Notes under the pieces: model-generated | What the model saw: the letters and a program-made list of their open reading frames with translations, nothing else | Databases searched by the model: none | What the model was told of the DNA's origin: nothing | Shown: positions 1 to 64,000 of the stretch, piece by piece | Position numbering within the stretch: the first letter of the stretch is position 1 | Layout of the letters: every line of letters starts with the position of its first letter | Origin: G963667145 sp963676515 [NCBI: Candidatus Cloacimonadota bacterium] | GTDB lineage: Bacteria; Cloacimonadota; Cloacimonadia; G963667145 | Assembly: GCA_963676515.1 (NCBI GenBank) | Contig: OY781061.1 | Span: 1,488,001-1,552,000, forward strand | Reading direction: 5' to 3' | DNA length: 64,000 nucleotides | Position numbers and translations under genes: made by a program

Positions 1-2
1 AT

Positions 3-50
3 TTTAGGCAGGTGCAAAACCTTTGCAACGAGATGAGCAGAGAAAATTAA
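3..50 (+). CDS. possible C-terminal tail of an upstream gene, cut by the window edge
   Basis: One plus-strand frame is open from the window start to a TAA at 48-50, giving 15 residues ending in NEMSREN. A stop 13 bases before the next ATG would match the tight packing of this region. A second frame stops at 34-36, so the choice is uncertain. Nothing can be said about function. Confidence 0.3.
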   Translation, partial: FRQVQNLCNEMSREN

Positions 51-63
51 AAGAGGAAAAATT

Positions 64-1596
64 ATGAAAAACCAAGAGTTGTTGGCAAGTAGATTTGTGA
101 CGGTTGCCAAAAAATATCCAAAAAAGGTGGTTTTCATAGACGGAGTGAGCGGTAAGGAAATAACCTATGAAAAGGCTTTGATAGCTGCACTCATTCTGAA
201 AAAAAAACTGGATGCTTATAAACAAAAAAAAATTGGGATGATGATACCAACCTCGGGCGGAGCGATCATTGCTCTTATTGCAGCACTGTTTTCGGGGAAA
301 GTAGCGGTGATGATCAACTATTCCACGGGGATTATCAAAAATTGCCAGTATGCCAAAGATAAATGTGGAGTGGAGGTTATCTTTACTTCCCAAAAACTTC
401 TGGAGAAATTTGAGATAGAGCCCACGAAACAAATGGTGCTGATCGAAGATGTTTTTGCTGGGCTGAACGGATTGGACAAATTGCGAGCTTTCGCTAAATC
501 AAAATTGCCGAGTTTTGCCTTGAAGGCGATGGTAAGCAAAATGAAGTTGAACGATATTTGTGTAATGCTTTTTACCTCTGGGAGTGAGAAAGACCCCAAA
601 TGCGTTCCCATTACCCAAAAAAATGTTCTGAGTCAGTTGAATACTTATCCAGAATTTATCCCGATGCGACAAGAGGAAATGGTGATGGCGAATTTGCCGT
701 TGTTTCATGTTTTTGGGTACACAGTGCTTTTGTGGTACGGGATATATTATGGGGCGACTCTGGTTACTCATCCGAATCCTTTGGAGTTCAAAACGCTTTG
801 TGAGATTTTTCAGAAATATAAAATCTCTTTTACGACGGGCACACCCAATATGTTTAGTGCTTATCTGCGATATGCCAACAAAGACACTTTTGCGGGGATC
901 AAGACGATGATAGCAGGAGCGGACAAATTGGGACTGAAGACGAAAAAAGAGTACAAAGAGCGGTTTGGGATAGATCTCTGCGAAGGTTATGGTGTCACCG
1001 AGGCTTCCCCTGTGATATCTACGAATAGACCAGGCTTTGACAAGTTTGGTTCAGTGGGCATGCCGCTGCCAGGGGTAGATGTCAAGATTGTTGACGACAG
1101 GACCAGAAAGGAGTTACCAGCAGGCAAAGAGGGCAAGATAATGGTCAGAGGGCAGAACATTATTAGCGGGTATTATAACGACTTGGAAGAAAGCTCACTG
1201 CGGTTTTGTGACGGTTGGTACGACACAGGAGACATGGGAATGATGGACGCCGACGGTTATCTCTGGCACAGGGGTAGATTGCGGCGATTCGTAAAAATAG
1301 GCGGAGAGATGGTAAGTCTCTCGGCAATAGAGGAGTCTTTGGGTAATATCTTTGCAGAAGGATTGCAATACTGTATGGTGGGGATTCCCGATGATAAAAA
1401 AGGAGCGAAACTGGTGCTGGTAACCAACGAGAAAGTAAATAAAAGCGATGTAACTAAACAACTAGCTGAAGATGGATTTTCTAAGATTTACTTTCCGAGG
1501 AAGTACTTGATAGCCAAAGAATTACCGATAATGGGTAACGGTAAAATTAACTTTAGAGTCGTCGAACAGATGGCTCAAGATATGGAAAGTAAGTAA
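64..1596 (+). CDS. AMP-binding acyl-ACP/acyl-CoA synthetase, first of a tandem pair
   Basis: Predicted ANL-superfamily adenylating enzyme of 510 residues that would activate a fatty acid with ATP and load it on ACP or CoA. The phosphate-binding loop reads TSGSEKDPK near residue 170, the A5 motif EGYGVTE near 306, YDTGDMG near 386, and the hinge GRLRRF followed by KIGGEMVSL near 404-419. The GGEMVSL signature is typical of the acyl-ACP synthetase half of Aas proteins, but no PlsC-type acyltransferase domain is present. An AGAGGAAAA ribosome-binding site precedes the ATG. The next gene starts on the base after its stop and is a clear paralogue, so the two are probably co-translated. Recycling of fatty acids into membrane lipid is a reasonable inference. 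The substrate cannot be read from sequence. Confidence 0.85.
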   Translation: MKNQELLASRFVTVAKKYPKKVVFIDGVSGKEITYEKALIAALILKKKLDAYKQKKIGMMIPTSGGAIIALIAALFSGKVAVMINYSTGIIKNCQYAKDKCGVEVIFTSQKLLEKFEIEPTKQMVLIEDVFAGLNGLDKLRAFAKSKLPSFALKAMVSKMKLNDICVMLFTSGSEKDPKCVPITQKNVLSQLNTYPEFIPMRQEEMVMANLPLFHVFGYTVLLWYGIYYGATLVTHPNPLEFKTLCEIFQKYKISFTTGTPNMFSAYLRYANKDTFAGIKTMIAGADKLGLKTKKEYKERFGIDLCEGYGVTEASPVISTNRPGFDKFGSVGMPLPGVDVKIVDDRTRKELPAGKEGKIMVRGQNIISGYYNDLEESSLRFCDGWYDTGDMGMMDADGYLWHRGRLRRFVKIGGEMVSLSAIEESLGNIFAEGLQYCMVGIPDDKKGAKLVLVTNEKVNKSDVTKQLAEDGFSKIYFPRKYLIAKELPIMGNGKINFRVVEQMAQDMESK

Positions 1597-3165
1597 ATGA
1601 ATGTTTGTTTAAATTTTGTAAAAAGTGCCAAAAAGTTTGGTAATAAACCTGCTTTTGTGGACGGAGTGAGTGGAGCGAAGATTTCCTATAAAAAAGCTTT
1701 AATAGCAGTTATTTTGCTGCGGAAGAAGTTTAAAGCTTACACAGGAAAAAATGTGGGCATGATGATACCTGTCTCGGGAGGAGCGATAATCTCGATGTTG
1801 GCTTTACTCTCTTGTGGCAAGACCCCCGTGATGATCAATTACACTACGGGTATCAGGCGAAATTGTGATTATGCCAAAAGCAAATGTGGTATCCGAAAGG
1901 TGATAACTGCCAAAGCTCTACTCAGCAAGCTGGGTGTGAAGCAGAGCGAAGAGATGGTGCTCATAGAAGATGTGCTTCGCCAGTTTTCTCTTTTTGCCAA
2001 GATAAAAGCGGCTCTGGTATCCAAACTGCCTTACAAAATGCTGAAAGGGTTATTTTACAAAACTGATGAAGAGAATGACAACATTGCTTTGTTGTTTACT
2101 TCTGGAAGTGAAAATCGCCCCAAAGTAGTGCCCATAACCAATAAAAATGTCCAAGGACAGATTTTGGGAACGGTGAAAAGTTACGATTTGACAGAAAAAG
2201 ACCGCTTTTTGGCTTCTTTACCTTTGTTCCATGTTTTTGGTTTTCAGGGGGATTTTTGCATACCGTTATATTTGGGAGCGACTATCGTCACTCTTAGTAA
2301 TCCTCTGGACTACAAACTCACTTGTAATGCCATCAAAGAGTATAGAGTTTCGTTTATGTTGGGGACACCGACTTTTTATGCGGCTTATCTGCGTAAATGT
2401 GGAAAAGATACTTTTCGCTCGGTGAGAGTCGCCATTTGTGGGGCAGACCGATTGCCCAAAGAGCTTCATCAGCAATATATGAAAGAGCACAATCTTTTCT
2501 TGATAGAGGGCTATGGGACTACGGAGACGAGCCCTATCTTGAGTAATAACATGTTTGAAGATTACCGACTTGGTAGTGTTGGTAAACCTTTTCCTGGAGT
2601 AGAGGTTAGGATAGTTGATACAGAATCTGGGGAAGATTTGCCATCAACGAAGACGGGTAAAATCTTGGTGCGAGGAGAAAATGTGATGAAAGGGTATTAT
2701 CACGATGTGGAGAATACCGATTTGCATTTCCGCTATGGCTGGTATGATACTGGCGATATGGGCTGTTTGGACGAAGAGGGATTTCTGTGGCTCAAAGGCA
2801 GGTTGCGTCGATTTGTAAAAATCGGTGGAGAGATGGTCAGCTTGGTGGCGATAGAGAGCGTCTTGAGCGAGTTTTTCCAAGATGAAGACATTTTGTTTTG
2901 CGTGGTGGACATACCCAACGAAAAAAAAGGTGCGGATGTTGTTCTGGCTACGACTGGCAAGATTGACAAGATTAAGATGAAAAAATGGGTGCGAGAAAAT
3001 CTCAATGAAATATCTGTCCCTAAGAGCGTTTTTAAACTGAAAAGGATACCTTTACTTGGTAGTGGCAAAGTAGATTTCCGCAAAGTGGAAAGAGTGTGCA
3101 GGATATTTTCGCAGCAAAGGACAATTCTTGGCAATTTTGCAGATGATATGGGCGTAAATGTCTGA
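1597..3165 (+). CDS. AMP-binding acyl-ACP/acyl-CoA synthetase, second of a tandem pair
   Basis: Paralogue of the preceding gene, 522 residues, starting directly after its TAA stop with no spacer. It keeps the same landmarks: TSGSENRPK near residue 168, EGYGTTE near 304, WYDTGDMG, and GRLRRF with KIGGEMVSL in the hinge. N-terminal matches such as VDGVSGAKISY versus IDGVSGKEITY show a duplication. It carries about 25 extra C-terminal residues (from RIFSQQRT) beyond the end of its partner. Predicted to adenylate a carboxylic acid, probably a fatty acid, and transfer it to ACP or CoA. Divergence between the copies suggests different chain-length or substrate preference, but that is inference. Confidence 0.83.
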   Translation: MNVCLNFVKSAKKFGNKPAFVDGVSGAKISYKKALIAVILLRKKFKAYTGKNVGMMIPVSGGAIISMLALLSCGKTPVMINYTTGIRRNCDYAKSKCGIRKVITAKALLSKLGVKQSEEMVLIEDVLRQFSLFAKIKAALVSKLPYKMLKGLFYKTDEENDNIALLFTSGSENRPKVVPITNKNVQGQILGTVKSYDLTEKDRFLASLPLFHVFGFQGDFCIPLYLGATIVTLSNPLDYKLTCNAIKEYRVSFMLGTPTFYAAYLRKCGKDTFRSVRVAICGADRLPKELHQQYMKEHNLFLIEGYGTTETSPILSNNMFEDYRLGSVGKPFPGVEVRIVDTESGEDLPSTKTGKILVRGENVMKGYYHDVENTDLHFRYGWYDTGDMGCLDEEGFLWLKGRLRRFVKIGGEMVSLVAIESVLSEFFQDEDILFCVVDIPNEKKGADVVLATTGKIDKIKMKKWVRENLNEISVPKSVFKLKRIPLLGSGKVDFRKVERVCRIFSQQRTILGNFADDMGVNV

Positions 3166-3237
3166 AAAAAGACAGAACCTCTTTTTGCCAGACTAGATTT
3201 ACAGCAAAAGCATAAACAGCTAAGAGACGGAGGATGG

Positions 3238-3768
3238 ATGAAAATAGAAGAAAGTTTGTATAAGGGTGTCAACTTTTGTCTCAGCTGTGGTACGAAGCTG
3301 GAGATCAAGAAGGATAGAGAACGCAAGCTCAGACCGATTTGTCCGAAATGCGGTTGGACGATGTACTTGAATCCCATTCCAGCTGCTGTATGTTTGATTT
3401 CAAATTCAAAGCAAGAAATATGTATTATTAAACGCAAATTCGCCCCCAAAGCTGGTTTTTGGGCACTGCCATCGGGCTATATCGAGATAAATCAAACTCC
3501 AGCTGAAGCTGCCGTGGACGAGATGAAAGAAGAGACAAATCTTAGCGGAGAAGCGGGAGAGTATTTGGGTTATTTCGTGGGTCCATCTCCGATATACCAC
3601 AGAATATTTTCGTTTTGCTTTGTGATGGAGAATTTGACGGGCAATCCTAAAGCAGGCGACGATGCTGAGGATATTCAGTTTGTCAGTTTAGATAGTGACT
3701 TTGATTTCATACCTTTTTCTTCTCATCGATATTTTTTGCAAAAGTACAAAGAAAAATACTTAAAGTGA
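3238..3768 (+). CDS. zinc-ribbon Nudix hydrolase with a degenerate Nudix box
   Basis: 176-residue protein with an N-terminal zinc ribbon (CysXXCys pairs at 14/17 and 35/38) followed by a Nudix fold. This is the arrangement seen in NADH pyrophosphatase-like and related Nudix proteins that hydrolyse nucleoside diphosphates linked to another group. The Nudix box spans about 80-102. Glutamates 95, 98 and 99 of the metal-binding core are present. The usual first Glu is Gln86, the usual Arg is Asp94 and the usual Gly is Asn101, so it is a non-canonical member. GGAGG lies eight bases before the ATG. It is followed at 10 bp by the MscS gene. Substrate unknown; activity may be altered. Confidence 0.75.
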   Translation: MKIEESLYKGVNFCLSCGTKLEIKKDRERKLRPICPKCGWTMYLNPIPAAVCLISNSKQEICIIKRKFAPKAGFWALPSGYIEINQTPAEAAVDEMKEETNLSGEAGEYLGYFVGPSPIYHRIFSFCFVMENLTGNPKAGDDAEDIQFVSLDSDFDFIPFSSHRYFLQKYKEKYLK

Positions 3769-3778
3769 GGATAGAGTT

Positions 3779-5023
3779 TTGCAAGCGTTAGCAATTTATC
3801 TAGATTTAATCTGGCAGAGCGTGAAAGGCTTTTTTGCCAATTATTACAATTTCTATCAAATGTTTGTTTTTTTGGGAGTTTTGGCACTTTGTTTTGTGAT
3901 GTCCAAGATTTTCTTAAAAACTTTCCGTAAAACAAAAATAGCTAGAAAGCACGAAAAATTTGTAGATTCTTTTAATCTTGTTTTATTTCCGCTCTTGACA
4001 ATCTCCATTTTGACGATTATCTACCTTATCAACGAAAAATTTTTTGACCACTCTTACATCCTTTTCTATTGTCTAAAATTTTGTTTCTTGTGGGCGATAG
4101 TTCGTTTCACAAAAATTTTCCCTAAAAAAAATCTTCTCTTTACTTTTATCTCTGTGTCTATTATCAGCCTTACGCTTTTGAGCATCTTGGAAATTGGGCA
4201 AGCAAAGCTTACCTTTCAACTGGGCGGTTTTTCGATTAGTATCCACGAGTTTTTTAGAACTGTGGGCATCACTTGCTTTCTTATCTGGCTTTTTTCGCAG
4301 GTAAACACCCGAATAGAAGGATTTATCCAGAAGCAGTGGGATCTGCCGCCCAACTCGAAAGAGCTTTTGGTAAAAGTCAGCAACATCGGAATAATCGTCT
4401 TTTTTGCTTTGATCGGGCTGAACATACTTGGTCTTGATTTGACAAAATTTGCTTTCCTCACTGGTGCTATCGGTATCGGTATCGGTTTTGGATTAAAAAA
4501 TATTATTTCTAACTTGGTAAGTGGGCTTATTTTGCTGCTGGACAAGACGATACAAAAAGGCTCGATAGTGGAGCTGGACGACATCTCGGGGACGATCAGC
4601 AATATCGGCGTGCGGAACACGATAGTGCGAAGTTTCGATGGCAAAGAGATTCTTATTCCAAATGAGAAGTTTATCAGCGACAAGGTGACAAACTGGACGC
4701 TTTCCAATATGCAGATAAGATTAAAGGTAAAGATTGGAGTAAGTTACGAGTCTGATCCCGTAGAGGTGAAAGAAATACTTCAAGAGACACTCAACAACAA
4801 CCGCTTTGTGGCAAAAAGTCCCGAAGCCAGAGCGTATTTAGACCATTTTGGAGATAGCTCTATCGACTTTGTGGTGTTTTTTTGGGTACGAGATGTCAGT
4901 ATGGAATACCACCAACCCAAAGAAAGCGTGCTGATGGACATCTGGCAAGCCCTGAAAGAGCACAACATCAACATACCTTTCCCACAGCTGGTGATACATC
5001 AGAGTAAGACAGATGCAAAATAA
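3779..5023 (+). CDS. MscS-family mechanosensitive channel
   Basis: 414-residue inner-membrane protein. Several hydrophobic segments fill the first ~280 residues. The pore-lining helix is recognisable near residue 227 as GAIGIGIGFGLKNIISN, followed by the MscS beta domain (LLLDKTIQKGSIVEL, ISNIGVRNTIVRSFDG, ILIPN) and a soluble alpha/beta C-terminus. The family opens under membrane tension to release solutes during hypo-osmotic shock. The start is a TTG preceded by GTGAGG; no better in-frame ATG lies upstream before the Nudix stop. The 3' end overlaps cinA by 11 bases. The extra N-terminal helices make it longer than E. coli MscS (286 residues), like the mid-sized YnaI/YbdG-type members. Confidence 0.88.
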   Translation: MQALAIYLDLIWQSVKGFFANYYNFYQMFVFLGVLALCFVMSKIFLKTFRKTKIARKHEKFVDSFNLVLFPLLTISILTIIYLINEKFFDHSYILFYCLKFCFLWAIVRFTKIFPKKNLLFTFISVSIISLTLLSILEIGQAKLTFQLGGFSISIHEFFRTVGITCFLIWLFSQVNTRIEGFIQKQWDLPPNSKELLVKVSNIGIIVFFALIGLNILGLDLTKFAFLTGAIGIGIGFGLKNIISNLVSGLILLLDKTIQKGSIVELDDISGTISNIGVRNTIVRSFDGKEILIPNEKFISDKVTNWTLSNMQIRLKVKIGVSYESDPVEVKEILQETLNNNRFVAKSPEARAYLDHFGDSSIDFVVFFWVRDVSMEYHQPKESVLMDIWQALKEHNINIPFPQLVIHQSKTDAK

Positions 5024-6236
5024 AGTAGTCGTGCTTTCCATCGGCAATGAAATATTGCTAGGCAAGACAGTGAACACGAACGCAGCCCATATGGGTCAAC
5101 AGTTGTCGCAAGCGGGCTATGAAGTGGTAGCCAATCTGGTGTGTGCGGACACGCGGCAAGCGATAGTAAATATGCTGGACTACTCCTACACATTGGCGAG
5201 TGTCGTGGTTTGCACGGGAGGGCTGGGTCCCACGGTGGACGACATCACCAGAGGAGCGATGGCAGAGTTTTTTGCGGTAGACCTCTTGTGGAACGAAGAG
5301 CTATGGCAAAAAATCAAGAGCTATTACGAAGCTCACACAGGGCAAGCCTCGCCCGAGAACAACAAAGCTCAGGCGATGATACCTGCAGGATTTGCACACC
5401 GTGTGAACGAAGTCGGCACAGCTCCAGCACTTTACAGCGTTAGCAGTGAGAAAAAAATCTTTCTGATGCCCGGAGTTCCTGCCGAGATGAAAAATTTTAT
5501 GCAAAAACTGGTGATGCCCGAGATGGAGAAAATTTTTCCCAAAAGGGATTTTTATTTGCAGACGGTGCATTTATATGGAATGCCAGAGGCTCTCATAGCC
5601 GAAAAGAACGAAGATTTGAGCTTGGGAGAAGGCGTAAATCTAGCTTACTTGCCTCAGGGCGGTTTTGTGGATTTGCGAGTCTACGGCGAAAATGTGCAGG
5701 GATGTAAAGAGTTGTTGGCAAAGCTGGAGCAACGTTTTTCGGGGAAGATAGTGGGTTATGGCGATACAGACATCTTGCAGGAGTTGCACCAGAGGTTGAT
5801 AGAGCAGAAGCTAACTTTGGCAGTGGCAGAGTCTTGCACTGGCGGTATGCTGATGAGTAAGCTGGTCGACTATGCGGGGAGCTCGCAGTATCTGCTGGGC
5901 GGTGTGGTGAGCTATGCCAACCAGATAAAAGAGAAAATCTTGGGCGTGGATAGCAAGCTGCTAGACAAACACGGGGCTGTGAGCCAAGAGGTGGCAGAGG
6001 CAATGGCAAGAGGTGTAGCGGCGAGATTCTCGGTAGATTTAGCCGTCGCCATCACTGGCGTAGCAGGTCCAGACGGTGGCACTCAACACAAGCCCGTGGG
6101 GTTGGTGTGGTTTGCTATCTACTATCGTGGGGAAGTGCATTCCTTTAGCAAGTTGATCGCAGGCGAGCGGAATGGTGTGAGGCAGAGGGCGGTTAATGTT
6201 GTGGCGGGTGAGCTGCTAAAAATTTTGAAAGACTAA
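5013..6236 (+). CDS. cinA: CinA-family protein, NMN deamidase / competence-damage-inducible
   Basis: 407 residues with both CinA domains. The N-terminal molybdopterin-binding-like domain (about 1-165) contains SIGNEILLG and TGGLGPTVDD. The C-terminal deamidase domain (about 255-407) contains AESCTGG near residue 272 and TGVAGPDGG. In characterised members the C-terminal domain converts NMN to nicotinate mononucleotide for NAD recycling, and the N-terminal domain can hydrolyse ADP-ribose. Length and domain order match full-length CinA. The ATG lies inside the end of the MscS gene, so translation is probably coupled. Confidence 0.93.
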   Translation: MQNKVVVLSIGNEILLGKTVNTNAAHMGQQLSQAGYEVVANLVCADTRQAIVNMLDYSYTLASVVVCTGGLGPTVDDITRGAMAEFFAVDLLWNEELWQKIKSYYEAHTGQASPENNKAQAMIPAGFAHRVNEVGTAPALYSVSSEKKIFLMPGVPAEMKNFMQKLVMPEMEKIFPKRDFYLQTVHLYGMPEALIAEKNEDLSLGEGVNLAYLPQGGFVDLRVYGENVQGCKELLAKLEQRFSGKIVGYGDTDILQELHQRLIEQKLTLAVAESCTGGMLMSKLVDYAGSSQYLLGGVVSYANQIKEKILGVDSKLLDKHGAVSQEVAEAMARGVAARFSVDLAVAITGVAGPDGGTQHKPVGLVWFAIYYRGEVHSFSKLIAGERNGVRQRAVNVVAGELLKILKD

Positions 6237-6252
6237 ATATTTGGGATAAAAG

Positions 6253-7464
6253 ATGAAAACGATTAAGATATTTTTAGCTTCCTCAGAGGAATTGAAAGAG
6301 GACAGGTTAGGGTTTGAAATTTTTATAAATAGAAAAAACAAACACTATATTAAAAATGGGCTATTTTTTGAATTAGTTATTTGGGAAGATTTTATTGATG
6401 CTATTTCTAAAACTAGATTGCAGGATGAATACAAGAAAGCAATTACTGAGAGTGATATTTTTGTCTGTTTATTTAAAACAAAAGTAGGTAAATATACAAA
6501 AGAGGAGTTAGCACACGCTTTTGGGAAATTCCAAGAAAATGATAAACCTCTTATTTACACATATTTCAAAGATGTAGAAATCAAAACTAGTGAGATAACT
6601 AGGGGAATATCGGCTTTTTTGGATTTTAAGGAAGAGCTTTTAGACTTGGGACACTTCCTTACTAAATATACGAGTATAGCTGATTTGAAGGATCAGTTTG
6701 GAGATCAATTAGATAAAATTATTCCTAAATTGTCAAAAGACAATTTGAACAAAGCAAATCTTGTAACTAAATCAAAGAAGGTAGCCAAGGGAAATTTTAC
6801 CAACAGTGTGGGAATAGAGATGGTGCGGGTAGAGGCTGGCACATTCCAGATGGGTGGAGATGGTGAATATGATGGTAAGCCTGTGCATAGTGTGACTCTG
6901 AGCCAAGAGTACTACATTGGTAAATACCAGGTGACCCAAGCACAATGGACAGCGGTGATGGGCAGTAATCCTTCTTACTTCAAAGGGGGCAATTTGCCTG
7001 TGGAGCATGTCTCTTGGAACGATGTGCAAGAGTTTTTTACCAAACTGAACGAGATGGAAGGCACAAGTAAGTATAGACTGCCTACAGAAGCTGAGTGGGA
7101 GTTCGCTGCTCGGGGTGGTAACCAGAGTAAAGGTTACACTTATGCTGGCAGTAACAATATCGACGATGTCGCTTGGTATGGCTTAAATTCAAGTAGCACC
7201 CACGAAGTAGGGACGAAGTCCCCTAACGAGCTGGTTATCTACGATATGAGCGGTAATGTCTATGAATGGTGTAACGATTGGCATGGTGGTTACTCCAGTG
7301 ATGCGGTTACCGACCCTAGTGGACCTAGCACGGGCTCTGGCCGCGTGTTGCGTGGCGGTGGCTGGGGCGGCGGTGTTTACGGCTGCCGTGTGGCTGATCG
7401 CTACTCCAGCTATCCGAGCTATGGCAACCGCAGCCGCGGATTTCGCCTGGATAGTTCACTATAA
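6253..7464 (+). CDS. TIR/DUF4062-like domain fused to an FGE-sulfatase fold; candidate DGR target protein
   Basis: 403 residues. Residues 1-150 (KIFLASSEELKEDR; FELVIWEDF; SDIFVCLFKTKVGKYTKEEL) resemble the TIR/DUF4062-like domains found in bacterial conflict proteins. A charged linker is followed by an FGE/SUMF1-type C-lectin fold from about 187 (GIEMVRVEAGTFQMGG, LPTEAEWEFAARGG, NVYEWCNDW). The C-terminus reads RVLRGGGW...CRVADR...GFRL, the pattern seen at the mutable end of DGR target proteins. Variable-type codons there nearly all end in C or T, as expected if they derive from AAC/AAT by adenine mutagenesis. The first half is AT-rich and the C-terminal ~45 codons are strongly GC-rich, unlike the neighbours. 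No signal peptide, so probably cytoplasmic. A static FGE protein is the alternative. No reverse transcriptase, Avd or template repeat lies in this window. Confidence 0.75.
   Translation: MKTIKIFLASSEELKEDRLGFEIFINRKNKHYIKNGLFFELVIWEDFIDAISKTRLQDEYKKAITESDIFVCLFKTKVGKYTKEELAHAFGKFQENDKPLIYTYFKDVEIKTSEITRGISAFLDFKEELLDLGHFLTKYTSIADLKDQFGDQLDKIIPKLSKDNLNKANLVTKSKKVAKGNFTNSVGIEMVRVEAGTFQMGGDGEYDGKPVHSVTLSQEYYIGKYQVTQAQWTAVMGSNPSYFKGGNLPVEHVSWNDVQEFFTKLNEMEGTSKYRLPTEAEWEFAARGGNQSKGYTYAGSNNIDDVAWYGLNSSSTHEVGTKSPNELVIYDMSGNVYEWCNDWHGGYSSDAVTDPSGPSTGSGRVLRGGGWGGGVYGCRVADRYSSYPSYGNRSRGFRLDSSL
7339..7452 (+). other. candidate DGR variable region (VR)
   Basis: 3'-terminal part of the preceding gene, codons 363-400. 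Positions 370, 372-374, 376-378, 382, 384-387, 389-392 and 394-395 are GGC, GGT, TAC, TGC, GAT, TCC, AGC, TAT, AAC or CGC: every one is NNC or NNT. Scaffold codons (TGG, CGT, GTG, GCT, CCG, GGA, TTT) interrupt them at the spacing seen in known FGE-type VRs. The segment is depleted in A and has much higher GC than the rest of the gene. This is direct sequence observation; assignment as a VR is inference because the template repeat is not in the window. Confidence 0.6.
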
Positions 7465-7520
7465 GAAATTCACTCTTTTCTTGAGCTAAAAAACAGTGAG
7501 CAAGCCCACTATCCCTGCCT

Positions 7521-7682
7521 TTGGATTCCTGCTTCCGCAGGAATGAGGGAGAGGGACAGGGAGCACTCACCACTACCCATTCCTGCACACCACTCGCTTT
7601 GCTTTCTTACTTGCTCTCATTCCTGCACACCACCAGCCTTGTGTTACCACCCACCCTCATTCACGCGGAAGCGGGAATCCAA
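7521..7682. repeat. 29-base inverted-repeat pair of a dispersed family
   Basis: The left arm (7521-7549) begins TTGGATTCCTGCTTCCGC and ends GAATGAGGG. The right arm (7654-7682), read on the minus strand, begins TTGGATTCCCGCTTCCGC and ends GAATGAGGG. The arms differ at only a few positions and are about 104 bases apart. A third member lies at 32443-32471. Confidence 0.75.
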
Positions 7683-7872
7683 GGATGGGTTGGGCGAATA
7701 AATACATAAAGCAGGAAGCGTTAAATTCGTTAGCCGCTCTGAGTTTACGCTGAAGAGCGATGTGCTATATCACTTCTATTAAAATAGTTGTGATTTCTAG
7801 CACAAGCCTTTCAGCGTGCGAAGAAGGTTTAGAATTTAGCTTACTGATTTGGTATTTTGGCTTTACCTTTTG

Positions 7873-7908
7873 TTACTTTTCGCTTTGGTCACCCAAAGGG
7901 AAAAGTAA
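7873..7908. repeat. long near-perfect hairpin (TTACTTTTC ... GAAAAGTAA)
   Basis: TTACTTTTC-G-CTTTGG, loop TCAC, CCAAAG-G-GAAAAGTAA: a 15-bp stem with one G/G mismatch. It is not followed by a T-run, so it is more likely a dispersed palindromic repeat than a terminator. Similar hairpins occur at 32102-32131 and 32984-33007. Confidence 0.7.
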
Positions 7909-8061
7909 AACCCTCCGTTAGGAGAGAAAGACAAAGGGCTACCGCCCAGATGGGCGAAGACCACCATCCCCGCTGAAGGAGATAAATTCCCAACAATTGG
8001 TTGACATATTTTTCGCTTTGCGTGGATTCGGGACAAATATATTTAAGTACTGGAGGATAAG

Positions 8062-8832
8062 ATGTTTAGATTTGATGAGATTATAACTCCAAAAAGCTTG
8101 CCTGAGGCTGCAAAATTAATGGCGAATGCCGATAGTGTTGCTGTTGCTGGAGGGCTTTTTTTGAGATTTGCCAAAACTAAATGCCGTAGAGCTGTTGACT
8201 TGTCAGCTTTAGGATTGGATTTTGTCAAAAAAAACGGAGCTACTGTGGAGATTGGGGCGACCGCTTCTTTGCGTAAGGTAGAGCTAGAGGCTGCTAATTT
8301 TTTCGCTGGAGCTTTGAGTAAAGCTGCTTCTATGATATTGGGTGTGCAGTTTCGTAACTTGGCAACTATCGGTGGAGCAGTGATGTCAAAATCAGGTTAT
8401 TCCAATTTGATTACTGTTTTGGTGGCTTTAGATGCCAAATTGGTTTTTGCTTCGGGCAAAGAAATGGGAATTACAGAGTTTTTGGCAGGCGAGCGTGGAA
8501 ACGACCTTTTGGAAAAGATTGTGGTAAAGGACGATTTTGATGGCGTTAGTTTTCAATTATTACAACACACTACGCTGGATATAGCTGTGCTGAATGTGGC
8601 TGTTGCCAAAAAAGGCAAGAGCATCGCCATAAGTGTGGGAGCGAGACCTCAGGTAGCTGTGAGAGCAACTGCAGCGGAGAAGGCTTTTGCTGATGGTAAA
8701 GATGCCGCTAGCGTGGCAGAGATTGCTGCAGAGCAAACGAGCTATAGCAAAGACATCAGAGGTAGCGTGGAATATCGTAAGGCTTTGGCTCAAGGATTGG
8801 TAGAGAGAGCTATTACGGAGGCAAGCAAATGA
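8062..8832 (+). CDS. molybdenum hydroxylase, FAD-binding medium subunit (set 1, xanthine dehydrogenase type)
   Basis: 256 residues of the CO-dehydrogenase/xanthine-dehydrogenase FAD subunit family, which carries electrons between the iron-sulfur subunit and the final acceptor. Family marks are VAVAGGLFLRF near residue 30 and the FAD-loop region RNLATIGGAV near 96-105. GGAGGATAAG precedes the ATG. The stop overlaps the iron-sulfur gene start by 4 bases, giving an FAD/FeS/Mo gene order. At 256 residues it is at the short end of the family. With the next two genes it should form a complete heterotrimeric hydroxylase; the likely substrate class is purine or another N-heterocycle. Confidence 0.88.
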   Translation: MFRFDEIITPKSLPEAAKLMANADSVAVAGGLFLRFAKTKCRRAVDLSALGLDFVKKNGATVEIGATASLRKVELEAANFFAGALSKAASMILGVQFRNLATIGGAVMSKSGYSNLITVLVALDAKLVFASGKEMGITEFLAGERGNDLLEKIVVKDDFDGVSFQLLQHTTLDIAVLNVAVAKKGKSIAISVGARPQVAVRATAAEKAFADGKDAASVAEIAAEQTSYSKDIRGSVEYRKALAQGLVERAITEASK

Positions 8833-9284
8833 AATTAGATATAAGATTAAATGGTGCTCCCAAAACTTATTACATCAAAGACGACGAGTATTTGTTAGAT
8901 GTGTTGCGTAACAACGGCATCACTAGCGTCAAGAGAAGTTGCGACACTTCCTCTTGTGCGATGTGTACGGTGCTGGTGGATGGAAAACCTGTGCTTTCTT
9001 GCTCATTCTTGGCTGCTAGAGCTCAAGGTAAGTCTGTCACGACTGTAGATGGTATCCAAAAAGAGGCGGACGCTTTTTTCAAGGCGATGAACCAAGAGGG
9101 TGCTATCCAGTGTGGATATTGCGATACTGCTCTTGCTGTGACTGTCTATGCGATGGTGCAAGAGCTAGGAGCTGACTTGACCGATGACGAGATTAGACAT
9201 TACATCAACGGTAATGTGTGTCGCTGTTCGGGATATGTGAGTCAGATGAGAGCGATTAAAACTTATTTGGGAGGCTTGAAATGA
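8829..9284 (+). CDS. molybdenum hydroxylase, 2Fe-2S small subunit (set 1)
   Basis: 151 residues with both expected [2Fe-2S] sites. The plant-ferredoxin-type N-terminal cluster is C-X4-C-X2-C (SCDTSSCAMC) with a fourth Cys in VLSC. The C-terminal helical domain has CGYC followed later by CRC. The CDTSSCAMC form, rather than the common CGEGECGAC, resembles xanthine dehydrogenases of anaerobic purine fermenters as I recall them. It overlaps both neighbours by 4 bases and is certainly co-translated with them. Cytoplasmic: no twin-arginine signal. Confidence 0.92.
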   Translation: MKLDIRLNGAPKTYYIKDDEYLLDVLRNNGITSVKRSCDTSSCAMCTVLVDGKPVLSCSFLAARAQGKSVTTVDGIQKEADAFFKAMNQEGAIQCGYCDTALAVTVYAMVQELGADLTDDEIRHYINGNVCRCSGYVSQMRAIKTYLGGLK

Positions 9285-11620
9285 GTAGTGCTGTAGGTAA
9301 ATCAGTTCCTAAAAAGGACGGCGAAGGCATCATCAAGGGTAAACCCGTATATACAAACGATATGGCAAAAAGAGACCCAGACGCTTTGACAGTGAGGGTT
9401 TTGCGTTCTCCACACGCTTATGCTAGGATCAAATCTGTAGATGTGAGTGCTGCTAAAGCTATGGAAGGTGTGGCGACGGTGATGACCCATCTGGACAAGG
9501 ACATCCCTCACAACATATATACGCGTGCTGGACAAGGCTTTCCAGAGCCTTCTCCATATGACAAGTTCATCTTGGACGAGTTCGTCCGATATGTAGGTGA
9601 TGAGGTGTTGGCTGTGGCTGCTGTGGACGAGCGGACTGCTCAGGCGGCTTTGGACTCTGTGAAGGTCGAGTATGATGTGTTAGAGCCAGTGCTTGATTTT
9701 GAGAAAGCTGAAGGACACAAAAGCGTTATCCATACAGAGCCAGAGGCTTGTGAGTTATTTCCGATCGGTTTTGAACCGAAAAAAAACCTTGCAGCATCTT
9801 ACTTTTGTGAAGACGGCGATACAGATGGTGAGATGAAGAAAAGTGACATTGTAGTGGAAGACACTTTTTACACACAAGCACAAGCTCACTATTGTGCCGA
9901 GACGCATACTTGTTACACTTATATGGATGGTTATGATAGATTGAATGTAATCAGCTCCACCCAAGTGCCTCATCATATTCGTAGGATTATTTCCAAAGCT
10001 TTGGATTTCGATCGCTCCAGAATAAGAGTGCACAAACCAAAAGTGGGCGGTGGTTATGGTGGCAAACAACAGATACACGGCGAGATGTTTGCGTGTATCA
10101 CCACTTTGCGGACAGGCAAGCCAGCTATCTGCAACTACAGCCGTAAAGAGGTGTTCGAGTCAACTTTTGCTCGTCATCAGATGAAGATTACAGTGAAGAT
10201 AGGAGCAAATAAAGATGGCTCTATCAACGCATTAGATATGGATGTACTATCCAACACGGGAGCATACGGGGAGCACGCTTTGACGGTGTTTATGCTCGCT
10301 GGTGGCAAAACTTTGCCACTGTATGCTGTGCAGGGTCGCTCCAAAGCTGTGAAGTTCGGAGGCAAAGTGGTATATACCAACATGACTCCAGGTGGTGCTT
10401 ATCGTGGATACGGTGCTATGCAAGGGAACTTTGCTCTGGAATCGGCTATGGATATGCTCGCCGAGAAGGTGGGAGTGTCGCCAGCTAAGATCAGAGAGAT
10501 GAATATGATCAAAGAGGGTCAAACATCTCCACTGTTCAAGCTGATGGGCGAGGGTACTGAAGGCAAGGCTATGAATGTTGAGTCTTGCAAGTTGGAATAT
10601 TGTATGAAAAGAGCCAAAGAGATGGCTGGCTGGAATGATGAATGCCAAGTGACTGAACTAGGCAATGGGAAAGTGAGAGCACAAGGAATGGCTATCGCTA
10701 TGCAGGGATCGGGCATCGTAGATATTGATATGGCTTCTGCTGCACTTAAGCTCAACGACGATGGTTTTTTCAATCTGACTATCGGTGCCACAGAGATAGG
10801 TCAAGGCTCTGACACTGCTATGTCACAGATTGCAGCCGATGTATTGAATATGGATAGTTCGCGAATAGTTGTTTACTCTTCGGATACCGACCTCACTCCA
10901 TTTGATCCGGGTGCATACGCATCCAAGACGACCTATGTTACTGGTAATGCAGTGATTAAGACCGCCAAGGCGATGAAAGCCAAGATTGAAGCGAAGGCAG
11001 CTGCTATTTGGAAAGTAGAAGCTAAAGAAGTAGAGTTTGATGGTAAGATGGTTAAAAGTAGTGATGGCAAGAACTCTATCACAATCGAAGATTTGGGTTC
11101 TAACCTTTATTACGATATGGGTCTAGGTGCCTTGAAAGGTCAGTTGATGGCTTGTGAGTCTTTTACACCATCAGTGTCACCTCCTCCTTATATGGCAGCT
11201 ATCGTGGATATTACTATCGATAAGGTTACAGGGCATTACGATATCAACGATTACATCGGAGTGATAGACTGTGGTGGACTTATCAACCCTGCTCTGGTGA
11301 AAGTGCAAGGTGAGGGTGGTCTGGTGCAAGGCATTGGGATGGCTTGTTATGAGGATGTAGCATATTCCGACAAGGGTCAGATGCTCACCAATAGCCTTTT
11401 CAATTACAAAGTTCCAGCTAGAAAAGAGGTGCCTAAGATTACGGTAGAGTTTGCAGAGAGTTACGACCCGACAGGTCCTTACGGTGCCAAATCGATAGGT
11501 GAAATCGGTATAGATACGCCGATGGCTGCGATAGCAAACGCTATCTATGCTGCTACGGGAGTCCGAATAAAGGACTTGCCGCTATTCCCTGAGAAAGTTC
11601 TCATGGGGATGAAAAAGTGA
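9281..11620 (+). CDS. molybdenum hydroxylase, large molybdopterin subunit (set 1, xanthine dehydrogenase-like)
   Basis: 779-residue molybdopterin-binding subunit where substrate hydroxylation with water-derived oxygen occurs. Family landmarks in order: KVGGGYGGK, PGGAYRGYG (the usual AFRGFG loop), ATEIGQGSDTAMSQIA, and near the C-terminus GAKSIGE, whose Glu is the expected catalytic base. Length is normal for the separate large subunit. The 5' end overlaps the FeS gene by 4 bases; a strong terminator follows at 11641, so set 1 is its own transcription unit. Xanthine or hypoxanthine is the best-supported substrate guess from context (uracil/xanthine-type permease, FdrA genes, SsnA), but nicotinate-type or aldehyde substrates cannot be excluded. 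Confidence 0.88.
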   Translation: MSSAVGKSVPKKDGEGIIKGKPVYTNDMAKRDPDALTVRVLRSPHAYARIKSVDVSAAKAMEGVATVMTHLDKDIPHNIYTRAGQGFPEPSPYDKFILDEFVRYVGDEVLAVAAVDERTAQAALDSVKVEYDVLEPVLDFEKAEGHKSVIHTEPEACELFPIGFEPKKNLAASYFCEDGDTDGEMKKSDIVVEDTFYTQAQAHYCAETHTCYTYMDGYDRLNVISSTQVPHHIRRIISKALDFDRSRIRVHKPKVGGGYGGKQQIHGEMFACITTLRTGKPAICNYSRKEVFESTFARHQMKITVKIGANKDGSINALDMDVLSNTGAYGEHALTVFMLAGGKTLPLYAVQGRSKAVKFGGKVVYTNMTPGGAYRGYGAMQGNFALESAMDMLAEKVGVSPAKIREMNMIKEGQTSPLFKLMGEGTEGKAMNVESCKLEYCMKRAKEMAGWNDECQVTELGNGKVRAQGMAIAMQGSGIVDIDMASAALKLNDDGFFNLTIGATEIGQGSDTAMSQIAADVLNMDSSRIVVYSSDTDLTPFDPGAYASKTTYVTGNAVIKTAKAMKAKIEAKAAAIWKVEAKEVEFDGKMVKSSDGKNSITIEDLGSNLYYDMGLGALKGQLMACESFTPSVSPPPYMAAIVDITIDKVTGHYDINDYIGVIDCGGLINPALVKVQGEGGLVQGIGMACYEDVAYSDKGQMLTNSLFNYKVPARKEVPKITVEFAESYDPTGPYGAKSIGEIGIDTPMAAIANAIYAATGVRIKDLPLFPEKVLMGMKK

Positions 11621-11640
11621 GATTGTTGAAATAAAATAGT

Positions 11641-11673
11641 AAAGACCTTCTTTTTAAGAGGGTCTTTTTTTTT
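11641..11673 (+). terminator. intrinsic terminator after hydroxylase set 1
   Basis: AAAGACC at 11641-11647 pairs with GGTCTTT at 11661-11667, extended inward by TTCTT/AAGAG with one G-U pair to a 12-bp stem and TTT loop, followed by a nine-T run. It separates set 1 from the carboxyltransferase gene. Confidence 0.9.
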
Positions 11674-11771
11674 GTTTAATTTTTTATTTTTAAAAAATCA
11701 AACAAAAGGATTGACTGCAAAAAAAGAGATGTAAGAATTTGATTGTTTGCTAGTGAAAAGGAGAAATAAAA

Positions 11772-13316
11772 ATGAATGTGAAGATTCAAGAATTGCAAGA
11801 AAAAGTAGCTCAAGCCTGTATGGGTGGTGGGCAAAAAAGAATAGATGCTCAACATAAAAAAGGGAAATGGACTGCTCGAGTAAGAATTGCTTACCTTTTG
11901 GATGAGGGAAGTTTTGCTGAGATGGATATGTTTGTTACGCATAATTGTGTTAATTTCGGCATGGAAAAGAGTAAAATTCTCGGTGATAGCGTGGTTACTG
12001 GCTCGGGGAAGATTGCAGGTCGCCTTGTGTACTTGTTTGCTCAGGATTTCACTGTCAATGGAGGGTCTCTATCCAAGGTGCATGCGGATAAGATATGCAA
12101 GGTGATGGATGAAGCGATGAAAGTGGGTGCTCCCGTGATAGGTTTGCTGGATTCTGGTGGAGCTAGAGTGCAAGAGGGCATCGACTCTTTGGCTGGTTTC
12201 GGCGAGATTTTTGTGCGTAATGTGATGGCTTCGGGAGTGATACCTCAAATTTCTGCCATTTTAGGTCCTTGTGCTGGGGGAGCTGTTTACTCGCCAGCGA
12301 TTACCGATTTCACGATTATGAATAACGAAAACGCGTTTATGTTTATCACTGGTCCTAAGGTGGTCAAGACTGTGCTTCATGAGGAGATAAGCACTGAGGA
12401 TTTGGGTGGAGCTAATATACATATGAGAAAATCTGGGGTGGCTCAGTTCAAAGGCGAAGGCGAGCAAGATACGCTAGATCATGTTAAATCGCTGCTTAGC
12501 TACATTCCGTCTAACTTTAAGCAAGCTGCTCCGTCGCAGGAGTGTAGCGATCCTGTGGATAGGGAAATTAACTCTTTTGCGGAGTTGGTGCCAGAGAATG
12601 TGAATAAAGGTTACGATATCAAAAAGGTAATAGCAGAGATTGTGGATGATGGTGAGTTTTTGGAGGTTTCCAAAGATTTTGCTCGGAATATCGTAGTAGG
12701 ATATGCTCGCATGAATGGCAAGAGCGTGGGAATAGTCGCCAATCAACCTGCATTTTTGGCAGGATGTTTGGACATCAACGCTTCTGTGAAAGCTGCAAGG
12801 TTTGTCAGATTTTGCGATAGTTTTAATATTCCTTTGCTGGTGCTGGAAGATGTGCCAGGATTTATGCCAGGTTCTACACAAGAGCATGGTGGCATCATCC
12901 GTAACGGTGCTAAGCTGATGTACGCTTTTGCAGAGGCTACGGTGCCCAAGATTACTTTGATATTACGAAAAGCTTATGGTGGAGCGTATATAGTGATGAA
13001 CTCTCGCCATCTTTTTGCTGATAGAGTGGTGGCTTGGCCGATGGCTGAGATAGCTGTGATGGGTGCCAAAGGTGCTGTGGAAATTCTTTTTCGCAGAGCG
13101 TCTACCGAACAAGAAGACCCAGAAGCTTTTATGGCAGGGAAAGAAAGAGAGTATAGGGAAAAGTTTGCTAACCCTTATGATGCAGCGTCCAAAAGCTACA
13201 TTGATGGTGTAATTTTACCCTCAGATACTAGAGCTTTTCTTATTAGTACGCTGGAACAATTGGAGGGTAAAAAATCTAATTTGCCTGCCAAGAAACATGG
13301 AAATATTCCTCTTTAG
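11772..13316 (+). CDS. acyl-CoA carboxylase/decarboxylase carboxyltransferase subunit (PccB/MmdA family)
   Basis: 514 residues with the two crotonase-like carboxyltransferase halves. Signatures include [12 protein letters not shown] near 125, [13 protein letters not shown] near 165, [13 protein letters not shown], and in the C-half [13 protein letters not shown] and [11 protein letters not shown]. Members move a carboxyl group between biotin and propionyl-, acetyl- or methylmalonyl-CoA. No biotin carboxylase, biotin carrier protein or sodium-pumping subunit is present in the window, so partners must be elsewhere. Its position between two complete molybdenum hydroxylase sets, behind a terminator and ahead of set 2, is unusual. 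It could supply a step in heterocycle breakdown or merely be co-regulated. GAAAAGGAGAAATAAAA lies just before the ATG. Confidence 0.85.
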
Positions 13317-13339
13317 GATGGAAGTAAAAAAAGGAGTGG

Positions 13340-14158
13340 ATGATGAATTTTGATTTTGATTATTGTGCCCCGCAGACCGAGACAGAGCTGTTAGATTTGC
13401 TGGCTACTACCAAAGACGCTGTGCTTTTGGCAGGAGGTACAGATTTGATCGTGAATATGCGGTCTGGACTAAAAAAACCTACGACAGTGGTAAATTTTAA
13501 GAAGATAGCCCAGTGTCATCAGCTGGAGTTTGATGCTAAAAAAGGGTTGGTGATAGGTGCAGGAGTGACTGTAAACAACCTTTTGGAAAATAAAGTTGTG
13601 AAAGAAAAATTCCCAGTGCTAGCTGAGGCTTGTCATTTATTGGCTTCTCATCAACTCCGTAATAGAGCTACTGTCATTGGCAATATTGTCAACGCTTCAC
13701 CGTCGGGAGATTTACCGCCGGTTTTTTTGTGTCTGGACGCTTCTATCAAGTTAGTGAGCAAGAAAGGCGAGAGAGTAGTGTCGTTGAAAGATTTTTTCTT
13801 GGGCGTCAAGAAGACGGTAATAACCAAAGATGAGTGGGCAAAAGAGGTGATAGTGCCAGCCGCTAGCGCCGATGCGAAGGGCGATTATAAAAAGCTCACC
13901 AGAATAAAGGGACACGATTTATCGCTTTTGGGTGTAGCTGTGGTCAAGGGGAAAGGCTTTTTGGCTGTGTCTGTGAACGCTGCTGCTCCCACGCCAGTGT
14001 TGGTGGGCAGGTATGCCGCTGATGTGAGCATGGAGACGGTGCTTTCTGATATTCTAGCTAAGATTTCACCGATAGATGATATTCGTTGTAGCAAGAAGTA
14101 TAGGCTATTTATGGCTCAAAAGTATGCCAAAGATATTATGAAGGAGTTAGCTTTATGA
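13340..14158 (+). CDS. molybdenum hydroxylase, FAD-binding medium subunit (set 2)
   Basis: 272 residues. FAD-binding marks: VLLAGGTDLIVNMRSG near 30-45 and LRNRATVIGNIVNASPSGDLPP near 105, the latter a closer match to the family consensus than in set 1. A second ATG lies directly after the first (ATGATG); the start at 13340 or 13343 cannot be separated. Overlaps the FeS gene by 4 bases. With the following two genes it forms a second heterotrimeric hydroxylase. Confidence 0.9.
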   Translation: MMNFDFDYCAPQTETELLDLLATTKDAVLLAGGTDLIVNMRSGLKKPTTVVNFKKIAQCHQLEFDAKKGLVIGAGVTVNNLLENKVVKEKFPVLAEACHLLASHQLRNRATVIGNIVNASPSGDLPPVFLCLDASIKLVSKKGERVVSLKDFFLGVKKTVITKDEWAKEVIVPAASADAKGDYKKLTRIKGHDLSLLGVAVVKGKGFLAVSVNAAAPTPVLVGRYAADVSMETVLSDILAKISPIDDIRCSKKYRLFMAQKYAKDIMKELAL

Positions 14159-14622
14159 AGAAGATTTCGATAAAAGTTAACGGCGAGATGTATGTAAGAG
14201 AGGTCGCCGATAGTAGGATTTTGTTACATTTTTTGCGGGAAGACTTAGGTCTGACTGCTGCCAAAGAGGGTTGTGGTGCGGGAGAGTGTGGAGCTTGTAC
14301 TATTTTTTTGAATGGTAGAGTGGTGAACTCTTGCCTAGTGCTGGCTGCTGAGGCGGATGGTAGCGAGATAGTGACATTGGAAAACGAATCCAAAGATGGC
14401 TCTTTGAGTGATTTGCAAAAATTTTTTCAAAAGCATCAAGCCGTGCAATGTGGATATTGCACTGCGGGGATGATAATGTCTGTTAAGGAGCTTTTGCTAC
14501 GAAACGCTAAACCGAGCGTTGAGCAGATAAAAGATCAAATCGAAGGTAATTTTTGCCGTTGTACGGGTTATAGCCAGATAATAGATGCTGTTTTGGACGC
14601 AAGCGGACAGTTGGACAAATAG
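14155..14622 (+). CDS. molybdenum hydroxylase, 2Fe-2S small subunit (set 2)
   Basis: 155 residues with canonical iron-sulfur motifs: GCGAGECGACTIF with a distal Cys in NSCLV for the first cluster, and CGYCTAGM plus CRCTGY for the second. This is the textbook form, unlike the CDTSSCAMC variant of set 1, so the two hydroxylases are not a recent duplication. Overlaps the FAD gene by 4 bases; the large subunit follows after 11 bases with GGAGAAATTGTT before its ATG. Confidence 0.94.
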   Translation: MKKISIKVNGEMYVREVADSRILLHFLREDLGLTAAKEGCGAGECGACTIFLNGRVVNSCLVLAAEADGSEIVTLENESKDGSLSDLQKFFQKHQAVQCGYCTAGMIMSVKELLLRNAKPSVEQIKDQIEGNFCRCTGYSQIIDAVLDASGQLDK

Positions 14623-14633
14623 GAGAAATTGTT

Positions 14634-17021
14634 ATGTATGAAAATGATAAAAATCTCAAATTTATAGGTAAAGATATTCCGCGCAAAGATACTCTAGCTA
14701 AGATTACGGGAGAGGCGATGTACACCACCGATATGGTGTTGCCGGGGATGCTCCACGCTTTGGTGAAGGTTAGTCCTTATGCTAGTGCGAAGATATTGAG
14801 CTTGGACACGAGTAAAGCTGAGGCTTTGCCTGGTGTGCGTGGAGTGCTAACGGGAGCAGAGCTGGATTACAAGATAGGGCTGTATTTGGTGGATAAAGAT
14901 GTACTTGCCAAGAAGTTTGTACGGCACTATGGTGAGGGTGTGGCTGCTGTGGTGGCAGACGATCTGAAGATTGCTCAAAATGCGATAGATTTGATAGAGG
15001 TGAAGTATGAGCCGATGAAGCCTGTGCTGAATGTGAAAGATGCTTTGAAAAAAGATGCACCTGTAATCCATCCCGATTTGGGTAGTTACGACTATTTCGA
15101 ACCGTGTTTCACTCCGAAGCCAGGTACGAATATTGCCAATCATACCAAGACTCGCAAGGGAGATGTGGAAAAAGCTTTTGCGAACTCCGACTATATAGTG
15201 GAGCGAGAATATACTAATCCTGCTGTGCAACATGTGCCGATGGAGACGCACGCCGCGATAGTGCAATGGAAGGTGGACAACAATATTCAGATTTGGTCTT
15301 CGGCTCAGTCTGCTTTTACGGTGCGAAACTTAATGGCAAACTCTTTCAAATTGCCTCATTCCAAAATCAAGGTCACCATCCCCAATGTGGGTGGAGGTTT
15401 TGGTGGCAAAGCGGGAGTGGGCATAGAGCCTTTAGTTGCGTGTTTGTCGAGAAAGGCTGGCGGTCGTCCAGTGAAGTTTGTGGCTTCTCGTGAAGAGGAG
15501 TTCTATATGTTGCCAAGGCGAACAGGTCTTGTGTACAATATAAAGACAGGTTTGAGCAAAGAGGGTAAAATATTGGGACAGAAGATGTCCTTGTATTGGG
15601 ACGCTGGAGCTTATGCAGACTATGCTGTGAATGTGACTAGAGCTACAGGCTATTCTGCCAACGGTCCTTATCATATTCCCGATGCATGGCTAGATGGTTA
15701 CACTATCTATACCAACTTGCCTTACTCTACAGCTTATAGGGGATTTGGTCATGTGGAGTTTTCTTGGGGACTGGAGCGACACATGGATTTGTGTGCTCAA
15801 ACTATGGGAATTGACCCTTACGAATTTCGCAAGCTAAATATGTATAAACCAGGTTCGACCACGATTACAGGAGAAGAGATTACAGCAGACTCTGGTAATG
15901 TACGAAAATGTGTAGAGACGGTGAAAGAGGCTATTGGCTACGGAACTCTTACAGCAGAAGAGAAGCAAATAGAGGCTAAGGGAAAGAAAATTGGTAAAGC
16001 GATGGTAACTTTTAAAAAAGCTCCCGCTATGCCAGCTTTTACAGGCTCTACCACTACTATCAGAATGAACGAAGATGGCACGGTGAACGCCAACCTGACC
16101 CTGACAGAAATAGGGCAAGGAGCTTACACAGCTATCGCCCAGATAGTGGCAGAAAGACTGAGAATTCCCTACGACGATGTGAATGTGACTATCTATTGTG
16201 ACACAGAACACGACCCCTACGATTGGCAAACTGTGGCTTCTAAAGGGCTATTTATGAGTGGCAACGCTTCGATAAAGGCTGCCGATGACCTTTTGGAGAG
16301 AGTTTATAAGGTGGCCTCAGAGGTGCTTCGCTGTGACGTGATAGACTTGGATCATCAAGATGGCAAGGTTTTCATTAAGCATCATCCCAAATCTTTTGTG
16401 ACTTTCGCTCAGGTGGCGGTAGGCTACGCTTACCCCAACGGTAACGGTGTGGGCGGACCTATCTTGGGAGTTGGTAGCTATATAGCTCAGGGACTTACCA
16501 ATCTGGAAAAAACCACAGGACAAGGTTATCCAGCTCTGGACTGGACTATGGGTGCACACGGTGTGATAGTGGAAGCAGATCCAGAGTCGGGAGAGTATAC
16601 TATTAAGAAGATAGCTACCGCCATGGATTTGGGCAAAGTGATAAATCTAGGTTGTGCCAAAGGGCAAACTTTTGGGGCGGTGGTGCAAGGAATGGGTACA
16701 GGAGTGTGTGAAGGTTACATATATGACGATCAAGGGAAATTGATGAATCCGAACTTTACCGACAATAAAATTCCGACATCGAAAGATGTGCCAGAGAGCT
16801 TGGAATTTTATCCGATAGAGACACCTCAAATCGATGGACCTTATGGTGCTAGAGGTATAGGTGAGCCTCCGATGGTGTCGGTGGCATCGGGCATAGGTAA
16901 TGCCCTCAAGGACGCTCTGGGTGTAGAGTTACTAAATTTGCCTATTCGTTCGGAAGATGTTTGGAGAGCTATTGCAGACAAAGAAAACTTTAATCTTAAA
17001 GATTATGTAACAAAAAAATAA
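14634..17021 (+). CDS. molybdenum hydroxylase, large molybdopterin subunit (set 2)
   Basis: 795-residue molybdopterin subunit. Landmarks: GKDIPRKDTLAKITGEAMYTTD at the N-terminus (typical first 30 residues), NVGGGFGGKAG, TAYRGFGHVEF, TEIGQGAYT and GARGIGEPP carrying the catalytic Glu. The loop after AYRGFG is HVEFSW instead of the common PQ, which may change the substrate pocket. It differs clearly from the set 1 large subunit, so the organism has two hydroxylases of different specificity, for example acting at two positions of one ring. The permease gene follows after 21 bases. Confidence 0.9.
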   Translation: MYENDKNLKFIGKDIPRKDTLAKITGEAMYTTDMVLPGMLHALVKVSPYASAKILSLDTSKAEALPGVRGVLTGAELDYKIGLYLVDKDVLAKKFVRHYGEGVAAVVADDLKIAQNAIDLIEVKYEPMKPVLNVKDALKKDAPVIHPDLGSYDYFEPCFTPKPGTNIANHTKTRKGDVEKAFANSDYIVEREYTNPAVQHVPMETHAAIVQWKVDNNIQIWSSAQSAFTVRNLMANSFKLPHSKIKVTIPNVGGGFGGKAGVGIEPLVACLSRKAGGRPVKFVASREEEFYMLPRRTGLVYNIKTGLSKEGKILGQKMSLYWDAGAYADYAVNVTRATGYSANGPYHIPDAWLDGYTIYTNLPYSTAYRGFGHVEFSWGLERHMDLCAQTMGIDPYEFRKLNMYKPGSTTITGEEITADSGNVRKCVETVKEAIGYGTLTAEEKQIEAKGKKIGKAMVTFKKAPAMPAFTGSTTTIRMNEDGTVNANLTLTEIGQGAYTAIAQIVAERLRIPYDDVNVTIYCDTEHDPYDWQTVASKGLFMSGNASIKAADDLLERVYKVASEVLRCDVIDLDHQDGKVFIKHHPKSFVTFAQVAVGYAYPNGNGVGGPILGVGSYIAQGLTNLEKTTGQGYPALDWTMGAHGVIVEADPESGEYTIKKIATAMDLGKVINLGCAKGQTFGAVVQGMGTGVCEGYIYDDQGKLMNPNFTDNKIPTSKDVPESLEFYPIETPQIDGPYGARGIGEPPMVSVASGIGNALKDALGVELLNLPIRSEDVWRAIADKENFNLKDYVTKK

Positions 17022-17042
17022 AATTAAAGAAAAGGAGAAAAA

Positions 17043-18305
17043 ATGGAAAAAATTAATGGAAAACTTGTCGTTTTAGGATTGCAACACACTTTCGTGATGT
17101 TTGGTGCTACTGTGTTAGTGCCACTTATCACGGGGTTAGATGTGGGTGTGACTCTATTGATGGCGGGTATAGGAACTTGGGTATTCCACATTTTGACAAA
17201 GTTTGAGGTGCCGGTATTTTTAGGTAGTTCTTTTGCTTTCATACCTGGTATCATTGCTGTGTCAAAAGCTCAAGGAGGGTCTTTGTCGGAGGCTTGTGGT
17301 GGACTGGTAATGGCTGGTTTCGTCTATATTCTAGCTTCGGTAGTATTTAAGAAAGTAGGTCATGAGAAGTTGCACCTGATATTGCCTCCTCATGTAACAG
17401 GACCAGTAATCATCCTTATAGGACTGCTTTTGGCTCCAGTAGCTATCAACAACGCTACTTCAGCTTATTCTCCTCATGTTATAGAGAAGATAGGTCTTGG
17501 TGGATCTTGGTTTATAGCTTTGTTTACTTTTGGAGTAGCTGCTTTCATCAAAATTTTCTTTGAAGAGAGAAATAAGCTTGTTTCTATGCTTCCTGTCCTT
17601 ATTGCTCTTTTTTCAGGGTATATCCTTAGTATCATGATGGGAGTTGTAGATTTTTCTTCTGTAATGAATGCTAGTTGGATTGGTTCTCCTAAGTTTACCA
17701 TCGCTACTTTCACTATGCGTGGAGCATCTATCATCGTACCTGTAGCTATCGTGACTATCGTAGAGCACTTCGGTGATGTGTTGGCTATCGGTAATGTTGT
17801 GGATAAAGATTTTATCAAAGAACCAGGTGTTCATAGAACTATCTTGGGTGATGGTATCGCTACTAGTTTATCTGCTTTCTTCGGTGGACCTGCTAACACT
17901 ACTTACTCTGAGAATACAGGTGCCGTGGCTCTTACTGGTGCTAAAAATCCAGTGATCATGAGAATTGCTGCTTGTTTTGCTATTTTACTTGCTTTTATTC
18001 CTAAGTTCACCGCAATCATCGGTAGTATTCCTGGTCCAGTAATTGGTGGTATTTCTATCTTACTTTTTGGTATGATTTCATCTATCGGTATTAGCAATAT
18101 GATTAGAGCTAAGATTGACTTTGCAGACCCTAGACCTTTGATGGTTACTGCTACTATCTTGGTGATAGGTCTTGGTAACGCTGCTATCAAGATTAGTGGT
18201 GCTGAGCTAAAAGGGCTTGGTTTTGCCGCTTTGTTTGGCATCATTTTGAACGCTATTTTCTTGATGACCACCAAAGGTCATATCAAGAAGTTGGAAGACA
18301 AGTAA
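17043..18305 (+). CDS. NCS2-family uracil/xanthine permease
   Basis: 420 residues, polytopic inner-membrane transporter of the nucleobase:cation symporter-2 family. Marks are LGLQHTFVMFGATVLVP at the N-terminus and GGPANTTYSENTG near residue 285, close to the UraA-type signature. The preceding helix has VTIVEHFGD, with the conserved Glu that binds substrate in UraA. Expected to import uracil, xanthine or a similar ring compound by proton symport. Its place directly after two hydroxylases supports a role in feeding them substrate. AAAGGAGAAAAA precedes the ATG. Confidence 0.92.
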   Translation: MEKINGKLVVLGLQHTFVMFGATVLVPLITGLDVGVTLLMAGIGTWVFHILTKFEVPVFLGSSFAFIPGIIAVSKAQGGSLSEACGGLVMAGFVYILASVVFKKVGHEKLHLILPPHVTGPVIILIGLLLAPVAINNATSAYSPHVIEKIGLGGSWFIALFTFGVAAFIKIFFEERNKLVSMLPVLIALFSGYILSIMMGVVDFSSVMNASWIGSPKFTIATFTMRGASIIVPVAIVTIVEHFGDVLAIGNVVDKDFIKEPGVHRTILGDGIATSLSAFFGGPANTTYSENTGAVALTGAKNPVIMRIAACFAILLAFIPKFTAIIGSIPGPVIGGISILLFGMISSIGISNMIRAKIDFADPRPLMVTATILVIGLGNAAIKISGAELKGLGFAALFGIILNAIFLMTTKGHIKKLEDK

Positions 18306-18312
18306 TAATAAA

Positions 18313-19128
18313 TTGATTAGATTTAACGGCGAAAAAAGGGGAGAGCTTTTTGCTCGAACTGGAGTAGGTAGAGTGCATACCGTGTTTGATAAAGCTATCA
18401 ACATTTTGGTGGACGGACATTACTGCACGCTGCTAAAACGGGAAAGTTTGCTTTCCCCTTATTCGCTAGTTGCCAGCTCATTTTTTGAGCTAGATTTGAA
18501 GTTGAAAAATCGCTTGGTTTATTTTAGGCACGATCGAGTGGAAATAGAGAAGAGCGTGAGCATAGGACTACCAAAAACGGCTATAGCGCTAAATATTGAT
18601 GTTGTTCTGGGAAAAAATATTGTGGGAAATCAAGAGTTGCTCTTGTTTTTGCATAAGTTTGGAAAGCCAGAAGGGTTAATGGGGATGATGGATAGAAGTG
18701 TTCGCTCGATTTGGAGTGATAAAGCTTTGAGTATTTTAGCAGATGGGCAACTTAGCTCTGCTGCCAAATTGGTAGGATTAGGTATAGGATTTACTCCTAG
18801 TGGAGACGATTTTTTGTGTGGTGTATTGGGAGGATTAGATTTTTTGGGATTAACTCAAGAGTTTATTTTGTTGCAAGGTTGTTTGGATGCAAACAAGACT
18901 AGTTTAGGTGGTAAAAGTTTATTATTGGGAGCTATGAAACATAGTTATCCCTTGGTATTTAAAAATTTTATATTGGGGTTAGGGAAGGGGAAGTTGGATG
19001 AAAACATTGTAAATTTTGGTTCGACTTCGGGCACGGATTTTACCTGTGGGGTATGTTGGGTTTTGAAGAAATACAACAAAAGGAAAAAAAATGAAAGAGA
19101 TCTATGTAGAGAAAGATTCGTACTTTGA
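18313..19128 (+). CDS. DUF2877 protein, AllH/YlbF-like subunit of the proposed oxamate transcarbamoylase
   Basis: 271 residues. The DUF2877 hallmark GLGIGFTPSGDDFLCG is at about 155-170, followed by a glycine-rich LGGKSLLLG. In E. coli a homologue (YlbF/AllH) works with FdrA (AllF) and the DUF1116 protein (AllG) as an oxamate transcarbamoylase in allantoin fermentation, as I recall recent work. The start is uncertain: TTG at 18313 lacks a clear Shine-Dalgarno and lies 8 bases after the permease stop. The 3' end overlaps fdrA by 38 bases, an unusually long overlap. Here the DUF2877 gene comes first, not third as in E. coli. Confidence 0.78.
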   Translation: MIRFNGEKRGELFARTGVGRVHTVFDKAINILVDGHYCTLLKRESLLSPYSLVASSFFELDLKLKNRLVYFRHDRVEIEKSVSIGLPKTAIALNIDVVLGKNIVGNQELLLFLHKFGKPEGLMGMMDRSVRSIWSDKALSILADGQLSSAAKLVGLGIGFTPSGDDFLCGVLGGLDFLGLTQEFILLQGCLDANKTSLGGKSLLLGAMKHSYPLVFKNFILGLGKGKLDENIVNFGSTSGTDFTCGVCWVLKKYNKRKKNERDLCRERFVL

Positions 19129-20644
19129 TTCTGTTGTGCTGATGCTGATCAATCGCGAGATCAAAAAAATTGAAGGTGTGACCGAAGCCGTAGTGGCGAT
19201 GGGTACTCCTATGAATTTGGACTTGCTTGGTGATTTGCAGATGGATAATGATGAAGTAAAAGGTGCTACACCTAACGACTTGATTATCGCTGTCGAATCT
19301 GATGATGCTGCTGTCTTGGCGGAAGCCATGGAAGTAGCTAAAAAGAAGCTTACCGAAAGAGGTTCTTCAGGAGAGAGTGAAACTTACAAACCTGCAACTT
19401 TGGATGCAGCTGTTAATACTTACTCTGATATTAACATGGTAGTTATATCTTTGCCGGGAGCTTTTGCACCATCTCAAGTGCGTAAAGCTTTGAATCAAGG
19501 AAAGCATGTGATGCTATTTTCGGACAACATCCCGCTGGAGCAAGAGATAGCTCTTAAGAAGTTAGCGAGCGAAAAAGGGCTTTTGATGATGGGACCCGAC
19601 TGCGGCACCGCTATTATCAATGGTAAACCTTTGTGTTTTGCTAATGTGGTAAAACAAGGGCCTATCGGTGTTGTCGGTGCTTCTGGTACTGGCTTACAAG
19701 AGATTACCTGTAGTATCGAAAAATTCGGTTCGGGAGTTTCTCAAGGTATCGGTACTGGTGGCAGAGATCTAAAAAGCGAAGAGATCGGCGGAACTATGAT
19801 GCTCATGGGCATCGAAGCTCTGAAGAACGATCCTGAGACTAAGGTAATCACAATCGTGTCTAAGCCTCCTGTAGAGTCGGTAGCCAAAAAAGTTATTGAT
19901 GCTTTGGAAAATTCAGGCAAACCAGGTGTTGTGCATTTCATCGGTTTGGATGGAGAAGACACAGCTAATGTTCGCTTTGCCAAAAACCTAGAAGAGGCTG
20001 CTAAAATGGCAGTGGCTCTGGCTAATGGTGAGAAGTTCGAGAGAATTTTGTTTACCATTTCTGATAGTGAAGTAGAAGCGATAGTTGCTAAAGAGTCTGC
20101 TGGTATAGCTGTTCACCAAAAATATTTGCGTGGGCTATATACAGGTGGAACTCTTGCCGATGAGGCGATGATACTCTTGAACGAAAGTTTGGGTGGTGTG
20201 TTCTCTTTTGATCATGTAGACAAAAACTATATCCTCAAAGACCCTTTCAAATCAACTGCTCATACTATCGTGGATTTGGGAGAAGATGTGTTTACTAATG
20301 GTCGTCCTCACCCGATGATAGAGCCTGGTACTAGAGACGATAGAATTCTTTTGGAAGCTAAAGACAAAGAGGTAGCTTTGATGTTACTCGATGTCGTGAT
20401 TGGCTACGGTTCTCATCCAGATCCAGCTGGGGCAATATTAGATAGCTTGCAACTAGCCAAAGATAACGCAAAGAAAAATGGTGGTTATTTGTCGATAGTG
20501 GCTTCTATTACTGGTACTGAAGGAGACTTCCAAGGTTTTGCCGAGCAAAAAAGAAAGTTGGAATCTATTGGTATCGTGGTGATGCCTTCTAACTATCAAG
20601 CTTCTATGTTGGTTCTTAAGATTATGGAAAAGGTAGGTAAGTAA
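19091..20644 (+). CDS. fdrA: FdrA-family acyl-CoA synthetase-like protein (AllF-like)
   Basis: 517 residues of the FdrA family, related to succinyl-CoA synthetase alpha/beta chains. The CoA-binding-like segment has GPDCGTAIING near 165, VGASGTGLQE and GTGGRDLKSEEIGG. FdrA proteins occur in ureide and carbamoyl-phosphate metabolism. With the flanking DUF2877 and DUF1116 genes this is expected to catalyse phosphorolytic transfer of a carbamoyl group, giving carbamoyl phosphate. AGGAAAAAAA precedes the ATG, which lies inside the DUF2877 gene. The DUF1116 gene follows after one base. No carbamate kinase gene is found in the window. Confidence 0.88.
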   Translation: MKEIYVEKDSYFDSVVLMLINREIKKIEGVTEAVVAMGTPMNLDLLGDLQMDNDEVKGATPNDLIIAVESDDAAVLAEAMEVAKKKLTERGSSGESETYKPATLDAAVNTYSDINMVVISLPGAFAPSQVRKALNQGKHVMLFSDNIPLEQEIALKKLASEKGLLMMGPDCGTAIINGKPLCFANVVKQGPIGVVGASGTGLQEITCSIEKFGSGVSQGIGTGGRDLKSEEIGGTMMLMGIEALKNDPETKVITIVSKPPVESVAKKVIDALENSGKPGVVHFIGLDGEDTANVRFAKNLEEAAKMAVALANGEKFERILFTISDSEVEAIVAKESAGIAVHQKYLRGLYTGGTLADEAMILLNESLGGVFSFDHVDKNYILKDPFKSTAHTIVDLGEDVFTNGRPHPMIEPGTRDDRILLEAKDKEVALMLLDVVIGYGSHPDPAGAILDSLQLAKDNAKKNGGYLSIVASITGTEGDFQGFAEQKRKLESIGIVVMPSNYQASMLVLKIMEKVGK

Positions 20645-20645
20645 G

Positions 20646-22079
20646 ATGGATGTTAAAGCTATAAATAAACTGTTTACCCAAGATTTAGTAGTCGCTAATA
20701 TGGGTTTGGAAAGCTTTGCTGATAATTTGAGAGAGCAAGATGTTAAGGCAATTCAAATTGGTTGGAAACCGCCAGCAGGTGGAGATCCTAAACTTGTCGC
20801 TATGCTTGATGCTATCGAGGCTAGTGGCGTAGATGTTGCTGCCGCTAACGCTAAAGCAGTGAAAAACATGATGACCTCAAAACCAGTTTTGATGGATATT
20901 GGTGTGGCTCTAGACGATATTCCAGGGATGGAAGAGAAGATGTTTTTGCATGCTGGACCTCCAGTGTCTTGGGAGAGGATGAGTGGTCCGACGCGCGGCG
21001 CTGTTATCGGTGGTATCATTTTTGAGGGTTGGGCATCTACTCCTGAAGAGGCTGAGAAATTAGCTGCTTCTGGTGCTATCAAATTCGACCCTTGTCATCA
21101 TCATAGTACTGTAGGACCTATGGCTGGTATCGTGACTCCTAGTATGCCTGTTTGGATAGTGAAGAACGAAGCTTTTGGCAATTACTCTTACGCTACGCTC
21201 AACGAAGGCTTAGGTAAAGTTCTTCGTTATGGAGCTTATGGAGAAGAGGTCAACAACCGTCTGCAATGGATGAAAGATCTTTTAGCTCCTGTCTTAAAAG
21301 CTGCTCTGGCTGCTCATGGTCCTCTGGATATGAAAAACATCATTGCTCAAGTGTTACAAATGGGTGATGAAGGTCACAACCGTAATCGTGCAGGTACCTC
21401 TATCGTGATCAGAGAGTTAGCTAGTGATTTGGTAAAGTTGAAAGATTTTAGTAAAGAGGAGATAGCAGAGGTTTTTGACTTTCTTAACGAAAACGATCAT
21501 TTCTTCTTAAACCTTTCTATGCCAACGGCTAAAGCTATTATCGATTCGGCTCACAACATAGAGGGTTCTACTATTGTGACTGTCTTGGCTAGAAATGGTA
21601 CCGATTTTGGTATCAGAGTTTCTGGATTGGGCGATGAGTGGTTTATAGACCAAGCTCCTATCGTAGATGGATTGTATTTGCCTGGTTATACAGAAGATGA
21701 TGCAGCTAGGGATATTGGCGATTCTACGATCACTGAGACCGCTGGATTTGGTGGATTTGCTATGGCTGCTGCTCCTGCTATCGTCAAGTTCGTCGGTGGT
21801 AGCCCAGAAGATGCTTTGAATGTCACTAAAAGAATGTATGAGATTACCGATGGGGAAAACACGATTTTCCAAATTCCTATCTTAGATTTCCGTGGCACTC
21901 CGACAGGTATCAACTTGCTCAAAGTGATAGAATCAGGAATCTTGCCAGCTATCAACACAGGTATCGCTCATAAGACTCCAGGAATAGGTATGGTTGGAGC
22001 TGGCCTCGTGGATCCACCCATGAAGTGCTTTACAGATGCTTTGGCAGCTTTTGCTAAGGAATATTCAAATAAAAAATAA
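20646..22079 (+). CDS. DUF1116 protein (YlbE/AllG-like)
   Basis: 477 residues, DUF1116 family. Recognisable segments include IGWKPPAGGDPKL near 37, PPVSWERMSGPTRGAVIGG near 110, and DEGHNRNRAGTSI near 240. These proteins almost always sit beside FdrA. The family is the proposed partner of FdrA and DUF2877 in oxamate or carbamoyl transfer. The gene starts two bases after the fdrA stop, indicating a single complex or pathway. Soluble and cytoplasmic; no signal peptide. Confidence 0.87.
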   Translation: MDVKAINKLFTQDLVVANMGLESFADNLREQDVKAIQIGWKPPAGGDPKLVAMLDAIEASGVDVAAANAKAVKNMMTSKPVLMDIGVALDDIPGMEEKMFLHAGPPVSWERMSGPTRGAVIGGIIFEGWASTPEEAEKLAASGAIKFDPCHHHSTVGPMAGIVTPSMPVWIVKNEAFGNYSYATLNEGLGKVLRYGAYGEEVNNRLQWMKDLLAPVLKAALAAHGPLDMKNIIAQVLQMGDEGHNRNRAGTSIVIRELASDLVKLKDFSKEEIAEVFDFLNENDHFFLNLSMPTAKAIIDSAHNIEGSTIVTVLARNGTDFGIRVSGLGDEWFIDQAPIVDGLYLPGYTEDDAARDIGDSTITETAGFGGFAMAAAPAIVKFVGGSPEDALNVTKRMYEITDGENTIFQIPILDFRGTPTGINLLKVIESGILPAINTGIAHKTPGIGMVGAGLVDPPMKCFTDALAAFAKEYSNKK

Positions 22080-22103
22080 TAGTAAAAAAAAAGGAGATAA
22101 GTC

Positions 22104-22922
22104 ATGAAAAATCAGGAATTTATGGAAATGATGGCGAATGGCATTGAGATGTACGATCTGACGATGAGATTGTCTATTCACACACCACCATGGCCAAGTT
22201 ACATGCCTCTTGGATTGCAATATTTCAAGAGAATTGCTGGAGCTCATATGGGTCAAGGTGCTAATGGACAAATAGTCACAACTTCTAATCATGTAGGAAC
22301 ACATGTTGATGGTGAAATTCACTTTTTTGCTGCTGGTCGTTCTATTGGAGATACACCACTAGATTTCTGGGTAGGAGATGCTGCTGTAGCGGATATTTCG
22401 GACAGTGTAGAAGATTATGGATTATACACTCCTGAGATGATTGAAGAGAGAGTAGAAGTAAAAGAAGGCGATATACTTATCATCAACACTGGCTACAACC
22501 GCTACGGCTGGGATCAACCAGGAGCAGATGAACTTCGTTATTTTGTAAAACATCCAGGTCCATCACCTGAATTTCACAAATGGGCTTTAAAAAAGAAAAT
22601 AAAGTGGATTGGAGTGGACGCTGGTTCTGCAGATCACCCAATGAACACAATCATCAGAACTTGGCATCCAAGAGATTTTGTCAAGGCTGATGCTTTGATG
22701 CAAGAGAAATACGGTAAAACTTGGGATCAACTTTTCCCATTAGACGAATTTTATCAAGTAATGCACTTGAATTTATTCCCCAAAGGGTTGGTGCATGCGG
22801 AAAATCTCGGTGGACAGCTGAACGAACTAGGGAGCAAAAGGGTGTGGTTAGGACTTTTCCCTCTTCGCGGGATAGAGTTAGAGTCATCTATGTGCCGTAT
22901 TATCGCCCTAGAACCTAAATAA
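22104..22922 (+). CDS. cyclase-family metal-dependent amide hydrolase
   Basis: 272 residues of the cyclase family (PF04199 as I recall), which includes kynurenine formamidase and isatin hydrolase. The metal-binding motif is complete: His63, His67, Asp69 and His73 in NHVGTHVDGEIHF. Such enzymes open cyclic amides or hydrolyse N-formyl groups with Mn or Zn. Downstream of hydroxylases and a ring permease, a ring-opening or ureide-hydrolysis step is the natural inference; the exact substrate is unknown. AAGGAGATAAGTC precedes the ATG. Confidence 0.85.
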   Translation: MKNQEFMEMMANGIEMYDLTMRLSIHTPPWPSYMPLGLQYFKRIAGAHMGQGANGQIVTTSNHVGTHVDGEIHFFAAGRSIGDTPLDFWVGDAAVADISDSVEDYGLYTPEMIEERVEVKEGDILIINTGYNRYGWDQPGADELRYFVKHPGPSPEFHKWALKKKIKWIGVDAGSADHPMNTIIRTWHPRDFVKADALMQEKYGKTWDQLFPLDEFYQVMHLNLFPKGLVHAENLGGQLNELGSKRVWLGLFPLRGIELESSMCRIIALEPK

Positions 22923-22976
22923 GAGATTTTGAGTAAAACTCAAAAAATAAAAAACCAAAATCAAGGAGACATAAAA

Positions 22977-23708
22977 ATGCCTGTTAGAGTAGATCAAAAT
23001 AATCTTCCTAGTATGGAAGAAATCGAAGCTCTTTTGAATTCCCCAAAAGCGCCTGAAATGGTACCTTATCCACCAAAAAAAATCAAACTAAGAGACGGTA
23101 AAGTAATGGTAGTAAGAGAAGCTACTTTTGATGACATCAACCAACTTTTAGAAGCTGTTAGACCTTTGATGTTCGTACCAGACGCTTGGTATGATATCGT
23201 TGCCGTGAGAATGTACGGAGAGATTTTGGGCTGGTATCGTAAAAGAGTTGCAAACTGTTTTGTACTTGTAGGTACAGTAGATGGTGAGATGGCGGGGATC
23301 GTAACTTCTCGCCACAAAAACAAAGATACTGGGATGAGTCTGCACACTCTTGCCCTCAAAAGAGGATGTAGAGCTGGTGCTAATCTTTTGGCTGCTAAGA
23401 TGGAACACCATCTTGACAACTTGGGTGAGAAAGAAGTTCTTATCGTTGCTGAGAGTACAAACGGTTTCCGCAGATGGATGGGTGAGTACGGTTTAATGAA
23501 CAAAACTGATCTTTATGATGATGGTTTTGGTCTTTGCCATGAGCTTGGTGGCGGACCAACTTTCTCTCTTACCAAAGAGATATGGGACGAGATGAAGGGC
23601 GAAAAATGTAAAAATGACGGAGTTCCTACCAAGGAAGAGCTAGCTGAGACATATCCGCTCAAAGTTCCTAGAGAGTATCCACAAATCTTGGGATTTGCTA
23701 GAAATTAG
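22977..23708 (+). CDS. GNAT-like protein of unknown function at the end of the catabolic operon
   Basis: 243 residues from the chosen ATG, which follows AAGGAGACATAAAA; a longer frame from TTG at 22929 is possible but lacks a ribosome-binding site. After a ~40-residue leader the sequence reads as an N-acetyltransferase-like fold (VVREATFDDINQLLEAVRPL; CFVLVGTVDGEMAGIVTSR; LHTLALKRGCRAGANLLA; EVLIVAESTNGFRRWMGEYG). The central loop RGCRAGANLLAAKM occupies the place of the acetyl-CoA pyrophosphate loop but is not the standard QXXGXG/A. The role is unknown; operon position suggests acylation or CoA-dependent handling of a pathway intermediate. A strong terminator follows. Confidence 0.6.
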   Translation: MPVRVDQNNLPSMEEIEALLNSPKAPEMVPYPPKKIKLRDGKVMVVREATFDDINQLLEAVRPLMFVPDAWYDIVAVRMYGEILGWYRKRVANCFVLVGTVDGEMAGIVTSRHKNKDTGMSLHTLALKRGCRAGANLLAAKMEHHLDNLGEKEVLIVAESTNGFRRWMGEYGLMNKTDLYDDGFGLCHELGGGPTFSLTKEIWDEMKGEKCKNDGVPTKEELAETYPLKVPREYPQILGFARN

Positions 23709-23728
23709 ACAATCTTAATTAACTAACA

Positions 23729-23759
23729 AAAGCGGGCTTAGCAAAGCCCGCTTTTTATA
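23729..23759 (+). terminator. strong intrinsic terminator ending the catabolic operon
   Basis: AAAGCGGGCTT (23729-23739) pairs perfectly with AAGCCCGCTTT (23744-23754) around the loop AGCA, giving an 11-bp stem and a T-run. Confidence 0.95.
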
Positions 23760-23768
23760 TAACAAATT

Positions 23769-23781
23769 TGTAGTAATTACA
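23769..23781. promoter_or_regulatory. candidate operator upstream of the Fur/PerR-type gene
   Basis: TGTAGTAATTACA is a near-palindrome with TGTA/TACA arms, about 90 bases before the regulator ATG. It lies just upstream of a possible promoter, TTGACG (23790-23795) with TAATTT (23811-23816), whose 15-base spacing is short. Position and AT-rich dyad form fit an autoregulatory Fur/PerR site, but this is inference. Confidence 0.35.
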
Positions 23782-23872
23782 GATTTGTATTGACGCCTAT
23801 TTCTTCTGGGTAATTTTGGCGAAGAGTAAATAAGGAAAGTGTAGAGAGAAAATTGCTAAAAAGGAGAAGATA

Positions 23873-24301
23873 ATGAACGAGTATACAAAGATTTTACAAG
23901 AAAATTTCATCTCTCCTTCTATCCAGAGGGTGAGTGTGTTGCGATATCTAGATGTTCATCGTACTCATCCCACGGTGGAGCAAATATACTCTTGTTTGAA
24001 AAACGAGTTGCCAACTTTGTCTAAAACCACGGTGTATAATGTGCTGGAACTCTTGGAGAGTAAAAGAATTATAAAAGCTATCAGTGGCTCGGACGGCAGA
24101 GAACATTATGATTTTGACAGAAGGGCTCATAGTCATTTCAAATGTTTGCGATGCGGAAGGGTTTTTGATGTTGATGTTGATTATGTTTATCGGGAATCCC
24201 AAGAGATAAATGGGCATAGGGTAGATGATTATAATCTGCTTTTCAAAGGTGTGTGCAAAGAGTGTTTAGCCAAAGATAAACAAGGAAGGAATAATGCCTG
24301 A
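23873..24301 (+). CDS. Fur-family regulator, probably PerR-like
   Basis: 142 residues: winged-helix DNA-binding domain (TLSKTTVYNVLELLES near 43-58), then HSHFKCLRCGRVFD with the regulatory-site His residues, and zinc-binding Cys pairs CLRC and CKEC. Fur-family proteins sense iron, zinc or peroxide. The five downstream genes are oxygen-stress functions, so a peroxide sensor (PerR) is the best guess. The start ATG follows AAGGAGAAGATA. It overlaps mutM by 8 bases, so the regulator is the first gene of the operon it presumably controls. Confidence 0.85.
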   Translation: MNEYTKILQENFISPSIQRVSVLRYLDVHRTHPTVEQIYSCLKNELPTLSKTTVYNVLELLESKRIIKAISGSDGREHYDFDRRAHSHFKCLRCGRVFDVDVDYVYRESQEINGHRVDDYNLLFKGVCKECLAKDKQGRNNA

Positions 24302-25133
24302 ATTGCCAGAAGTGCAGACTGTCGTGAACCAACTGAGTAAGAAGATAATCGGGAAAGTTGTAGATGAGCTCCGCATAGTGTGTGCGTCTTGTGTATGCAA
24401 TCCCCAAGGGTTTGATTTGCGGGCTTTGGGTAAGGTGCTGTCTGTGGATAGGGAAGGTAAGTTCATCATCATATATCTGGATAGTGGCGTAAAAGCGGTG
24501 ATACATCTGCGGATGACGGGGAAGATTGTTTGGGAAGAAGGGAATAATGCTTTAAAGACAAAGGGATTGCGAGCTGAGTTCAAATTTTCTGGTGGCGGTA
24601 AAATTCTTTTTTATAGTGTAAGAGGTTTTGCTCGGCTAGATTTGTGGAGTGCATGTGACAAGGTGTCGGGATTGGAAAATTTAGGGCTAGATCCTTTTGA
24701 TAAAAAGTTGGACAAGAATTTGTTGGCTGAAATGTTGAAGGGGAGAAAAGTGGCAATTAAATCTTTCCTGATGGATCAAAGGCATATTTGTGGGATTGGC
24801 AATATTTACGCTTGTGAGATACTCTACAGAGTGGGCGTGCATCCCCAGAGCAAAGCTGGCTGCTTATCCCTAGACAAGATAGAGGAAATATTGCAGATTA
24901 CACGGCAGGTACTGTCTAAAGCTATTGAGTGCTGTGGGACTACGGTGAACGATTATAGAAATATTGATGATAAAACGGGGCAGTTTCAAAATTTTTTGCA
25001 GGTTTATCAGAAAAATTGTTGCCCTAAAGGTCACAGATTGCAAAAGGTAACTGTTGGTGGTAGAGGAACTTATTTTTGTCCAGAATGTCAGAAGTTAGAG
25101 CAGAGTGATTTGGTGGAACAAACTATTTTTTAA
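24294..25133 (+). CDS. mutM: formamidopyrimidine-DNA glycosylase (Fpg/MutM)
   Basis: 279 residues starting MPELPEVQTV, with the catalytic Pro2 and Glu3 exposed after Met removal. The helix-two-turn-helix region has MDQRHICGIGNIYACEILY. The C-terminal zinc finger has Cys pairs around CCPKGH and CPEC, with the DNA-binding GRGTYFC arm. It removes 8-oxoguanine and ring-opened purines and cuts AP sites. Its place inside an oxygen-defence operon is functionally coherent. Full length for the family. Confidence 0.95.
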   Translation: MPELPEVQTVVNQLSKKIIGKVVDELRIVCASCVCNPQGFDLRALGKVLSVDREGKFIIIYLDSGVKAVIHLRMTGKIVWEEGNNALKTKGLRAEFKFSGGGKILFYSVRGFARLDLWSACDKVSGLENLGLDPFDKKLDKNLLAEMLKGRKVAIKSFLMDQRHICGIGNIYACEILYRVGVHPQSKAGCLSLDKIEEILQITRQVLSKAIECCGTTVNDYRNIDDKTGQFQNFLQVYQKNCCPKGHRLQKVTVGGRGTYFCPECQKLEQSDLVEQTIF

Positions 25134-25155
25134 GTAGAAAAGAAAGGGAGAAAAG

Positions 25156-26328
25156 TTGAAGGCGAAAAAAATCAAAGAAGGAATTTATTGGGTAGGAGCA
25201 GTTGATTGGAACTTGCGTAATTTTCACGGATATTTGACACAAAAGGGCTCTTCTTACAACGCTTATTTGATAGTCGATGAGAAGGTAACTCTAATAGACA
25301 CAGTGAAATCGACTGTAACCAAAGATCTTTTGCAAAGAATAAAGAGCGTGATAGATCCCAAGCAAATAGATTTTATCGTGGTAAATCATGTTGAGATGGA
25401 TCACTCTGGGAGCTTGCCAGAGGTGATGAGTTTAGCACCCAAAGCGAAGATAATAACCAACAAAGCTGGGAAGATGGGTTTGGAAAAGCATTTTGCTGGT
25501 AATTGGGATTATCATTTGGTGGAAAGTGGAGACGAGCTATCCCTGGGTAAGCGAACTTTGCAGTTCGTGCAGACACCGATGGTGCACTGGCCGGACAACA
25601 TGTTTTCTTATTGCCCGCAAGAGAAGGTGCTTTTCTCCAATGATGCTTTTGGGCAACACTTGGCTGGATTGCCACGAATGGATGCAGATTATCCTTTGGG
25701 CTTGCTTATGGGAGAAGCGAAAAAATATTACGCAAACATCGTGTTGCCTTACGGACAGCAAGTGCAAAAAGCTTTGCAAGCGGCAAAAGATTTGCAGATA
25801 GATTATATCTGTCCGAGTCACGGGGTGATTTGGCATAAATATATCCAGGAGATAGTTGGTTCTTATCAGGATTGGTCGACGAACCAGACCAAAGAGAGTG
25901 CCGTGGTGATCTATGACACTATGTGGGGTTCGACCAAACTGATGGCAGAGAGTTTGGTGGATAGCTTCGAGGAGCAAAACATCTCTGTGGAGCTGGTAAA
26001 TTTGCAGTGCACGCACATATCAGACATTATGACTAAGCTAGTGGATGCTCGCTATATCTGTATTGGCTCTCCGACATTGAATAACAACATCTTGCCGACA
26101 GTTGCAGCGTTCTTGTGCTATTTGAGTGGCTTGGCTCCTCAGAATAGGATTGGGCTAGCTTTTGGGAGCTTTGGTTGGGGTGGACAGAGTGTCCCGATGA
26201 TCGAAGCTGCTTTGCAAAAAGTTGGCTTCCAGATGATGAAGTCGCACAAGAAACAGTATGTCCCCAATTCTGAGGTTTTGCTCCAGATGGGTAGAGAGTT
26301 TACAGAAGAGTTAAAAACAATAAAATAG
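25156..26328 (+). CDS. flavodiiron protein (oxygen / nitric oxide reductase)
   Basis: 390 residues with the two A-type flavoprotein domains. The N-terminal metallo-beta-lactamase-like diiron domain has NHVEMDHSG near 77, VHWPDNM near 142, SNDAFGQH and PSHGVIW. The C-terminal flavodoxin domain from about 250 has VVIYDTMWGSTKLMAESL for FMN phosphate and FGSFGWGGQS. Such proteins reduce O2 or NO to water or N2O using electrons from rubredoxin; a rubredoxin gene is three genes downstream. The start is TTG with GAAAGGGAGAAAAG before it. No C-terminal rubredoxin or flavin-reductase extension. Confidence 0.95.
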   Translation: MKAKKIKEGIYWVGAVDWNLRNFHGYLTQKGSSYNAYLIVDEKVTLIDTVKSTVTKDLLQRIKSVIDPKQIDFIVVNHVEMDHSGSLPEVMSLAPKAKIITNKAGKMGLEKHFAGNWDYHLVESGDELSLGKRTLQFVQTPMVHWPDNMFSYCPQEKVLFSNDAFGQHLAGLPRMDADYPLGLLMGEAKKYYANIVLPYGQQVQKALQAAKDLQIDYICPSHGVIWHKYIQEIVGSYQDWSTNQTKESAVVIYDTMWGSTKLMAESLVDSFEEQNISVELVNLQCTHISDIMTKLVDARYICIGSPTLNNNILPTVAAFLCYLSGLAPQNRIGLAFGSFGWGGQSVPMIEAALQKVGFQMMKSHKKQYVPNSEVLLQMGREFTEELKTIK

Positions 26329-26338
26329 GAGGAAGAAG

Positions 26339-26689
26339 ATGTATTTGAATGATTTAATGAAGAAATCGGAAGCCGAAGGAAACGAAAAACATTTGCCATA
26401 TATTGAGGTGAAGCCTTGCAATACTTGCGGAGAGCTAGCTGTGACAGTGAAAGTGGGTAAAGATATTTTTCACCCCAGCACAAAGGAGCATTTTATCGAG
26501 CACATAGCTTTGCACGCTCTTACAAACGACGACTCCTTAGTTTTTATCACGAGATTTGAGTTGGGCAGAGAGAAAACCGTGCCTTATGTGAAAACACATA
26601 TCAAGAAAGGAATGTTTAAAAAACTTTTTGCCGTTAGTCTTTGTAATCTGCATGGACTGTGGGAAAGTAGTGTAGACATTAACGAATAA
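26339..26689 (+). CDS. superoxide reductase (neelaredoxin / class II type)
   Basis: 116 residues of the desulfoferrodoxin-like iron domain without the N-terminal Dx domain. The Glu16-Lys17-His18 catalytic triplet is present, then HPSTKEHFIEHI, and the C-terminal CNLHGLWES supplies the Cys and His iron ligands. It reduces superoxide to hydrogen peroxide with electrons from rubredoxin, avoiding O2 release. Flanked by flavodiiron protein and rubrerythrin, all in one direction with 10-17 base spacers. GGAGGAAG precedes the ATG. Confidence 0.94.
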   Translation: MYLNDLMKKSEAEGNEKHLPYIEVKPCNTCGELAVTVKVGKDIFHPSTKEHFIEHIALHALTNDDSLVFITRFELGREKTVPYVKTHIKKGMFKKLFAVSLCNLHGLWESSVDINE

Positions 26690-26706
26690 AAAAATAGGAG
26701 ATAAAG

Positions 26707-27240
26707 ATGGAATTGAAAGGATCTAAGACAGAGAAAAATTTATTGGAAGCTTTTTCTGGAGAGTCTCAAGCTCGGAATAAGTATACATATTTTGCAAAAG
26801 TTGCCAAAAAAGAGGGATATGAGCAAATATCCAGAATCTTTTTGGAAACTGCCGAGAACGAAAAAGAGCACGCCAAATTGCACTTCAAAGCTCTAGGTTT
26901 ATTGGGCGATACGATGGCTAATCTCAAAGAGGCTGCAGAGGGCGAAAACTATGAGTGGCAAGAGATGTACCCGAATATGGCGAAAGATGCTAGAGAAGAA
27001 GGGTTCAAAGAAATTGCTGTGATGTTTGAGCGGATAGCTGATGTAGAGGCTAAACACGAGAAAAGATACAAAAAACTTTTGCAAAACATCAAAGACGGTG
27101 TTGTGTTTGACAAAACAAAACCTACAGAGTGGAAATGCTTGAATTGTGGTTACATCCACAAAGGCGAGAAAGCTGCAGAAGAGTGCCCAGCTTGTAAACA
27201 TCCAAAAGCTTATTTCGAAATTTTGAGTGAAAATTATTAA
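26707..27240 (+). CDS. rubrerythrin
   Basis: 177 residues. The four-helix diiron domain carries [14 protein letters not shown] near 18, [13 protein letters not shown] near 45 and [14 protein letters not shown] near 112. The C-terminal rubredoxin-like domain has CLNCGY and [11 protein letters not shown]. Rubrerythrins reduce hydrogen peroxide to water and would dispose of peroxide made by the preceding superoxide reductase. Standard gene length. AATAGGAGATAAAG precedes the ATG. Confidence 0.96.
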
Positions 27241-27263
27241 AAGTAGCGAAGAAAGGAGAAAAG

Positions 27264-27401
27264 ATGAAAAAATTTATTTGTGATGTATGCGGATATGTGT
27301 ATGACCCAGCAGAAAACGGCAATGTAGCTTTTGCAGATTTGGCAGAAGATTGGGTTTGTCCTGTCTGTGGTGTGGGGAAAGATCAGTTTTCTGAAGTGTA
27401 A
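27264..27401 (+). CDS. rubredoxin
   Basis: 45-residue electron carrier. It has two CPXCG-type loops, [10 protein letters not shown] at the N-terminus and [13 protein letters not shown] at the C-terminus, binding one iron. It is shorter than the usual ~52 residues because of a reduced central loop. AAAGGAGAAAAG precedes the ATG. It is expected to donate electrons to the flavodiiron protein, superoxide reductase and rubrerythrin in the same operon. A terminator follows directly. Confidence 0.94.
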
Positions 27402-27410
27402 ATTTAATCT

Positions 27411-27440
27411 AAGGGTCACCAGAACTGGCGGCCCTTTTTA
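27411..27440 (+). terminator. intrinsic terminator after rubredoxin
   Basis: AAGGGTCACC pairs with GGCGGCCCTT (one G-U and one mismatch) around a small AG-AA-CT top, followed by TTTTT. It ends the oxygen-defence operon. Confidence 0.8.
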
Positions 27441-27455
27441 CTTTTAGGAGGGATA

Positions 27456-27962
27456 ATGGATGATGCCGTATTGTATAGTTTGAGTTATGGGATGTATGTC
27501 GTGGGTGCTGCTGCGGGAGAGCAGGTAAATGCACAGATTGCCAATACCTCTTTTCAGATAACCTCTAGCCCCAAAGTGGTGGCTGTTTCTATTAATAAAG
27601 AAAATTTTACTCACTCTCTGATAGAGAAGAGTGGCAAATTTTCTCTCTCGATTATTTCCACTCAATGGCAGATGATCGATGTGGGCAATTTTGGATTTAG
27701 GTCTGGCAAAGATTTCGACAAGTTCGCTAAATATGAGTATGAACTTTCTCCGAGTGGAGTACCTTTGGTGAGGTACAAATGCGTAGGCGGGATTTGGTTA
27801 GATGTGGTAAAAAAGTTGGATGTCCACACGCACACCATATTCTTGGGAGAGGTGATAGGTGCTGAGAGTTTTGCAAGCGACTTGACCCCGATGACTTATG
27901 CTTATTACCATAATGAGCTGAAAGGTAAAGAGCCCAAAACTGCACCCTTGTATAGGAAGTAG
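27456..27962 (+). CDS. flavin reductase-like FMN-binding protein
   Basis: 168 residues of the flavin reductase-like/flavoredoxin family, a split-barrel FMN domain. Segments typical of the family: YSLSYGMYVVGA at the N-terminus, NAQIANTSFQITSSPKVVAVSI, and HTIFLGEVIGAESF. In anaerobes such domains pass electrons from NAD(P)H to rubredoxin and flavodiiron proteins. It follows the rubredoxin terminator by 15 bases, with AGGAGGG before ATG. A role as reductase for the neighbouring rubredoxin is a plausible inference. Confidence 0.85.
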   Translation: MDDAVLYSLSYGMYVVGAAAGEQVNAQIANTSFQITSSPKVVAVSINKENFTHSLIEKSGKFSLSIISTQWQMIDVGNFGFRSGKDFDKFAKYEYELSPSGVPLVRYKCVGGIWLDVVKKLDVHTHTIFLGEVIGAESFASDLTPMTYAYYHNELKGKEPKTAPLYRK

Positions 27963-27982
27963 AAATTTAGAAAAAATAAGAT

Positions 27983-28023
27983 TGCTATTCGTTAAAATTA
28001 TTTTTTCGGGTAGCATTTTTTTT
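27983..28023 (+). terminator. probable intrinsic terminator
   Basis: TGCTATTCG (27983-27991) pairs with CGGGTAGCA (28007-28015) with two G-U pairs, then eight T. The 15-base loop is AT-rich. Confidence 0.65.
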
Positions 28024-28108
28024 ATATCTACGAAAAAAATAAAAAATTCTTGGCAAATATGTAAGAATTTATTGCTAACATTTTAGTGATAAGTAAGGAT
28101 TTTGGAAT

Positions 28109-28612
28109 ATGAAAAAGTTTTACGGTAAACCTGACTTCGTGTCCATAGATTTTGAGACGGCGATAGCTCATCAGATTTGTGCTGTGGCGGTGGTGAGTGT
28201 GAAAGCAGACGAAATAGTGGATGAGTTTTACACATTGGTGCGTCCCAAATATAATCGTTACAGTTATCATAACTCTCAAGTGCATGGCATTACAGCGGCT
28301 CACACGCAGGGAGCACCCACTTTTAGGCAGGTTTATCCTCTTCTGGCAAATCTTTTGCGGGCTAATGTGGTGGTGGCTCACAACGAGAGTTTTGATCGGA
28401 ATGTGTTGCAAAAAAGTATGCAGGAGATAGGGGCAAACTATGAGGATTTGGTTTTGCCAGACCGCTGGGAATGCACGCTGAGCATTTACCGCAAAAAGGG
28501 CTTTAAGCCAGCGAACCTAAAAGCGTGTGCCACTAGGATGGGTATAGAGCTTATGCATCACGAGGCTTTGAGCGATGCTAGGGCTTGTGCTAAACTGTAT
28601 TTGTTGAAATAA
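28109..28612 (+). CDS. DnaQ-family 3'-5' exonuclease
   Basis: 167-residue single-domain DEDDh exonuclease. ExoI motif SIDFETA near 12, ExoII VVAHNESFDRNVL near 93, ExoIII with HHEALSDARA near 150. The general fold matches the DNA polymerase III epsilon domain, but the protein stands alone and lacks polymerase or BRCT domains. Likely a DNA or RNA trimming nuclease. It ends 26 bases before argD. Confidence 0.87.
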   Translation: MKKFYGKPDFVSIDFETAIAHQICAVAVVSVKADEIVDEFYTLVRPKYNRYSYHNSQVHGITAAHTQGAPTFRQVYPLLANLLRANVVVAHNESFDRNVLQKSMQEIGANYEDLVLPDRWECTLSIYRKKGFKPANLKACATRMGIELMHHEALSDARACAKLYLLK

Positions 28613-28638
28613 TTTATTTTTTATATAAGGAGCGAAAA

Positions 28639-29808
28639 GTGCAAGAGCTAATAGAAAAAGGGCAAAAATATTTGATGAACACTTATGGACGGTTGCCTAT
28701 TGTGCTGGACAAGGGAAAAGGCAATATTGCCCAAGATGTGCAGGGGAAAGAGTATCTGGATTTTTTGGGTGGCATAGCCGTAAATGGATTGGGACATTGT
28801 AATCCGCAGATGGTAGCGAAGATGAAAGAGCAGGCGGAAAAGATTATTCATTGTTCCAACTATTATTGGACGGTGGAGCAGATAGAGTTAGGCAAAGCTT
28901 TGGTGGAGCTTAGCTGTGCGGACAAAGCTTTCTTTGCTAATTCTGGAGCGGAAGCCAATGAAGGAGCTATGAAGTTGGCGAGAATTTGGGCGGAGAAAAA
29001 TTTCCATAGAGGAAAAAATAAAATTTTGACTTTGAAGGGCTCTTTTCATGGCAGAACTTTGGCAACCTTAACAGCCACCGGACAAGACGATTTTCACAAA
29101 TTTTTCTCTCCTTTGCTACAAGGAGTGGTCTATGTAGGTTTTGATTTGCAGGAGATAGAGCAGAATATGGATGAAAATGTTTGTGCTATCTTGTTGGAGC
29201 CTGTGCAAGGTGAGGGCGGTGTGAATGTGCTGCCTGCGGATTTTATGCAAGGTGTGCAAAAGATGTGCAAAGAAAAAAATGTTTTGTTGATTTGCGATGA
29301 GGTGCAGTCGGGTATAGGCAGGACAGGCAAGTTTTTTGCTTATGAACACAGCCAGATAGAACCAGACATTATCACTTGTGCCAAAGCTCTGGGGGGCGGT
29401 TTGCCCATCGGTGCTATTTTGGCAAAAGACAATATTGCTGCCGCGTTTACTCCCGGTGACCACGGTTCTACTTTTGGTGGCAACCCTTTTGTGTGTGCAG
29501 TTTCCAAAGAGGTCGTCAGAATAATTGCTGACGAAGATTTTCTGAAGAATGTGACCAGAACTGGTGGTTATTTCAGACAGAGCTTGCGAGAGTTGCCCGG
29601 AAATAAATTCAAGGAAATCAGAGGACTCGGCTTGATGATAGGTGCAGAGCTGCATGAGCCCAGAGCCAAAGAGATAATGAAAGAGTGTGCTGCCGCTGGA
29701 CTTCTGTTTTGCACCTGTGGCGATGCGACTTTACGGTTTTTGCCAGCTTTGAATACGACTATCCACGATGTGGACAAAGCGATGGAAATATTGGGGAAAA
29801 TAATCTAA
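28639..29808 (+). CDS. argD: acetylornithine aminotransferase
   Basis: 389-residue class III PLP aminotransferase of the ArgD type, converting N-acetylglutamate semialdehyde to N-acetylornithine. NSGAEANEGAMKLAR near 94 contacts PLP, ICDEVQSGIGRTGKFFAYE near 219 contains the cofactor Asp, and Lys249 in CAKALGGGLPIG forms the Schiff base. GTG start with AAGGAGCG upstream. It is followed by argF, so two arginine steps are linked here; the rest of the pathway is at 50.6-55.4 kb. Confidence 0.92.
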   Translation: MQELIEKGQKYLMNTYGRLPIVLDKGKGNIAQDVQGKEYLDFLGGIAVNGLGHCNPQMVAKMKEQAEKIIHCSNYYWTVEQIELGKALVELSCADKAFFANSGAEANEGAMKLARIWAEKNFHRGKNKILTLKGSFHGRTLATLTATGQDDFHKFFSPLLQGVVYVGFDLQEIEQNMDENVCAILLEPVQGEGGVNVLPADFMQGVQKMCKEKNVLLICDEVQSGIGRTGKFFAYEHSQIEPDIITCAKALGGGLPIGAILAKDNIAAAFTPGDHGSTFGGNPFVCAVSKEVVRIIADEDFLKNVTRTGGYFRQSLRELPGNKFKEIRGLGLMIGAELHEPRAKEIMKECAAAGLLFCTCGDATLRFLPALNTTIHDVDKAMEILGKII

Positions 29809-29878
29809 TTTGTGAGAAGTTGAATATTTGCAAGATTAGTTTTGAGAATGTAAGTAGTTTTTTTTAAAGGAGATACAG

Positions 29879-30808
29879 ATGAACCTAAAGGGAAGAGATT
29901 TTATTGCTTTGGAAGATTGGAGTAGGGAAGAGATCGAGTACTTGCTGGATTTGGCGAGTAAAATCAAGGCAGACTTTAAAGCTGGCAAACCATACCAACC
30001 TCTGGCTGGCAAGACACTTGGTCTTATATTCCAGAAAAGCTCCACCAGAACGAGGGTCTCTTTTGAGGTGGGAATGTATCAACTTGGAGGTTATCCTCTG
30101 TTTTTGTCGGCGAGCGACACCCAACTGGGTAGAGGAGAGCTAATCAAAGACACAGCAAGGGTTTTGTCGGGCTATCTGGATGGAATAATGATACGGACAT
30201 ATAATCATAGCGATGTGCTGGAATTGGCTGAATATGCCGACATCCCTGTGATAAATGGGCTCACCGACTTGCTCCATCCGTGTCAGGTGATGGCAGATTT
30301 GTTGACGATGCAGGAAAAGTTTGGTAGAAATTTGGCAGGCAAGAAGTTCGTGTATATCGGAGATGGTAATAATATGGCACATTCCCTGATGATAGGCTGT
30401 GCCAAGATGGGAATGGAAGTTGTAGCGGCAGCTCCTTCTGGTTACAAGCCGCTGGATGAGTATGTGCAAAAAGCCAAAAAGTTGGCAGCTGAGCACAAGG
30501 GAAGTTTTGTGTTGACCGACGATATTCGCTTTGCGGTGCAAGATGCGGATGTTCTGTGCACAGACACTTGGGTGAGTATGGGTCAAGAAAAGGAAAAGCA
30601 AGAGAAGATTAAGAAGTTTATGCCTTTCCAATTGGATAGTAAGCTCTTGAGTCTCGCCAAGCCTACGGCTATCGTGATGCACTGCTTGCCTGCTTACCGT
30701 GGATTCGAGCTGACAGACGAAGTGATAGAGTCTGAGCAATCGGTGGTTTTTCAAGAGGCAGAAAATCGCCTCCACGCTCAAAAGGCTATTTTAGCTGCGA
30801 TAATGTAA
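29879..30808 (+). CDS. argF: ornithine carbamoyltransferase
   Basis: 309 residues. Carbamoyl-phosphate site Ser55-Arg59 (SSTRTR) near the N-terminus, HPCQ near 133 and HCLPAYRG near 268 for ornithine binding. Converts ornithine and carbamoyl phosphate to citrulline. Full length for anabolic OTCase. AAAGGAGATACAG precedes the ATG. It could also run in the catabolic direction if a carbamate kinase exists elsewhere, but argD adjacency favours biosynthesis. Confidence 0.94.
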   Translation: MNLKGRDFIALEDWSREEIEYLLDLASKIKADFKAGKPYQPLAGKTLGLIFQKSSTRTRVSFEVGMYQLGGYPLFLSASDTQLGRGELIKDTARVLSGYLDGIMIRTYNHSDVLELAEYADIPVINGLTDLLHPCQVMADLLTMQEKFGRNLAGKKFVYIGDGNNMAHSLMIGCAKMGMEVVAAAPSGYKPLDEYVQKAKKLAAEHKGSFVLTDDIRFAVQDADVLCTDTWVSMGQEKEKQEKIKKFMPFQLDSKLLSLAKPTAIVMHCLPAYRGFELTDEVIESEQSVVFQEAENRLHAQKAILAAIM

Positions 30809-30865
30809 AAAAGCGGTACATGGCAATAAAAATTTTAGCCTCTCCCAAAAATCAGGTGAAAAGCT

Positions 30866-31927
30866 ATGCGTAAGATTATCCATGTGGATATGGACGCTTT
30901 TTTTGCTGCTGTGGAGGTGCGGGACAACCCTAAACTAAGAGGAAAGCCAGTGATCATTGGCTCTCTGCAAAGGCGAGGAGTGGTCTCCACTTGCTCTTAT
31001 GAAGCTCGTGCTTTCGGTGTGCACTCGGCAATGAGCTGTCTCAAGGCACAGAGGCTCTGTCCCAAGGCTATCTTTCTTGATATTGGTTTTGACAAATATC
31101 GGGATGTTTCCGCTCAGATTATGGAAATCTTCAAGGAGTTCACCCCTATGGTAGAGCCGTTGTCGATAGATGAAGCATTTTTGGATGTTAGCCATCTGGG
31201 CAATAAGTCGGCATCTTATCTGGCTCGTGATATAAAAGCGATGATCAAGGAAAAGACAGGACTCACCGCTTCCGCTGGGGTTTCGTACAATAAGTTTTTG
31301 GCAAAAATAGCCTCAGATATGGATAAGCCCGATGGATTGACCGTGATTTTACCCGAAGAGGCGGAAATTTTTTTGAGAAATTTGCCGATAGAGAAATTTT
31401 TTGGAATCGGTAAGGTGCTGACTAAGAAGATGAAAAACTTGGGAATTTACAGCGGAGGAGATTTACGCTACTGGCAGATGGCGGATTTGATAAGGAATTT
31501 TGGTAAAAGCGGAACTTTTCTTTACCAAGTGGCAAGAGGTGTAGACGAGCGACCAGTCGTGCCAGCGAGGGAACAGAAGTCTATCGGCAAAGAGACCACT
31601 TTCGCTCACGATTTGTGGATGAGAGACAAGATGGAGTTTGAGCTGAAGAAGCTGGCTTATTTGGTGGCGGAAAAGCTCAAAAACAAAGGAAGGACAGCCA
31701 AGAGTGTGGTGCTGAAAGTTAAGTATGCCGATTTCAGGGTAATTACTAGGACGAAAAGTTTTTTTGCGGGTTTGGACGATTTTGATTTAATTTTTAAAAC
31801 GGTGGTAGGACTTTTGAGAGTTCACTGGCAAAATGGGAAACCTGTAAGGTTACTTGGTGTGAGTGTTAGCGGATTAAATGTTTTGAAAAAAGAGGTTTAT
31901 TCTCAGCTTTTGTTACCTTTTTTTTGA
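30866..31927 (+). CDS. dinB: DNA polymerase IV (Y-family)
   Basis: 353 residues. IIHVDMDAFFAAVE at the N-terminus holds the first catalytic Asp residues, YEARAFGVHSAMS the nucleotide site, and PLSIDEAFLDVS the catalytic Asp-Glu pair near 103. The helix-hairpin-helix region and little finger domain follow. It performs error-prone lesion bypass. The C-terminus ends QLLLPFF and contains no clear beta-clamp QL[SD]LF-type motif except this QLLLPFF, which may serve. Followed by the long repeat region. Confidence 0.94.
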   Translation: MRKIIHVDMDAFFAAVEVRDNPKLRGKPVIIGSLQRRGVVSTCSYEARAFGVHSAMSCLKAQRLCPKAIFLDIGFDKYRDVSAQIMEIFKEFTPMVEPLSIDEAFLDVSHLGNKSASYLARDIKAMIKEKTGLTASAGVSYNKFLAKIASDMDKPDGLTVILPEEAEIFLRNLPIEKFFGIGKVLTKKMKNLGIYSGGDLRYWQMADLIRNFGKSGTFLYQVARGVDERPVVPAREQKSIGKETTFAHDLWMRDKMEFELKKLAYLVAEKLKNKGRTAKSVVLKVKYADFRVITRTKSFFAGLDDFDLIFKTVVGLLRVHWQNGKPVRLLGVSVSGLNVLKKEVYSQLLLPFF

Positions 31928-31968
31928 TAAGGGCAAAAGGCTGTATCGCTTATAGTTGGTTTTCCTCG

Positions 31969-32056
31969 CTCCCAAGCTCCAGCTTGGGAGTGTATATGTT
32001 TTAATAAATTGATTGTATGTTTTGTTTCGTATGCATTCCCAAGTAAAACTTGGGAA
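31969..32056. repeat. pair of CCCAAG/CTTGGG palindromic repeats
   Basis: CTCCCAAGCT-CC-AGCTTGGGAG at 31969-31990 is a perfect 10-bp inverted repeat. TTCCCAAGT-AAA-ACTTGGGAA at 32036-32056 is a perfect 9-bp one, followed by CGAGG. The pair resembles intergenic repeats of the form CCCAAGCTnnAGCTTGGG common in many genomes. The first might also end dinB transcription, although no T-run follows. Confidence 0.75.
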
Positions 32057-32101
32057 CGAGGGTGGTTATTTCTTTAGATTGGTCTGCTAACGCAGGGTTT
32101 T

Positions 32102-32131
32102 CTATTTCTTTTTGAGACCAAAAAGAAGTAG
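32102..32131. repeat. hairpin repeat
   Basis: CTATTTCTTTTTG, loop AGAC, CAAAAAGAAGTAG: a 13-bp stem with one wobble pair. Same general design as 7873-7908. Confidence 0.65.
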
Positions 32132-32406
32132 AAGGAAAGAAAAAGTCAAAAAACCTAAGCTCCTAGCAAATGCCTGCTTTTGCTTTCAGCGGGACTCCAT
32201 CTTTTCTTTGAACGCTCAAAGAAAATATAGAGGAGAAAAGAAAACCGCTCCGCTTCAATCCGCCAGAGACATTGCGTGAGGTGCGTAAGCTGTCCGTGGT
32301 GAAGAGCACCTCCGAGATTTGTTCTTAGCTGTCTATTTCCGATTGCTGGCGTTGCAGTGCCAAAGATGGTGGACTGTGTCTCTGGCTCTAGCCCGTGAAG
32401 CTGTAG

Positions 32407-32426
32407 AGACGCAAAATTTTGCGTCT
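32407..32426. repeat. perfect 20-base palindrome
   Basis: AGACGCAAAATTTTGCGTCT is self-complementary over its full length. It is preceded by TGTAG, as in dispersed palindromes seen in other bacterial genomes. Confidence 0.8.
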
Positions 32427-32442
32427 TCAGCGTGTGAGAGAA

Positions 32443-32471
32443 TGGATTCCCGCTTTCGCTCAGAATGAGGG
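32443..32471 (+). repeat. third member of the 29-base repeat family
   Basis: Begins TGGATTCCCGCTTTCGCT and ends GAATGAGGG, matching the two arms at 7521-7549 and 7654-7682 apart from a few substitutions. Confidence 0.65.
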
Positions 32472-32502
32472 AAGAGGAGCAAGAAGCACCCACCCTTTCC
32501 AC

Positions 32503-33111
32503 CGTCATCCCGTGCTTGACTCGTTCTCTTACCAGAGGGGCTCTTCATCTTTTCGTTGGTCGAAAAGACGAAGCAGAAAAGCCCACTCTGCTCCCTAAGG
32601 TGTCAGTCATTTCGTGTCACCAGCACAGAAAAAAAGTGTGGGTCGTTCCCGTATTCTACCCACAGCTTGTGATTTTCTTTTTGCTAGTTCTAGCGTTTTT
32701 ATTACGAAGTTTTGGGACTGCTACTTTTGTAGTGAGCAGAGAAATACCAACCTCACCACTAGCCCAGAGAATCCCCCAAGGGATTGGGCGGGCTTCACTT
32801 TTGGCATAACTTTGAGCATAAGAAAAAAACCTGCATCTGCACTTCGTCAGAACTCGCTCGAAAAAAGCAGAAAACTATCTAGAATACACGGTAGGAGCTC
32901 TACTCCGTTGGTTTCGCCTCACTCTCCTCTCGTAGCCCTTATAGCGAGTTTATGCCAAAAGGAACTTTTCTTTTTGGTTCGACTTTTCTTTTGGTTACAA
33001 AAGAAAAATGAACAAAGTACGATGATGTTTTGGCTTGTGCTGATGCTTTAGGAGATTGCGGGTCGCAAGCCTGCAATGACGGGCGGTTGTCGTCATCCCG
33101 TGCTTGACTCG
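32503..33111 (+). repeat. 21-base direct repeat, two copies
   Basis: An identical 21-base word beginning CGTCATCCCGTGCTTGAC occurs at 32503-32523 and 33091-33111, 588 bases apart. The second copy is followed by GGGATCT, which makes a partial dyad with ATCCCG. Confidence 0.75.
32984..33007. repeat. hairpin repeat
   Basis: TTTTCTTTTG, loop GTTA, CAAAAGAAAA: a perfect 10-bp stem in the repeat region. A related unpaired arm (ACTTTTCTTTTTGG) lies just upstream. Confidence 0.65.
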
Positions 33112-33369
33112 GGATCTCACTGGAGTCAGCGGGTTGCTTAGGAGGTTGCGGGCGTAGCCACGAAACATAAGAGAGCAGGCGAAAATGTGGTAAACCCGCA
33201 ATGACGGGTGTGGTTGGGATTGCGAGAGCTTGGGAACGACATAAACAAGTCACTTTGTTACTTGTTTACAAAAATATCTTATTACTGCTTTTGCTGGAAA
33301 GGCTTAGCGGGAGTTTCCCCTTGACAAAAAAGGTGATGGGGAAATTTTACATAAAATTTTGGAGATTTT

Positions 33370-34650
33370 ATGAGATTTTATAATACCAACAACAGAAGTC
33401 AAATAGTGGATTTGAGCACAGCCATCGTGCAAGGTATGCCTCAGGATAGAGGATTGTATATGCCTTGTGATTTGCCAAAAGTAAATTTTTTGTCTTCGCT
33501 AAAAAAGATGAGTTTGGAAGAGATTTCTTTGGAGATAGCTACTAAATTTTTGGACGAAGATTTGAGTAAAGCTCAGATTCAGGACATTGTGCAAGATTCT
33601 ATCAACTTTCCAGCACCAGTCGTGCCTGTGGAGCAGAATATAGGCTCTTTGGAGCTTTTTCACGGACCGACTCTTGCTTTCAAAGATTTCGGGGCTCGCT
33701 TTATGTCAAGATTGCTCAGGGAATTAAACAAAAAACTGAACAAAGAAATCACGATAGTGGTGGCTACTTCGGGCGACACTGGTAGTGCGGTTGCCAACGG
33801 ATTTTTGGGCGTAGAAGGCATTAGAGTGGTAATCTTGTATCCTTCGGGTAAGGTTAGTCCTTTGCAAGAAAAGCAGTTGACCACTTTGGGAGAGAACATT
33901 ACAGCTTTGGAGGTTGCAGGAGATTTTGATGATTGTCAGGCAATGGCAAAAGCTGCTTTGTCCGACGCAGATTTAGCGAGCAAGATGCAGATTTCTTCGG
34001 CTAATTCGATTAACATCGGCAGGCTGATACCGCAGACTTTTTACTATTTTGGTGCTTTATCACAAATAGAACAGGAGAGCTTTTGGGTGAGCATTCCCAG
34101 CGGAAACTTCGGCAATCTGACCGCTTGTGTTTTCGCCAAAGAGATGGGATTGCCAGTGGAGAAAATTGTGGCTTCGTGTAATGCAAACAATGTTGTGCCT
34201 CGCTATTTGGCATCGGGAGATTACGCTCCAAACGCTACTATCCATACGATAGCTTCGGCGATGGATGTAGGCAGCCCGAGTAATACAGGCAGACTCTTTG
34301 ATTTTTATGAGAACGACTTGGAAAAGTTCCGCCGAGATTTATTGGGAGTGGACTTCACAGATGAGAAGGCAAGAGAGGCGATCAGAGCGGTTTATGCTCG
34401 CTGTGGATATCTCATGGATCCACACGGTTCTTTTGCTTATATGGGCTTAAAAAAGTTGTTGCCAGCGGATAAATATGGTGTGTTTGTGGAAACAGCTCAT
34501 CCAGCTAAATTTTTGGAAGAGGTGAAAAAGATTATCGGAGAAAAAATAAAATTGCCTGAACGACTGGCAGTTTATGCTAAAAAAGAGAAAGTAGCTTTGC
34601 AAGTTGACACGGATTATAACAACTTCAAGCAGTTTCTTTTGAGTCTATGA
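33370..34650 (+). CDS. threonine synthase thrC: threonine synthase
   Basis: 426-residue PLP enzyme converting O-phosphohomoserine to threonine. N-terminal MRFYNTNNRSQIVDLSTAI is typical, and HGPTLAFKDFGARF contains the Schiff-base Lys105. The glycine-rich phosphate loop appears as ATSGDTGSAVANGF near 137. GGAG lies just before the ATG. Its last four bases overlap tsaE (ATGA), starting a run of tightly packed housekeeping genes. Confidence 0.94.
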   Translation: MRFYNTNNRSQIVDLSTAIVQGMPQDRGLYMPCDLPKVNFLSSLKKMSLEEISLEIATKFLDEDLSKAQIQDIVQDSINFPAPVVPVEQNIGSLELFHGPTLAFKDFGARFMSRLLRELNKKLNKEITIVVATSGDTGSAVANGFLGVEGIRVVILYPSGKVSPLQEKQLTTLGENITALEVAGDFDDCQAMAKAALSDADLASKMQISSANSINIGRLIPQTFYYFGALSQIEQESFWVSIPSGNFGNLTACVFAKEMGLPVEKIVASCNANNVVPRYLASGDYAPNATIHTIASAMDVGSPSNTGRLFDFYENDLEKFRRDLLGVDFTDEKAREAIRAVYARCGYLMDPHGSFAYMGLKKLLPADKYGVFVETAHPAKFLEEVKKIIGEKIKLPERLAVYAKKEKVALQVDTDYNNFKQFLLSL

Positions 34651-35048
34651 TAAGCAAAAATTTGTCAGACATTAGTTCCTATGCCCACGAGCTTGCTAGC
34701 AGATTGACAGTGGGTACAGTCGTGAGCTTTAGCGGTCCTTTGGGAGTAGGCAAGACTTCTTTGATCAAAGCTCTTTGCAAGGAGCTAGGAGTGGAACAGG
34801 AGGTCACTAGCCCTTCTTATGTGTTGATGAATCACTATCAGGGGAGAGTGCCGATTTTTCACTTTGATTTGTATCGTCTGGAGGAGAAGGAAGAGGTTTA
34901 TGAGCTAGGACTGCAAGAATGTATGGAGCAAGGGGTATGTTTCATAGAGTGGCCAGAATTGGTGGAAGACCTTCTGCCTGCAGAGGCTATCAGGTTGAAA
35001 ATGAAATTTAAAAAAGAGAATATAAGACAGATAAACGAGGAAAGTTGA
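34647..35048 (+). CDS. tsaE: tRNA threonylcarbamoyladenosine biosynthesis ATPase TsaE
   Basis: 133 residues with Walker A GPLGVGKTSLIK near 30-41, switch region EVTSPSYVLMNHY near 58, and HFDLYRLE near 74. TsaE drives the TsaB/TsaD complex that makes the universal t6A modification at tRNA position 37. Length is typical. Overlaps thrC by 4 and lysS by 4 bases. Confidence 0.93.
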   Translation: MISKNLSDISSYAHELASRLTVGTVVSFSGPLGVGKTSLIKALCKELGVEQEVTSPSYVLMNHYQGRVPIFHFDLYRLEEKEEVYELGLQECMEQGVCFIEWPELVEDLLPAEAIRLKMKFKKENIRQINEES

Positions 35049-36547
35049 TGCAAAATAACGACAAACAAATTATCGGGTTGAAGAAGCAGAAGTTACAGAA
35101 GCTAAAAGATTTGGGAGTAAACCCTTATCCTATAGAAAATCAGAGAGATACGCTTATAGAACAACTTTTGAGTGATCAGCAAGGGTGTATCGATGCAGCC
35201 AAAGAGGTGGTGATATGTGGAAGGTTGCGAGCTCTCAGACGGCAGGGGAAGATAGGATTTGCCGATCTGGAAGATAGCAGCGGCAGATTGCAGATGTATG
35301 TGAGCAAGCAGGAGACGGGTGAGGATAATTACGAGGTGTTTAAACTTTTTGATTTGGGCGATATTGTGCAGGCTCAGGGCGTAGCTTTTATTACGAAAAC
35401 AGGGCATTTTTCTCTTAAGGTGAAAAAAGTGGTGATGCTGAGTAAGGGGATAAGACCTCTGCCAACGGTGAAGCAAAAAGAGGTGGATGGTAAACTGGTG
35501 CGATTTGATGAGTTTGTGGACACAGAGCTGCGATATCGGAAGAGATACTTAGATCTTATTTTGAATCCTGATGTGAAACGGACTTTTGAGTATCGGGCGA
35601 AAATAGTAAGTAAAATTAGGCAAATATTGGACGAAAGAGGATTTCTGGAGGTGGATACCCCCGTGATGCAACCTCTTTATGGCGGTGCGAACGCCAAGCC
35701 GTTTACCACTTTTTATAACTCTTTGGGCAAAGATTTTTATCTGCGGATAGCCACGGAATTGTATCTAAAAAGGTTAATAGTCGGTGGATATGAAAAGGTG
35801 TATGAGATAGGTAAAAATTTCCGTAACGAAGGCGTAGATAGGACTCATAACCCTGAGTTTACGGCTATCGAGTTGTATGAGGCTTATAGCGATTTGCAGG
35901 GGATGATGGAGATTACTCAGGATATTTTGGTGCTTGTGGCAAAAGAGGTGATGGGCAAAGACGAATTTCTTTTCAATGGTTACAATATAAAGGTTGCAGC
36001 TCCTTTCAAAAGGGCGTCGATGGCTGAGCTGGTGCAGGAGTATACAGGAGAGGATTTTTCGGAGCTAGATTTTGATAAGCTGTCCGATTTTTGTAAGAGC
36101 AAAGGAATAAAAGTTTCTCCATCTATGGGAGCGGGAGCTCTGCTGGCGGAGGTGTTTGATGCTTTTGTGGAAGATAAACTGATCCAGCCGACTTTTGTGG
36201 TGGATTATCCCAAAGAAATTTCTCCTCTGGCAAAAGAGAAAGATGAAGACAAGAGGCTTACAGATAGGTTTGAGCTTTTCATCGGTGGTAAGGAGTTTGC
36301 TAATGCTTTTTCTGAGCTAAACGATCCACTGGAGCAGTCTGCGAGGATGGAAGATCAGTCCAAGAAGAGGGAAATGGGCGACGATGAGGCGAACACGGTC
36401 GATTACGATTTCTTGGAAGCTTTAGAATACGCGATGCCACCGACTGGTGGATTGGGCATCGGCATCGACAGATTGATAATGCTCCTCACGGAAAACGACT
36501 CTATCAGAGATGTGATGCTTTTTCCGCAGATGCGAGCGGTGAAGTAG
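35045..36547 (+). CDS. lysS: lysyl-tRNA synthetase, class II
   Basis: 500 residues. The N-terminal OB-fold anticodon-binding domain spans about 55-150. The class II core follows with motif 2 in KNFRNEGVDRTHNPEFTAIE near 257 and motif 3 GGLGIGIDRLIML near 474. It charges tRNA-Lys. An adjacent second ATG choice is 35048 (ATGATGCAA region is ...TTGATGCAA), so the start may be one codon later. Co-transcribed with tsaE and the amidase. Confidence 0.96.
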   Translation: MMQNNDKQIIGLKKQKLQKLKDLGVNPYPIENQRDTLIEQLLSDQQGCIDAAKEVVICGRLRALRRQGKIGFADLEDSSGRLQMYVSKQETGEDNYEVFKLFDLGDIVQAQGVAFITKTGHFSLKVKKVVMLSKGIRPLPTVKQKEVDGKLVRFDEFVDTELRYRKRYLDLILNPDVKRTFEYRAKIVSKIRQILDERGFLEVDTPVMQPLYGGANAKPFTTFYNSLGKDFYLRIATELYLKRLIVGGYEKVYEIGKNFRNEGVDRTHNPEFTAIELYEAYSDLQGMMEITQDILVLVAKEVMGKDEFLFNGYNIKVAAPFKRASMAELVQEYTGEDFSELDFDKLSDFCKSKGIKVSPSMGAGALLAEVFDAFVEDKLIQPTFVVDYPKEISPLAKEKDEDKRLTDRFELFIGGKEFANAFSELNDPLEQSARMEDQSKKREMGDDEANTVDYDFLEALEYAMPPTGGLGIGIDRLIMLLTENDSIRDVMLFPQMRAVK

Positions 36548-36553
36548 CTAGAT

Positions 36554-37669
36554 ATGCTTATGAGAAGGTCTCTTTTATTTTTTTGTTTCTCGCTGTGGAT
36601 GGTAGTGTTGCCAGCTATCAATGTGGTTTACTCGAACTCGTCGCAAGGTGAGATGTTCAACACTAAAAAAATCGGCGAGATTGAGTATTACAATGTTTAC
36701 GAGCTGAAGAAACTTTTCGATGTGCAAATAGACGAAAATATTTTGGAAAACAACCTGACTCTCAGTTACAAAAGCCAAGAGCTCACTTTCTTGATCAGTG
36801 CTAGTTATGTTATTTTTGATGAAGATATCTACAATTTCTCGTATCCACTCAAGGTTGTTGAGGGGAAATACTATTTGCCTCTGACTACGCTCACGCTGAT
36901 TTTGCCCAAGTTTGATACTCAGTTTGCGTACGACAAAGATAAAGGGGAGATTACCGCCGCGGCTTACACTTATCAATCCTCGAAGATAGAGATGGTGGTG
37001 ATAGACGCAGGACACGGCGGCAAAGATCCTGGTGCTGTGGGCAAGAAATCTTATGAAAAAGTTTTGACGCTGGAGATAGCTCAAAAAGTGGCTAAATCTT
37101 TGGCACAAAACGGAATAAATGTGCTCTTGACTCGGAATAAAGACGAATTCGTAGAGCTTCGCAAGAGGGCACAACTTGCCAACGATTATAAAGCCGATTT
37201 GTTTATCTCCATTCACTGCAACGCTTCTACGCAAAGCAGTCGAAAAGGTGCGGAAGTTTTTATCTTGTCTACCTCTAAAGTTACAGACAAGAGGGTGCTG
37301 GAGGCTATCGCCGTAGAAAACTCCGTGGTGAGTAAATATGAGGGAGCTTTGGCGTTGGCTCATTATAGCGATCTGGATTTTGTCTTGAAGGATATGGCTT
37401 TATCGGAATACCTGCTGGCTAGTAACGACTTGGCACATTGCGTGCAGTCACAGCTAGTGAAGCTGACGGGATTTACAGATAGAGGCGTGAAACAAGGTCC
37501 TTTTTATGTGTTGAAAGGAGCTTTTATGCCGGCGATACTCGTGGAGCTTGGCTTTATCTCTAATCCTACACAGGAGAAACAGCTAAACTCAGATAATTAC
37601 CAAGCCAAGTTTGTACAGGCGATAATAAATGGAGTGATGAAGTTCAAAAAAGATTATGAAAAAATTTAG
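36554..37669 (+). CDS. secreted N-acetylmuramoyl-L-alanine amidase (Amidase_3)
   Basis: 371 residues. A signal peptide (RRSLLFFCFSLWMVVLPAINVVYS) directs export. The first half (about 35-140) resembles the copper-amine-oxidase-N-type beta domain that often precedes amidases. The zinc amidase domain starts near 150 with VVIDAGHGGKDPGA; the other ligands are the Glu in LTLEIAQ, the His in SIHCNAS and the catalytic Glu in VELGFISNP. It cleaves peptidoglycan stem peptides, for example at cell division. It overlaps the next small gene by 14 bases. Confidence 0.9.
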   Translation: MLMRRSLLFFCFSLWMVVLPAINVVYSNSSQGEMFNTKKIGEIEYYNVYELKKLFDVQIDENILENNLTLSYKSQELTFLISASYVIFDEDIYNFSYPLKVVEGKYYLPLTTLTLILPKFDTQFAYDKDKGEITAAAYTYQSSKIEMVVIDAGHGGKDPGAVGKKSYEKVLTLEIAQKVAKSLAQNGINVLLTRNKDEFVELRKRAQLANDYKADLFISIHCNASTQSSRKGAEVFILSTSKVTDKRVLEAIAVENSVVSKYEGALALAHYSDLDFVLKDMALSEYLLASNDLAHCVQSQLVKLTGFTDRGVKQGPFYVLKGAFMPAILVELGFISNPTQEKQLNSDNYQAKFVQAIINGVMKFKKDYEKI

Positions 37670-38069
37670 TATTTTGTTAGTTTTCGTAGGAGTGTTTTCT
37701 TTGGTTTGTGCTCAAGAGGCTGATTTGAAAGAAAAGAAGAAATTTTTTTATTTGCATCAAGATGAAAGGTTTATAGGGGACAAAGATTTTTTGCAAGCGT
37801 ACACAGCTCTAGAAAAGTTGTATGATAATTTTAGAGGGGAAGAATTTACTAAACAAAAAGAAAGTTTGCAAGATTCTATTTTTTCTGTGGCAATATCCTG
37901 CCAAGAGAATTTTAACGCTGATAAAGCGGTGGAGTATTTGAAGTTTTATACGCTAAATTTTGAGAAAAGGAAAGCTCAGGTTTATGATTTGCTTTCTGAT
38001 ATTTATGCTCAAGCTGGTGAGCAAGAAAAAGCCGATTTTTACGCAAAGCAAGCAAAAGAGTTTAAGTAG
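37656..38069 (+). CDS. exported helical protein of unknown function
   Basis: 137 residues, not recognised. Signal peptide KKFSILLVFVGVFSLVCA followed by a mostly alpha-helical, charged protein. The pattern EKADFYAKQAKEF and the paired helices suggest one or two TPR-like hairpins. It overlaps the amidase gene by 14 bases, so a cell-envelope role linked to the amidase is possible. VCAQEA looks like a signal peptidase I site; a lipobox reading is weaker. Confidence 0.65.
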   Translation: MKKFSILLVFVGVFSLVCAQEADLKEKKKFFYLHQDERFIGDKDFLQAYTALEKLYDNFRGEEFTKQKESLQDSIFSVAISCQENFNADKAVEYLKFYTLNFEKRKAQVYDLLSDIYAQAGEQEKADFYAKQAKEFK

Positions 38070-38151
38070 AATTTGGTTTATTCAAGGTGAGTTTCTGATC
38101 TTGCATAGAGTACGGTAAGTATGAAAAAGCAAAATCAAGAGAGGAGAAAAA

Positions 38152-39684
38152 GTGACTAATGGCGTGATAATTTTAGATTTTGGCTCTCAATACAATCAGC
38201 TGATAGCTAGAAGAATAAGAGAGATGGGAGTCTATGCCGAAATTTTGCCTTTTTCTGTAGAGATAGAGAAAATTCGTAAGAAAAAGTCTGTGGGCATTAT
38301 TTTATCAGGTGGTCCTTCCTCTGTTTACGCTGCTAACTCTCCGCAAATTTCCCCAGAAATTTTCGAGTTAGGTGTTCCGATTTTGGGAATTTGCTACGGG
38401 ATGCAACTCATCCAAAAGATGTTGGGTGGTAAAGTGGAGGAAGTGGGAAAGAAGGAGTTCGGTAAGTCGGAGATGAGAATATTGCAGAATTCTTCTTTGC
38501 TGGAGGGAGTCCCCGAGAAATCTACTGTTTGGATGAGTCATGGAGATAGCGTTACCAATATTGCCCAAGGTTTTACCAAGAGTGCATGTACAGCTTCTTC
38601 CATTGCGGTATTGGAAGATAATGGGCGAAAGATTTATACTCTCCAATTTCATCCAGAAGTTACTCACTCGGAGTACGGCAAAAAAATTTTAGAAAATTTT
38701 GTGTTTAAGATTTGTGAAGGCAAAAAAAACTGGAATATCACCGATTACATAGACAAGAGCATAGCCGAGATAAGGAAAATTGTGGGCAAGGATCGAGTTG
38801 TTTTGGGGCTGTCTGGAGGTGTGGATTCTTCTGTGGCTGCGGTGCTGATCAATAGAGCTATTGGGGAGAGGTTGACCTGCATTTTCGTGGACACTGGACT
38901 TTTGCGGATGGATGAAGCACGGAATGTGCGGGAAACTTATGAGAAAAATTTCAAGATTGCTATAAAATATGTGAATGCGGAAGAAGAGTTTTTGGAAAGT
39001 TTGCAAGGTGTGAGTGAGCCTGAGGAGAAGCGGAAGATTATCGGGCGAGAGTTTGTCGAGATTTTCAATCGGGAGGCTGAAAAACTTGCTGGGGTTAAAT
39101 TTTTGGCTCAAGGCACTATTTATCCCGATGTGATTGAGTCCGTGTCTGTAAATGGTCCTTCGGCAACGATAAAGAGCCATCACAATGTGGGCGGGCTGCC
39201 AGAGAAGATGAACTTGAAAATATTAGAGCCTCTGCGAGAGCTTTTTAAAGACGAAGTTCGGGAGTTAGGTTTTTTGTTGGGAATACCCAAGCAGATGGTA
39301 GCCAGACATCCTTTCCCTGGTCCTGGTTTGGGGATTAGGATTTTGGGAGATGTAGATAAGCAAAAATGTGATATACTCAGGGAAGCTGACAATATTTTTA
39401 TTAGAGAACTAAAAGACAAGGGGTTTTACGACGATGTTTCACAAGCTTTTGTGGTTTTATTGCCGGTAAAGTCGGTAGGCGTGATGGGCGATTTGCGGAC
39501 TTACGAATACACGGCTGTATTGCGGTGCGTGGACACAACAGATTTTATGACTGCCACTTGGTCGAGGTTGCCTTACGATTTTCTGGAGCATGTATCTAGT
39601 CGGATTATCAATGAAGTCCTTGGTATAAATAGGGTTACTTATGACATTTCTGGCAAGCCGCCTGCTACGATAGAGTGGGAATAA
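38152..39684 (+). CDS. guaA: GMP synthase (glutamine-hydrolysing)
   Basis: 510 residues. The N-terminal class I glutamine amidotransferase has the nucleophile Cys81 in GICYGMQL and His-Glu in [10 protein letters not shown]. The ATP pyrophosphatase has the PP-loop [11 protein letters not shown] near 222. The C-terminal dimerisation domain ends KPPATIEWE, the standard end. Converts XMP to GMP. GTG start with GAGAGGAGAAAA before it. guaB follows after 15 bases, giving both steps from IMP to GMP. Confidence 0.97.
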
Positions 39685-39699
39685 AATAAAGGGGAGAAG

Positions 39700-41157
39700 A
39701 TGAAAATTTTTGGTGAAGGATTGACTTTTGATGATGTTTTGGTGATTCCAAGAAAATCGGAGAAGTTGCCGAGTCAGGTGGATGTTTCCACTTTTATTAC
39801 GAAAAATGTCAAGCTCAATATTCCCTTGGTGAGTGCGGCAATGGACACAGTGACTGAGGCGGAATTGGCTATCGCTATGGCAAGAGAAGGTGGTTTGGGG
39901 TTTATTCACAAAAATCTGAGCATAGCCCAGCAGGCGATGGAAGTGGAGAAGGTGAAAAGATGCGAGAATGGCATGATTGTCTCGCCGATAACTTTGTCCA
40001 AAAATTCTACCCTGCTGGAGGCAGAAGAGACTTTTGCCAAGTTTAAGATTTCAGGTTTGCCAGTGGTAGATAGTGAAAATAAAATATTGGGAATTATCAC
40101 CAACAGAGATATAAAGTTTAGGAAATTGGATGAGAGTAAGGTCAGCAGGTATATGACGCCCAAAGAAAGATTGATCTTAGGTAAAGTGGGAACGACTCTG
40201 GAAGAGGCGAAAAAGATTTTGTGCGAGAGAAGGATAGAGAAGTTGCCGATAGTGGATGAAGACGACAGGTTGGTAGGGCTTATTACTATAAAAGATATAG
40301 ACAAGGCGATAAAGTTCCCTTGTGCGTGTAAGGATGAACAAGGGCGATTGAGGTGTGGAGCGTCTATCGGAGTGAGTGCGGACAGTATGCAAAGGCTAGA
40401 AGCTCTGGTGAGGGCAGGTGTGGATGTGGTGAGCATAGACTCGGCACATGGACACTCTCTGGGGGTGATGAATCTGGTGAGAGCCGTCAAAAAAGAGTTT
40501 CCTGACTTGGATTTGATAGGGGGAAACATTGCGACTGGGGAAGCTGCCAAAGATTTGATAGAAGCAGGCGTAGATGCTCTGAAAGTGGGCATAGGTCCTG
40601 GTTCTATCTGCACTACGAGGGTTGTGGCTGGAGTGGGAGTCCCGCAGATAACAGCTATTATGGAAGTCTATGATGTTGCCAAAAAGCATAACATCCCCGT
40701 AATTGCTGATGGAGGCGTGAAGTTTTCGGGTGATGTGGTGAAAGCTTTGGTAGTAGGAGCGAATGTCTGTATGCTGGGTGGTCTATTGGCTGGCACTTCG
40801 GAGACTCCTGGTGAGGAGATATTGCTGGATGGTAGACGCTACAAGGTGTATGTAGGTATGGGATCTCTGGCGTCGATGAAAAGAGGAAGCAAAGACAGAT
40901 ATTTCCAGTCGCAATCTGTGGACAGGAAGCTAGTGCCAGAAGGAATAGAAGGGAAGGTTGCTTTCAAAGGAAGTGCGGGAGATGTCATCTTCCAGTTGGT
41001 CGGTGGTATTCGTGCAGGTATGGGCTACACAGGAGCGAGCAACATCAAGCAGTTGCAGGAGACTGCACAAATGGTGAAAATTTCTGCTGCGGGATTGAGA
41101 GAGTCTCACCCTCATAGTATTAGTATCTCCAAGCAAGCTCCAAACTACAATATTTAA
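39700..41157 (+). CDS. guaB: IMP dehydrogenase
   Basis: 485 residues. The TIM-barrel is split by two CBS domains (about 95-205). Catalytic Cys304 sits in [10 protein letters not shown], and the flap has [12 protein letters not shown]. Converts IMP to XMP with NAD. Normal length with regulatory CBS pair. GGGGAGAAG precedes the ATG. With guaA it forms a guanine-nucleotide operon, notable in an organism that also has a purine-type degradation island. Confidence 0.97.
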
Positions 41158-41178
41158 TAGTTTCAAAAAGGTTATATA

Positions 41179-43056
41179 ATGAAAAAAAATAGATGGTATT
41201 TAGTGGCGATATCTTTAGTCTTGTTGACTAGTTGTTCGCTTTTTTCGGACGATTCGGACGATGAAAGCATAACAGTAATAACGCCAGATCCGCCATCGTT
41301 GACAGCGAATATTGCCGACCTAAGTGTTGATATATCTTGGTCTTATTATTCCAGTAGCGAAGCGGATAACATAGAAATTTTTCGGAATGGTAGTAAAATA
41401 GCGATGGTGTCTTATTATGAAACTAGCTATACCGACGAAAATTTGAGTGTGGGTCCAGTTTACACTTACAAGCTGAGGCTGATAAAGTCTGGGACGGCAG
41501 GGAACTATTCGACAGAGAAAAGTGTTACTCTTGCGGTGGGGGAATTCAGTCTTGAATTAAGATCTCCCGAAGCAGTTTTAATTGATAAACAATATTATCA
41601 GAGAATGAATCTTACTCTAAAGTTAGATTCCACTCAAGACTTGTATTTTATCTTCACCAACACAGACGAAACTTATAGCGTTTATAGTTCCGATTATGCT
41701 GTGAGTAGTAGTGATGGTGTGAGCTTTAGCAGTGCCACCAATGTTTCTACTTTTAGCAGAAGCGAATCGGCAACAAATGTTGGTTTCGTGGAAGCTGTAT
41801 TGCCGTCTGTAGGGGAGCTGATAGAAGGCGAACAAAGTTTGTCACAGAAATCTTTGTTCTCCGTGAGTGCTTCCGCGGCGTCGGTAGGGGATGCAGAATA
41901 TTTCTGGGAAGTGGCACCTACTAAGCCTAATAGCGTGCCTGCTACTTGTCGTAAGGTGGTGGATGTTGGTAGCAAAACTCTCAACATTTGGGTAGAGGAC
42001 GACTGCTGGCATGACGGAGGCACTAAGTCAAAACTTATCACTCCGACGATGGTGGACGCCATGGCGGACAAGTTTCTGCAAACTGGTGATGATAACGATA
42101 TTTACGACTGGGTTACCAATATTTGTGGTGAAGAGTGGGGAAGCTCTTCGAAATCAAATTTGATTTCTGAAGGTCAGCCGATAGATATTTTGCTTTGTGA
42201 TATAGAAAATGATGGTTACACGACTGGAGGGGTGTTGGGTTATTTCTGGAGTGGAAACGCACTCACCACTGAGTCTTATTCTAACCAAAGAGTGATGTTT
42301 TGCATAGACGCTCCTATCTACGCTAACGGAGATGGTACTTGGGATGTCAGCGATAAATATCCAAAGATACAGATATCTACACTTGCTCACGAGTTTCAGC
42401 ATATGATTAACTATTATCAGTTAAGTGTGAAAAAAGATGTTACTCAAGCCACTTGGCTCAACGAGATGCTTTCCATGAGTATCGAAGATTTGGTGGCTTA
42501 CAAGTTGTATGGAGATTATGACTCTTCGCCTTACTATTCCAGATTTTCTGAGTTAAATAGCTATAACGATTATTCTCTAGGGAAATGGGAGAGTGATACC
42601 AAATATTACGCTCTTAATTATGGTTTTGGGTCTTATCTTTTGCGGCAATTTGATGGTACGAACTTCGTAAAAAGCATTTATAGCACAGGTAACGAAGACA
42701 CAGACGCTGTGGAGTCGGCAACAGGCGAGAGCTTTGCCACGCTGATGCGGAACTGGGGAGCGGCTTACTTGCTGTCTGACCAAAGCTTAAACAGTGGTGA
42801 CTTTGCTTACAATGCGGACACAAGCAGTAAATTGGGCGACATCTCATATAATCTGGTAGAGGTAAACGCTTATAATGTTTATAACAATTATAATAAAAAG
42901 GTAGAACCTAAAGTTTGCGACTTGAGTTCCCCACAAGATATCGGCTCTTTGGCTAACAAATATTACCTAGTGAAAGAGGATATGCCTGCTGGAAGCTACT
43001 CGTTCACGGTGAATATGTGGGATGATGACCTAGAGCTGACGGTGGTGGCAAAATGA
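41179..43056 (+). CDS. secreted lipoprotein metallopeptidase, M30-like (HEFQH)
   Basis: 625 residues. Lipoprotein signal peptide with lipobox LLTSC, mature Cys at 20. An acidic linker and an Ig/fibronectin-III-like segment (about 40-115, VDISWSYYSSSE) precede the catalytic part. LAHEFQHMINYY near 405 is an HExxH zinc motif, followed by WLNEMLSMSIEDL where the downstream Glu may be the third ligand. The arrangement resembles hyicolysin-type (M30) peptidases. Probably surface or periplasmic protein degradation. It overlaps the next small gene by 4 bases. Confidence 0.65.
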   Translation: MKKNRWYLVAISLVLLTSCSLFSDDSDDESITVITPDPPSLTANIADLSVDISWSYYSSSEADNIEIFRNGSKIAMVSYYETSYTDENLSVGPVYTYKLRLIKSGTAGNYSTEKSVTLAVGEFSLELRSPEAVLIDKQYYQRMNLTLKLDSTQDLYFIFTNTDETYSVYSSDYAVSSSDGVSFSSATNVSTFSRSESATNVGFVEAVLPSVGELIEGEQSLSQKSLFSVSASAASVGDAEYFWEVAPTKPNSVPATCRKVVDVGSKTLNIWVEDDCWHDGGTKSKLITPTMVDAMADKFLQTGDDNDIYDWVTNICGEEWGSSSKSNLISEGQPIDILLCDIENDGYTTGGVLGYFWSGNALTTESYSNQRVMFCIDAPIYANGDGTWDVSDKYPKIQISTLAHEFQHMINYYQLSVKKDVTQATWLNEMLSMSIEDLVAYKLYGDYDSSPYYSRFSELNSYNDYSLGKWESDTKYYALNYGFGSYLLRQFDGTNFVKSIYSTGNEDTDAVESATGESFATLMRNWGAAYLLSDQSLNSGDFAYNADTSSKLGDISYNLVEVNAYNVYNNYNKKVEPKVCDLSSPQDIGSLANKYYLVKEDMPAGSYSFTVNMWDDDLELTVVAK

Positions 43057-43340
43057 TGAGCGTGACGAAGATTATAAGGGTGTGGCTGTTTTTTATGATG
43101 GTGATGTCTTGTTTGGGGATGAGCACGCAGAAAAGTGCCACTGGCAAGCTAGTGGTGGTGGGTAATGAGCCTTTTACTTACTTCATCTTGAAATGTGATG
43201 ATGGCAGTAAGCTAAGGCTGAGTGAGAAGAACCCAGAGTGGATGGCTCTGCAAGGGAATATGGTGGAGCTAATTTACACACAGACGAGTGAGAAAAAAAT
43301 ATTGCCAGTAGTGAAAGTGGTGGAGCTCAGAGTAAAGTAA
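43053..43340 (+). CDS. small exported protein, possible lipoprotein
   Basis: 95 residues, not recognised. Hydrophobic N-terminus VWLFFMMVMSCLGM with a possible lipobox (VMSC). The mature part is rich in beta strands (GKLVVVGNEPFTYFILKC, VELIYTQ, VVKVVELRVK), suggesting a small OB- or barrel-like fold. Start overlaps the M30-like gene by 4 bases, so the two are co-translated and may act together at the cell surface. Confidence 0.6.
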   Translation: MMSVTKIIRVWLFFMMVMSCLGMSTQKSATGKLVVVGNEPFTYFILKCDDGSKLRLSEKNPEWMALQGNMVELIYTQTSEKKILPVVKVVELRVK

Positions 43341-43365
43341 GGTGAAAATTGTTTAAGATAAAGAC

Positions 43366-43392
43366 GCCGCAGCTGTTGTCTGTGGCTTTTTT
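43366..43392 (+). terminator. intrinsic terminator
   Basis: GCCGCAG (43366-43372) pairs with CTGTGGC (43380-43386), one G-U, loop CTGTTGT, then TTTTTT. Confidence 0.85.
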
Positions 43393-43456
43393 GTTTGACA
43401 AAGTTTAGGGTCAAAAAAGGATAGTTTTAGATTAAAAGAGGTTTGATAAAAAAGAG

Positions 43457-44764
43457 ATGAAAAAAATATTTTTTGTAAGTTTGTTTTGTTTAAGTTGTGG
43501 ATGGTTGTTAGCTTACTCCGCTTTTGGAGATAAAGGTCTTTTGCAACAAAATCTCGGAAGAGATTTTTATTCCACAGGCTCTGGTTACACGGGCTCAGCA
43601 GATTTGTTTCGGTTTAATGCAAGTCTCGTGAACCCATCTATGGCAACCACCGCAGACAATGTAAAAATTTCCACAGGCTTTTCTATTGCTCGGAGGTTTT
43701 TTGAAAAAGGTGAAGATCAACGACATCTATCCAATTCGGATGATTACGATTTGCCTTATTTCAATATTATCGTTCCTTACAAAAACAACTTTTTCGCTTT
43801 AGATTTTGCTTCGGGATATTCGGGATCTTATGAGTACGATCACAATAATGTGGAAGAAGATTTTTTTGCAAATTTTTATAAAGTGGGACTAGTGTATGCA
43901 CACAAAACGCCTTGGGTCAATATTGGTGTGGGTGCTCACTTTTATGTTGGCTCTGCACAAAAAGATTTGACTGCCACGAGCGAAGATCATTTTAATTTTG
44001 AAGATACAGTAGAAGATTTAGATTACGACTTCGACTCTACTAATGTTGTGTCGGAAGATTTTACTGGCAGAGCGTTTACTTATAATATCGGGCTGTCCAA
44101 GGAGTTTGGCAATCTTTCTTTGGGTGCGTACTACACCCCTGCTGTTACTATAGATGCCGACAACGAGTTTAGCACGACTTCTACGACTTATGATGAGTAC
44201 CAATACGCCGATGGATCTACGGACTCTTCGTATTCGCTGGACGACAGTGTAGTGATTACTGGTTCGGAGAGCAAAGAGCTGAAATTACCAGAGATTTACG
44301 GTTTTGGGCTCACATACAAAATTGATGAGGCGTGGAAGCTCAGTTTGGATGCGGATTATCAAGTTTGGCAAGAGTGCTCTTATTATGATAATATCGAGAT
44401 GAAGAACACTTTCAACTTTGGAATAGGCGTGGCTTACGATCGAGAGGAAGAGCCATGGTACTGGAATGTCCCTCTTCGGGCAGGATATTACCGCAAGGAG
44501 TTTCCTTTTGAGGTTGGTGGAGAGAGTCTCACGGAGCAGGGAGTTACTTTGGGCTTTGATATTCCCGTGAATAATTTGGGAGGTTCTCGAGCTAGTGTGG
44601 CTTTGCAGTACTCCAGCAGAGGCTCTAAGACCGACAACGGTTACAACGAGCAAGAAGTGAAAATCTCTTTTGGATTTACAGGTTTCGATATATTCGGCTC
44701 AAGGAGCAAATTGACACAAAAGAGAGACATCCCCATATCTTCACAAGATTATGACCAATATTAA
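43457..44764 (+). CDS. probable outer-membrane beta-barrel protein
   Basis: 435 residues. Signal peptide KIFFVSLFCLSCGWLLAYS. The mature sequence alternates polar and hydrophobic residues in aromatic-rich strands (NNFFALDFASGYSGSYEYD, WNVPLRAGYYRKEF, SRASVALQYSS), typical of a transmembrane barrel. The N-terminus (DLFRFNASLVNPSMA) recalls FadL/OmpP1-like barrels, where it forms a plug. Cargo unknown; with two fatty-acid-activating enzymes in the window a lipid transporter is possible, but that is speculation. Its last 14 bases overlap smpB. Confidence 0.7.
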   Translation: MKKIFFVSLFCLSCGWLLAYSAFGDKGLLQQNLGRDFYSTGSGYTGSADLFRFNASLVNPSMATTADNVKISTGFSIARRFFEKGEDQRHLSNSDDYDLPYFNIIVPYKNNFFALDFASGYSGSYEYDHNNVEEDFFANFYKVGLVYAHKTPWVNIGVGAHFYVGSAQKDLTATSEDHFNFEDTVEDLDYDFDSTNVVSEDFTGRAFTYNIGLSKEFGNLSLGAYYTPAVTIDADNEFSTTSTTYDEYQYADGSTDSSYSLDDSVVITGSESKELKLPEIYGFGLTYKIDEAWKLSLDADYQVWQECSYYDNIEMKNTFNFGIGVAYDREEEPWYWNVPLRAGYYRKEFPFEVGGESLTEQGVTLGFDIPVNNLGGSRASVALQYSSRGSKTDNGYNEQEVKISFGFTGFDIFGSRSKLTQKRDIPISSQDYDQY

Positions 44765-45197
44765 AAACAAAAAAGCTTATCATAATTTTCTTTTTCTGGA
44801 AGATTTTGAAGCGGGTATTCAGTTGCTGGGTACGGAGATAAAGTCGATTAGAGATGGAAAGTTGAACTTTTTGGACGCCTACGCTCATCTGGAAAAAGGG
44901 GAAGTTTGGCTTTCAGGATTGCACATATCACCGCACAAAACAGCGAGCTTTTTTAATCATGAACCGATGCGGAAAAGGAAATTGCTTCTGACCAAGAAAG
45001 AGATCAAGAAGTTGGAGAAAAAAACTGCTGAGAAAGGTCTGACGATTGTCCCCAAAAAAATTTATATCAACGCCAAAGGGCTGGCTAAAATTACGATAAG
45101 CCTAGCTAAGGGCAAGAAAGTGCACGACAAGAGAGAGTCGATAAAGCAGAAAGATATTAAGCGAGACACCGCTAGGATGCTCAAAGGGATTAAATGA
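44751..45197 (+). CDS. smpB: SsrA-binding protein
   Basis: 148 residues. Conserved parts: N-KKAYHNFLFLEDFEAGIQLLGTEIKS, LNFLDAYAHL, and the C-terminal GKKVHDKRESIKQKD tail. SmpB carries tmRNA to stalled ribosomes. The start overlaps the barrel-protein gene by 14 bases and the stop overlaps dxr, so a membrane protein, ribosome rescue and isoprenoid genes share one transcript. The tmRNA gene itself was not recognised in the window. Confidence 0.95.
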   Translation: MTNIKNKKAYHNFLFLEDFEAGIQLLGTEIKSIRDGKLNFLDAYAHLEKGEVWLSGLHISPHKTASFFNHEPMRKRKLLLTKKEIKKLEKKTAEKGLTIVPKKIYINAKGLAKITISLAKGKKVHDKRESIKQKDIKRDTARMLKGIK

Positions 45198-46330
45198 AGA
45201 AAATAGCTGTTTTGGGATTTAGTGGCTCGATAGGGCAATCGGCGGCTAAAGTTGTGCGAGCTCATCCTGATAAGTTTTCCGTTGTATTGGCATCGGCTCA
45301 TACGGATAGCAAAGCACTTTTCGATTATGCTCGGGAGTTCAATATCCCGAAGCTGGTTTTGACGGGTGTAGAAAAAGTAGAGTGTGAGATCCCTCGAGGT
45401 GTGAAAGTTTATTACGGCAAAGCGAGCTTGCTCCGCCTCATAGCAGACGAAAATTTTGATATTTTGCTCAACGCTATTTCTGGCTCGGCAGGTTTGGAGT
45501 ACTCTTTGGCAACTGTGACAAAAGGTGTGGATTTGGCGTTAGCTAACAAGGAAACTTTGGTGATGGCTGGAGATTTGCTCAAAGAGAAGCTGAAAGTTTC
45601 AAAAAGCAAACTTTTGCCGGTGGATAGTGAGCATTCGGCGATTTTTCAAGTTTTGCAAGGTAGTGGTAACAAGGCGATAAAGAAAATATATTTGACCGCA
45701 TCGGGTGGACCTTTTTTGCACAGACCCTTGCACACTTTTGATTCTATCCAAGTGAAAGACGCTTTGGCACATCCCACTTGGTCGATGGGTGATAAGATTA
45801 CGATAGACTCAGCTACGATGCTCAATAAGGCACTAGAGGTGATCGAGGCGCGCCATCTTTTTGATGTGGAGTACCAGCAGATAGTTCCCGTCATCCATAG
45901 GCAATCTATTGTGCATTCGATGGTGGAGTGCCTAGATGGCTCTATCTTGGCACAGATGAGTAATCCTTCGATGACCTTGCCGATTTTGTACGCATTCTCG
46001 CATCCTGAGAGGTACTGGGACGATGGAGTGAAGACCAACCTTTTTGAGCTGGAAGAGTTAAGTTTTCAGCCGATAGAGCAAAAAAGGTTTCCTCTCTACT
46101 TTGCTGGGGTGGCAGCGGGCAAAGCAGGCGGACTAGCACCCACAGTACTCAATAGTGCATCTGAGGCTGCTGTAGCTCTGTTTTTGCAAAAGAGGATAAG
46201 CTTTCCTGATATATGCTCGGTGGTTTGTGAGCAGTTGGATAAGTTGGACAATATCGCATCGCCAGACTTGGAGCAAATCTTAGAGACTAATCGAAAAGTT
46301 TACGATGAAGTTTTGGCAAAGCACTCTTAG
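45194..46330 (+). CDS. dxr: 1-deoxy-D-xylulose 5-phosphate reductoisomerase
   Basis: 378 residues. NADPH site VLGFSGSIGQSAAKVV at the N-terminus (consensus GSTGSIG, here GFSGSIG), LANKETLVMAG near 117, PVDSEHSAIFQ near 139 with the metal Asp/Glu, and SGGPFLHRP near 178. Commits carbon to the MEP isoprenoid pathway. Full length. It overlaps smpB by 4 and the next barrel gene by 26 bases. Confidence 0.95.
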   Translation: MKKIAVLGFSGSIGQSAAKVVRAHPDKFSVVLASAHTDSKALFDYAREFNIPKLVLTGVEKVECEIPRGVKVYYGKASLLRLIADENFDILLNAISGSAGLEYSLATVTKGVDLALANKETLVMAGDLLKEKLKVSKSKLLPVDSEHSAIFQVLQGSGNKAIKKIYLTASGGPFLHRPLHTFDSIQVKDALAHPTWSMGDKITIDSATMLNKALEVIEARHLFDVEYQQIVPVIHRQSIVHSMVECLDGSILAQMSNPSMTLPILYAFSHPERYWDDGVKTNLFELEELSFQPIEQKRFPLYFAGVAAGKAGGLAPTVLNSASEAAVALFLQKRISFPDICSVVCEQLDKLDNIASPDLEQILETNRKVYDEVLAKHS

Positions 46331-47618
46331 CTTTTTGTTTTTCTTCTCTCTTTTGAGTGGAGAAACGGAGATTTTGCTGAATGCTGATTACAAGTATTTG
46401 AATCTTCCCAGTAGCACTCCTTATTTTAATTCCAAAATTCTGGATAAACTTGATAGTAGAAACAGGAAAAAAGAGGAGTTATTAGGGATGGACAACCCTT
46501 TGCAACATGGAGCTACTTTTTTTATTTTTCAAACCAAAACTGCTGTCTCATCTGGAGTAACAATTTTTGCCGATCTTTTGGCAGAACACCGAGGTTCTTC
46601 CTACGGCGACCGTTGCACAGATAATATGATCGTCTATCCTCGGGGATATGTGGTGATAGACAAAGATATATTGCGAGGGCTGAGCATCTATTCCCATCTT
46701 GGAGATAAAGAGAACTTTAGACTCAATCAAGGACTTTACATTTTCAACCAAGACATTAGATGTATGGAGCATACTGTGCGATGGGGGAACTTTGCTTACA
46801 ATTATCTTTGGGTTGCGGATATGGTAAACAGCGTGGGCTTGAATACGGACGATTTTTTTGCCAATAATTTTATTTTATATGGTGGTGATGATGTCTCTGA
46901 GTGGAAAAGTAATTTGACAGCTTCTTTGGGATTGTGCCTGGGAGATATGGACAGTAGTGTGAGCAGCGTAAAAGATGTTTACAGTGTGGGAGCGATGTTA
47001 GAGTATAAGCACTTGTGGCAAGGGTATATCTCGGCTGGAGCTAGAGGCGGAGGTTATCGAGATGGGGCTTGTCTTTTGGGAATGAAGTTTGAGAAAAGCG
47101 AAGAACGAAGAAATTTGAAGGTGCTTTTCGAGTCGAGATATTACGAAGAGGATTTTTTGCAAGGGCTCAAAAGTGATGTCGATTATCGTGATGTGAGCGA
47201 AGGAGACTATGCGAACACGATAGGAGAACAGCTTTATCCTCTTACGGCTTATGATAAACCTTTTTCTCAGCTAGCGGTGTTTAGCGAATATCAGGGATAT
47301 TACAAGGGTGACGATGGTATGGAAGAGTTGGCAACGGATGTTTGGGGTTTGAGTTTGCAAGTCAGTTGGCTGGAGAGGTTTTGCAATTTTTTTGCTAGCG
47401 TGGATGGCGACTTCAACTATATAAAGCCTACCGATTTTGAAGGGTCGTTTTATCCTTTTTACTCGGTTAAGGTTGGTTATGAGCCTTACAAAGACAATAA
47501 AATTGCAGTGGTAATGAGCAATAAAGGAATGAACCTGAACAAAAATTACACAACATTTTACGCTTATGAGCAGCCATATTTTGGATTTTTTTTTAGTCGA
47601 GATTTAGATTTTAATTAA
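46305..47618 (+). CDS. probable outer-membrane beta-barrel protein
   Basis: 437 residues, family not recognised. Signal peptide KFWQSTLSFLFFFSLLSG. Mature chain consists of aromatic-rich amphipathic strands with short turns (YVVIDKDILRGLSIYSHLGD, WQGYISAGARGGGYRDG, FFASVDGDFNYIK) and ends FGFFFSRDLDFN, consistent with a barrel. Several repeated 'double Gly' strands suggest 14 or more strands. It begins inside dxr (26-base overlap), so translation is likely coupled. Confidence 0.6.
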   Translation: MKFWQSTLSFLFFFSLLSGETEILLNADYKYLNLPSSTPYFNSKILDKLDSRNRKKEELLGMDNPLQHGATFFIFQTKTAVSSGVTIFADLLAEHRGSSYGDRCTDNMIVYPRGYVVIDKDILRGLSIYSHLGDKENFRLNQGLYIFNQDIRCMEHTVRWGNFAYNYLWVADMVNSVGLNTDDFFANNFILYGGDDVSEWKSNLTASLGLCLGDMDSSVSSVKDVYSVGAMLEYKHLWQGYISAGARGGGYRDGACLLGMKFEKSEERRNLKVLFESRYYEEDFLQGLKSDVDYRDVSEGDYANTIGEQLYPLTAYDKPFSQLAVFSEYQGYYKGDDGMEELATDVWGLSLQVSWLERFCNFFASVDGDFNYIKPTDFEGSFYPFYSVKVGYEPYKDNKIAVVMSNKGMNLNKNYTTFYAYEQPYFGFFFSRDLDFN

Positions 47619-47636
47619 ACATAAGGAGAAAGAATT

Positions 47637-48365
47637 ATGTTGAAGATCGGTTTACTTGGATATGGGGTAATGGGAAGATTGCTAGACGATTTGGCGGAGA
47701 GTATGGGGTGTGAGGTGGTAGCGAAGATAGACCCTGCACTGGGTGTTAGCCTGAAGAGAGAAAACCTGCATGATGCAGAAGTTGTGATAGATTTTACTCT
47801 GGGTAGCTGTGCGGTGGAGAATGCACGCCAAGTTTGCCAATGGGGAAAGAAGATAGTCGTGGGTGCTACGGGCTTTGATTTGCAGGAGCTAAAGAAAGTT
47901 AAAGGCGATATTATCTATGCCTCCAATTTTTCTGTGGGAGTAAACCTTTTTATTAAAATAGTCGAGTCAGCTGCTAAGTTATTTGATAAAGTGAAAGATT
48001 ATGATGTATGTGGAGTAGAGTATCATCATCAGCGGAAGGTAGATAGTCCCAGTGGAACAGCCAAAAGTATTGCCGAGGTCTTGTTAAAAAATCTCTCGAG
48101 CAAAAACAAGCTAATGATAGATAGGGTGGAAGGAAAAATAAAACCCGAGGAGTTGCATTTCGCCAGCGTGCGGTGTGGCGATATACCGGGTACGCACTTG
48201 ATAGATTTTGATTCATCTGCCGATACTATCGAGCTCAAGCATACAGCTCGCAGCAGAAAAGGGTTTGCTCTGGGAGCTTTGCGGGCAGCTATTTTTTTGG
48301 CTAAAAACAAAGGCTTTTATCGATTTGAAGATGTTTTTGATGAGATTTTGGGTTTGCAGAATTAG
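47637..48365 (+). CDS. dapB: 4-hydroxy-tetrahydrodipicolinate reductase
   Basis: 242 residues. NAD(P) site GLLGYGVMGRLL at the N-terminus, VVGATGFD near 80, ASNFSVGVNLF near 99, and the substrate motif EYHHQRKVDSPSGTA near 127-141 with catalytic His and Lys. Makes tetrahydrodipicolinate for lysine and diaminopimelate. AAGGAGAAAGAATT precedes the ATG. Its last ~36 codons plus stop are repeated 886 bases downstream, see the duplication entry. Confidence 0.95.
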   Translation: MLKIGLLGYGVMGRLLDDLAESMGCEVVAKIDPALGVSLKRENLHDAEVVIDFTLGSCAVENARQVCQWGKKIVVGATGFDLQELKKVKGDIIYASNFSVGVNLFIKIVESAAKLFDKVKDYDVCGVEYHHQRKVDSPSGTAKSIAEVLLKNLSSKNKLMIDRVEGKIKPEELHFASVRCGDIPGTHLIDFDSSADTIELKHTARSRKGFALGALRAAIFLAKNKGFYRFEDVFDEILGLQN

Positions 48366-48368
48366 CAA
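48256..48368 (+). repeat. copy 1 of a 113-base direct duplication of the dapB 3' end
   Basis: Covers the last part of dapB including its TAG and three bases after. It matches 49142-49254 at 107 of 113 positions by my alignment. The copies flank the unknown gene at 48513. Confidence 0.93.
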
Positions 48369-48512
48369 TGATGGTAGATGTTTAAATATATTAAATTTGT
48401 TGGTACGGATTTTTTGCTTGACATAGAGTTACATTTTATCAAAAAAAATATGTGAAATTGAAATTGATTTTGGAATAATTGAACTTATTTAGTTCTGTAA
48501 TCAGGAGAAAAA

Positions 48513-49124
48513 ATGAAAGAAAGTATGAAAAGTAAGCAAAATATGGCGATACGAGAAACTACAGATGTTATAATTGAATGTCTTATTAATGATCAATCAA
48601 TAAGTGAAAGTTTGATATCTGACAGTTATTCCGCTGCTTTAAACAAACAGGAAATCTTTGGGAAAAAAAATTTTAGTTTAGTCGTATTAATTCAAAATGC
48701 TATCTTGAGAATTCAAAGGACTCGCTTTTTAACCTCAGAGCAAAAGCAAAATTATAGAGATGAATTAAATAAGACTCTCAAAGAATTACAAAATCCACTT
48801 GGGACTTCTCCCGTGCAGATTAAGGATTTGCTCTCCGATACAGATGATATTAAAAAGCAAATAAGTGAAGATGATTTGAATGTAGAGCTTATTTGCTCTT
48901 CTATAAATAAACTTCAGGATAAAATAAAAAAAGTTAAAATTCTTAACTTTGATGACAATGAAAAAATCCCTCTACTAAAATATCTTCAAAATCTAGGGGT
49001 TTTTTTAGGCAAAGTCTCACTGTATGGTCTTGTATTTAATTCTATAATTATTGTTTGTCTTTTTTTTGTTTTGCTTATTATGGATCCATATGGTATTTAT
49101 ACTTTTCTTAGTAATAAAATATAG
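48513..49124 (+). CDS. membrane-anchored coiled-coil protein of unknown function inside the dapB-flanked insert
   Basis: 203 residues, not recognised. Helical and charged through residue ~160, with heptad-like stretches (EQKQNYRDELNKTLKELQ; CSSINKLQDKIKKVK), then one transmembrane helix (LYGLVFNSIIIVCLFFVLLIM) and a short tail. The gene is notably AT-rich compared with dapB and atpG. CAGGAGAAAAA precedes the ATG; a TTGACA lies at 48418-48423 but without a good -10. The flanking duplication implies arrival by recombination. A defence or anti-phage role is possible for such a small cargo gene but nothing in the sequence proves it. Confidence 0.75.
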   Translation: MKESMKSKQNMAIRETTDVIIECLINDQSISESLISDSYSAALNKQEIFGKKNFSLVVLIQNAILRIQRTRFLTSEQKQNYRDELNKTLKELQNPLGTSPVQIKDLLSDTDDIKKQISEDDLNVELICSSINKLQDKIKKVKILNFDDNEKIPLLKYLQNLGVFLGKVSLYGLVFNSIIIVCLFFVLLIMDPYGIYTFLSNKI

Positions 49125-49141
49125 AATTATTTCTCACAATC

Positions 49142-49254
49142 GAAAATGGTTTACTCTGGGAGCTTTGCGGGCAGCTATTTTTTTGGCTCGGAACAAAGGT
49201 TTTTATCGATTTGAAGATGTTTTTGATGAGATTTTGGGTTTGCAGAATTAGCAA
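49142..49254 (+). pseudogene. copy 2: duplicated dapB 3' end downstream of the inserted gene
   Basis: Encodes LGALRAAIFLARNKGFY...GLQN and a TAG in the same relative frame as dapB, with no start of its own. Six differences from copy 1: G/T and G/A near the left edge, AAA to CGG (Lys to Arg) and GGC to GGT, plus none elsewhere. The differences inside the open frame are synonymous or conservative, as between orthologues from two strains, rather than random decay. Confidence 0.9.
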
Positions 49255-49354
49255 ATTAACTCTTGACAGTATGTTTGATTTTTCGAGTTTTAGATAAAAT
49301 TGGATTGATTGATGAGCTTAAAAATGCGTTTAAAGATTAAAGATGGAGATTATA

Positions 49355-49609
49355 ATGGAAAATTGGAATTTAGAGAAGTTAAATAAAGGCGTTAAGAAGT
49401 TAGATTTCATAGATTTCAAACTATCGCAACTGGCATCTTTTGCTTTTGCGTTGATGGTTGTAAAAATGTTTCCTTTTTTACGAAGATTGGGATTTAAAAA
49501 ACTTTTGGGTTTGCTTGTTTTGAGTGGTGTCAGACCTTTTTGTAAGTTTTTCCCCTTGAGCGATTTGCACGCGAAAGTGGTGGACGAAGAAGCTTCGGAA
49601 GAGCAGTAA
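49355..49609 (+). CDS. small membrane-associated protein upstream of atpG
   Basis: 84 residues from the ATG at 49355, chosen because GGAG lies six bases upstream; a start at 49343 would add four residues but overlaps that site. A charged N-terminus is followed by a hydrophobic helix (LASFAFALMVVKMFPF) and a second one (FKKLLGLLVLSGVRPFCKFF), then an acidic tail EEASEEQ. Not recognised. It is 27 bases ahead of atpG and could be linked to ATP synthase assembly, an inference from position only. Confidence 0.6.
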   Translation: MENWNLEKLNKGVKKLDFIDFKLSQLASFAFALMVVKMFPFLRRLGFKKLLGLLVLSGVRPFCKFFPLSDLHAKVVDEEASEEQ

Positions 49610-49636
49610 ATAAAGATTTTGTGAGGAGTAGAGACG

Positions 49637-50485
49637 ATGGGTAATCTAAAAGCTATCAAAAGCAGAATAGAGGGTGTAAAATCTACCAGACAAATAACTA
49701 ATGCGATGAAGATGGTGGCGGCTAGCAAACTGCGAAAATCACAGGAAGCGATTGAGTCGGCACGCCCTTATGCAAATTTGGTGGGCGGGATGCTCTCTTG
49801 CGTGAAGAAAAAGAACACTCAGTCGGTGCATCCTTTTTTTTTAGCGAAAGATAGCCAGAAATCAGCTTTAGTAGTGGTGACTTCCGACCGTGGTTTGTGT
49901 GGCTCTTTTAACTCTGAAATTGTAAAAAGGGTGAAAGCTCATCTAGATGCTAATGCGAATGTGGATGTGATTTGTGTGGGCAAAAACGGCACGATTGCTC
50001 TGAAAAAGGTTTGCGAGGTTTACAGCCAGTTCACGGGTTTGTTCAACAGTATGGATTTTTCCGTTGCCAAAGATATTACGGAGATTGTGCTGGATTTGTA
50101 TCTGAACAAAGGGTATGAGAAGGTGGATGTTATTTACAACAAGTTTGTTTCAGCGATTCAGCAAGACATTATTTTTAAAAAGCTTTTTCCGATAGAGCCT
50201 TCTGTGGAAGAAGATTTTTCTGCAACAGATTTTTTGTACGAACCAGATGAGGATGCTATTGTAGAAGAGTTGGGCAAAAAGTACATCTCTGTGGAAATTT
50301 GGCGAATTCTCTTGGAGTCGTCGGCAGCCGAGCAAGCCGCTAGAATGACCGCGATGGATAATGCTACGGAGAACGCTAGCGATATTATCCAGAGTTTGTC
50401 GTTGCAGTACAATAGAGAAAGACAGTCTGCTATCACTGGAGAGATTATCGACATTGTGGGTGGAGCAGAGGCTATTAACGAGTAA
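49637..50485 (+). CDS. atpG: F1F0 ATP synthase gamma subunit
   Basis: 282 residues. N-terminal NLKAIKSRIEGVKSTRQITNAMKMVAASKLRK is the rotor coiled coil, VVTSDRGLCGSFNSEIVK near 76 is the Rossmann-like part, and the C-terminal helix has AARMTAMDNATENASDII and YNRERQSAITGEIIDIVGGAEAI. It is the central stalk of the F1 motor. Unusually, no atpA, atpD or other ATP synthase gene lies next to it; it stands between a small unknown gene and the arginine operon. Confidence 0.95.
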   Translation: MGNLKAIKSRIEGVKSTRQITNAMKMVAASKLRKSQEAIESARPYANLVGGMLSCVKKKNTQSVHPFFLAKDSQKSALVVVTSDRGLCGSFNSEIVKRVKAHLDANANVDVICVGKNGTIALKKVCEVYSQFTGLFNSMDFSVAKDITEIVLDLYLNKGYEKVDVIYNKFVSAIQQDIIFKKLFPIEPSVEEDFSATDFLYEPDEDAIVEELGKKYISVEIWRILLESSAAEQAARMTAMDNATENASDIIQSLSLQYNRERQSAITGEIIDIVGGAEAINE

Positions 50486-50518
50486 TTTTTCTCTTTTTTT
50501 AAGAGAAGATATAATTTG

Positions 50519-50558
50519 GCTATCTCACTTTAAGGTAAAGAGTTGAGGTAGCTTTTTT
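50519..50558 (+). terminator. probable terminator between atpG and argC
   Basis: GCTATCTCA (50519-50527) pairs with TGAGGTAGC (50544-50552) with one G-U, then six T. A second weaker AT hairpin (TTCTCTT/AAGAGAA, 50489-50507) precedes it. TATAAT at 50510-50515 lies between the two. Confidence 0.65.
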
Positions 50559-50589
50559 ACAATAAGATTTTAAGTAAGGAGTTAGGGCG

Positions 50590-51630
50590 ATGTTAAGAGT
50601 TTCGGTTGTGGGTGCTACGGGATATTCTGGTGTAGAGCTGGTAAGAATATTGCTGAGTCATCCTGAGGTAAAAATCGCTGATTTGGTGTCCAAAAGTTAT
50701 GTTGGCAAAGATTTTGCAGAGATTTATCCCGCTTTTCGCGGGAAGCTAGATAGTGTGTGTAAAGCTCTGGACACAGCGGAATTGGCTCAAAGTAGTGATT
50801 TGGTGTTTTTGGCGTTGCCGACTGGACCTGCCCAGAAGATAGCTTCTGAGTTACTGGCGGAAGAAGTCAAGGTGATAGACCTCGGAGCGGATTTTCGCTT
50901 GGAAGATGTGGAAGATTACCAGCAATGGTATGGGTCTGAGCATCAGGCTGTGCAGTTGCTAGATCAAGCGATTTACAATATTCCCGAAATCCACAAGAAG
51001 AAGCTGGAAGATGTGCAACTGGTGGCGAATCCTGGCTGTTACCCTACGAGCGTTTTGCTGGGGTTAGCACCGATAATGGACAAACAGATTGTGGATATTT
51101 CCAGCATTATCATCGATAGTAAATCGGGTGTGAGTGGTGCTGGTCGTGGATTAAATATTGGAGTGCAATTTTGTCAGCAGGCGGAAAATTTCAAGGCTTA
51201 CAAGGTGGCTTCCCACAGGCATATTCCTGAGATAGAGCAAGAGCTGAGCAAGCTCTGTGGGGAAAAGGTTTTAGTGAGTTTTACACCGCACCTTTTACCT
51301 TTGAAAAGGGGCATATTGTCCACGATTTACTTGGATCTGCTGGAAAAGGTAGATATGAGTGAGTTAAGAAAATATTATGAAGAGTATTATCAAGATGCTT
51401 CGTTTGTGTGTTTGTTGCCAGAGGGCGAGCTGCCGGAGATAAAGAATGTTGCTGGTAGTAACGATTGCCACTTAAATATATTTCTGGATGAGCGAGTGGG
51501 GCGACTAGTGGTGGTGAGCGTGATAGACAACCTCGTGAAAGGAGCTGCGGGACAAGCGGTGCAAAATATGAATATTTTGTGTGGTTTTGAGCAAAGCTTA
51601 GGACTAAGCGGACTTAGAGCGGGAGTGTAG
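50590..51630 (+). CDS. argC: N-acetyl-gamma-glutamyl-phosphate reductase
   Basis: 346 residues. NADP site VVGATGYSGVELVRIL at the N-terminus, DLGADFRLED near 97, and the catalytic Cys in NPGCYPTSVLLG near 146. HRHIPEIEQEL is the second active-site segment. Converts N-acetylglutamyl phosphate to the semialdehyde. First gene of the arginine cluster argC-argJ-argA-like-argB-argG; argJ follows after 2 bases. TAAGGAGTTAGGGCG precedes the ATG. Confidence 0.95.
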   Translation: MLRVSVVGATGYSGVELVRILLSHPEVKIADLVSKSYVGKDFAEIYPAFRGKLDSVCKALDTAELAQSSDLVFLALPTGPAQKIASELLAEEVKVIDLGADFRLEDVEDYQQWYGSEHQAVQLLDQAIYNIPEIHKKKLEDVQLVANPGCYPTSVLLGLAPIMDKQIVDISSIIIDSKSGVSGAGRGLNIGVQFCQQAENFKAYKVASHRHIPEIEQELSKLCGEKVLVSFTPHLLPLKRGILSTIYLDLLEKVDMSELRKYYEEYYQDASFVCLLPEGELPEIKNVAGSNDCHLNIFLDERVGRLVVVSVIDNLVKGAAGQAVQNMNILCGFEQSLGLSGLRAGV

Positions 51631-51632
51631 GA

Positions 51633-52850
51633 ATGGTAAAGACAAGTTTTCTAGGGGTTTGTTACCCTCAAGCGTATAAGGCTGGAGCTGCGGTAGCTGG
51701 GCTGAAAAAGAAAGGTCTGGATATGGGTGCGGTTTTCTCGCCCGTGGATTGCGTTTGTGCGGGCGTGTTTACCCGTAACAAGGTGATGGCTGCCCCAGTG
51801 CAGTATTGTCAAGCAGCCCTGAAGGGTGCTGTGACCAGAGCGGTGGTGGTAAATAGTGGCAACGCTAACGCTTGCACGGGAGCAGAGGGGCTGGAAGATG
51901 CAGGATCTACGGCAAAAGCGATGGGTCATGCTCTGCAAATCCCCGCATCACAGGTGATGGTCTTGTCCACAGGTGTGATAGGCTATCGATTGCCGATAGA
52001 TAAGGTGCTGAAAGGCGTAGATGCTGTGTGCAAAGAGTTGAGTCGCGATAACGATGAGAAGTTGGCAGCAGCGATGATGACGACCGACACCAAACCTAAG
52101 CAGGCAGGAGTGAGCTTTGCCTTGGACGATAAAGAGGTGCGAATCGGCTCTGTAGCCAAAGGCTCGGGGATGATACATCCCAATATGGGGACGATGTTGT
52201 CGGTGATAACCACAGATGTAAGTATAAGCAAGGAGCTTCTGCAAAAGGCTCTGAGCGAGGCAACGGAGTTGTCATTTAATATGGTAAGCGTGGATGGAGA
52301 CACTTCCACCAACGATACTGTGTTGCTTATGGCAAACGGACAAGCTGGCAACAAGAAGATAGAGAGTGCTGAGTCCCAAGAGTTTGCTACATTCTACGAG
52401 AATTTGCTGGCTGTCTGTGTTAGTTTGGCTAAGCAGATAGCTGCCGATGGAGAGGGAGCTGGAAAATTGGTGAGCGTGAAGGTGAGCGGAGCGAGAAGCG
52501 ACGAGGATGCTAAGGTTATTGCTAAGAGTATCTGTGGCTCAAATCTGGTAAAGACCGCTATTTTTGGTGAAGATGCGAACTGGGGAAGGGTGCTAGCAGC
52601 GGCTGGCTATTCAGGAGCTGATTTTGACCCAGAGAGGGTTTGTATCTCTTTTAGCTCCCCAAAGGGGAAGATAGCTCTAGCTGTGCAGGGCAAAGGTGTA
52701 GAGTTTAGCGAAGAAAGAGCCAAAGAGATTTTGGGCGAAGACGAGATAGAAATATTGGTAGAGATGATGCAAGGCGAGAGCTCAGCTACGGCTTGGTGTT
52801 GTGACCTTAGTTACGACTATATCAAGATAAACGCCGACTATCGGTCTTGA
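51633..52850 (+). CDS. argJ: bifunctional ornithine acetyltransferase / N-acetylglutamate synthase
   Basis: 405 residues. VVNSGNANACTG near 70 and KGSGMIHPNMGTMLSVITTD near 176-195. The autocleavage nucleophile is Thr187; the residue before it is Gly rather than the usual Ala. C-terminal ATAWCCDLSYDYIKINADYRS matches the family ending. ArgJ recycles the acetyl group from acetylornithine to glutamate. Whether it also uses acetyl-CoA is unclear; a short acetyltransferase gene follows that could prime the cycle. Confidence 0.94.
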   Translation: MVKTSFLGVCYPQAYKAGAAVAGLKKKGLDMGAVFSPVDCVCAGVFTRNKVMAAPVQYCQAALKGAVTRAVVVNSGNANACTGAEGLEDAGSTAKAMGHALQIPASQVMVLSTGVIGYRLPIDKVLKGVDAVCKELSRDNDEKLAAAMMTTDTKPKQAGVSFALDDKEVRIGSVAKGSGMIHPNMGTMLSVITTDVSISKELLQKALSEATELSFNMVSVDGDTSTNDTVLLMANGQAGNKKIESAESQEFATFYENLLAVCVSLAKQIAADGEGAGKLVSVKVSGARSDEDAKVIAKSICGSNLVKTAIFGEDANWGRVLAAAGYSGADFDPERVCISFSSPKGKIALAVQGKGVEFSEERAKEILGEDEIEILVEMMQGESSATAWCCDLSYDYIKINADYRS

Positions 52851-52860
52851 GTGTATTGAG

Positions 52861-53262
52861 ATGACCCGAAAAGCGACAACTTTTGATGTGCAAGCCATTT
52901 ATGAGATTATTCACATTGCCAGCGATTATGGGATTTTGCTTTTGCGAACGGAAGACGATTTGCGGAAGTGCATAGACGAATTTTGGGTGGAAGAGATGGA
53001 CGAGCGTGTCGTGGCGTGCTGTGCTTTGGCGGTGTATAGTCAGAAATTAGCAGAGATAAGGTCGATGGCTGTGTTGCCCAACTATCAGGGAAAGGGTATA
53101 GCCAGTGGGCTTTTGCAGAAATGTTTGGATACTGCTAAGAAGAAAGGGATTTATGAGGTGTTGACTATTACCAATCGCCCCAATATTTTCGACAAAAAGG
53201 GCTTTGGTACACAATTAGATGGGCAATCGGCACTTATCTATAGAACTGGCAACGGTTTATAA
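52861..53262 (+). CDS. GNAT acetyltransferase, probable short N-acetylglutamate synthase
   Basis: 133-residue single GNAT domain. The acetyl-CoA loop reads RSMAVLPNYQGKGIASGLLQ near 60-80. The N-terminus has TTFDVQAIYEIIHIASDYGILLLRTEDDL, similar to the acetyltransferase half of ArgA-type enzymes that bind glutamate. Between argJ and argB it is best read as the priming enzyme for arginine synthesis. No amino-acid-kinase domain is attached, so it is a short form. Confidence 0.78.
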   Translation: MTRKATTFDVQAIYEIIHIASDYGILLLRTEDDLRKCIDEFWVEEMDERVVACCALAVYSQKLAEIRSMAVLPNYQGKGIASGLLQKCLDTAKKKGIYEVLTITNRPNIFDKKGFGTQLDGQSALIYRTGNGL

Positions 53263-53285
53263 TAAAATGGTTATAGGGTAAATTT

Positions 53286-54161
53286 ATGGATTTGAGTAGA
53301 GCAAAACAGAAAGCGGCGACTTTGATAGAGGCTTTGCCTTATATTAAGCGATTTCGTGGGAAGACGGTAGTGGTGAAATATGGCGGCAATGCGATGGTGG
53401 ACAAGAAGTCGAAAGAGGCTGTGGTGATGGATTTGGTGCTGATGCGTTTTGTGGGGATGCGAGTAGTGGTGGTGCATGGAGGAGGTCCAGAGATTGCTAA
53501 TTACCTGAAGAAAATGCAGATAAAGAGCGAATTTATTAACGGACTACGCAAAACAACCAAGGAGACGATGGATGTGGTGGAGATGGTGCTCTCGGGGAAG
53601 GTGAACAAAGAGATAGTCGCAGGACTCAACTTCCACGGTGGCTCAGCAATAGGTTTGTCGGGTAAAGACGATAACTTCATCAAGGTGAAGAAAAAAGAGA
53701 TGGTGGTCGACAAAAAAGCTGTAGACTTGGGTTTTGTGGGTGAGATTACTAAAGTGAAGACCAAGACCTTGGAGAACCTACTGGACGATGGATTTGTGGT
53801 GGTGGTAGCACCTGTGGGAGTGGATGATGCCCAAAACACTTACAACATCAATGCCGATACGGCAGCGGCGGAAGTGGCAGCGGCTTTGAAAGCGGACAAG
53901 TTTTTGCTCCTGACAGATATAGAAGGTGTGTATGATGGTCAAGAGTTTATCTCGCGATTGACTCCTGCGAAGATAGACGAGATGGTGGCTTCTGGCGTAA
54001 TATCTGGAGGGATGATCCCCAAAGTGGAATGTTGCAAGAGGGCTATCGCTGGCGGAGTGAAACAGGTGCATATTATAGATGGTCGGTTAGAGCATTCGAT
54101 GCTTTTGGAGATTTTTACAGATAATGGTATCGGGACGATGATAAGGGAAGATTTAGATTGA
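53286..54161 (+). CDS. argB: acetylglutamate kinase
   Basis: 291 residues of the amino acid kinase family. VVKYGGNAMVD near 30, VVHGGGPEIANYLKKM near 60, and the ATP region LLTDIEGVYDG near 208 with GGMIPKVECCKRAI near 240. Phosphorylates N-acetylglutamate. Length and N-terminal extension suit the arginine-sensitive hexameric type. A TATAAT at 53258-53263 just upstream might provide an internal promoter. Confidence 0.95.
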   Translation: MDLSRAKQKAATLIEALPYIKRFRGKTVVVKYGGNAMVDKKSKEAVVMDLVLMRFVGMRVVVVHGGGPEIANYLKKMQIKSEFINGLRKTTKETMDVVEMVLSGKVNKEIVAGLNFHGGSAIGLSGKDDNFIKVKKKEMVVDKKAVDLGFVGEITKVKTKTLENLLDDGFVVVVAPVGVDDAQNTYNINADTAAAEVAAALKADKFLLLTDIEGVYDGQEFISRLTPAKIDEMVASGVISGGMIPKVECCKRAIAGGVKQVHIIDGRLEHSMLLEIFTDNGIGTMIREDLD

Positions 54162-54218
54162 GTAGTGCTAAATTTTATTGGTTAGATTTTGATATAAATT
54201 AAATATTTAGGAGAGATA

Positions 54219-55415
54219 ATGAAAATCGTATTGGCTTATTCTGGAGGTTTGGATACCTCTGTGATTATTCCTTGGCTAAAAGATAACTACGAAGGTGCAG
54301 AGATAATAGCTGTAGCCGCAGATGTAGGACAAGGAGCACAGGAGTTGGAAGGATTGGAAGAGAAAGCGATCAATTCTGGAGCGAGTAAAATTTTTGTAGA
54401 AGATTTGAAAGATGAGTTTGTGGAAGATTTTGTGTGGCCAACTTTGGCTTCGGGAGCTATCTATGAGCGGAAGTATCTTTTGGGAACAGCTATGGCAAGA
54501 CCAGTGATAGCTAAGGCTTTGGTAAAAATTGCCCTGCAAGAAGGGGCGGAATATATAGCACACGGTTGCACTGGCAAAGGTAACGATCAGGTCAGGTTTG
54601 AGTTGACGGTAAAAGCTTTGGCGCCTGAGCTGAAGATTATCGCTCCTTGGAGAGTTTGGGATATCAAATCTCGCCAAGATGCTTACAATTACGCTAATGA
54701 AAGAGGCATCAAGATAGCGGTTTCGCAAGAGAAGCCCTACAGTATGGATCGCAATGTTTGGCATCTTTCGCACGAAGGCGCAGATTTGGAAGATCCCAGA
54801 AATGAGCCGCTGGACAACATCTATATGATGGCTGTGTCGCCTGCATCTGCTCCAGACAAGCCGACTTATGTGGAAATAGAATTTGCTAAAGGGTTGCCGA
54901 TAGCTGTGGATGGCAAGAAAATGAAGCCTTTGGCTATCGTGGAGGCACTCAATAAGATAGCTGGGGCTAATGGTGTCGGCATCGACGATTTAGTAGAAAA
55001 TCGCCTTGTGGGGATGAAATCTCGCGGTGTCTATGAAAATCCAGCGGGTAGAGTGCTGGTGACAGCTCACCAAGAGTTGGAGTACTTGACTTTGGACAGA
55101 GACACGCTGCATTACAAAGAGATGTTGTCGGTGAGGTTTGCCGAGCTGGTTTATAATGGCAAGTGGTTTTGCACCTTGAGGGAATCTTTGAGCGAATTTG
55201 TGAAAAAAACGCAAGAGGATGTGAACGGAGTGGTGAAGATGAAACTTTACAAAGGTAATTGCACGATAGCGGGGATGAGTTCTCCTACTTCACTCTACGA
55301 TCAGGAACTGGTAACTTTTGAAGAAGATTCAGTTTATAATCAAGCTGATGCCGAAGGATTTATCAATCTTTTTGGGTTGCAAATGAAGGTCAAAGCTCTG
55401 AGCAAAAGAAGATAA
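54219..55415 (+). CDS. argG: argininosuccinate synthase
   Basis: 398 residues. [15 protein letters not shown] at the N-terminus is the ATP pyrophosphatase PP-loop, [12 protein letters not shown] near 117 the citrulline/aspartate site, and [16 protein letters not shown] near the C-terminus is typical. Joins citrulline and aspartate. AGGAGAGATA precedes the ATG. No argH (argininosuccinate lyase) gene is present in the window, so it must lie elsewhere. Confidence 0.96.
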
Positions 55416-55430
55416 GAAATTTGTTGTTTT

Positions 55431-55464
55431 AAGGTTAGCAGGGGCTACCTGCTAACCTTTTTTT
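55431..55464 (+). terminator. strong intrinsic terminator ending the arginine operon
   Basis: AAGGTTAGCAGG (55431-55442) and CCTGCTAACCTT (55448-55459) form a perfect 12-bp stem around GGCTA, followed by a T-run. Confidence 0.95.
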
Positions 55465-55479
55465 AGGTGGAGAAATAAG

Positions 55480-56385
55480 ATGTTTTGGCATTTGATTGTG
55501 GCTATTTTTGTGATGCTTTGTTGGGGAATAGGTTATATTTGGTTCAAGATGAGTTTTCTGAGCTTCGGCGTGTTTACAGTGGTGATAGTTAAATTTTCCC
55601 TCGGGGCTTTGGTTCTGACGATTTATATGAAGGTCAAAGGAATAAAAGCTCATTACTCGAGGCTGAAGTTCAAGCAGTTGCTTTTGCTAGTTTTTTGTGA
55701 TCCGTTTTTGTTTTTCTTGGGTGAAGGGTTTGCTCTCAAGTATGTTTCTGCAACGCTTACCTCTATTTTTATCTCTACAATACCGCTGTTCACGCCACTG
55801 ATTGGGAGATTATTTTTTGGTTATCCGATAAGGAAAGGTGTTTTTTTAGGGCTATTTATCTCTTTTGCAGGTGTGGTAACGATTGTGGGCTTATCGGGTG
55901 TGGGTCAGGGATCACTGCTAGGTATAGCTTTGCTGATGTTTGCTGTTTTTAGTTCGCTTTTCTATGTGGTGCTCTTGCAAAATTTGTCTACCGATTTCCC
56001 CGTGATTCAGTTAGTGAGAGACCAATTTCTGCTCGCTTCTTTGTATTTTTTGCCACTGTTTTTTATTTTTGAATTTCCTCACATCGGGCAGACGGTGATA
56101 GTGCCAGAAGCCTTGGAGGGATTGCTGTTTCTGGTTATTTTTGAAACTATCTTGGGATTTATCGGTTACAACTATCTGATCAAAGAGATAGGGGCTGTAT
56201 CCACCAACTCATTTCTGAATTTGATGCCAGTGGTGACGATGATAGGTGCTTATTATATGCTGGATGAGGCTATGAGTTGGCAAAAAATTGTGGGAGTAGT
56301 GCTGGTGCTTTTGGGTCTTTTTGTGGTGCAGTTACCCAGATTGCTACAAAGAAAAGTAAGAATGAGGTTCTTGTTCCCAGAATAG
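55480..56385 (+). CDS. EamA-family (DMT) transporter
   Basis: 301 residues with about ten transmembrane helices in two EamA repeats. The N-half has FWHLIVAIFVMLCWGIGYIW and ALKYVSATLTSIFISTIPLFTPLIG; the C-half has NYLIKEIGAVSTNSFLNLMPVVTMIGAYYMLDE. Members export amino acids, metabolites or drugs; the substrate here is unknown. It follows the argG terminator by 15 bases with AGGTGGAGAAATAAG before the ATG. Confidence 0.88.
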   Translation: MFWHLIVAIFVMLCWGIGYIWFKMSFLSFGVFTVVIVKFSLGALVLTIYMKVKGIKAHYSRLKFKQLLLLVFCDPFLFFLGEGFALKYVSATLTSIFISTIPLFTPLIGRLFFGYPIRKGVFLGLFISFAGVVTIVGLSGVGQGSLLGIALLMFAVFSSLFYVVLLQNLSTDFPVIQLVRDQFLLASLYFLPLFFIFEFPHIGQTVIVPEALEGLLFLVIFETILGFIGYNYLIKEIGAVSTNSFLNLMPVVTMIGAYYMLDEAMSWQKIVGVVLVLLGLFVVQLPRLLQRKVRMRFLFPE

Positions 56386-56546
56386 ATTTAATTTTCTGGT
56401 GGCTACTACTTTGTGAATGATTTTAATTTTATTAAGTTTTCTGGCGTTTTACTATTTTGTTCAGGGGAAGATTTTCAGGCTTGACATTCTAACTTCCTTG
56501 ATTTGTGTTGCAGAAAACTATTTTGAAAAAAAGGGCGGTTTTGAAT

Positions 56547-57845
56547 ATGCAATACACGACAACTAAGAAGATAAAAGATTTTCTAGGACAAGAGGTTTGT
56601 TTGCGAGGTTGGGTGAGAAATCAACGCAAAGCGAGTAGCAAACTGAGGTTTATCGTATTTAGAGATGGCTTGGGAGAGCTGCAAGCGGTGGCTAGTAAGC
56701 CAGATATGGGCGAGGAAGCTTTTGAAGTGGTCAAGTCACTTAGTTTGGAAGCATCTGTCGAGCTTGTGGGTGTGCCAGAGAAACATCCGAAATACGAAGA
56801 TGAGGTGGAGTTTCACCTACAGAGTGTGAAATTAGTGGGGCAGAGCGTAGATTATCCCATCGGTAAGAAAGAACACGGTCCAGACTTCTTGCTCTCGCAT
56901 CGGCACTTGTGGCTTCGTTCTCGCAAGCAAATAGCGATGCAGAAGATTAGACATACTATCTATTTTGGTATTTGCAACTATCTAAACTCCTTGGACTTTT
57001 TTCGTTTCGATTCTCCTATTTTGACTCCGAACGCTTGTGAGGGCACGACGACTCTCTTTGAGTTGCCATATTTTGATCAGGGTAAAGCGTATCTTTCTCA
57101 GAGCGGACAACTTTATCTGGAAGCAGGTATAATGGCTTTGGGAAGAGTTTACGATTTTGGTCCTGTCTTTAGGGCAGAAAAATCTAAGACGCGTAAGCAT
57201 CTCACGGAATTTTGGATGATGGACGCTGAAGCTGCGTTTGTAAACCATCAGGAGAGTATGGAGATGCAAGAGGGGCTGATCAAAGCTGTGATTGGGGATG
57301 TGCTAAAGAATAACCCCAAAGAGCTAGAAATATTGGAAAGTGATCCAGCAAGGCTAGAGGCTGCTTGTGGTAAGTTTGTGCGGATGACTCACAGGCAGGC
57401 GATAGATATTCTGAAAGCGAAAGGATTTGAGGTTGGTTATGAGGACGATTTTGGTGCTAAAGAAGAGGCTGCTATCACCGAAGGGAGTGATGTCCCGGTG
57501 TTTATCGAGAAATGGCCAGCGAGTATCAAATCTTTTTATATGAAGCAAGACCCCGAGGACTCGTCTTTGGTTTTAGGCAGTGATCTTCTCGCTCCGGGTG
57601 GCTTTGGCGAGATTATCGGTGGCTCGGAGAGAGAGGTCGATTATGACAAACTCAAAGCCAAGATGGAGCAAGAGAATATGTCGATGGACGAGTACGGCTG
57701 GTATTTGGACTTACGGAAATATGGGTCTGTGCCTCACAGCGGCTTTGGTATAGGGTTGGAGAGGTTTGTGGCTTGGGTTTGCGGCACTGCTCACATCAGA
57801 GAGACGATTCCTTTTCCGAGGATGATTTATAGGTTATATCCTTGA
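56547..57845 (+). CDS. asnS: asparaginyl-tRNA synthetase
   Basis: 432 residues from ATG 56547 (MQYTTTKKIKDFLG), chosen because it starts at the family's usual N-terminus with GGGCGG upstream; a frame from GTG 56505 would add 14 unlikely residues. OB-fold anticodon domain with RGWVRNQRKASSKLRFIVFRDG, then class II core with motif 2 around FRAEKSKTRKHLTEFWMMDAE and motif 3 GFGIGLERFVAWV. The ending IPFPRMIYRLYP is typical. A TTGACA at 56480-56485 could belong to its promoter. Confidence 0.93.
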   Translation: MQYTTTKKIKDFLGQEVCLRGWVRNQRKASSKLRFIVFRDGLGELQAVASKPDMGEEAFEVVKSLSLEASVELVGVPEKHPKYEDEVEFHLQSVKLVGQSVDYPIGKKEHGPDFLLSHRHLWLRSRKQIAMQKIRHTIYFGICNYLNSLDFFRFDSPILTPNACEGTTTLFELPYFDQGKAYLSQSGQLYLEAGIMALGRVYDFGPVFRAEKSKTRKHLTEFWMMDAEAAFVNHQESMEMQEGLIKAVIGDVLKNNPKELEILESDPARLEAACGKFVRMTHRQAIDILKAKGFEVGYEDDFGAKEEAAITEGSDVPVFIEKWPASIKSFYMKQDPEDSSLVLGSDLLAPGGFGEIIGGSEREVDYDKLKAKMEQENMSMDEYGWYLDLRKYGSVPHSGFGIGLERFVAWVCGTAHIRETIPFPRMIYRLYP

Positions 57846-57846
57846 T

Positions 57847-58620
57847 ATGAGAGATTTTGATGAACTCATAGAGGTGGTGCGGAGCTTACGCGACCCTGTA
57901 GATGGTTGTCCATGGGACAAGAAGCAAACGAGAAAAAGTTTAATCCCGAACTTTATAGAAGAGCTGTACGAAGCAGTGGAAGCTATAGAGAATGGCGATA
58001 TTGCTAATCTGCAAGAGGAGCTGGGCGATATTTTATTGCATATTCTTTTTCAGACTCAGATAGGCGATGAAAAGGGCGAGTTTACGATAAAAGATGTGAT
58101 AAGGCAAATAAAAGAGAAGCTGATAAGGCGACACCCTCATGTGTTTGGGGAGCATAAAGCTGCCAACGCTTATGATGCTAAACTGAGCTGGGAGGCGGTC
58201 AAACGAGAAGAGAAGAAAGACCGAAAGTCTATTCTGGATGGGATTCCATCCCAGATGCCGTCGCTAATAATAGCCAGTAGGATGCAGGAAAAAGCCGATG
58301 CGGCTGGTTTTAGTTGGGACTCTGTAGAGACCATCTTGTCCAAGATAAAAGAGGAGTTTGCTGAGCTGGAAGAGGCGGTGAAAGAGCAAGACCGAGCTCA
58401 TACGCAAGAGGAGTTTGGAGATTTGCTGTTTGCACTGGTTAGTTACGCCAACTATTTCAAACTAGATCCTGAGAGCAGTTTACGAGATGCTTGTGCCAAA
58501 TTTCGGAGGAGATTTGGGCATATAGAAGATCATTTCAAAGCCAGCAAGAAAGTTTTTGCTGATGCTAGCATAGAGGAGATGGAAGCTCTTTGGCAAGATG
58601 CCAAGAAGAAAGGTAAGTAA
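57847..58620 (+). CDS. mazG: nucleoside triphosphate pyrophosphohydrolase MazG
   Basis: 257 residues with two MazG folds. The first has CPWDKKQTRKSLIPNFIEELYEAVEAI and EELGDILLHILF with the EExxE/D metal residues; the second has LSKIKEEFAELEEAV and HTQEEFGDLLFALVSYANY. It hydrolyses NTPs to NMP and pyrophosphate, removing aberrant or stress nucleotides. Starts one base after asnS. Convergent with the PAP2 gene on the other strand, only five bases between stops. Confidence 0.94.
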   Translation: MRDFDELIEVVRSLRDPVDGCPWDKKQTRKSLIPNFIEELYEAVEAIENGDIANLQEELGDILLHILFQTQIGDEKGEFTIKDVIRQIKEKLIRRHPHVFGEHKAANAYDAKLSWEAVKREEKKDRKSILDGIPSQMPSLIIASRMQEKADAAGFSWDSVETILSKIKEEFAELEEAVKEQDRAHTQEEFGDLLFALVSYANYFKLDPESSLRDACAKFRRRFGHIEDHFKASKKVFADASIEEMEALWQDAKKKGK

Positions 58621-58625
58621 CCTTT

Positions 58626-59195
58626 TTAGAAACGATAAGTTAAGCTCACACCCTGAAAGTTTTTCCCGACTAGGGGAACGATTTGCAAATCTTTTGGAGC
58701 GTAGTGAGTGGTGTAGAGGTAGGAGAATCCAGTGGCGATGATTGCTCCAGCATAGACATCCGACTGATAGTGTCTATCTGCTCTTACGCGGGAATATCCC
58801 ACATAGGAAGCCAAAACATAAGCTGGTATTGCTTTTCCCCAACCATATCGGAAGTGAATAAAAGAAGCGGCTGAAAAAGCTGCGGTGGTGTGTCCAGAGG
58901 GGAAAGAGTAGTCTGTGCCGTCGGGACGAGTTCTGTTGACGCTGTATTTTAGAGCGTATGTGGTAGCCAAAGATGAGGAAAAAGCGTAAGAAAATTGCTT
59001 GATTCCTTCGTAATCTTTTAGACAAAGGCTATAAGTAGCCGCAGAGATGGGCAGTAAAATTTGGGTAATGTCTCCTGCTACTTCGAAATCACTTTTTGTG
59101 CGAGCAAAACATGGTATTGCCAAAAGCAAGAAGAGCGAAAGCAGAAAAGATTTTTTGTCGAAAAATGGGAGCAAGTTTGTTATTCTAAAATTCAT
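58626..59195 (-). CDS. PAP2-family phosphatase, exported
   Basis: 189 residues. Signal or anchor peptide SFLLSLFLLLAIPCFA. The three PAP2 motifs are complete: KYSVNRTRP, FPSGHTTAAF and SRVRADRHYQSDV. They mark a vanadium-haloperoxidase-like acid phosphatase acting on phosphatidate, undecaprenyl pyrophosphate or lipid A outside the cytoplasm. Its start overlaps the upstream PAP2 gene's end by 11 bases. The C-terminus ends GVSLTYRF, a beta-strand ending with Phe. This differs from ordinary PAP2 proteins and could indicate an attached short barrel-like strand. Confidence 0.85.
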   Translation of the reverse strand: MNFRITNLLPFFDKKSFLLSLFLLLAIPCFARTKSDFEVAGDITQILLPISAATYSLCLKDYEGIKQFSYAFSSSLATTYALKYSVNRTRPDGTDYSFPSGHTTAAFSAASFIHFRYGWGKAIPAYVLASYVGYSRVRADRHYQSDVYAGAIIATGFSYLYTTHYAPKDLQIVPLVGKNFQGVSLTYRF

Positions 59196-60138
59196 AGCAA
59201 GCTGTTAAACCATAGCCATTTCCCACGATTGCAGGTAAAATGCTGAAACTTTTTGGCTCAGGTTCTTCGGTATCTTTTGCTTTAACACTTTTTCTGCCTT
59301 TATCCACTGCCAGCTTACCATAAACTCTGCCGATGACGATAGCAAGTGGGTAATCGCTCGCCCAGTGCACGCCGTTATTGACCATCTGGAAAGAAAGAGC
59401 CGTCATCAGGGCAATGCCAAAAGGCTTAACCCAAAAGTATTCGGGATAATTTTCGGTAATCACCGTGTAGGTCATCATCGAGGTGGCAAGGTGTCCAGAA
59501 GGGAAAGCGTCGTAGTGTGAAACGCTTTGGTGATAAGCAACTTGACTGGGGAAAGCTCGCCATTTATCGCGATAAACTCCTTGTGCATCTTCGTTTGCTC
59601 TGGGTGAAGTTCGCCCAGTGGTGTGCTTGAGGATTTGCACGCTGAATAGCCCTGCGGTTATCATACCTTCTGCCAGCTCAGAGGCTGTCTGGAGAGCACG
59701 GTTGTCGTTTTGGTGCAGTCCGTAAGTGAGAAATCCAGCCATAAGACTTATAGGAACAGCTCCATCTCCGATGAAATAGAGCCCTGTGCCGACATCTGTG
59801 GGTAATTCCAAGAAAGGAAATCCGATGGTGTTGGAGGTTTCATCGTTTATATTTGCATCTTTTCCCCATCTTCTTCCTTCAGCGGTTATCTCTTCGTCGT
59901 ATTTGATCATAGCTGCAGTCGATATCGCTGTGAGCGACATCCAGCCAAAATTGTCTGGGTCTCCGCCAGCTTTTACGAAGTCAACGATGTCGCCAGGAGC
60001 TTTGGTAATGCAGTCAAACAGCTTTGGCTTTTGGTAAATGTAAACTTCTCCGTTGATTTGATAAGTTGTGTCGTTGACTTTTATTCCCCACAAAAAATTG
60101 ACAAGTAAAACGAAAAAGATGAGTAGTGTTTTTTTCAT
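59185..60138 (-). CDS. second PAP2-family phosphatase, exported
   Basis: 317 residues. Signal peptide KKTLLIFFVLLVNFLWG. PAP2 motifs: KHTTGRTSPRANE (first; the Arg-Pro pair is Arg-Thr-Ser-Pro), FPSGHLATSMM (second) and GVHWASDYP in place of SRxxxxxHxxxD (third; His and Asp kept, Arg missing). So it is a divergent member. A long N-terminal segment precedes motif 1. Ends GYGLTACYEF, again a Phe-ended strand like its partner. Paralogue of, and co-translated with, the downstream gene. Likely lipid phosphatase in envelope metabolism. Confidence 0.78.
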   Translation of the reverse strand: MKKTLLIFFVLLVNFLWGIKVNDTTYQINGEVYIYQKPKLFDCITKAPGDIVDFVKAGGDPDNFGWMSLTAISTAAMIKYDEEITAEGRRWGKDANINDETSNTIGFPFLELPTDVGTGLYFIGDGAVPISLMAGFLTYGLHQNDNRALQTASELAEGMITAGLFSVQILKHTTGRTSPRANEDAQGVYRDKWRAFPSQVAYHQSVSHYDAFPSGHLATSMMTYTVITENYPEYFWVKPFGIALMTALSFQMVNNGVHWASDYPLAIVIGRVYGKLAVDKGRKSVKAKDTEEPEPKSFSILPAIVGNGYGLTACYEF

Positions 60139-60309
60139 AAATCAGATAATTTCCTTAAAAGTTATTTGGGATATTAATATTTTTTTATAGCTCATAATGT
60201 CAAGAGTTGTTGGGCTTATTTGAAATAAAATCGGCAAATAGCATTTGACAACATATTCGGTGATTTTTTGCTTTGAAGTGTAATAAAATTTATTAAGGAG
60301 ACGATTAAA

Positions 60310-61650
60310 ATGAATATTCTTATCAAAGGTGGATATCTGATCACCCCGCGTGGTGGAGCAGATGTAGCAGTCGAAAAGAAAGATGTTTTTGTTGAGGACG
60401 GTATAATTCGGTTCTCTTCCAAAAAACCAGTGGACAGGCAAATAGATGCCACTAATCAAGTTATCTTGCCAGGCATGGTGAACACTCACCATCATATTTA
60501 TTCTTGTTTGTCCAAAGGAATTCCTTGCGAAGTGCCTTTTTGCACATTCGAGAAGACTTTGGCACAATTGTGGTGGCTTTTAGATCAAGCTTTGGATTCA
60601 GAATCTATGAAGCTCTCTACTGCTCTGAGTATGAGAGAGTCGCTCAAAGCTGGTGTTACCACGGTGTTTGACCACCATATTTCGAGTAATGTGGAGAACT
60701 CTCTTAGTGAGATGGGCGAAATTTTCGAGAGCTATGGCGTTAATGGCGGACTCGCTTTTGAGACTACCGTCCGTAACGGTCAGGAATATTTCCAAAGAAC
60801 TGTAGCAGAGAACGCTCGCTTTGCCCAAGAGGCAGCAAGCAAACCGATGCTCAAAGGTCTTACAGGGATGCACGCTCTTTTGACTTTGCCTAACGAAGCT
60901 CTGGACTATTTAGCCAAAAACACACAAGCTTCTATCCATTGCCATGTGGCAGAGGGCGGAGTAGACCAAGAGTACTCTTGGCGTAATTATGGCAAACCGA
61001 TTGTCGAGAGATTGGAGCAATTTGGGTTACTTAGAGATAATTCTTTGATAATTCATGCCAGCAACTTGACTCCTGCTGAGTTGAAATTATTGGCATCCAA
61101 GAAGATTTTCATCGGTCAGGCGATCGACTCCAATATGAACAACGGTTTGAACGCTGCGAAGCTGAACGAGCTTGTGGACGCTGGTTTGAGGATTACCGCT
61201 GGTACAGACGGGATGCACTCCAGCTGCCTCAAGGCACAAAAGAATTCGGCAATCGTCACCAAGTTCCAAAGTCGTAACGCCGATTTGGGATTCCCCGAGA
61301 TGATCTCTATGTTCGCCAACGCTTACGAGATAAAGCAAAAGTATGGTTTCCCATTGGGTGTAGTCGAAGGGCAAAAAGCCGACTTGGCTATCACCGACTA
61401 TGTGCCGATGACCGCTTTTGATGGCAATAGTTTCTTCGGTCACTACTTCTTTGGCATCACCGAAGCCAGAGTGCAACATGTGATCAAAGAGGGGAAAATT
61501 TTGCTCGATAATTTCACTGTCAATTCTGAGCTGGACAAGCCTTTTGCTGAGCTTTTGGACAATCAAGTAGCTATTTCCGACAAAATGTTTGCTCGATTTG
61601 AGAAATTGAAAAAGAGTTCAACTTATTTAAACAAGATGTACCATTTTTAA
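60310..61650 (+). CDS. ssnA: SsnA-type amidohydrolase (putative aminohydrolase)
   Basis: 446 residues of the metal-dependent amidohydrolase superfamily. LPGMVNTHHHIY near 55-66 is the first metal motif, followed by FDHH near 120, IHCHVAEGG near 217 and TAGTDGMHSS near 300 with the catalytic Asp. The family includes guanine deaminase, and SsnA proteins frequently occur beside molybdenum hydroxylase and purine genes. A deaminase or hydrolase step of the same pathway as the 8-24 kb island is likely. TTAAGGAGACGATTAAA precedes the ATG. It faces away from the PAP2 genes across a 170-base gap. Confidence 0.83.
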   Translation: MNILIKGGYLITPRGGADVAVEKKDVFVEDGIIRFSSKKPVDRQIDATNQVILPGMVNTHHHIYSCLSKGIPCEVPFCTFEKTLAQLWWLLDQALDSESMKLSTALSMRESLKAGVTTVFDHHISSNVENSLSEMGEIFESYGVNGGLAFETTVRNGQEYFQRTVAENARFAQEAASKPMLKGLTGMHALLTLPNEALDYLAKNTQASIHCHVAEGGVDQEYSWRNYGKPIVERLEQFGLLRDNSLIIHASNLTPAELKLLASKKIFIGQAIDSNMNNGLNAAKLNELVDAGLRITAGTDGMHSSCLKAQKNSAIVTKFQSRNADLGFPEMISMFANAYEIKQKYGFPLGVVEGQKADLAITDYVPMTAFDGNSFFGHYFFGITEARVQHVIKEGKILLDNFTVNSELDKPFAELLDNQVAISDKMFARFEKLKKSSTYLNKMYHF

Positions 61651-61666
61651 TTAGTGGTCAGAAAAG

Positions 61667-61693
61667 AAAAGCCCATCGAAAGATGGGTTTTTT
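61667..61693. terminator. terminator shared by convergent genes
   Basis: AAAAGCCCATC and GATGGGTTTTT form an 11-bp stem (one G-U) around GAAA, with T-runs on the plus side and A-rich sequence on the other, so it can act for ssnA and for the minus-strand operon ending at 61709. Confidence 0.85.
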
Positions 61694-61708
61694 TCTTGTT
61701 ATAAGAAT

Positions 61709-62533
61709 TTATTTACTGTAAAGGTAGATAGGTAAATTGATGATTTCCATCTGATCTCTAGGAATATTAACCAAAGTTTCTTGTAATTTTTCAAAAGCTC
61801 TTTGGTCGTTTTCAAAATCTATTATGAGATTAAGTGGTTTTTTGGTGGCAATAAATTTTAGCAGTTCCATATCATCTTCTTTGCTAGGAAGTAGACTAAC
61901 AATATATTCTAAGCCAAAATTTATTTCTTTAGGAGTTGGGAGTATTAGTTCTTCATTTTTCTTTAAAAAATTGTTATCTTGTATTTGGTTTGGGAATAGA
62001 ATATTTATCTTGTTGTTAGATTGGATGTTAAGTACAGTGATATAACAATCTTTACTGCATTTTATGCTTAAAGACAGATTTTCACCCTCTCGTAGAGTAG
62101 TTTTGTTTGTAGAGGCATCAAGGTTAAAGTAGGGGTCTTTTTCTTCTTTTTGTTTCCCAGTTGTTACTTTTATTACCAGCTTTAGTTTAACCTCATTATC
62201 TTTGAGATATTTTCTTTCTTCTACAATTGAGCTATTGATGATAGTGCCTTTGCTACAGGTTGAAAGATATTTAGCAAAAATATCGGTAAACTTTTTGTTT
62301 CCTTCTGATTCCATAAAAACGCTGGAAGCGTTGACATTTATACCTTCATACTCTAGAGCTTTGTTGTAGGCTTTATCTTTAGCAGATTTAAGAGCTTCTT
62401 GAGGAGATAGATTTTCCATAGACTGATAAACGGTCACCAAATACTGGAAATCTTTTATTTTACAGATGGAGTCTAACTCTAAACCATAAAGGTGGGAAAA
62501 TAACAAAAGTAGCAGTGGTAAAAATTTTTTCAT
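61709..62533 (-). CDS. exported protein with a DUF4384-like C-terminal domain
   Basis: 274 residues. Signal peptide KKFLPLLLLLFSHLYG. The N-half (SAKDKAYNKALEYEGINVNASS; LKLVIKVTTG) resembles LPP20/DUF-type repeats found with surface lipoproteins. The C-half LREGENLSLSIKCSKDCYITVLNIQSNNKINILFPN matches the DUF4384 pattern, a beta domain that accompanies peptidases and caspase-like proteins. It starts one base after the caspase-like gene, so the pair is co-translated. Confidence 0.7.
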   Translation of the reverse strand: MKKFLPLLLLLFSHLYGLELDSICKIKDFQYLVTVYQSMENLSPQEALKSAKDKAYNKALEYEGINVNASSVFMESEGNKKFTDIFAKYLSTCSKGTIINSSIVEERKYLKDNEVKLKLVIKVTTGKQKEEKDPYFNLDASTNKTTLREGENLSLSIKCSKDCYITVLNIQSNNKINILFPNQIQDNNFLKKNEELILPTPKEINFGLEYIVSLLPSKEDDMELLKFIATKKPLNLIIDFENDQRAFEKLQETLVNIPRDQMEIINLPIYLYSK

Positions 62534-63532
62534 TTATCTTATTTTGGCAATGTCAAAAGAGTTGTTTCTCACTAGTTGGGGATGTTGGTCTCGACTGCTG
62601 ATTCTGCGAGCAAAGTAGGTGACTTTTTCGCTGAGGTAATTATCCAACTCTAGGGATGAAATTATTTTGTTTTTGTCTATGTCGGCTTCGCCTTGGATGC
62701 CTTTGAGGAAAAAATAGGTAAAAAGAGAATGCTCTTTTTCGGGATACCACGAAGAAACTTCCGTATTTGATGCGGAGGTAAAGATGCAAGTGTTCTTTTT
62801 TAGCAGATAGCTGGTTTTTACTTTTGGCATAATGGGCGAAACATTTTTAAGGAGCATTCCTTTTTCGCTCACGCCACTAAAGCAGGCGTCCAAAACAACA
62901 GTTAGAGATTTATACTCAAGTTTGCTCAAGTTTTCATAAAAAAGGTTGAGATTGTAACCACTCAGGTCGAGTCTGGAAGGGTCAGCGTTGCTGGGGACGA
63001 AATATCCGTTTTTGTTTTCGGGATTGGGAGCACCGTGTCCTACATAGTAAACAAAAACATCAGATTTTCCCTCTTGTATCCAGTCATAAAGTTTTCCTTT
63101 GTAATTGTTATCATTGCCAAAAACGGTGATAAAATCTGTTTGCGAGGCATTTTCGATGTAGATGATGTTGTTGTCATCATAGCCTAGGGTGTTGATTAAG
63201 TATTTTTTCATATATTGGGCATCGTTGAGTGCGAAATCGACATTGGGAACATCTTGGTTGGAGTAATCTTTGTTGCCGATAATCACGCCGATTGCGTGTT
63301 TGTTTTTTTCACTGGCAAGAGGGATGTTTTGGTGTATATCTGTGAGAGGGACTTCTTTGTGTTTTGTAAGTGTAGATTGATAATTATTAGTTTCAATTTT
63401 ATTTTCATTAATAGTGGACTTTGAAATGACAGGGTAAGGGTCATAAGTATTGCCATAAATTACAGCTTTAGTAATGCTTTTAGCACATCCACAGAAAACA
63501 GTTAAACAAAAGAGGATAAAAATATTTTTCAT
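62534..63532 (-). CDS. caspase-like (C14) lipoprotein
   Basis: 332 residues. N-terminal lipobox CGC with Cys16 after FILFCLTVF. From about 78 a caspase/metacaspase p20-like domain: AIGVIIGNKDY, DVPNVDFALNDAQYMKKYL, the catalytic His166 in YYVGHGAPN, and Cys217 in VVLDACFSG. A lipoprotein anchor places it outside the cytoplasm. Cytosolic caspases in bacteria act in defence; this one may instead process envelope proteins. Middle gene of a three-gene minus-strand operon with a small lipoprotein and a DUF4384-like protein. Confidence 0.83.
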   Translation of the reverse strand: MKNIFILFCLTVFCGCAKSITKAVIYGNTYDPYPVISKSTINENKIETNNYQSTLTKHKEVPLTDIHQNIPLASEKNKHAIGVIIGNKDYSNQDVPNVDFALNDAQYMKKYLINTLGYDDNNIIYIENASQTDFITVFGNDNNYKGKLYDWIQEGKSDVFVYYVGHGAPNPENKNGYFVPSNADPSRLDLSGYNLNLFYENLSKLEYKSLTVVLDACFSGVSEKGMLLKNVSPIMPKVKTSYLLKKNTCIFTSASNTEVSSWYPEKEHSLFTYFFLKGIQGEADIDKNKIISSLELDNYLSEKVTYFARRISSRDQHPQLVRNNSFDIAKIR

Positions 63533-63544
63533 GACAGTCCTTTT

Positions 63545-63883
63545 TTACTTTTTTTCTTTTAGAGCAGTTCCTTCTACAACAATGCCACCTTGTCCGTATA
63601 TATAAGGAATATACCAAAAATATTGATGAAATTTTGCATTAGATATGGCACAGCAATTTGGTGCTCCCTCAATAGCTCTGTCTACGGCATTTTCCATACT
63701 AATTTTCCCTGTAGGGAAAATGCAGATGATTGAAGCATTGTCTGAGCCAGAAACTTTTCCTATTTCTATTAACCCTTTTTGACTATCAAAATTTTTAGTC
63801 GAGATAATGGTAAATTCAGCTAGTTTACTGGAACAGCCAAAGAATATAAGGATTACTAAAGTAATAAGAATATTTTTTTTCAT
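63545..63883 (-). CDS. small lipoprotein of unknown function
   Basis: 112 residues. Lipobox in LVILIFFGCSS with Cys17. The mature part (LAEFTIISTKNFDSQKGLIEIG; ISMENAVDRAIEGAPNCCAISNAKF) is unrecognised. It ends IYGQGGIVVEGTALKEKK. It is the first gene of the caspase-like operon, 12 bases before the next gene, and could be a substrate or regulator of it. GGAGAAGAG precedes the ATG on the minus strand. Confidence 0.65.
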   Translation of the reverse strand: MKKNILITLVILIFFGCSSKLAEFTIISTKNFDSQKGLIEIGKVSGSDNASIICIFPTGKISMENAVDRAIEGAPNCCAISNAKFHQYFWYIPYIYGQGGIVVEGTALKEKK

Positions 63884-64000
63884 CTCTTCTCCTTATTTAA
63901 TTTGATTCTTTTCACTGTTTCTGAATGGTAGTTTTTGATCAATTAAAAAGAGTTAGGATCTGTAAATAGTTACTTTCCTAAAATAGGCAGTGTTTTTTTT
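63884..64000. other. upstream region of the minus-strand operon, no gene seen
   Basis: 117 bases to the window edge. It contains AT-rich promoter-like sequence on the minus strand but no motif I can assign with confidence. Confidence 0.4.

What the first reader, a model, noticed from the sequence alone, without database searches (positions are those of the whole stretch)
7339..7464. Candidate DGR variable region at the 3' end of an FGE-fold gene, with no reverse transcriptase nearby
Codons 370-395 show the fingerprint of adenine-directed mutagenesis. About 18 variable-type positions are all NNC or NNT, interleaved with fixed scaffold codons at the spacing of known FGE-type VRs, ending in GFRL a few codons before the stop. 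A is depleted and GC is high, unlike the rest of the gene. The classic C-terminus of DGR targets (RVLRGG-W-...-R-A-NR...GFR) is matched. The absence of RT, Avd and template repeat suggests a dispersed target served in trans, or a relic.
Basis: partly seen in the sequence, partly recalled or inferred. Interest (0 to 1): 0.85.

Follow-up and report, generated by a model that had tools for sequence, protein, structure and literature searches.

The report
Immune-like gene with a hypermutable tip
A bacterial gene that joins a probable cell-suicide enzyme part to a sensor whose tip carries the marks of programmed random mutation, although the mutating machinery itself is not in the stretch of DNA we can see.

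Summary
The last ~35 codons of the 403-aa gene at 6253-7464 look like a diversity-generating retroelement (DGR) variable region: an adenine-poor scaffold (RVLRGG.W...C.VA.R....P...GFR), NNY codons at the variable-type positions, and GC 67% against 49% in the FGE core. None of 17,118 same-length windows in 55 other genes is as adenine-poor or GC-rich.

Calibrated on FGE tails elsewhere, the window's adenine score (<=1) is reached by 22 of 37 tails from genomes or records with a DGR reverse transcriptase (RT) and by 0 of 30 without. Four tails of a genome with a broken RT were set aside; one of these scores 0. The closest solved structure is TvpA, a known DGR target.

No RT, Avd or template was found in the 64 kb, and the host genome is not held. 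Active in trans versus relic is undecided; relatives show both.

TIR-FGE proteins of the same layout sit beside RT and template in two genomes. I read it as a TIR-like effector fused to a hypervariable sensor.

The parts
6253..7464 (+). Target gene, 403 aa: DUF4062/TIR-like N-terminus + FGE (C-type-lectin-fold) C-terminus
6253..6732 (+). N-terminal TIR-like (DUF4062-like) domain, residues 1-160, GC about 29%; E85 (bases 6505-6507) is the invariant Glu
   Evidence: Pfam below cut-off: TIR_2 22.3 of 28 bits, DUF4062 17.1 of 24.7; 58% identical to an annotated DUF4062 protein on an Acaryochloris plasmid; E85 invariant in 14 of 14 aligned sequences, window included; hhalign, weakly (probability 37%, E 3.7e-4), places it on the Glu of a DUF4062 domain; PADLOC candidate PDC-S60, 28 bits
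6817..7449 (+). FGE-sulfatase domain, residues 189-399
   Evidence: Pfam PF03781 149.5 bits; best PDB match TvpA 2y3c E 3.8e-38, next best 6.4e-19
7342..7446 (+). Variable region (codons 364-398), adenine-poor scaffold with NNY codons at the variable-type positions
7447..7464 (+). End of the gene and stop codon after the variable region
7521..7682 (.). 162-bp element with 29-nt inverted terminal repeats (90% complementary), MITE-like, 56 bp beyond the stop codon; link to the gene not shown

Best explanation
The gene is a target of a diversity-generating retroelement. An error-prone RT copies an RNA of a template repeat located elsewhere in the genome, misreads template adenines, and the cDNA replaces codons ~364-398. 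Residues of the binding face of the FGE (C-type-lectin) fold thus vary while the scaffold stays fixed. The FGE domain is a binding scaffold, not a formylglycine-generating enzyme: the first of the two Cys of the enzyme's C-terminal segment aligns with G373. The N-terminal DUF4062-like domain is a TIR-like effector, probably an NAD+-consuming enzyme with E85 as catalytic Glu, kept off until the variable tip binds an invader molecule. The protein would then be a one-chain, programmably diversified defence receptor. Shown: the DGR fingerprint, the fold family by sequence, the domain order, the conserved Glu. Inferred: service in trans (now or until recently), NADase activity, anti-invader role.
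For: Fingerprint: the window tail has 1 adenine in codons ending A/G; <=1 is seen in 22 of 37 tails from 10 genomes or records with a DGR RT and in 0 of 30 tails from 22 without; AUC 0.93. At the 11 codons that are Asn in at least 5 of 9 recovered templates, the window has 11 of 11 NNY codons, of which 1 is still Asn. 18 of 33 tails compared with a template of their own genome match it with <=3 non-adenine mismatches, 13 of them with none. Six of these 18 lie on another contig or about 100 kb from the template, so trans service of FGE targets is common in the genomes compared. TvpA is the nearest PDB chain, and its variable tail aligns without a gap. Layout: TIR_2 (83 and 81 bits) + FGE + variable tail, 402 and 390 aa, beside RT and template in G038 (L116) and G380 (L120). 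N-terminus: two relatives are fused to NB-ARC NTPases (L024, L029). DUF4062 is reported as a TIR-like NADase with a conserved Glu that gives abortive phage defence (PMC13174449, preprint; abstract, passages and the first of six parts of the text seen).
Against: No RT, Avd or template in the 64 kb. Host genome not held; a genome-collection scan with the neighbouring CinA found only 35%-identical loci, and viral scans with the target protein and a template-like pattern found nothing. The fingerprint can outlive the machinery: G007, almost one contig, has two such tails (2 and 3 adenines) and no RT, and G015, whose only close match to the DGR RT is in two pieces, has a tail with 0. None of the nine templates I recovered fits the window tail: 41-51 mismatches, of which 17-23 at template adenines. 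DUF4062 and TIR_2 are below Pfam's cut-offs. The single-sequence AlphaFold model of the N-terminus failed (mean pLDDT 38), and its profile found no PDB chain. No strain variation could be examined.
Confidence: 0.7

Rival explanations
1. Relic: the gene was diversified by a DGR that the genome has since lost, or it arrived by horizontal transfer without the machinery; the tail is now frozen.
For: PMC4891356 (passages seen) reports T. denticola strains with 2-6 target genes and no RT or template. G007 here: two DGR-like tails, no RVT_1 hit, no DGR RT. G015: DGR-like RT in two pieces and a tail with score 0. The gene is mosaic (29%, 49% and 67% GC) and so may be foreign.
Against: 0 of 30 tails from genomes or records without a DGR RT have <=1 such adenine (the four G015 tails, one of which scores 0, are not in that count). 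The window has 1, within the 0-2 seen in all 18 template-matched tails. The frame is intact.
Confidence: 0.3
2. An ordinary FGE-family tail whose Asn/Ser/Tyr/Gly-rich C-terminus and local GC rise merely resemble a variable region.
For: Some FGE tails without a DGR RT also have NNY fractions up to 0.82. The window tail fits none of the nine templates recovered.
Against: Those tails keep adenines in codons ending A/G (mean 11.4 against 1.8 in RT+ rows). No window among 17,118 in the window's other genes looks like this. Nearest PDB chain is a DGR target.
Confidence: 0.05
3. DGR target as above, but the N-terminus is not an NADase: a signalling or scaffold TIR-like domain, or an inactive one.
For: Similarity to DUF4062 is below Pfam's cut-off; I know of no enzyme test for this subfamily.
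Against: E85 and G79 invariant in 14 of 14; NB-ARC fusions; Glu placed on the DUF4062 Glu, weakly.
Confidence: 0.35

Closest known systems
TvpA and its dispersed paralogues, Treponema denticola DGR (2y3c; PMC4891356)
   Same: FGE/C-type-lectin domain with a C-terminal variable region of the same length and scaffold (GSGRVLRGG.W...C.V..R....P...GFRL); targets far from RT and template, and targets in strains without RT, are reported
   Different: The FGE part of the window protein matches the 294-residue TvpA chain from 29 to 290, which leaves no room for a DUF4062-like front in that chain
   Same: About 400 aa, N-terminal TIR-type domain, C-terminal FGE with a variable tail
   Different: Canonical TIR_2 (83 and 81 bits) instead of a DUF4062-like domain; RT and template adjacent; L116 is 37% identical over the aligned part, mostly FGE
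DGR-diversified putative antigen sensors of multicellular bacteria (Dore 2024, PMC10907252)
   Same: C-type-lectin targets, some with effector domains including TIR; remote targets diversified in trans
   Different: The targets described in the passages I saw are mostly STAND/NACHT or vWA/MoxR systems; those passages name no DUF4062
Swarozyc DUF4062 NADase (PMC13174449)
   Same: DUF4062-type N-terminus, conserved Glu, C-terminal accessory domain
   Different: Its accessory domain has an HTH/winged-helix core and the phage portal activates it; here the accessory domain is a variable FGE domain. 'FGE', 'formylglycine' and 'lectin' do not occur in that paper's main text
Prosthecochloris aestuarii plasmid pPAES01 DGR (L011)
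   Same: FGE targets with the same scaffold logic
   Different: RT, Avd and template are next to the targets

Membership tests
DGR target gene (FGE/C-type-lectin type) | C-terminal C-type-lectin/FGE domain ending in a variable region | tested here: met
DGR target gene (FGE/C-type-lectin type) | NNY codons at variable positions with an adenine-poor scaffold | tested here: met
DGR system | Template repeat that differs from the variable region only at template adenines | tested here: inconclusive
   None in the 64 kb; genome not held
DGR system | DGR-clade reverse transcriptase (and Avd) | tested here: inconclusive
   None in the 64 kb; genome not held
DGR system | Variation between strains or reads confined to the variable region | not testable with these tools
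   No strain or close relative found
DUF4062 / TIR-like NADase | Pfam DUF4062 above its cut-off | tested here: not met
   17.1 of 24.7 bits; its Acaryochloris relative 23.4. Called DUF4062-like, not filed as a member
DUF4062 / TIR-like NADase | Conserved catalytic Glu | tested here: met
   E85 invariant in 14 of 14; aligned to the DUF4062 Glu, weakly
DUF4062 / TIR-like NADase | NAD+ hydrolysis | not testable with these tools
   needs an enzyme assay
Formylglycine-generating enzyme | Pair of Cys in the C-terminal segment (that both are catalytic is recalled) | tested here: not met
   First Cys of 6muj aligns with G373, second with C378 (read from the alignment)

The most novel reading that the evidence does not exclude
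A single-gene, self-contained, somatically diversifying immune receptor: a DUF4062-like NADase whose trigger is an FGE domain rewritten by a DGR acting in trans, so that one template can serve receptors with different effector domains (TIR, DUF4062-like, STAND) dispersed over the genome.
Probability: 0.35. Interest if true: 0.8.

Novelty: new variant of a known kind. Interest (0 to 1): 0.52.

Why it matters
[quoted passage not shown] A short protein with a predicted NAD+-destroying domain on one end and a hypervariable binding face on the other is a tractable candidate: two assays (NAD+ loss and phage challenge in a laboratory E. coli) would show whether bacteria use retroelement-driven variation for adaptive defence. 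The adenine score used here also gives a simple way to find DGR targets with no RT nearby, which Roux et al. 2021 say their approach would not detect (PMC8144416, passage).

Tried and rejected
Host identity: CinA in genome contigs gave only two 35%-identical loci, titled Terrimonas and Flavisolibacter. In 80 genomes of that phylum (Bacteroidota, phylum recalled) GuaA is 66% identical in one genome and 51-59% in the other matches longer than 400 residues; LysRS is 48-53% in 7 genomes. This does not place the window there. The host stays unidentified, and all genome comparisons come from that one phylum because it was the only one I could reach.

Viral origin: no relative of the protein, no exact match to a template-like pattern and no relative of the N-terminal profile in viral contigs. 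Phage hits cover only residues 158-358, within or next to the FGE domain.

N-terminal fold: AlphaFold2 without an alignment gave pLDDT 38 and was not used further. The profile of the N-terminus found no PDB chain up to E 1; I judged the two weak phmmer hits chance. No Rfam family at gathering score and no tRNA in the window.

Selection behind the tail statistics: from the capped list of FGE matches I held 30 automatic loci plus 60 regions that I picked, some of them for their RT, plus the loci, plasmid loci and loci. A regular expression then kept 37 RT+ and 30 RT- tails; tails not fitting it were dropped. One search counts 39 RT+ rows because it holds two rows of one-residue-shorter duplicates. 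Four tails of G015 (RT in two pieces) were set aside; their scores are 0, 10, 11 and 24, so counting G015 as RT- would give 1 of 34. RT+ means a match at E < 1e-40 to the P. aestuarii RT or that plasmid itself. Of the 22 RT- sources, 20 are genomes, of which 17 have no match at E <= 0.001 and 3 (G059, G080, G118) only weak ones (best 1.9e-14); 2 are plasmid records (Spirosoma, Methanomethylovorans) whose genomes were not searched. Completeness of the genomes is not told, so some may have an RT that was not assembled. 15 of 33 RT+ tails compared did not match a template that I held; some are probably relics, others may use templates I did not fetch. Four RT+ tails had no template to compare (G026, G143 and the two of P. 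aestuarii); the latter do not align without gaps to their template, which one search shows in pieces.

Change after checking: I first gave 12 instead of 13 fully matched tails, G374 instead of G373, and 12 instead of 11 Asn positions, and had left the G015 tail out of the evidence against. Because of G015 I moved the relic rival from 0.25 to 0.3 and the best explanation from 0.72 to 0.7.

Full report
What is there. The gene at 6253-7464 encodes 403 residues. Pfam finds an FGE-sulfatase domain at residues 189-399 (149.5 bits) and weak TIR_2, NPHP3 and DUF4062 matches at the N-terminus, all below their cut-offs. GC rises in three steps along the gene, 29% (N-terminus), 49% (FGE core) and 67% (tail), while 55 other genes of the window average 42%.

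The tail. Codons 364-398 read RVLRGGGWGGGVYGCRVADRYSSYPSYGNRSRGFR. I recovered nine templates from seven other genomes; eight read close to RV.RGGSWNNNA(E/R)NCRSA(N/Y)RNNN.P.NRNNN(V/I)GFR and the ninth (L105) departs further. At the 11 codons that are AAC/AAT in at least 5 of the 9, the window has GGC GGC GGT GGC TAC TCC AGC TAT AAC CGC AGC: 11 of 11 NNY, 1 still Asn. Codon 370 is GGC where 7 of 9 templates have AGC. This is what reverse transcription with errors at template adenines leaves behind. Eleven of 35 columns carry the same residue in the window and in all nine templates. Against a shared template: several window codons (for example GTT375, TAC376, GTG380, GGC391, CGC395) cannot come from the majority codon of those templates by changing adenines alone, and overall there are 41-51 mismatches, 17-23 of them at template adenines. 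So none of the nine is its template. TvpA also has Val at position 380, so the window's own template probably belongs to another branch.

Is it more than chance? Inside the window, none of 17,118 windows of 35 codons from 55 genes has as few as one adenine in codons ending A/G (minimum 4) or as high a GC. Across genomes I compared FGE tails by whether their source has a DGR-type RT. 22 of 37 RT+ tails and 0 of 30 RT- tails have <=1; at <=3 it is 31 of 37 and 4 of 30, and those four come from G007 and G133. The window tail (1; NNY 0.83; GC 0.67) lies in the RT+ group. Set aside: four tails of G015, whose DGR-like RT is in two pieces; one scores 0, the others 10, 11 and 24. Confounder: the RT+ genomes may be related to each other. 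The rise within the same gene (window 0.51 just upstream to 0.67; RT+ mean 0.50 to 0.66; RT- mean 0.47 to 0.54) argues that the composition of the genome is not the cause.

Where is the machinery? Not in the 64 kb: no RT, no Avd, no second FGE gene and no template. The host genome is not held and only 6.2 kb upstream of the gene is visible. In the comparison genomes, remote service is common: 18 of 33 tails compared match a template of their own genome with <=3 non-adenine mismatches, 13 with none. Six of the 18 (L056, L089, L104, L106, L110, L114) lie on another contig or about 100 kb away; four of these six have no non-adenine mismatch. Binning errors between contigs cannot be excluded. Loss of the machinery also occurs: G007 (contig of 3,293,456 bases in a 3.3-Mb genome) has two DGR-like tails and no match to the DGR RT or to RVT_1. 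One of its targets has nearly the same Hsp70-like front as a target of the RT+ genome G100. G015 carries two pieces of a DGR-like RT about 450 bp beyond an FGE match. In print, T. denticola has both remote targets and strains with targets but no RT or template (PMC4891356, passages), and Thiohalocapsa has targets best explained by trans activity (PMC10907252, abstract and passages). So the absence near this gene is neither surprising nor decisive.

The N-terminus. Residues 1-160 are 58% identical to a protein annotated DUF4062 on an Acaryochloris plasmid, beside genes annotated leucine-rich repeat and COR domain. 33 of 395 genomes of one phylum have a match at E <= 0.001. In 14 aligned sequences, window included, E85, G79 and T82 are invariant. 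hhalign places E85 on the Glu of a DUF4062 domain that passes Pfam's cut-off, but weakly (probability 37%, E 3.7e-4). Two relatives continue into NB-ARC NTPases, and PADLOC's candidate defence family PDC-S60 matches (28 bits). None of the homologues showed an FGE domain after the N-terminus within the at most 1.5 kb held beyond the match, so the fusion was not seen there. A 2026 preprint reports DUF4062 as TIR-like NADases that defend against phage through a conserved Glu (PMC13174449; abstract, passages and the first of six parts seen).

Same layout elsewhere. In G038 (L116) and G380 (L120), targets of 402 and 390 residues with a canonical TIR_2 domain (83 and 81 bits) in front of an FGE domain sit beside RT and template. 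Their tails match the template with 1 non-adenine mismatch each. The window protein is the DUF4062-like counterpart of this layout.

Mechanism. Best reading: a TIR-like effector joined to a retroelement-diversified binding domain, resting until the variable face meets a foreign molecule. The fingerprint and the domain order are shown. Service in trans, NADase activity and defence are inferred. The FGE domain is unlikely to make formylglycine: the first Cys of the enzyme 6muj aligns with G373 (read; that this Cys is catalytic is recalled).

Novelty. Remote and orphan FGE targets are known, and TIR domains on C-type-lectin DGR targets are mentioned in PMC10907252. No paper held contains both 'DUF4062' and 'formylglycine' or both 'DUF4062' and 'diversity-generating'; two with 'DUF4062' and 'C-type lectin' are about animals, seen as a listing only. 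The library holds open-licence PMC papers only. I therefore call it a new variant of a known kind.

Noticed in passing
7521-7682: A 162-bp stretch with 29-nt inverted terminal repeats (90% complementary) just after the target gene, MITE-like; MITE-like repeats at DGR loci are mentioned in PMC10907252.
   Followed up: partly
62534-63532 (-), 61709-62533 (-): A caspase-like protein (NCBIfam EACC1-associated caspase, 63 bits, below the cut-off of 140; PADLOC caspase 16 bits) next to a gene without a family hit; possibly another defence or signalling pair.
   Followed up: no
L116:197-2332, L120:10-1839, L093:3494-5320: Larger FGE targets (609-712 aa held; L093 and L120 cut at the 5' side) at the RT loci. 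L093 and L120 begin with GKTT and an LLLDAFDEY stretch (NTPase-like by eye, no Pfam hit there). In L116 and L120 one template matches both this gene and the TIR-FGE gene.
   Followed up: partly
L092, L096, L111: FGE tails HVLRGGSWNDF... nearly identical in three genomes (G050, G100, G046) that have DGRs: candidate frozen targets, with 5-6 adenines in codons ending A/G, useful as a relic standard.
   Followed up: partly
38152-39684: GuaA is 66% identical to one genome (G014) but 51-59% to the other long matches in 80 genomes of that phylum, while LysRS of G014 is 50%: possible horizontal transfer.
   Followed up: no
whole window: No tRNA and no Rfam match at gathering score in 64 kb, and the host lineage could not be placed.
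   Followed up: partly
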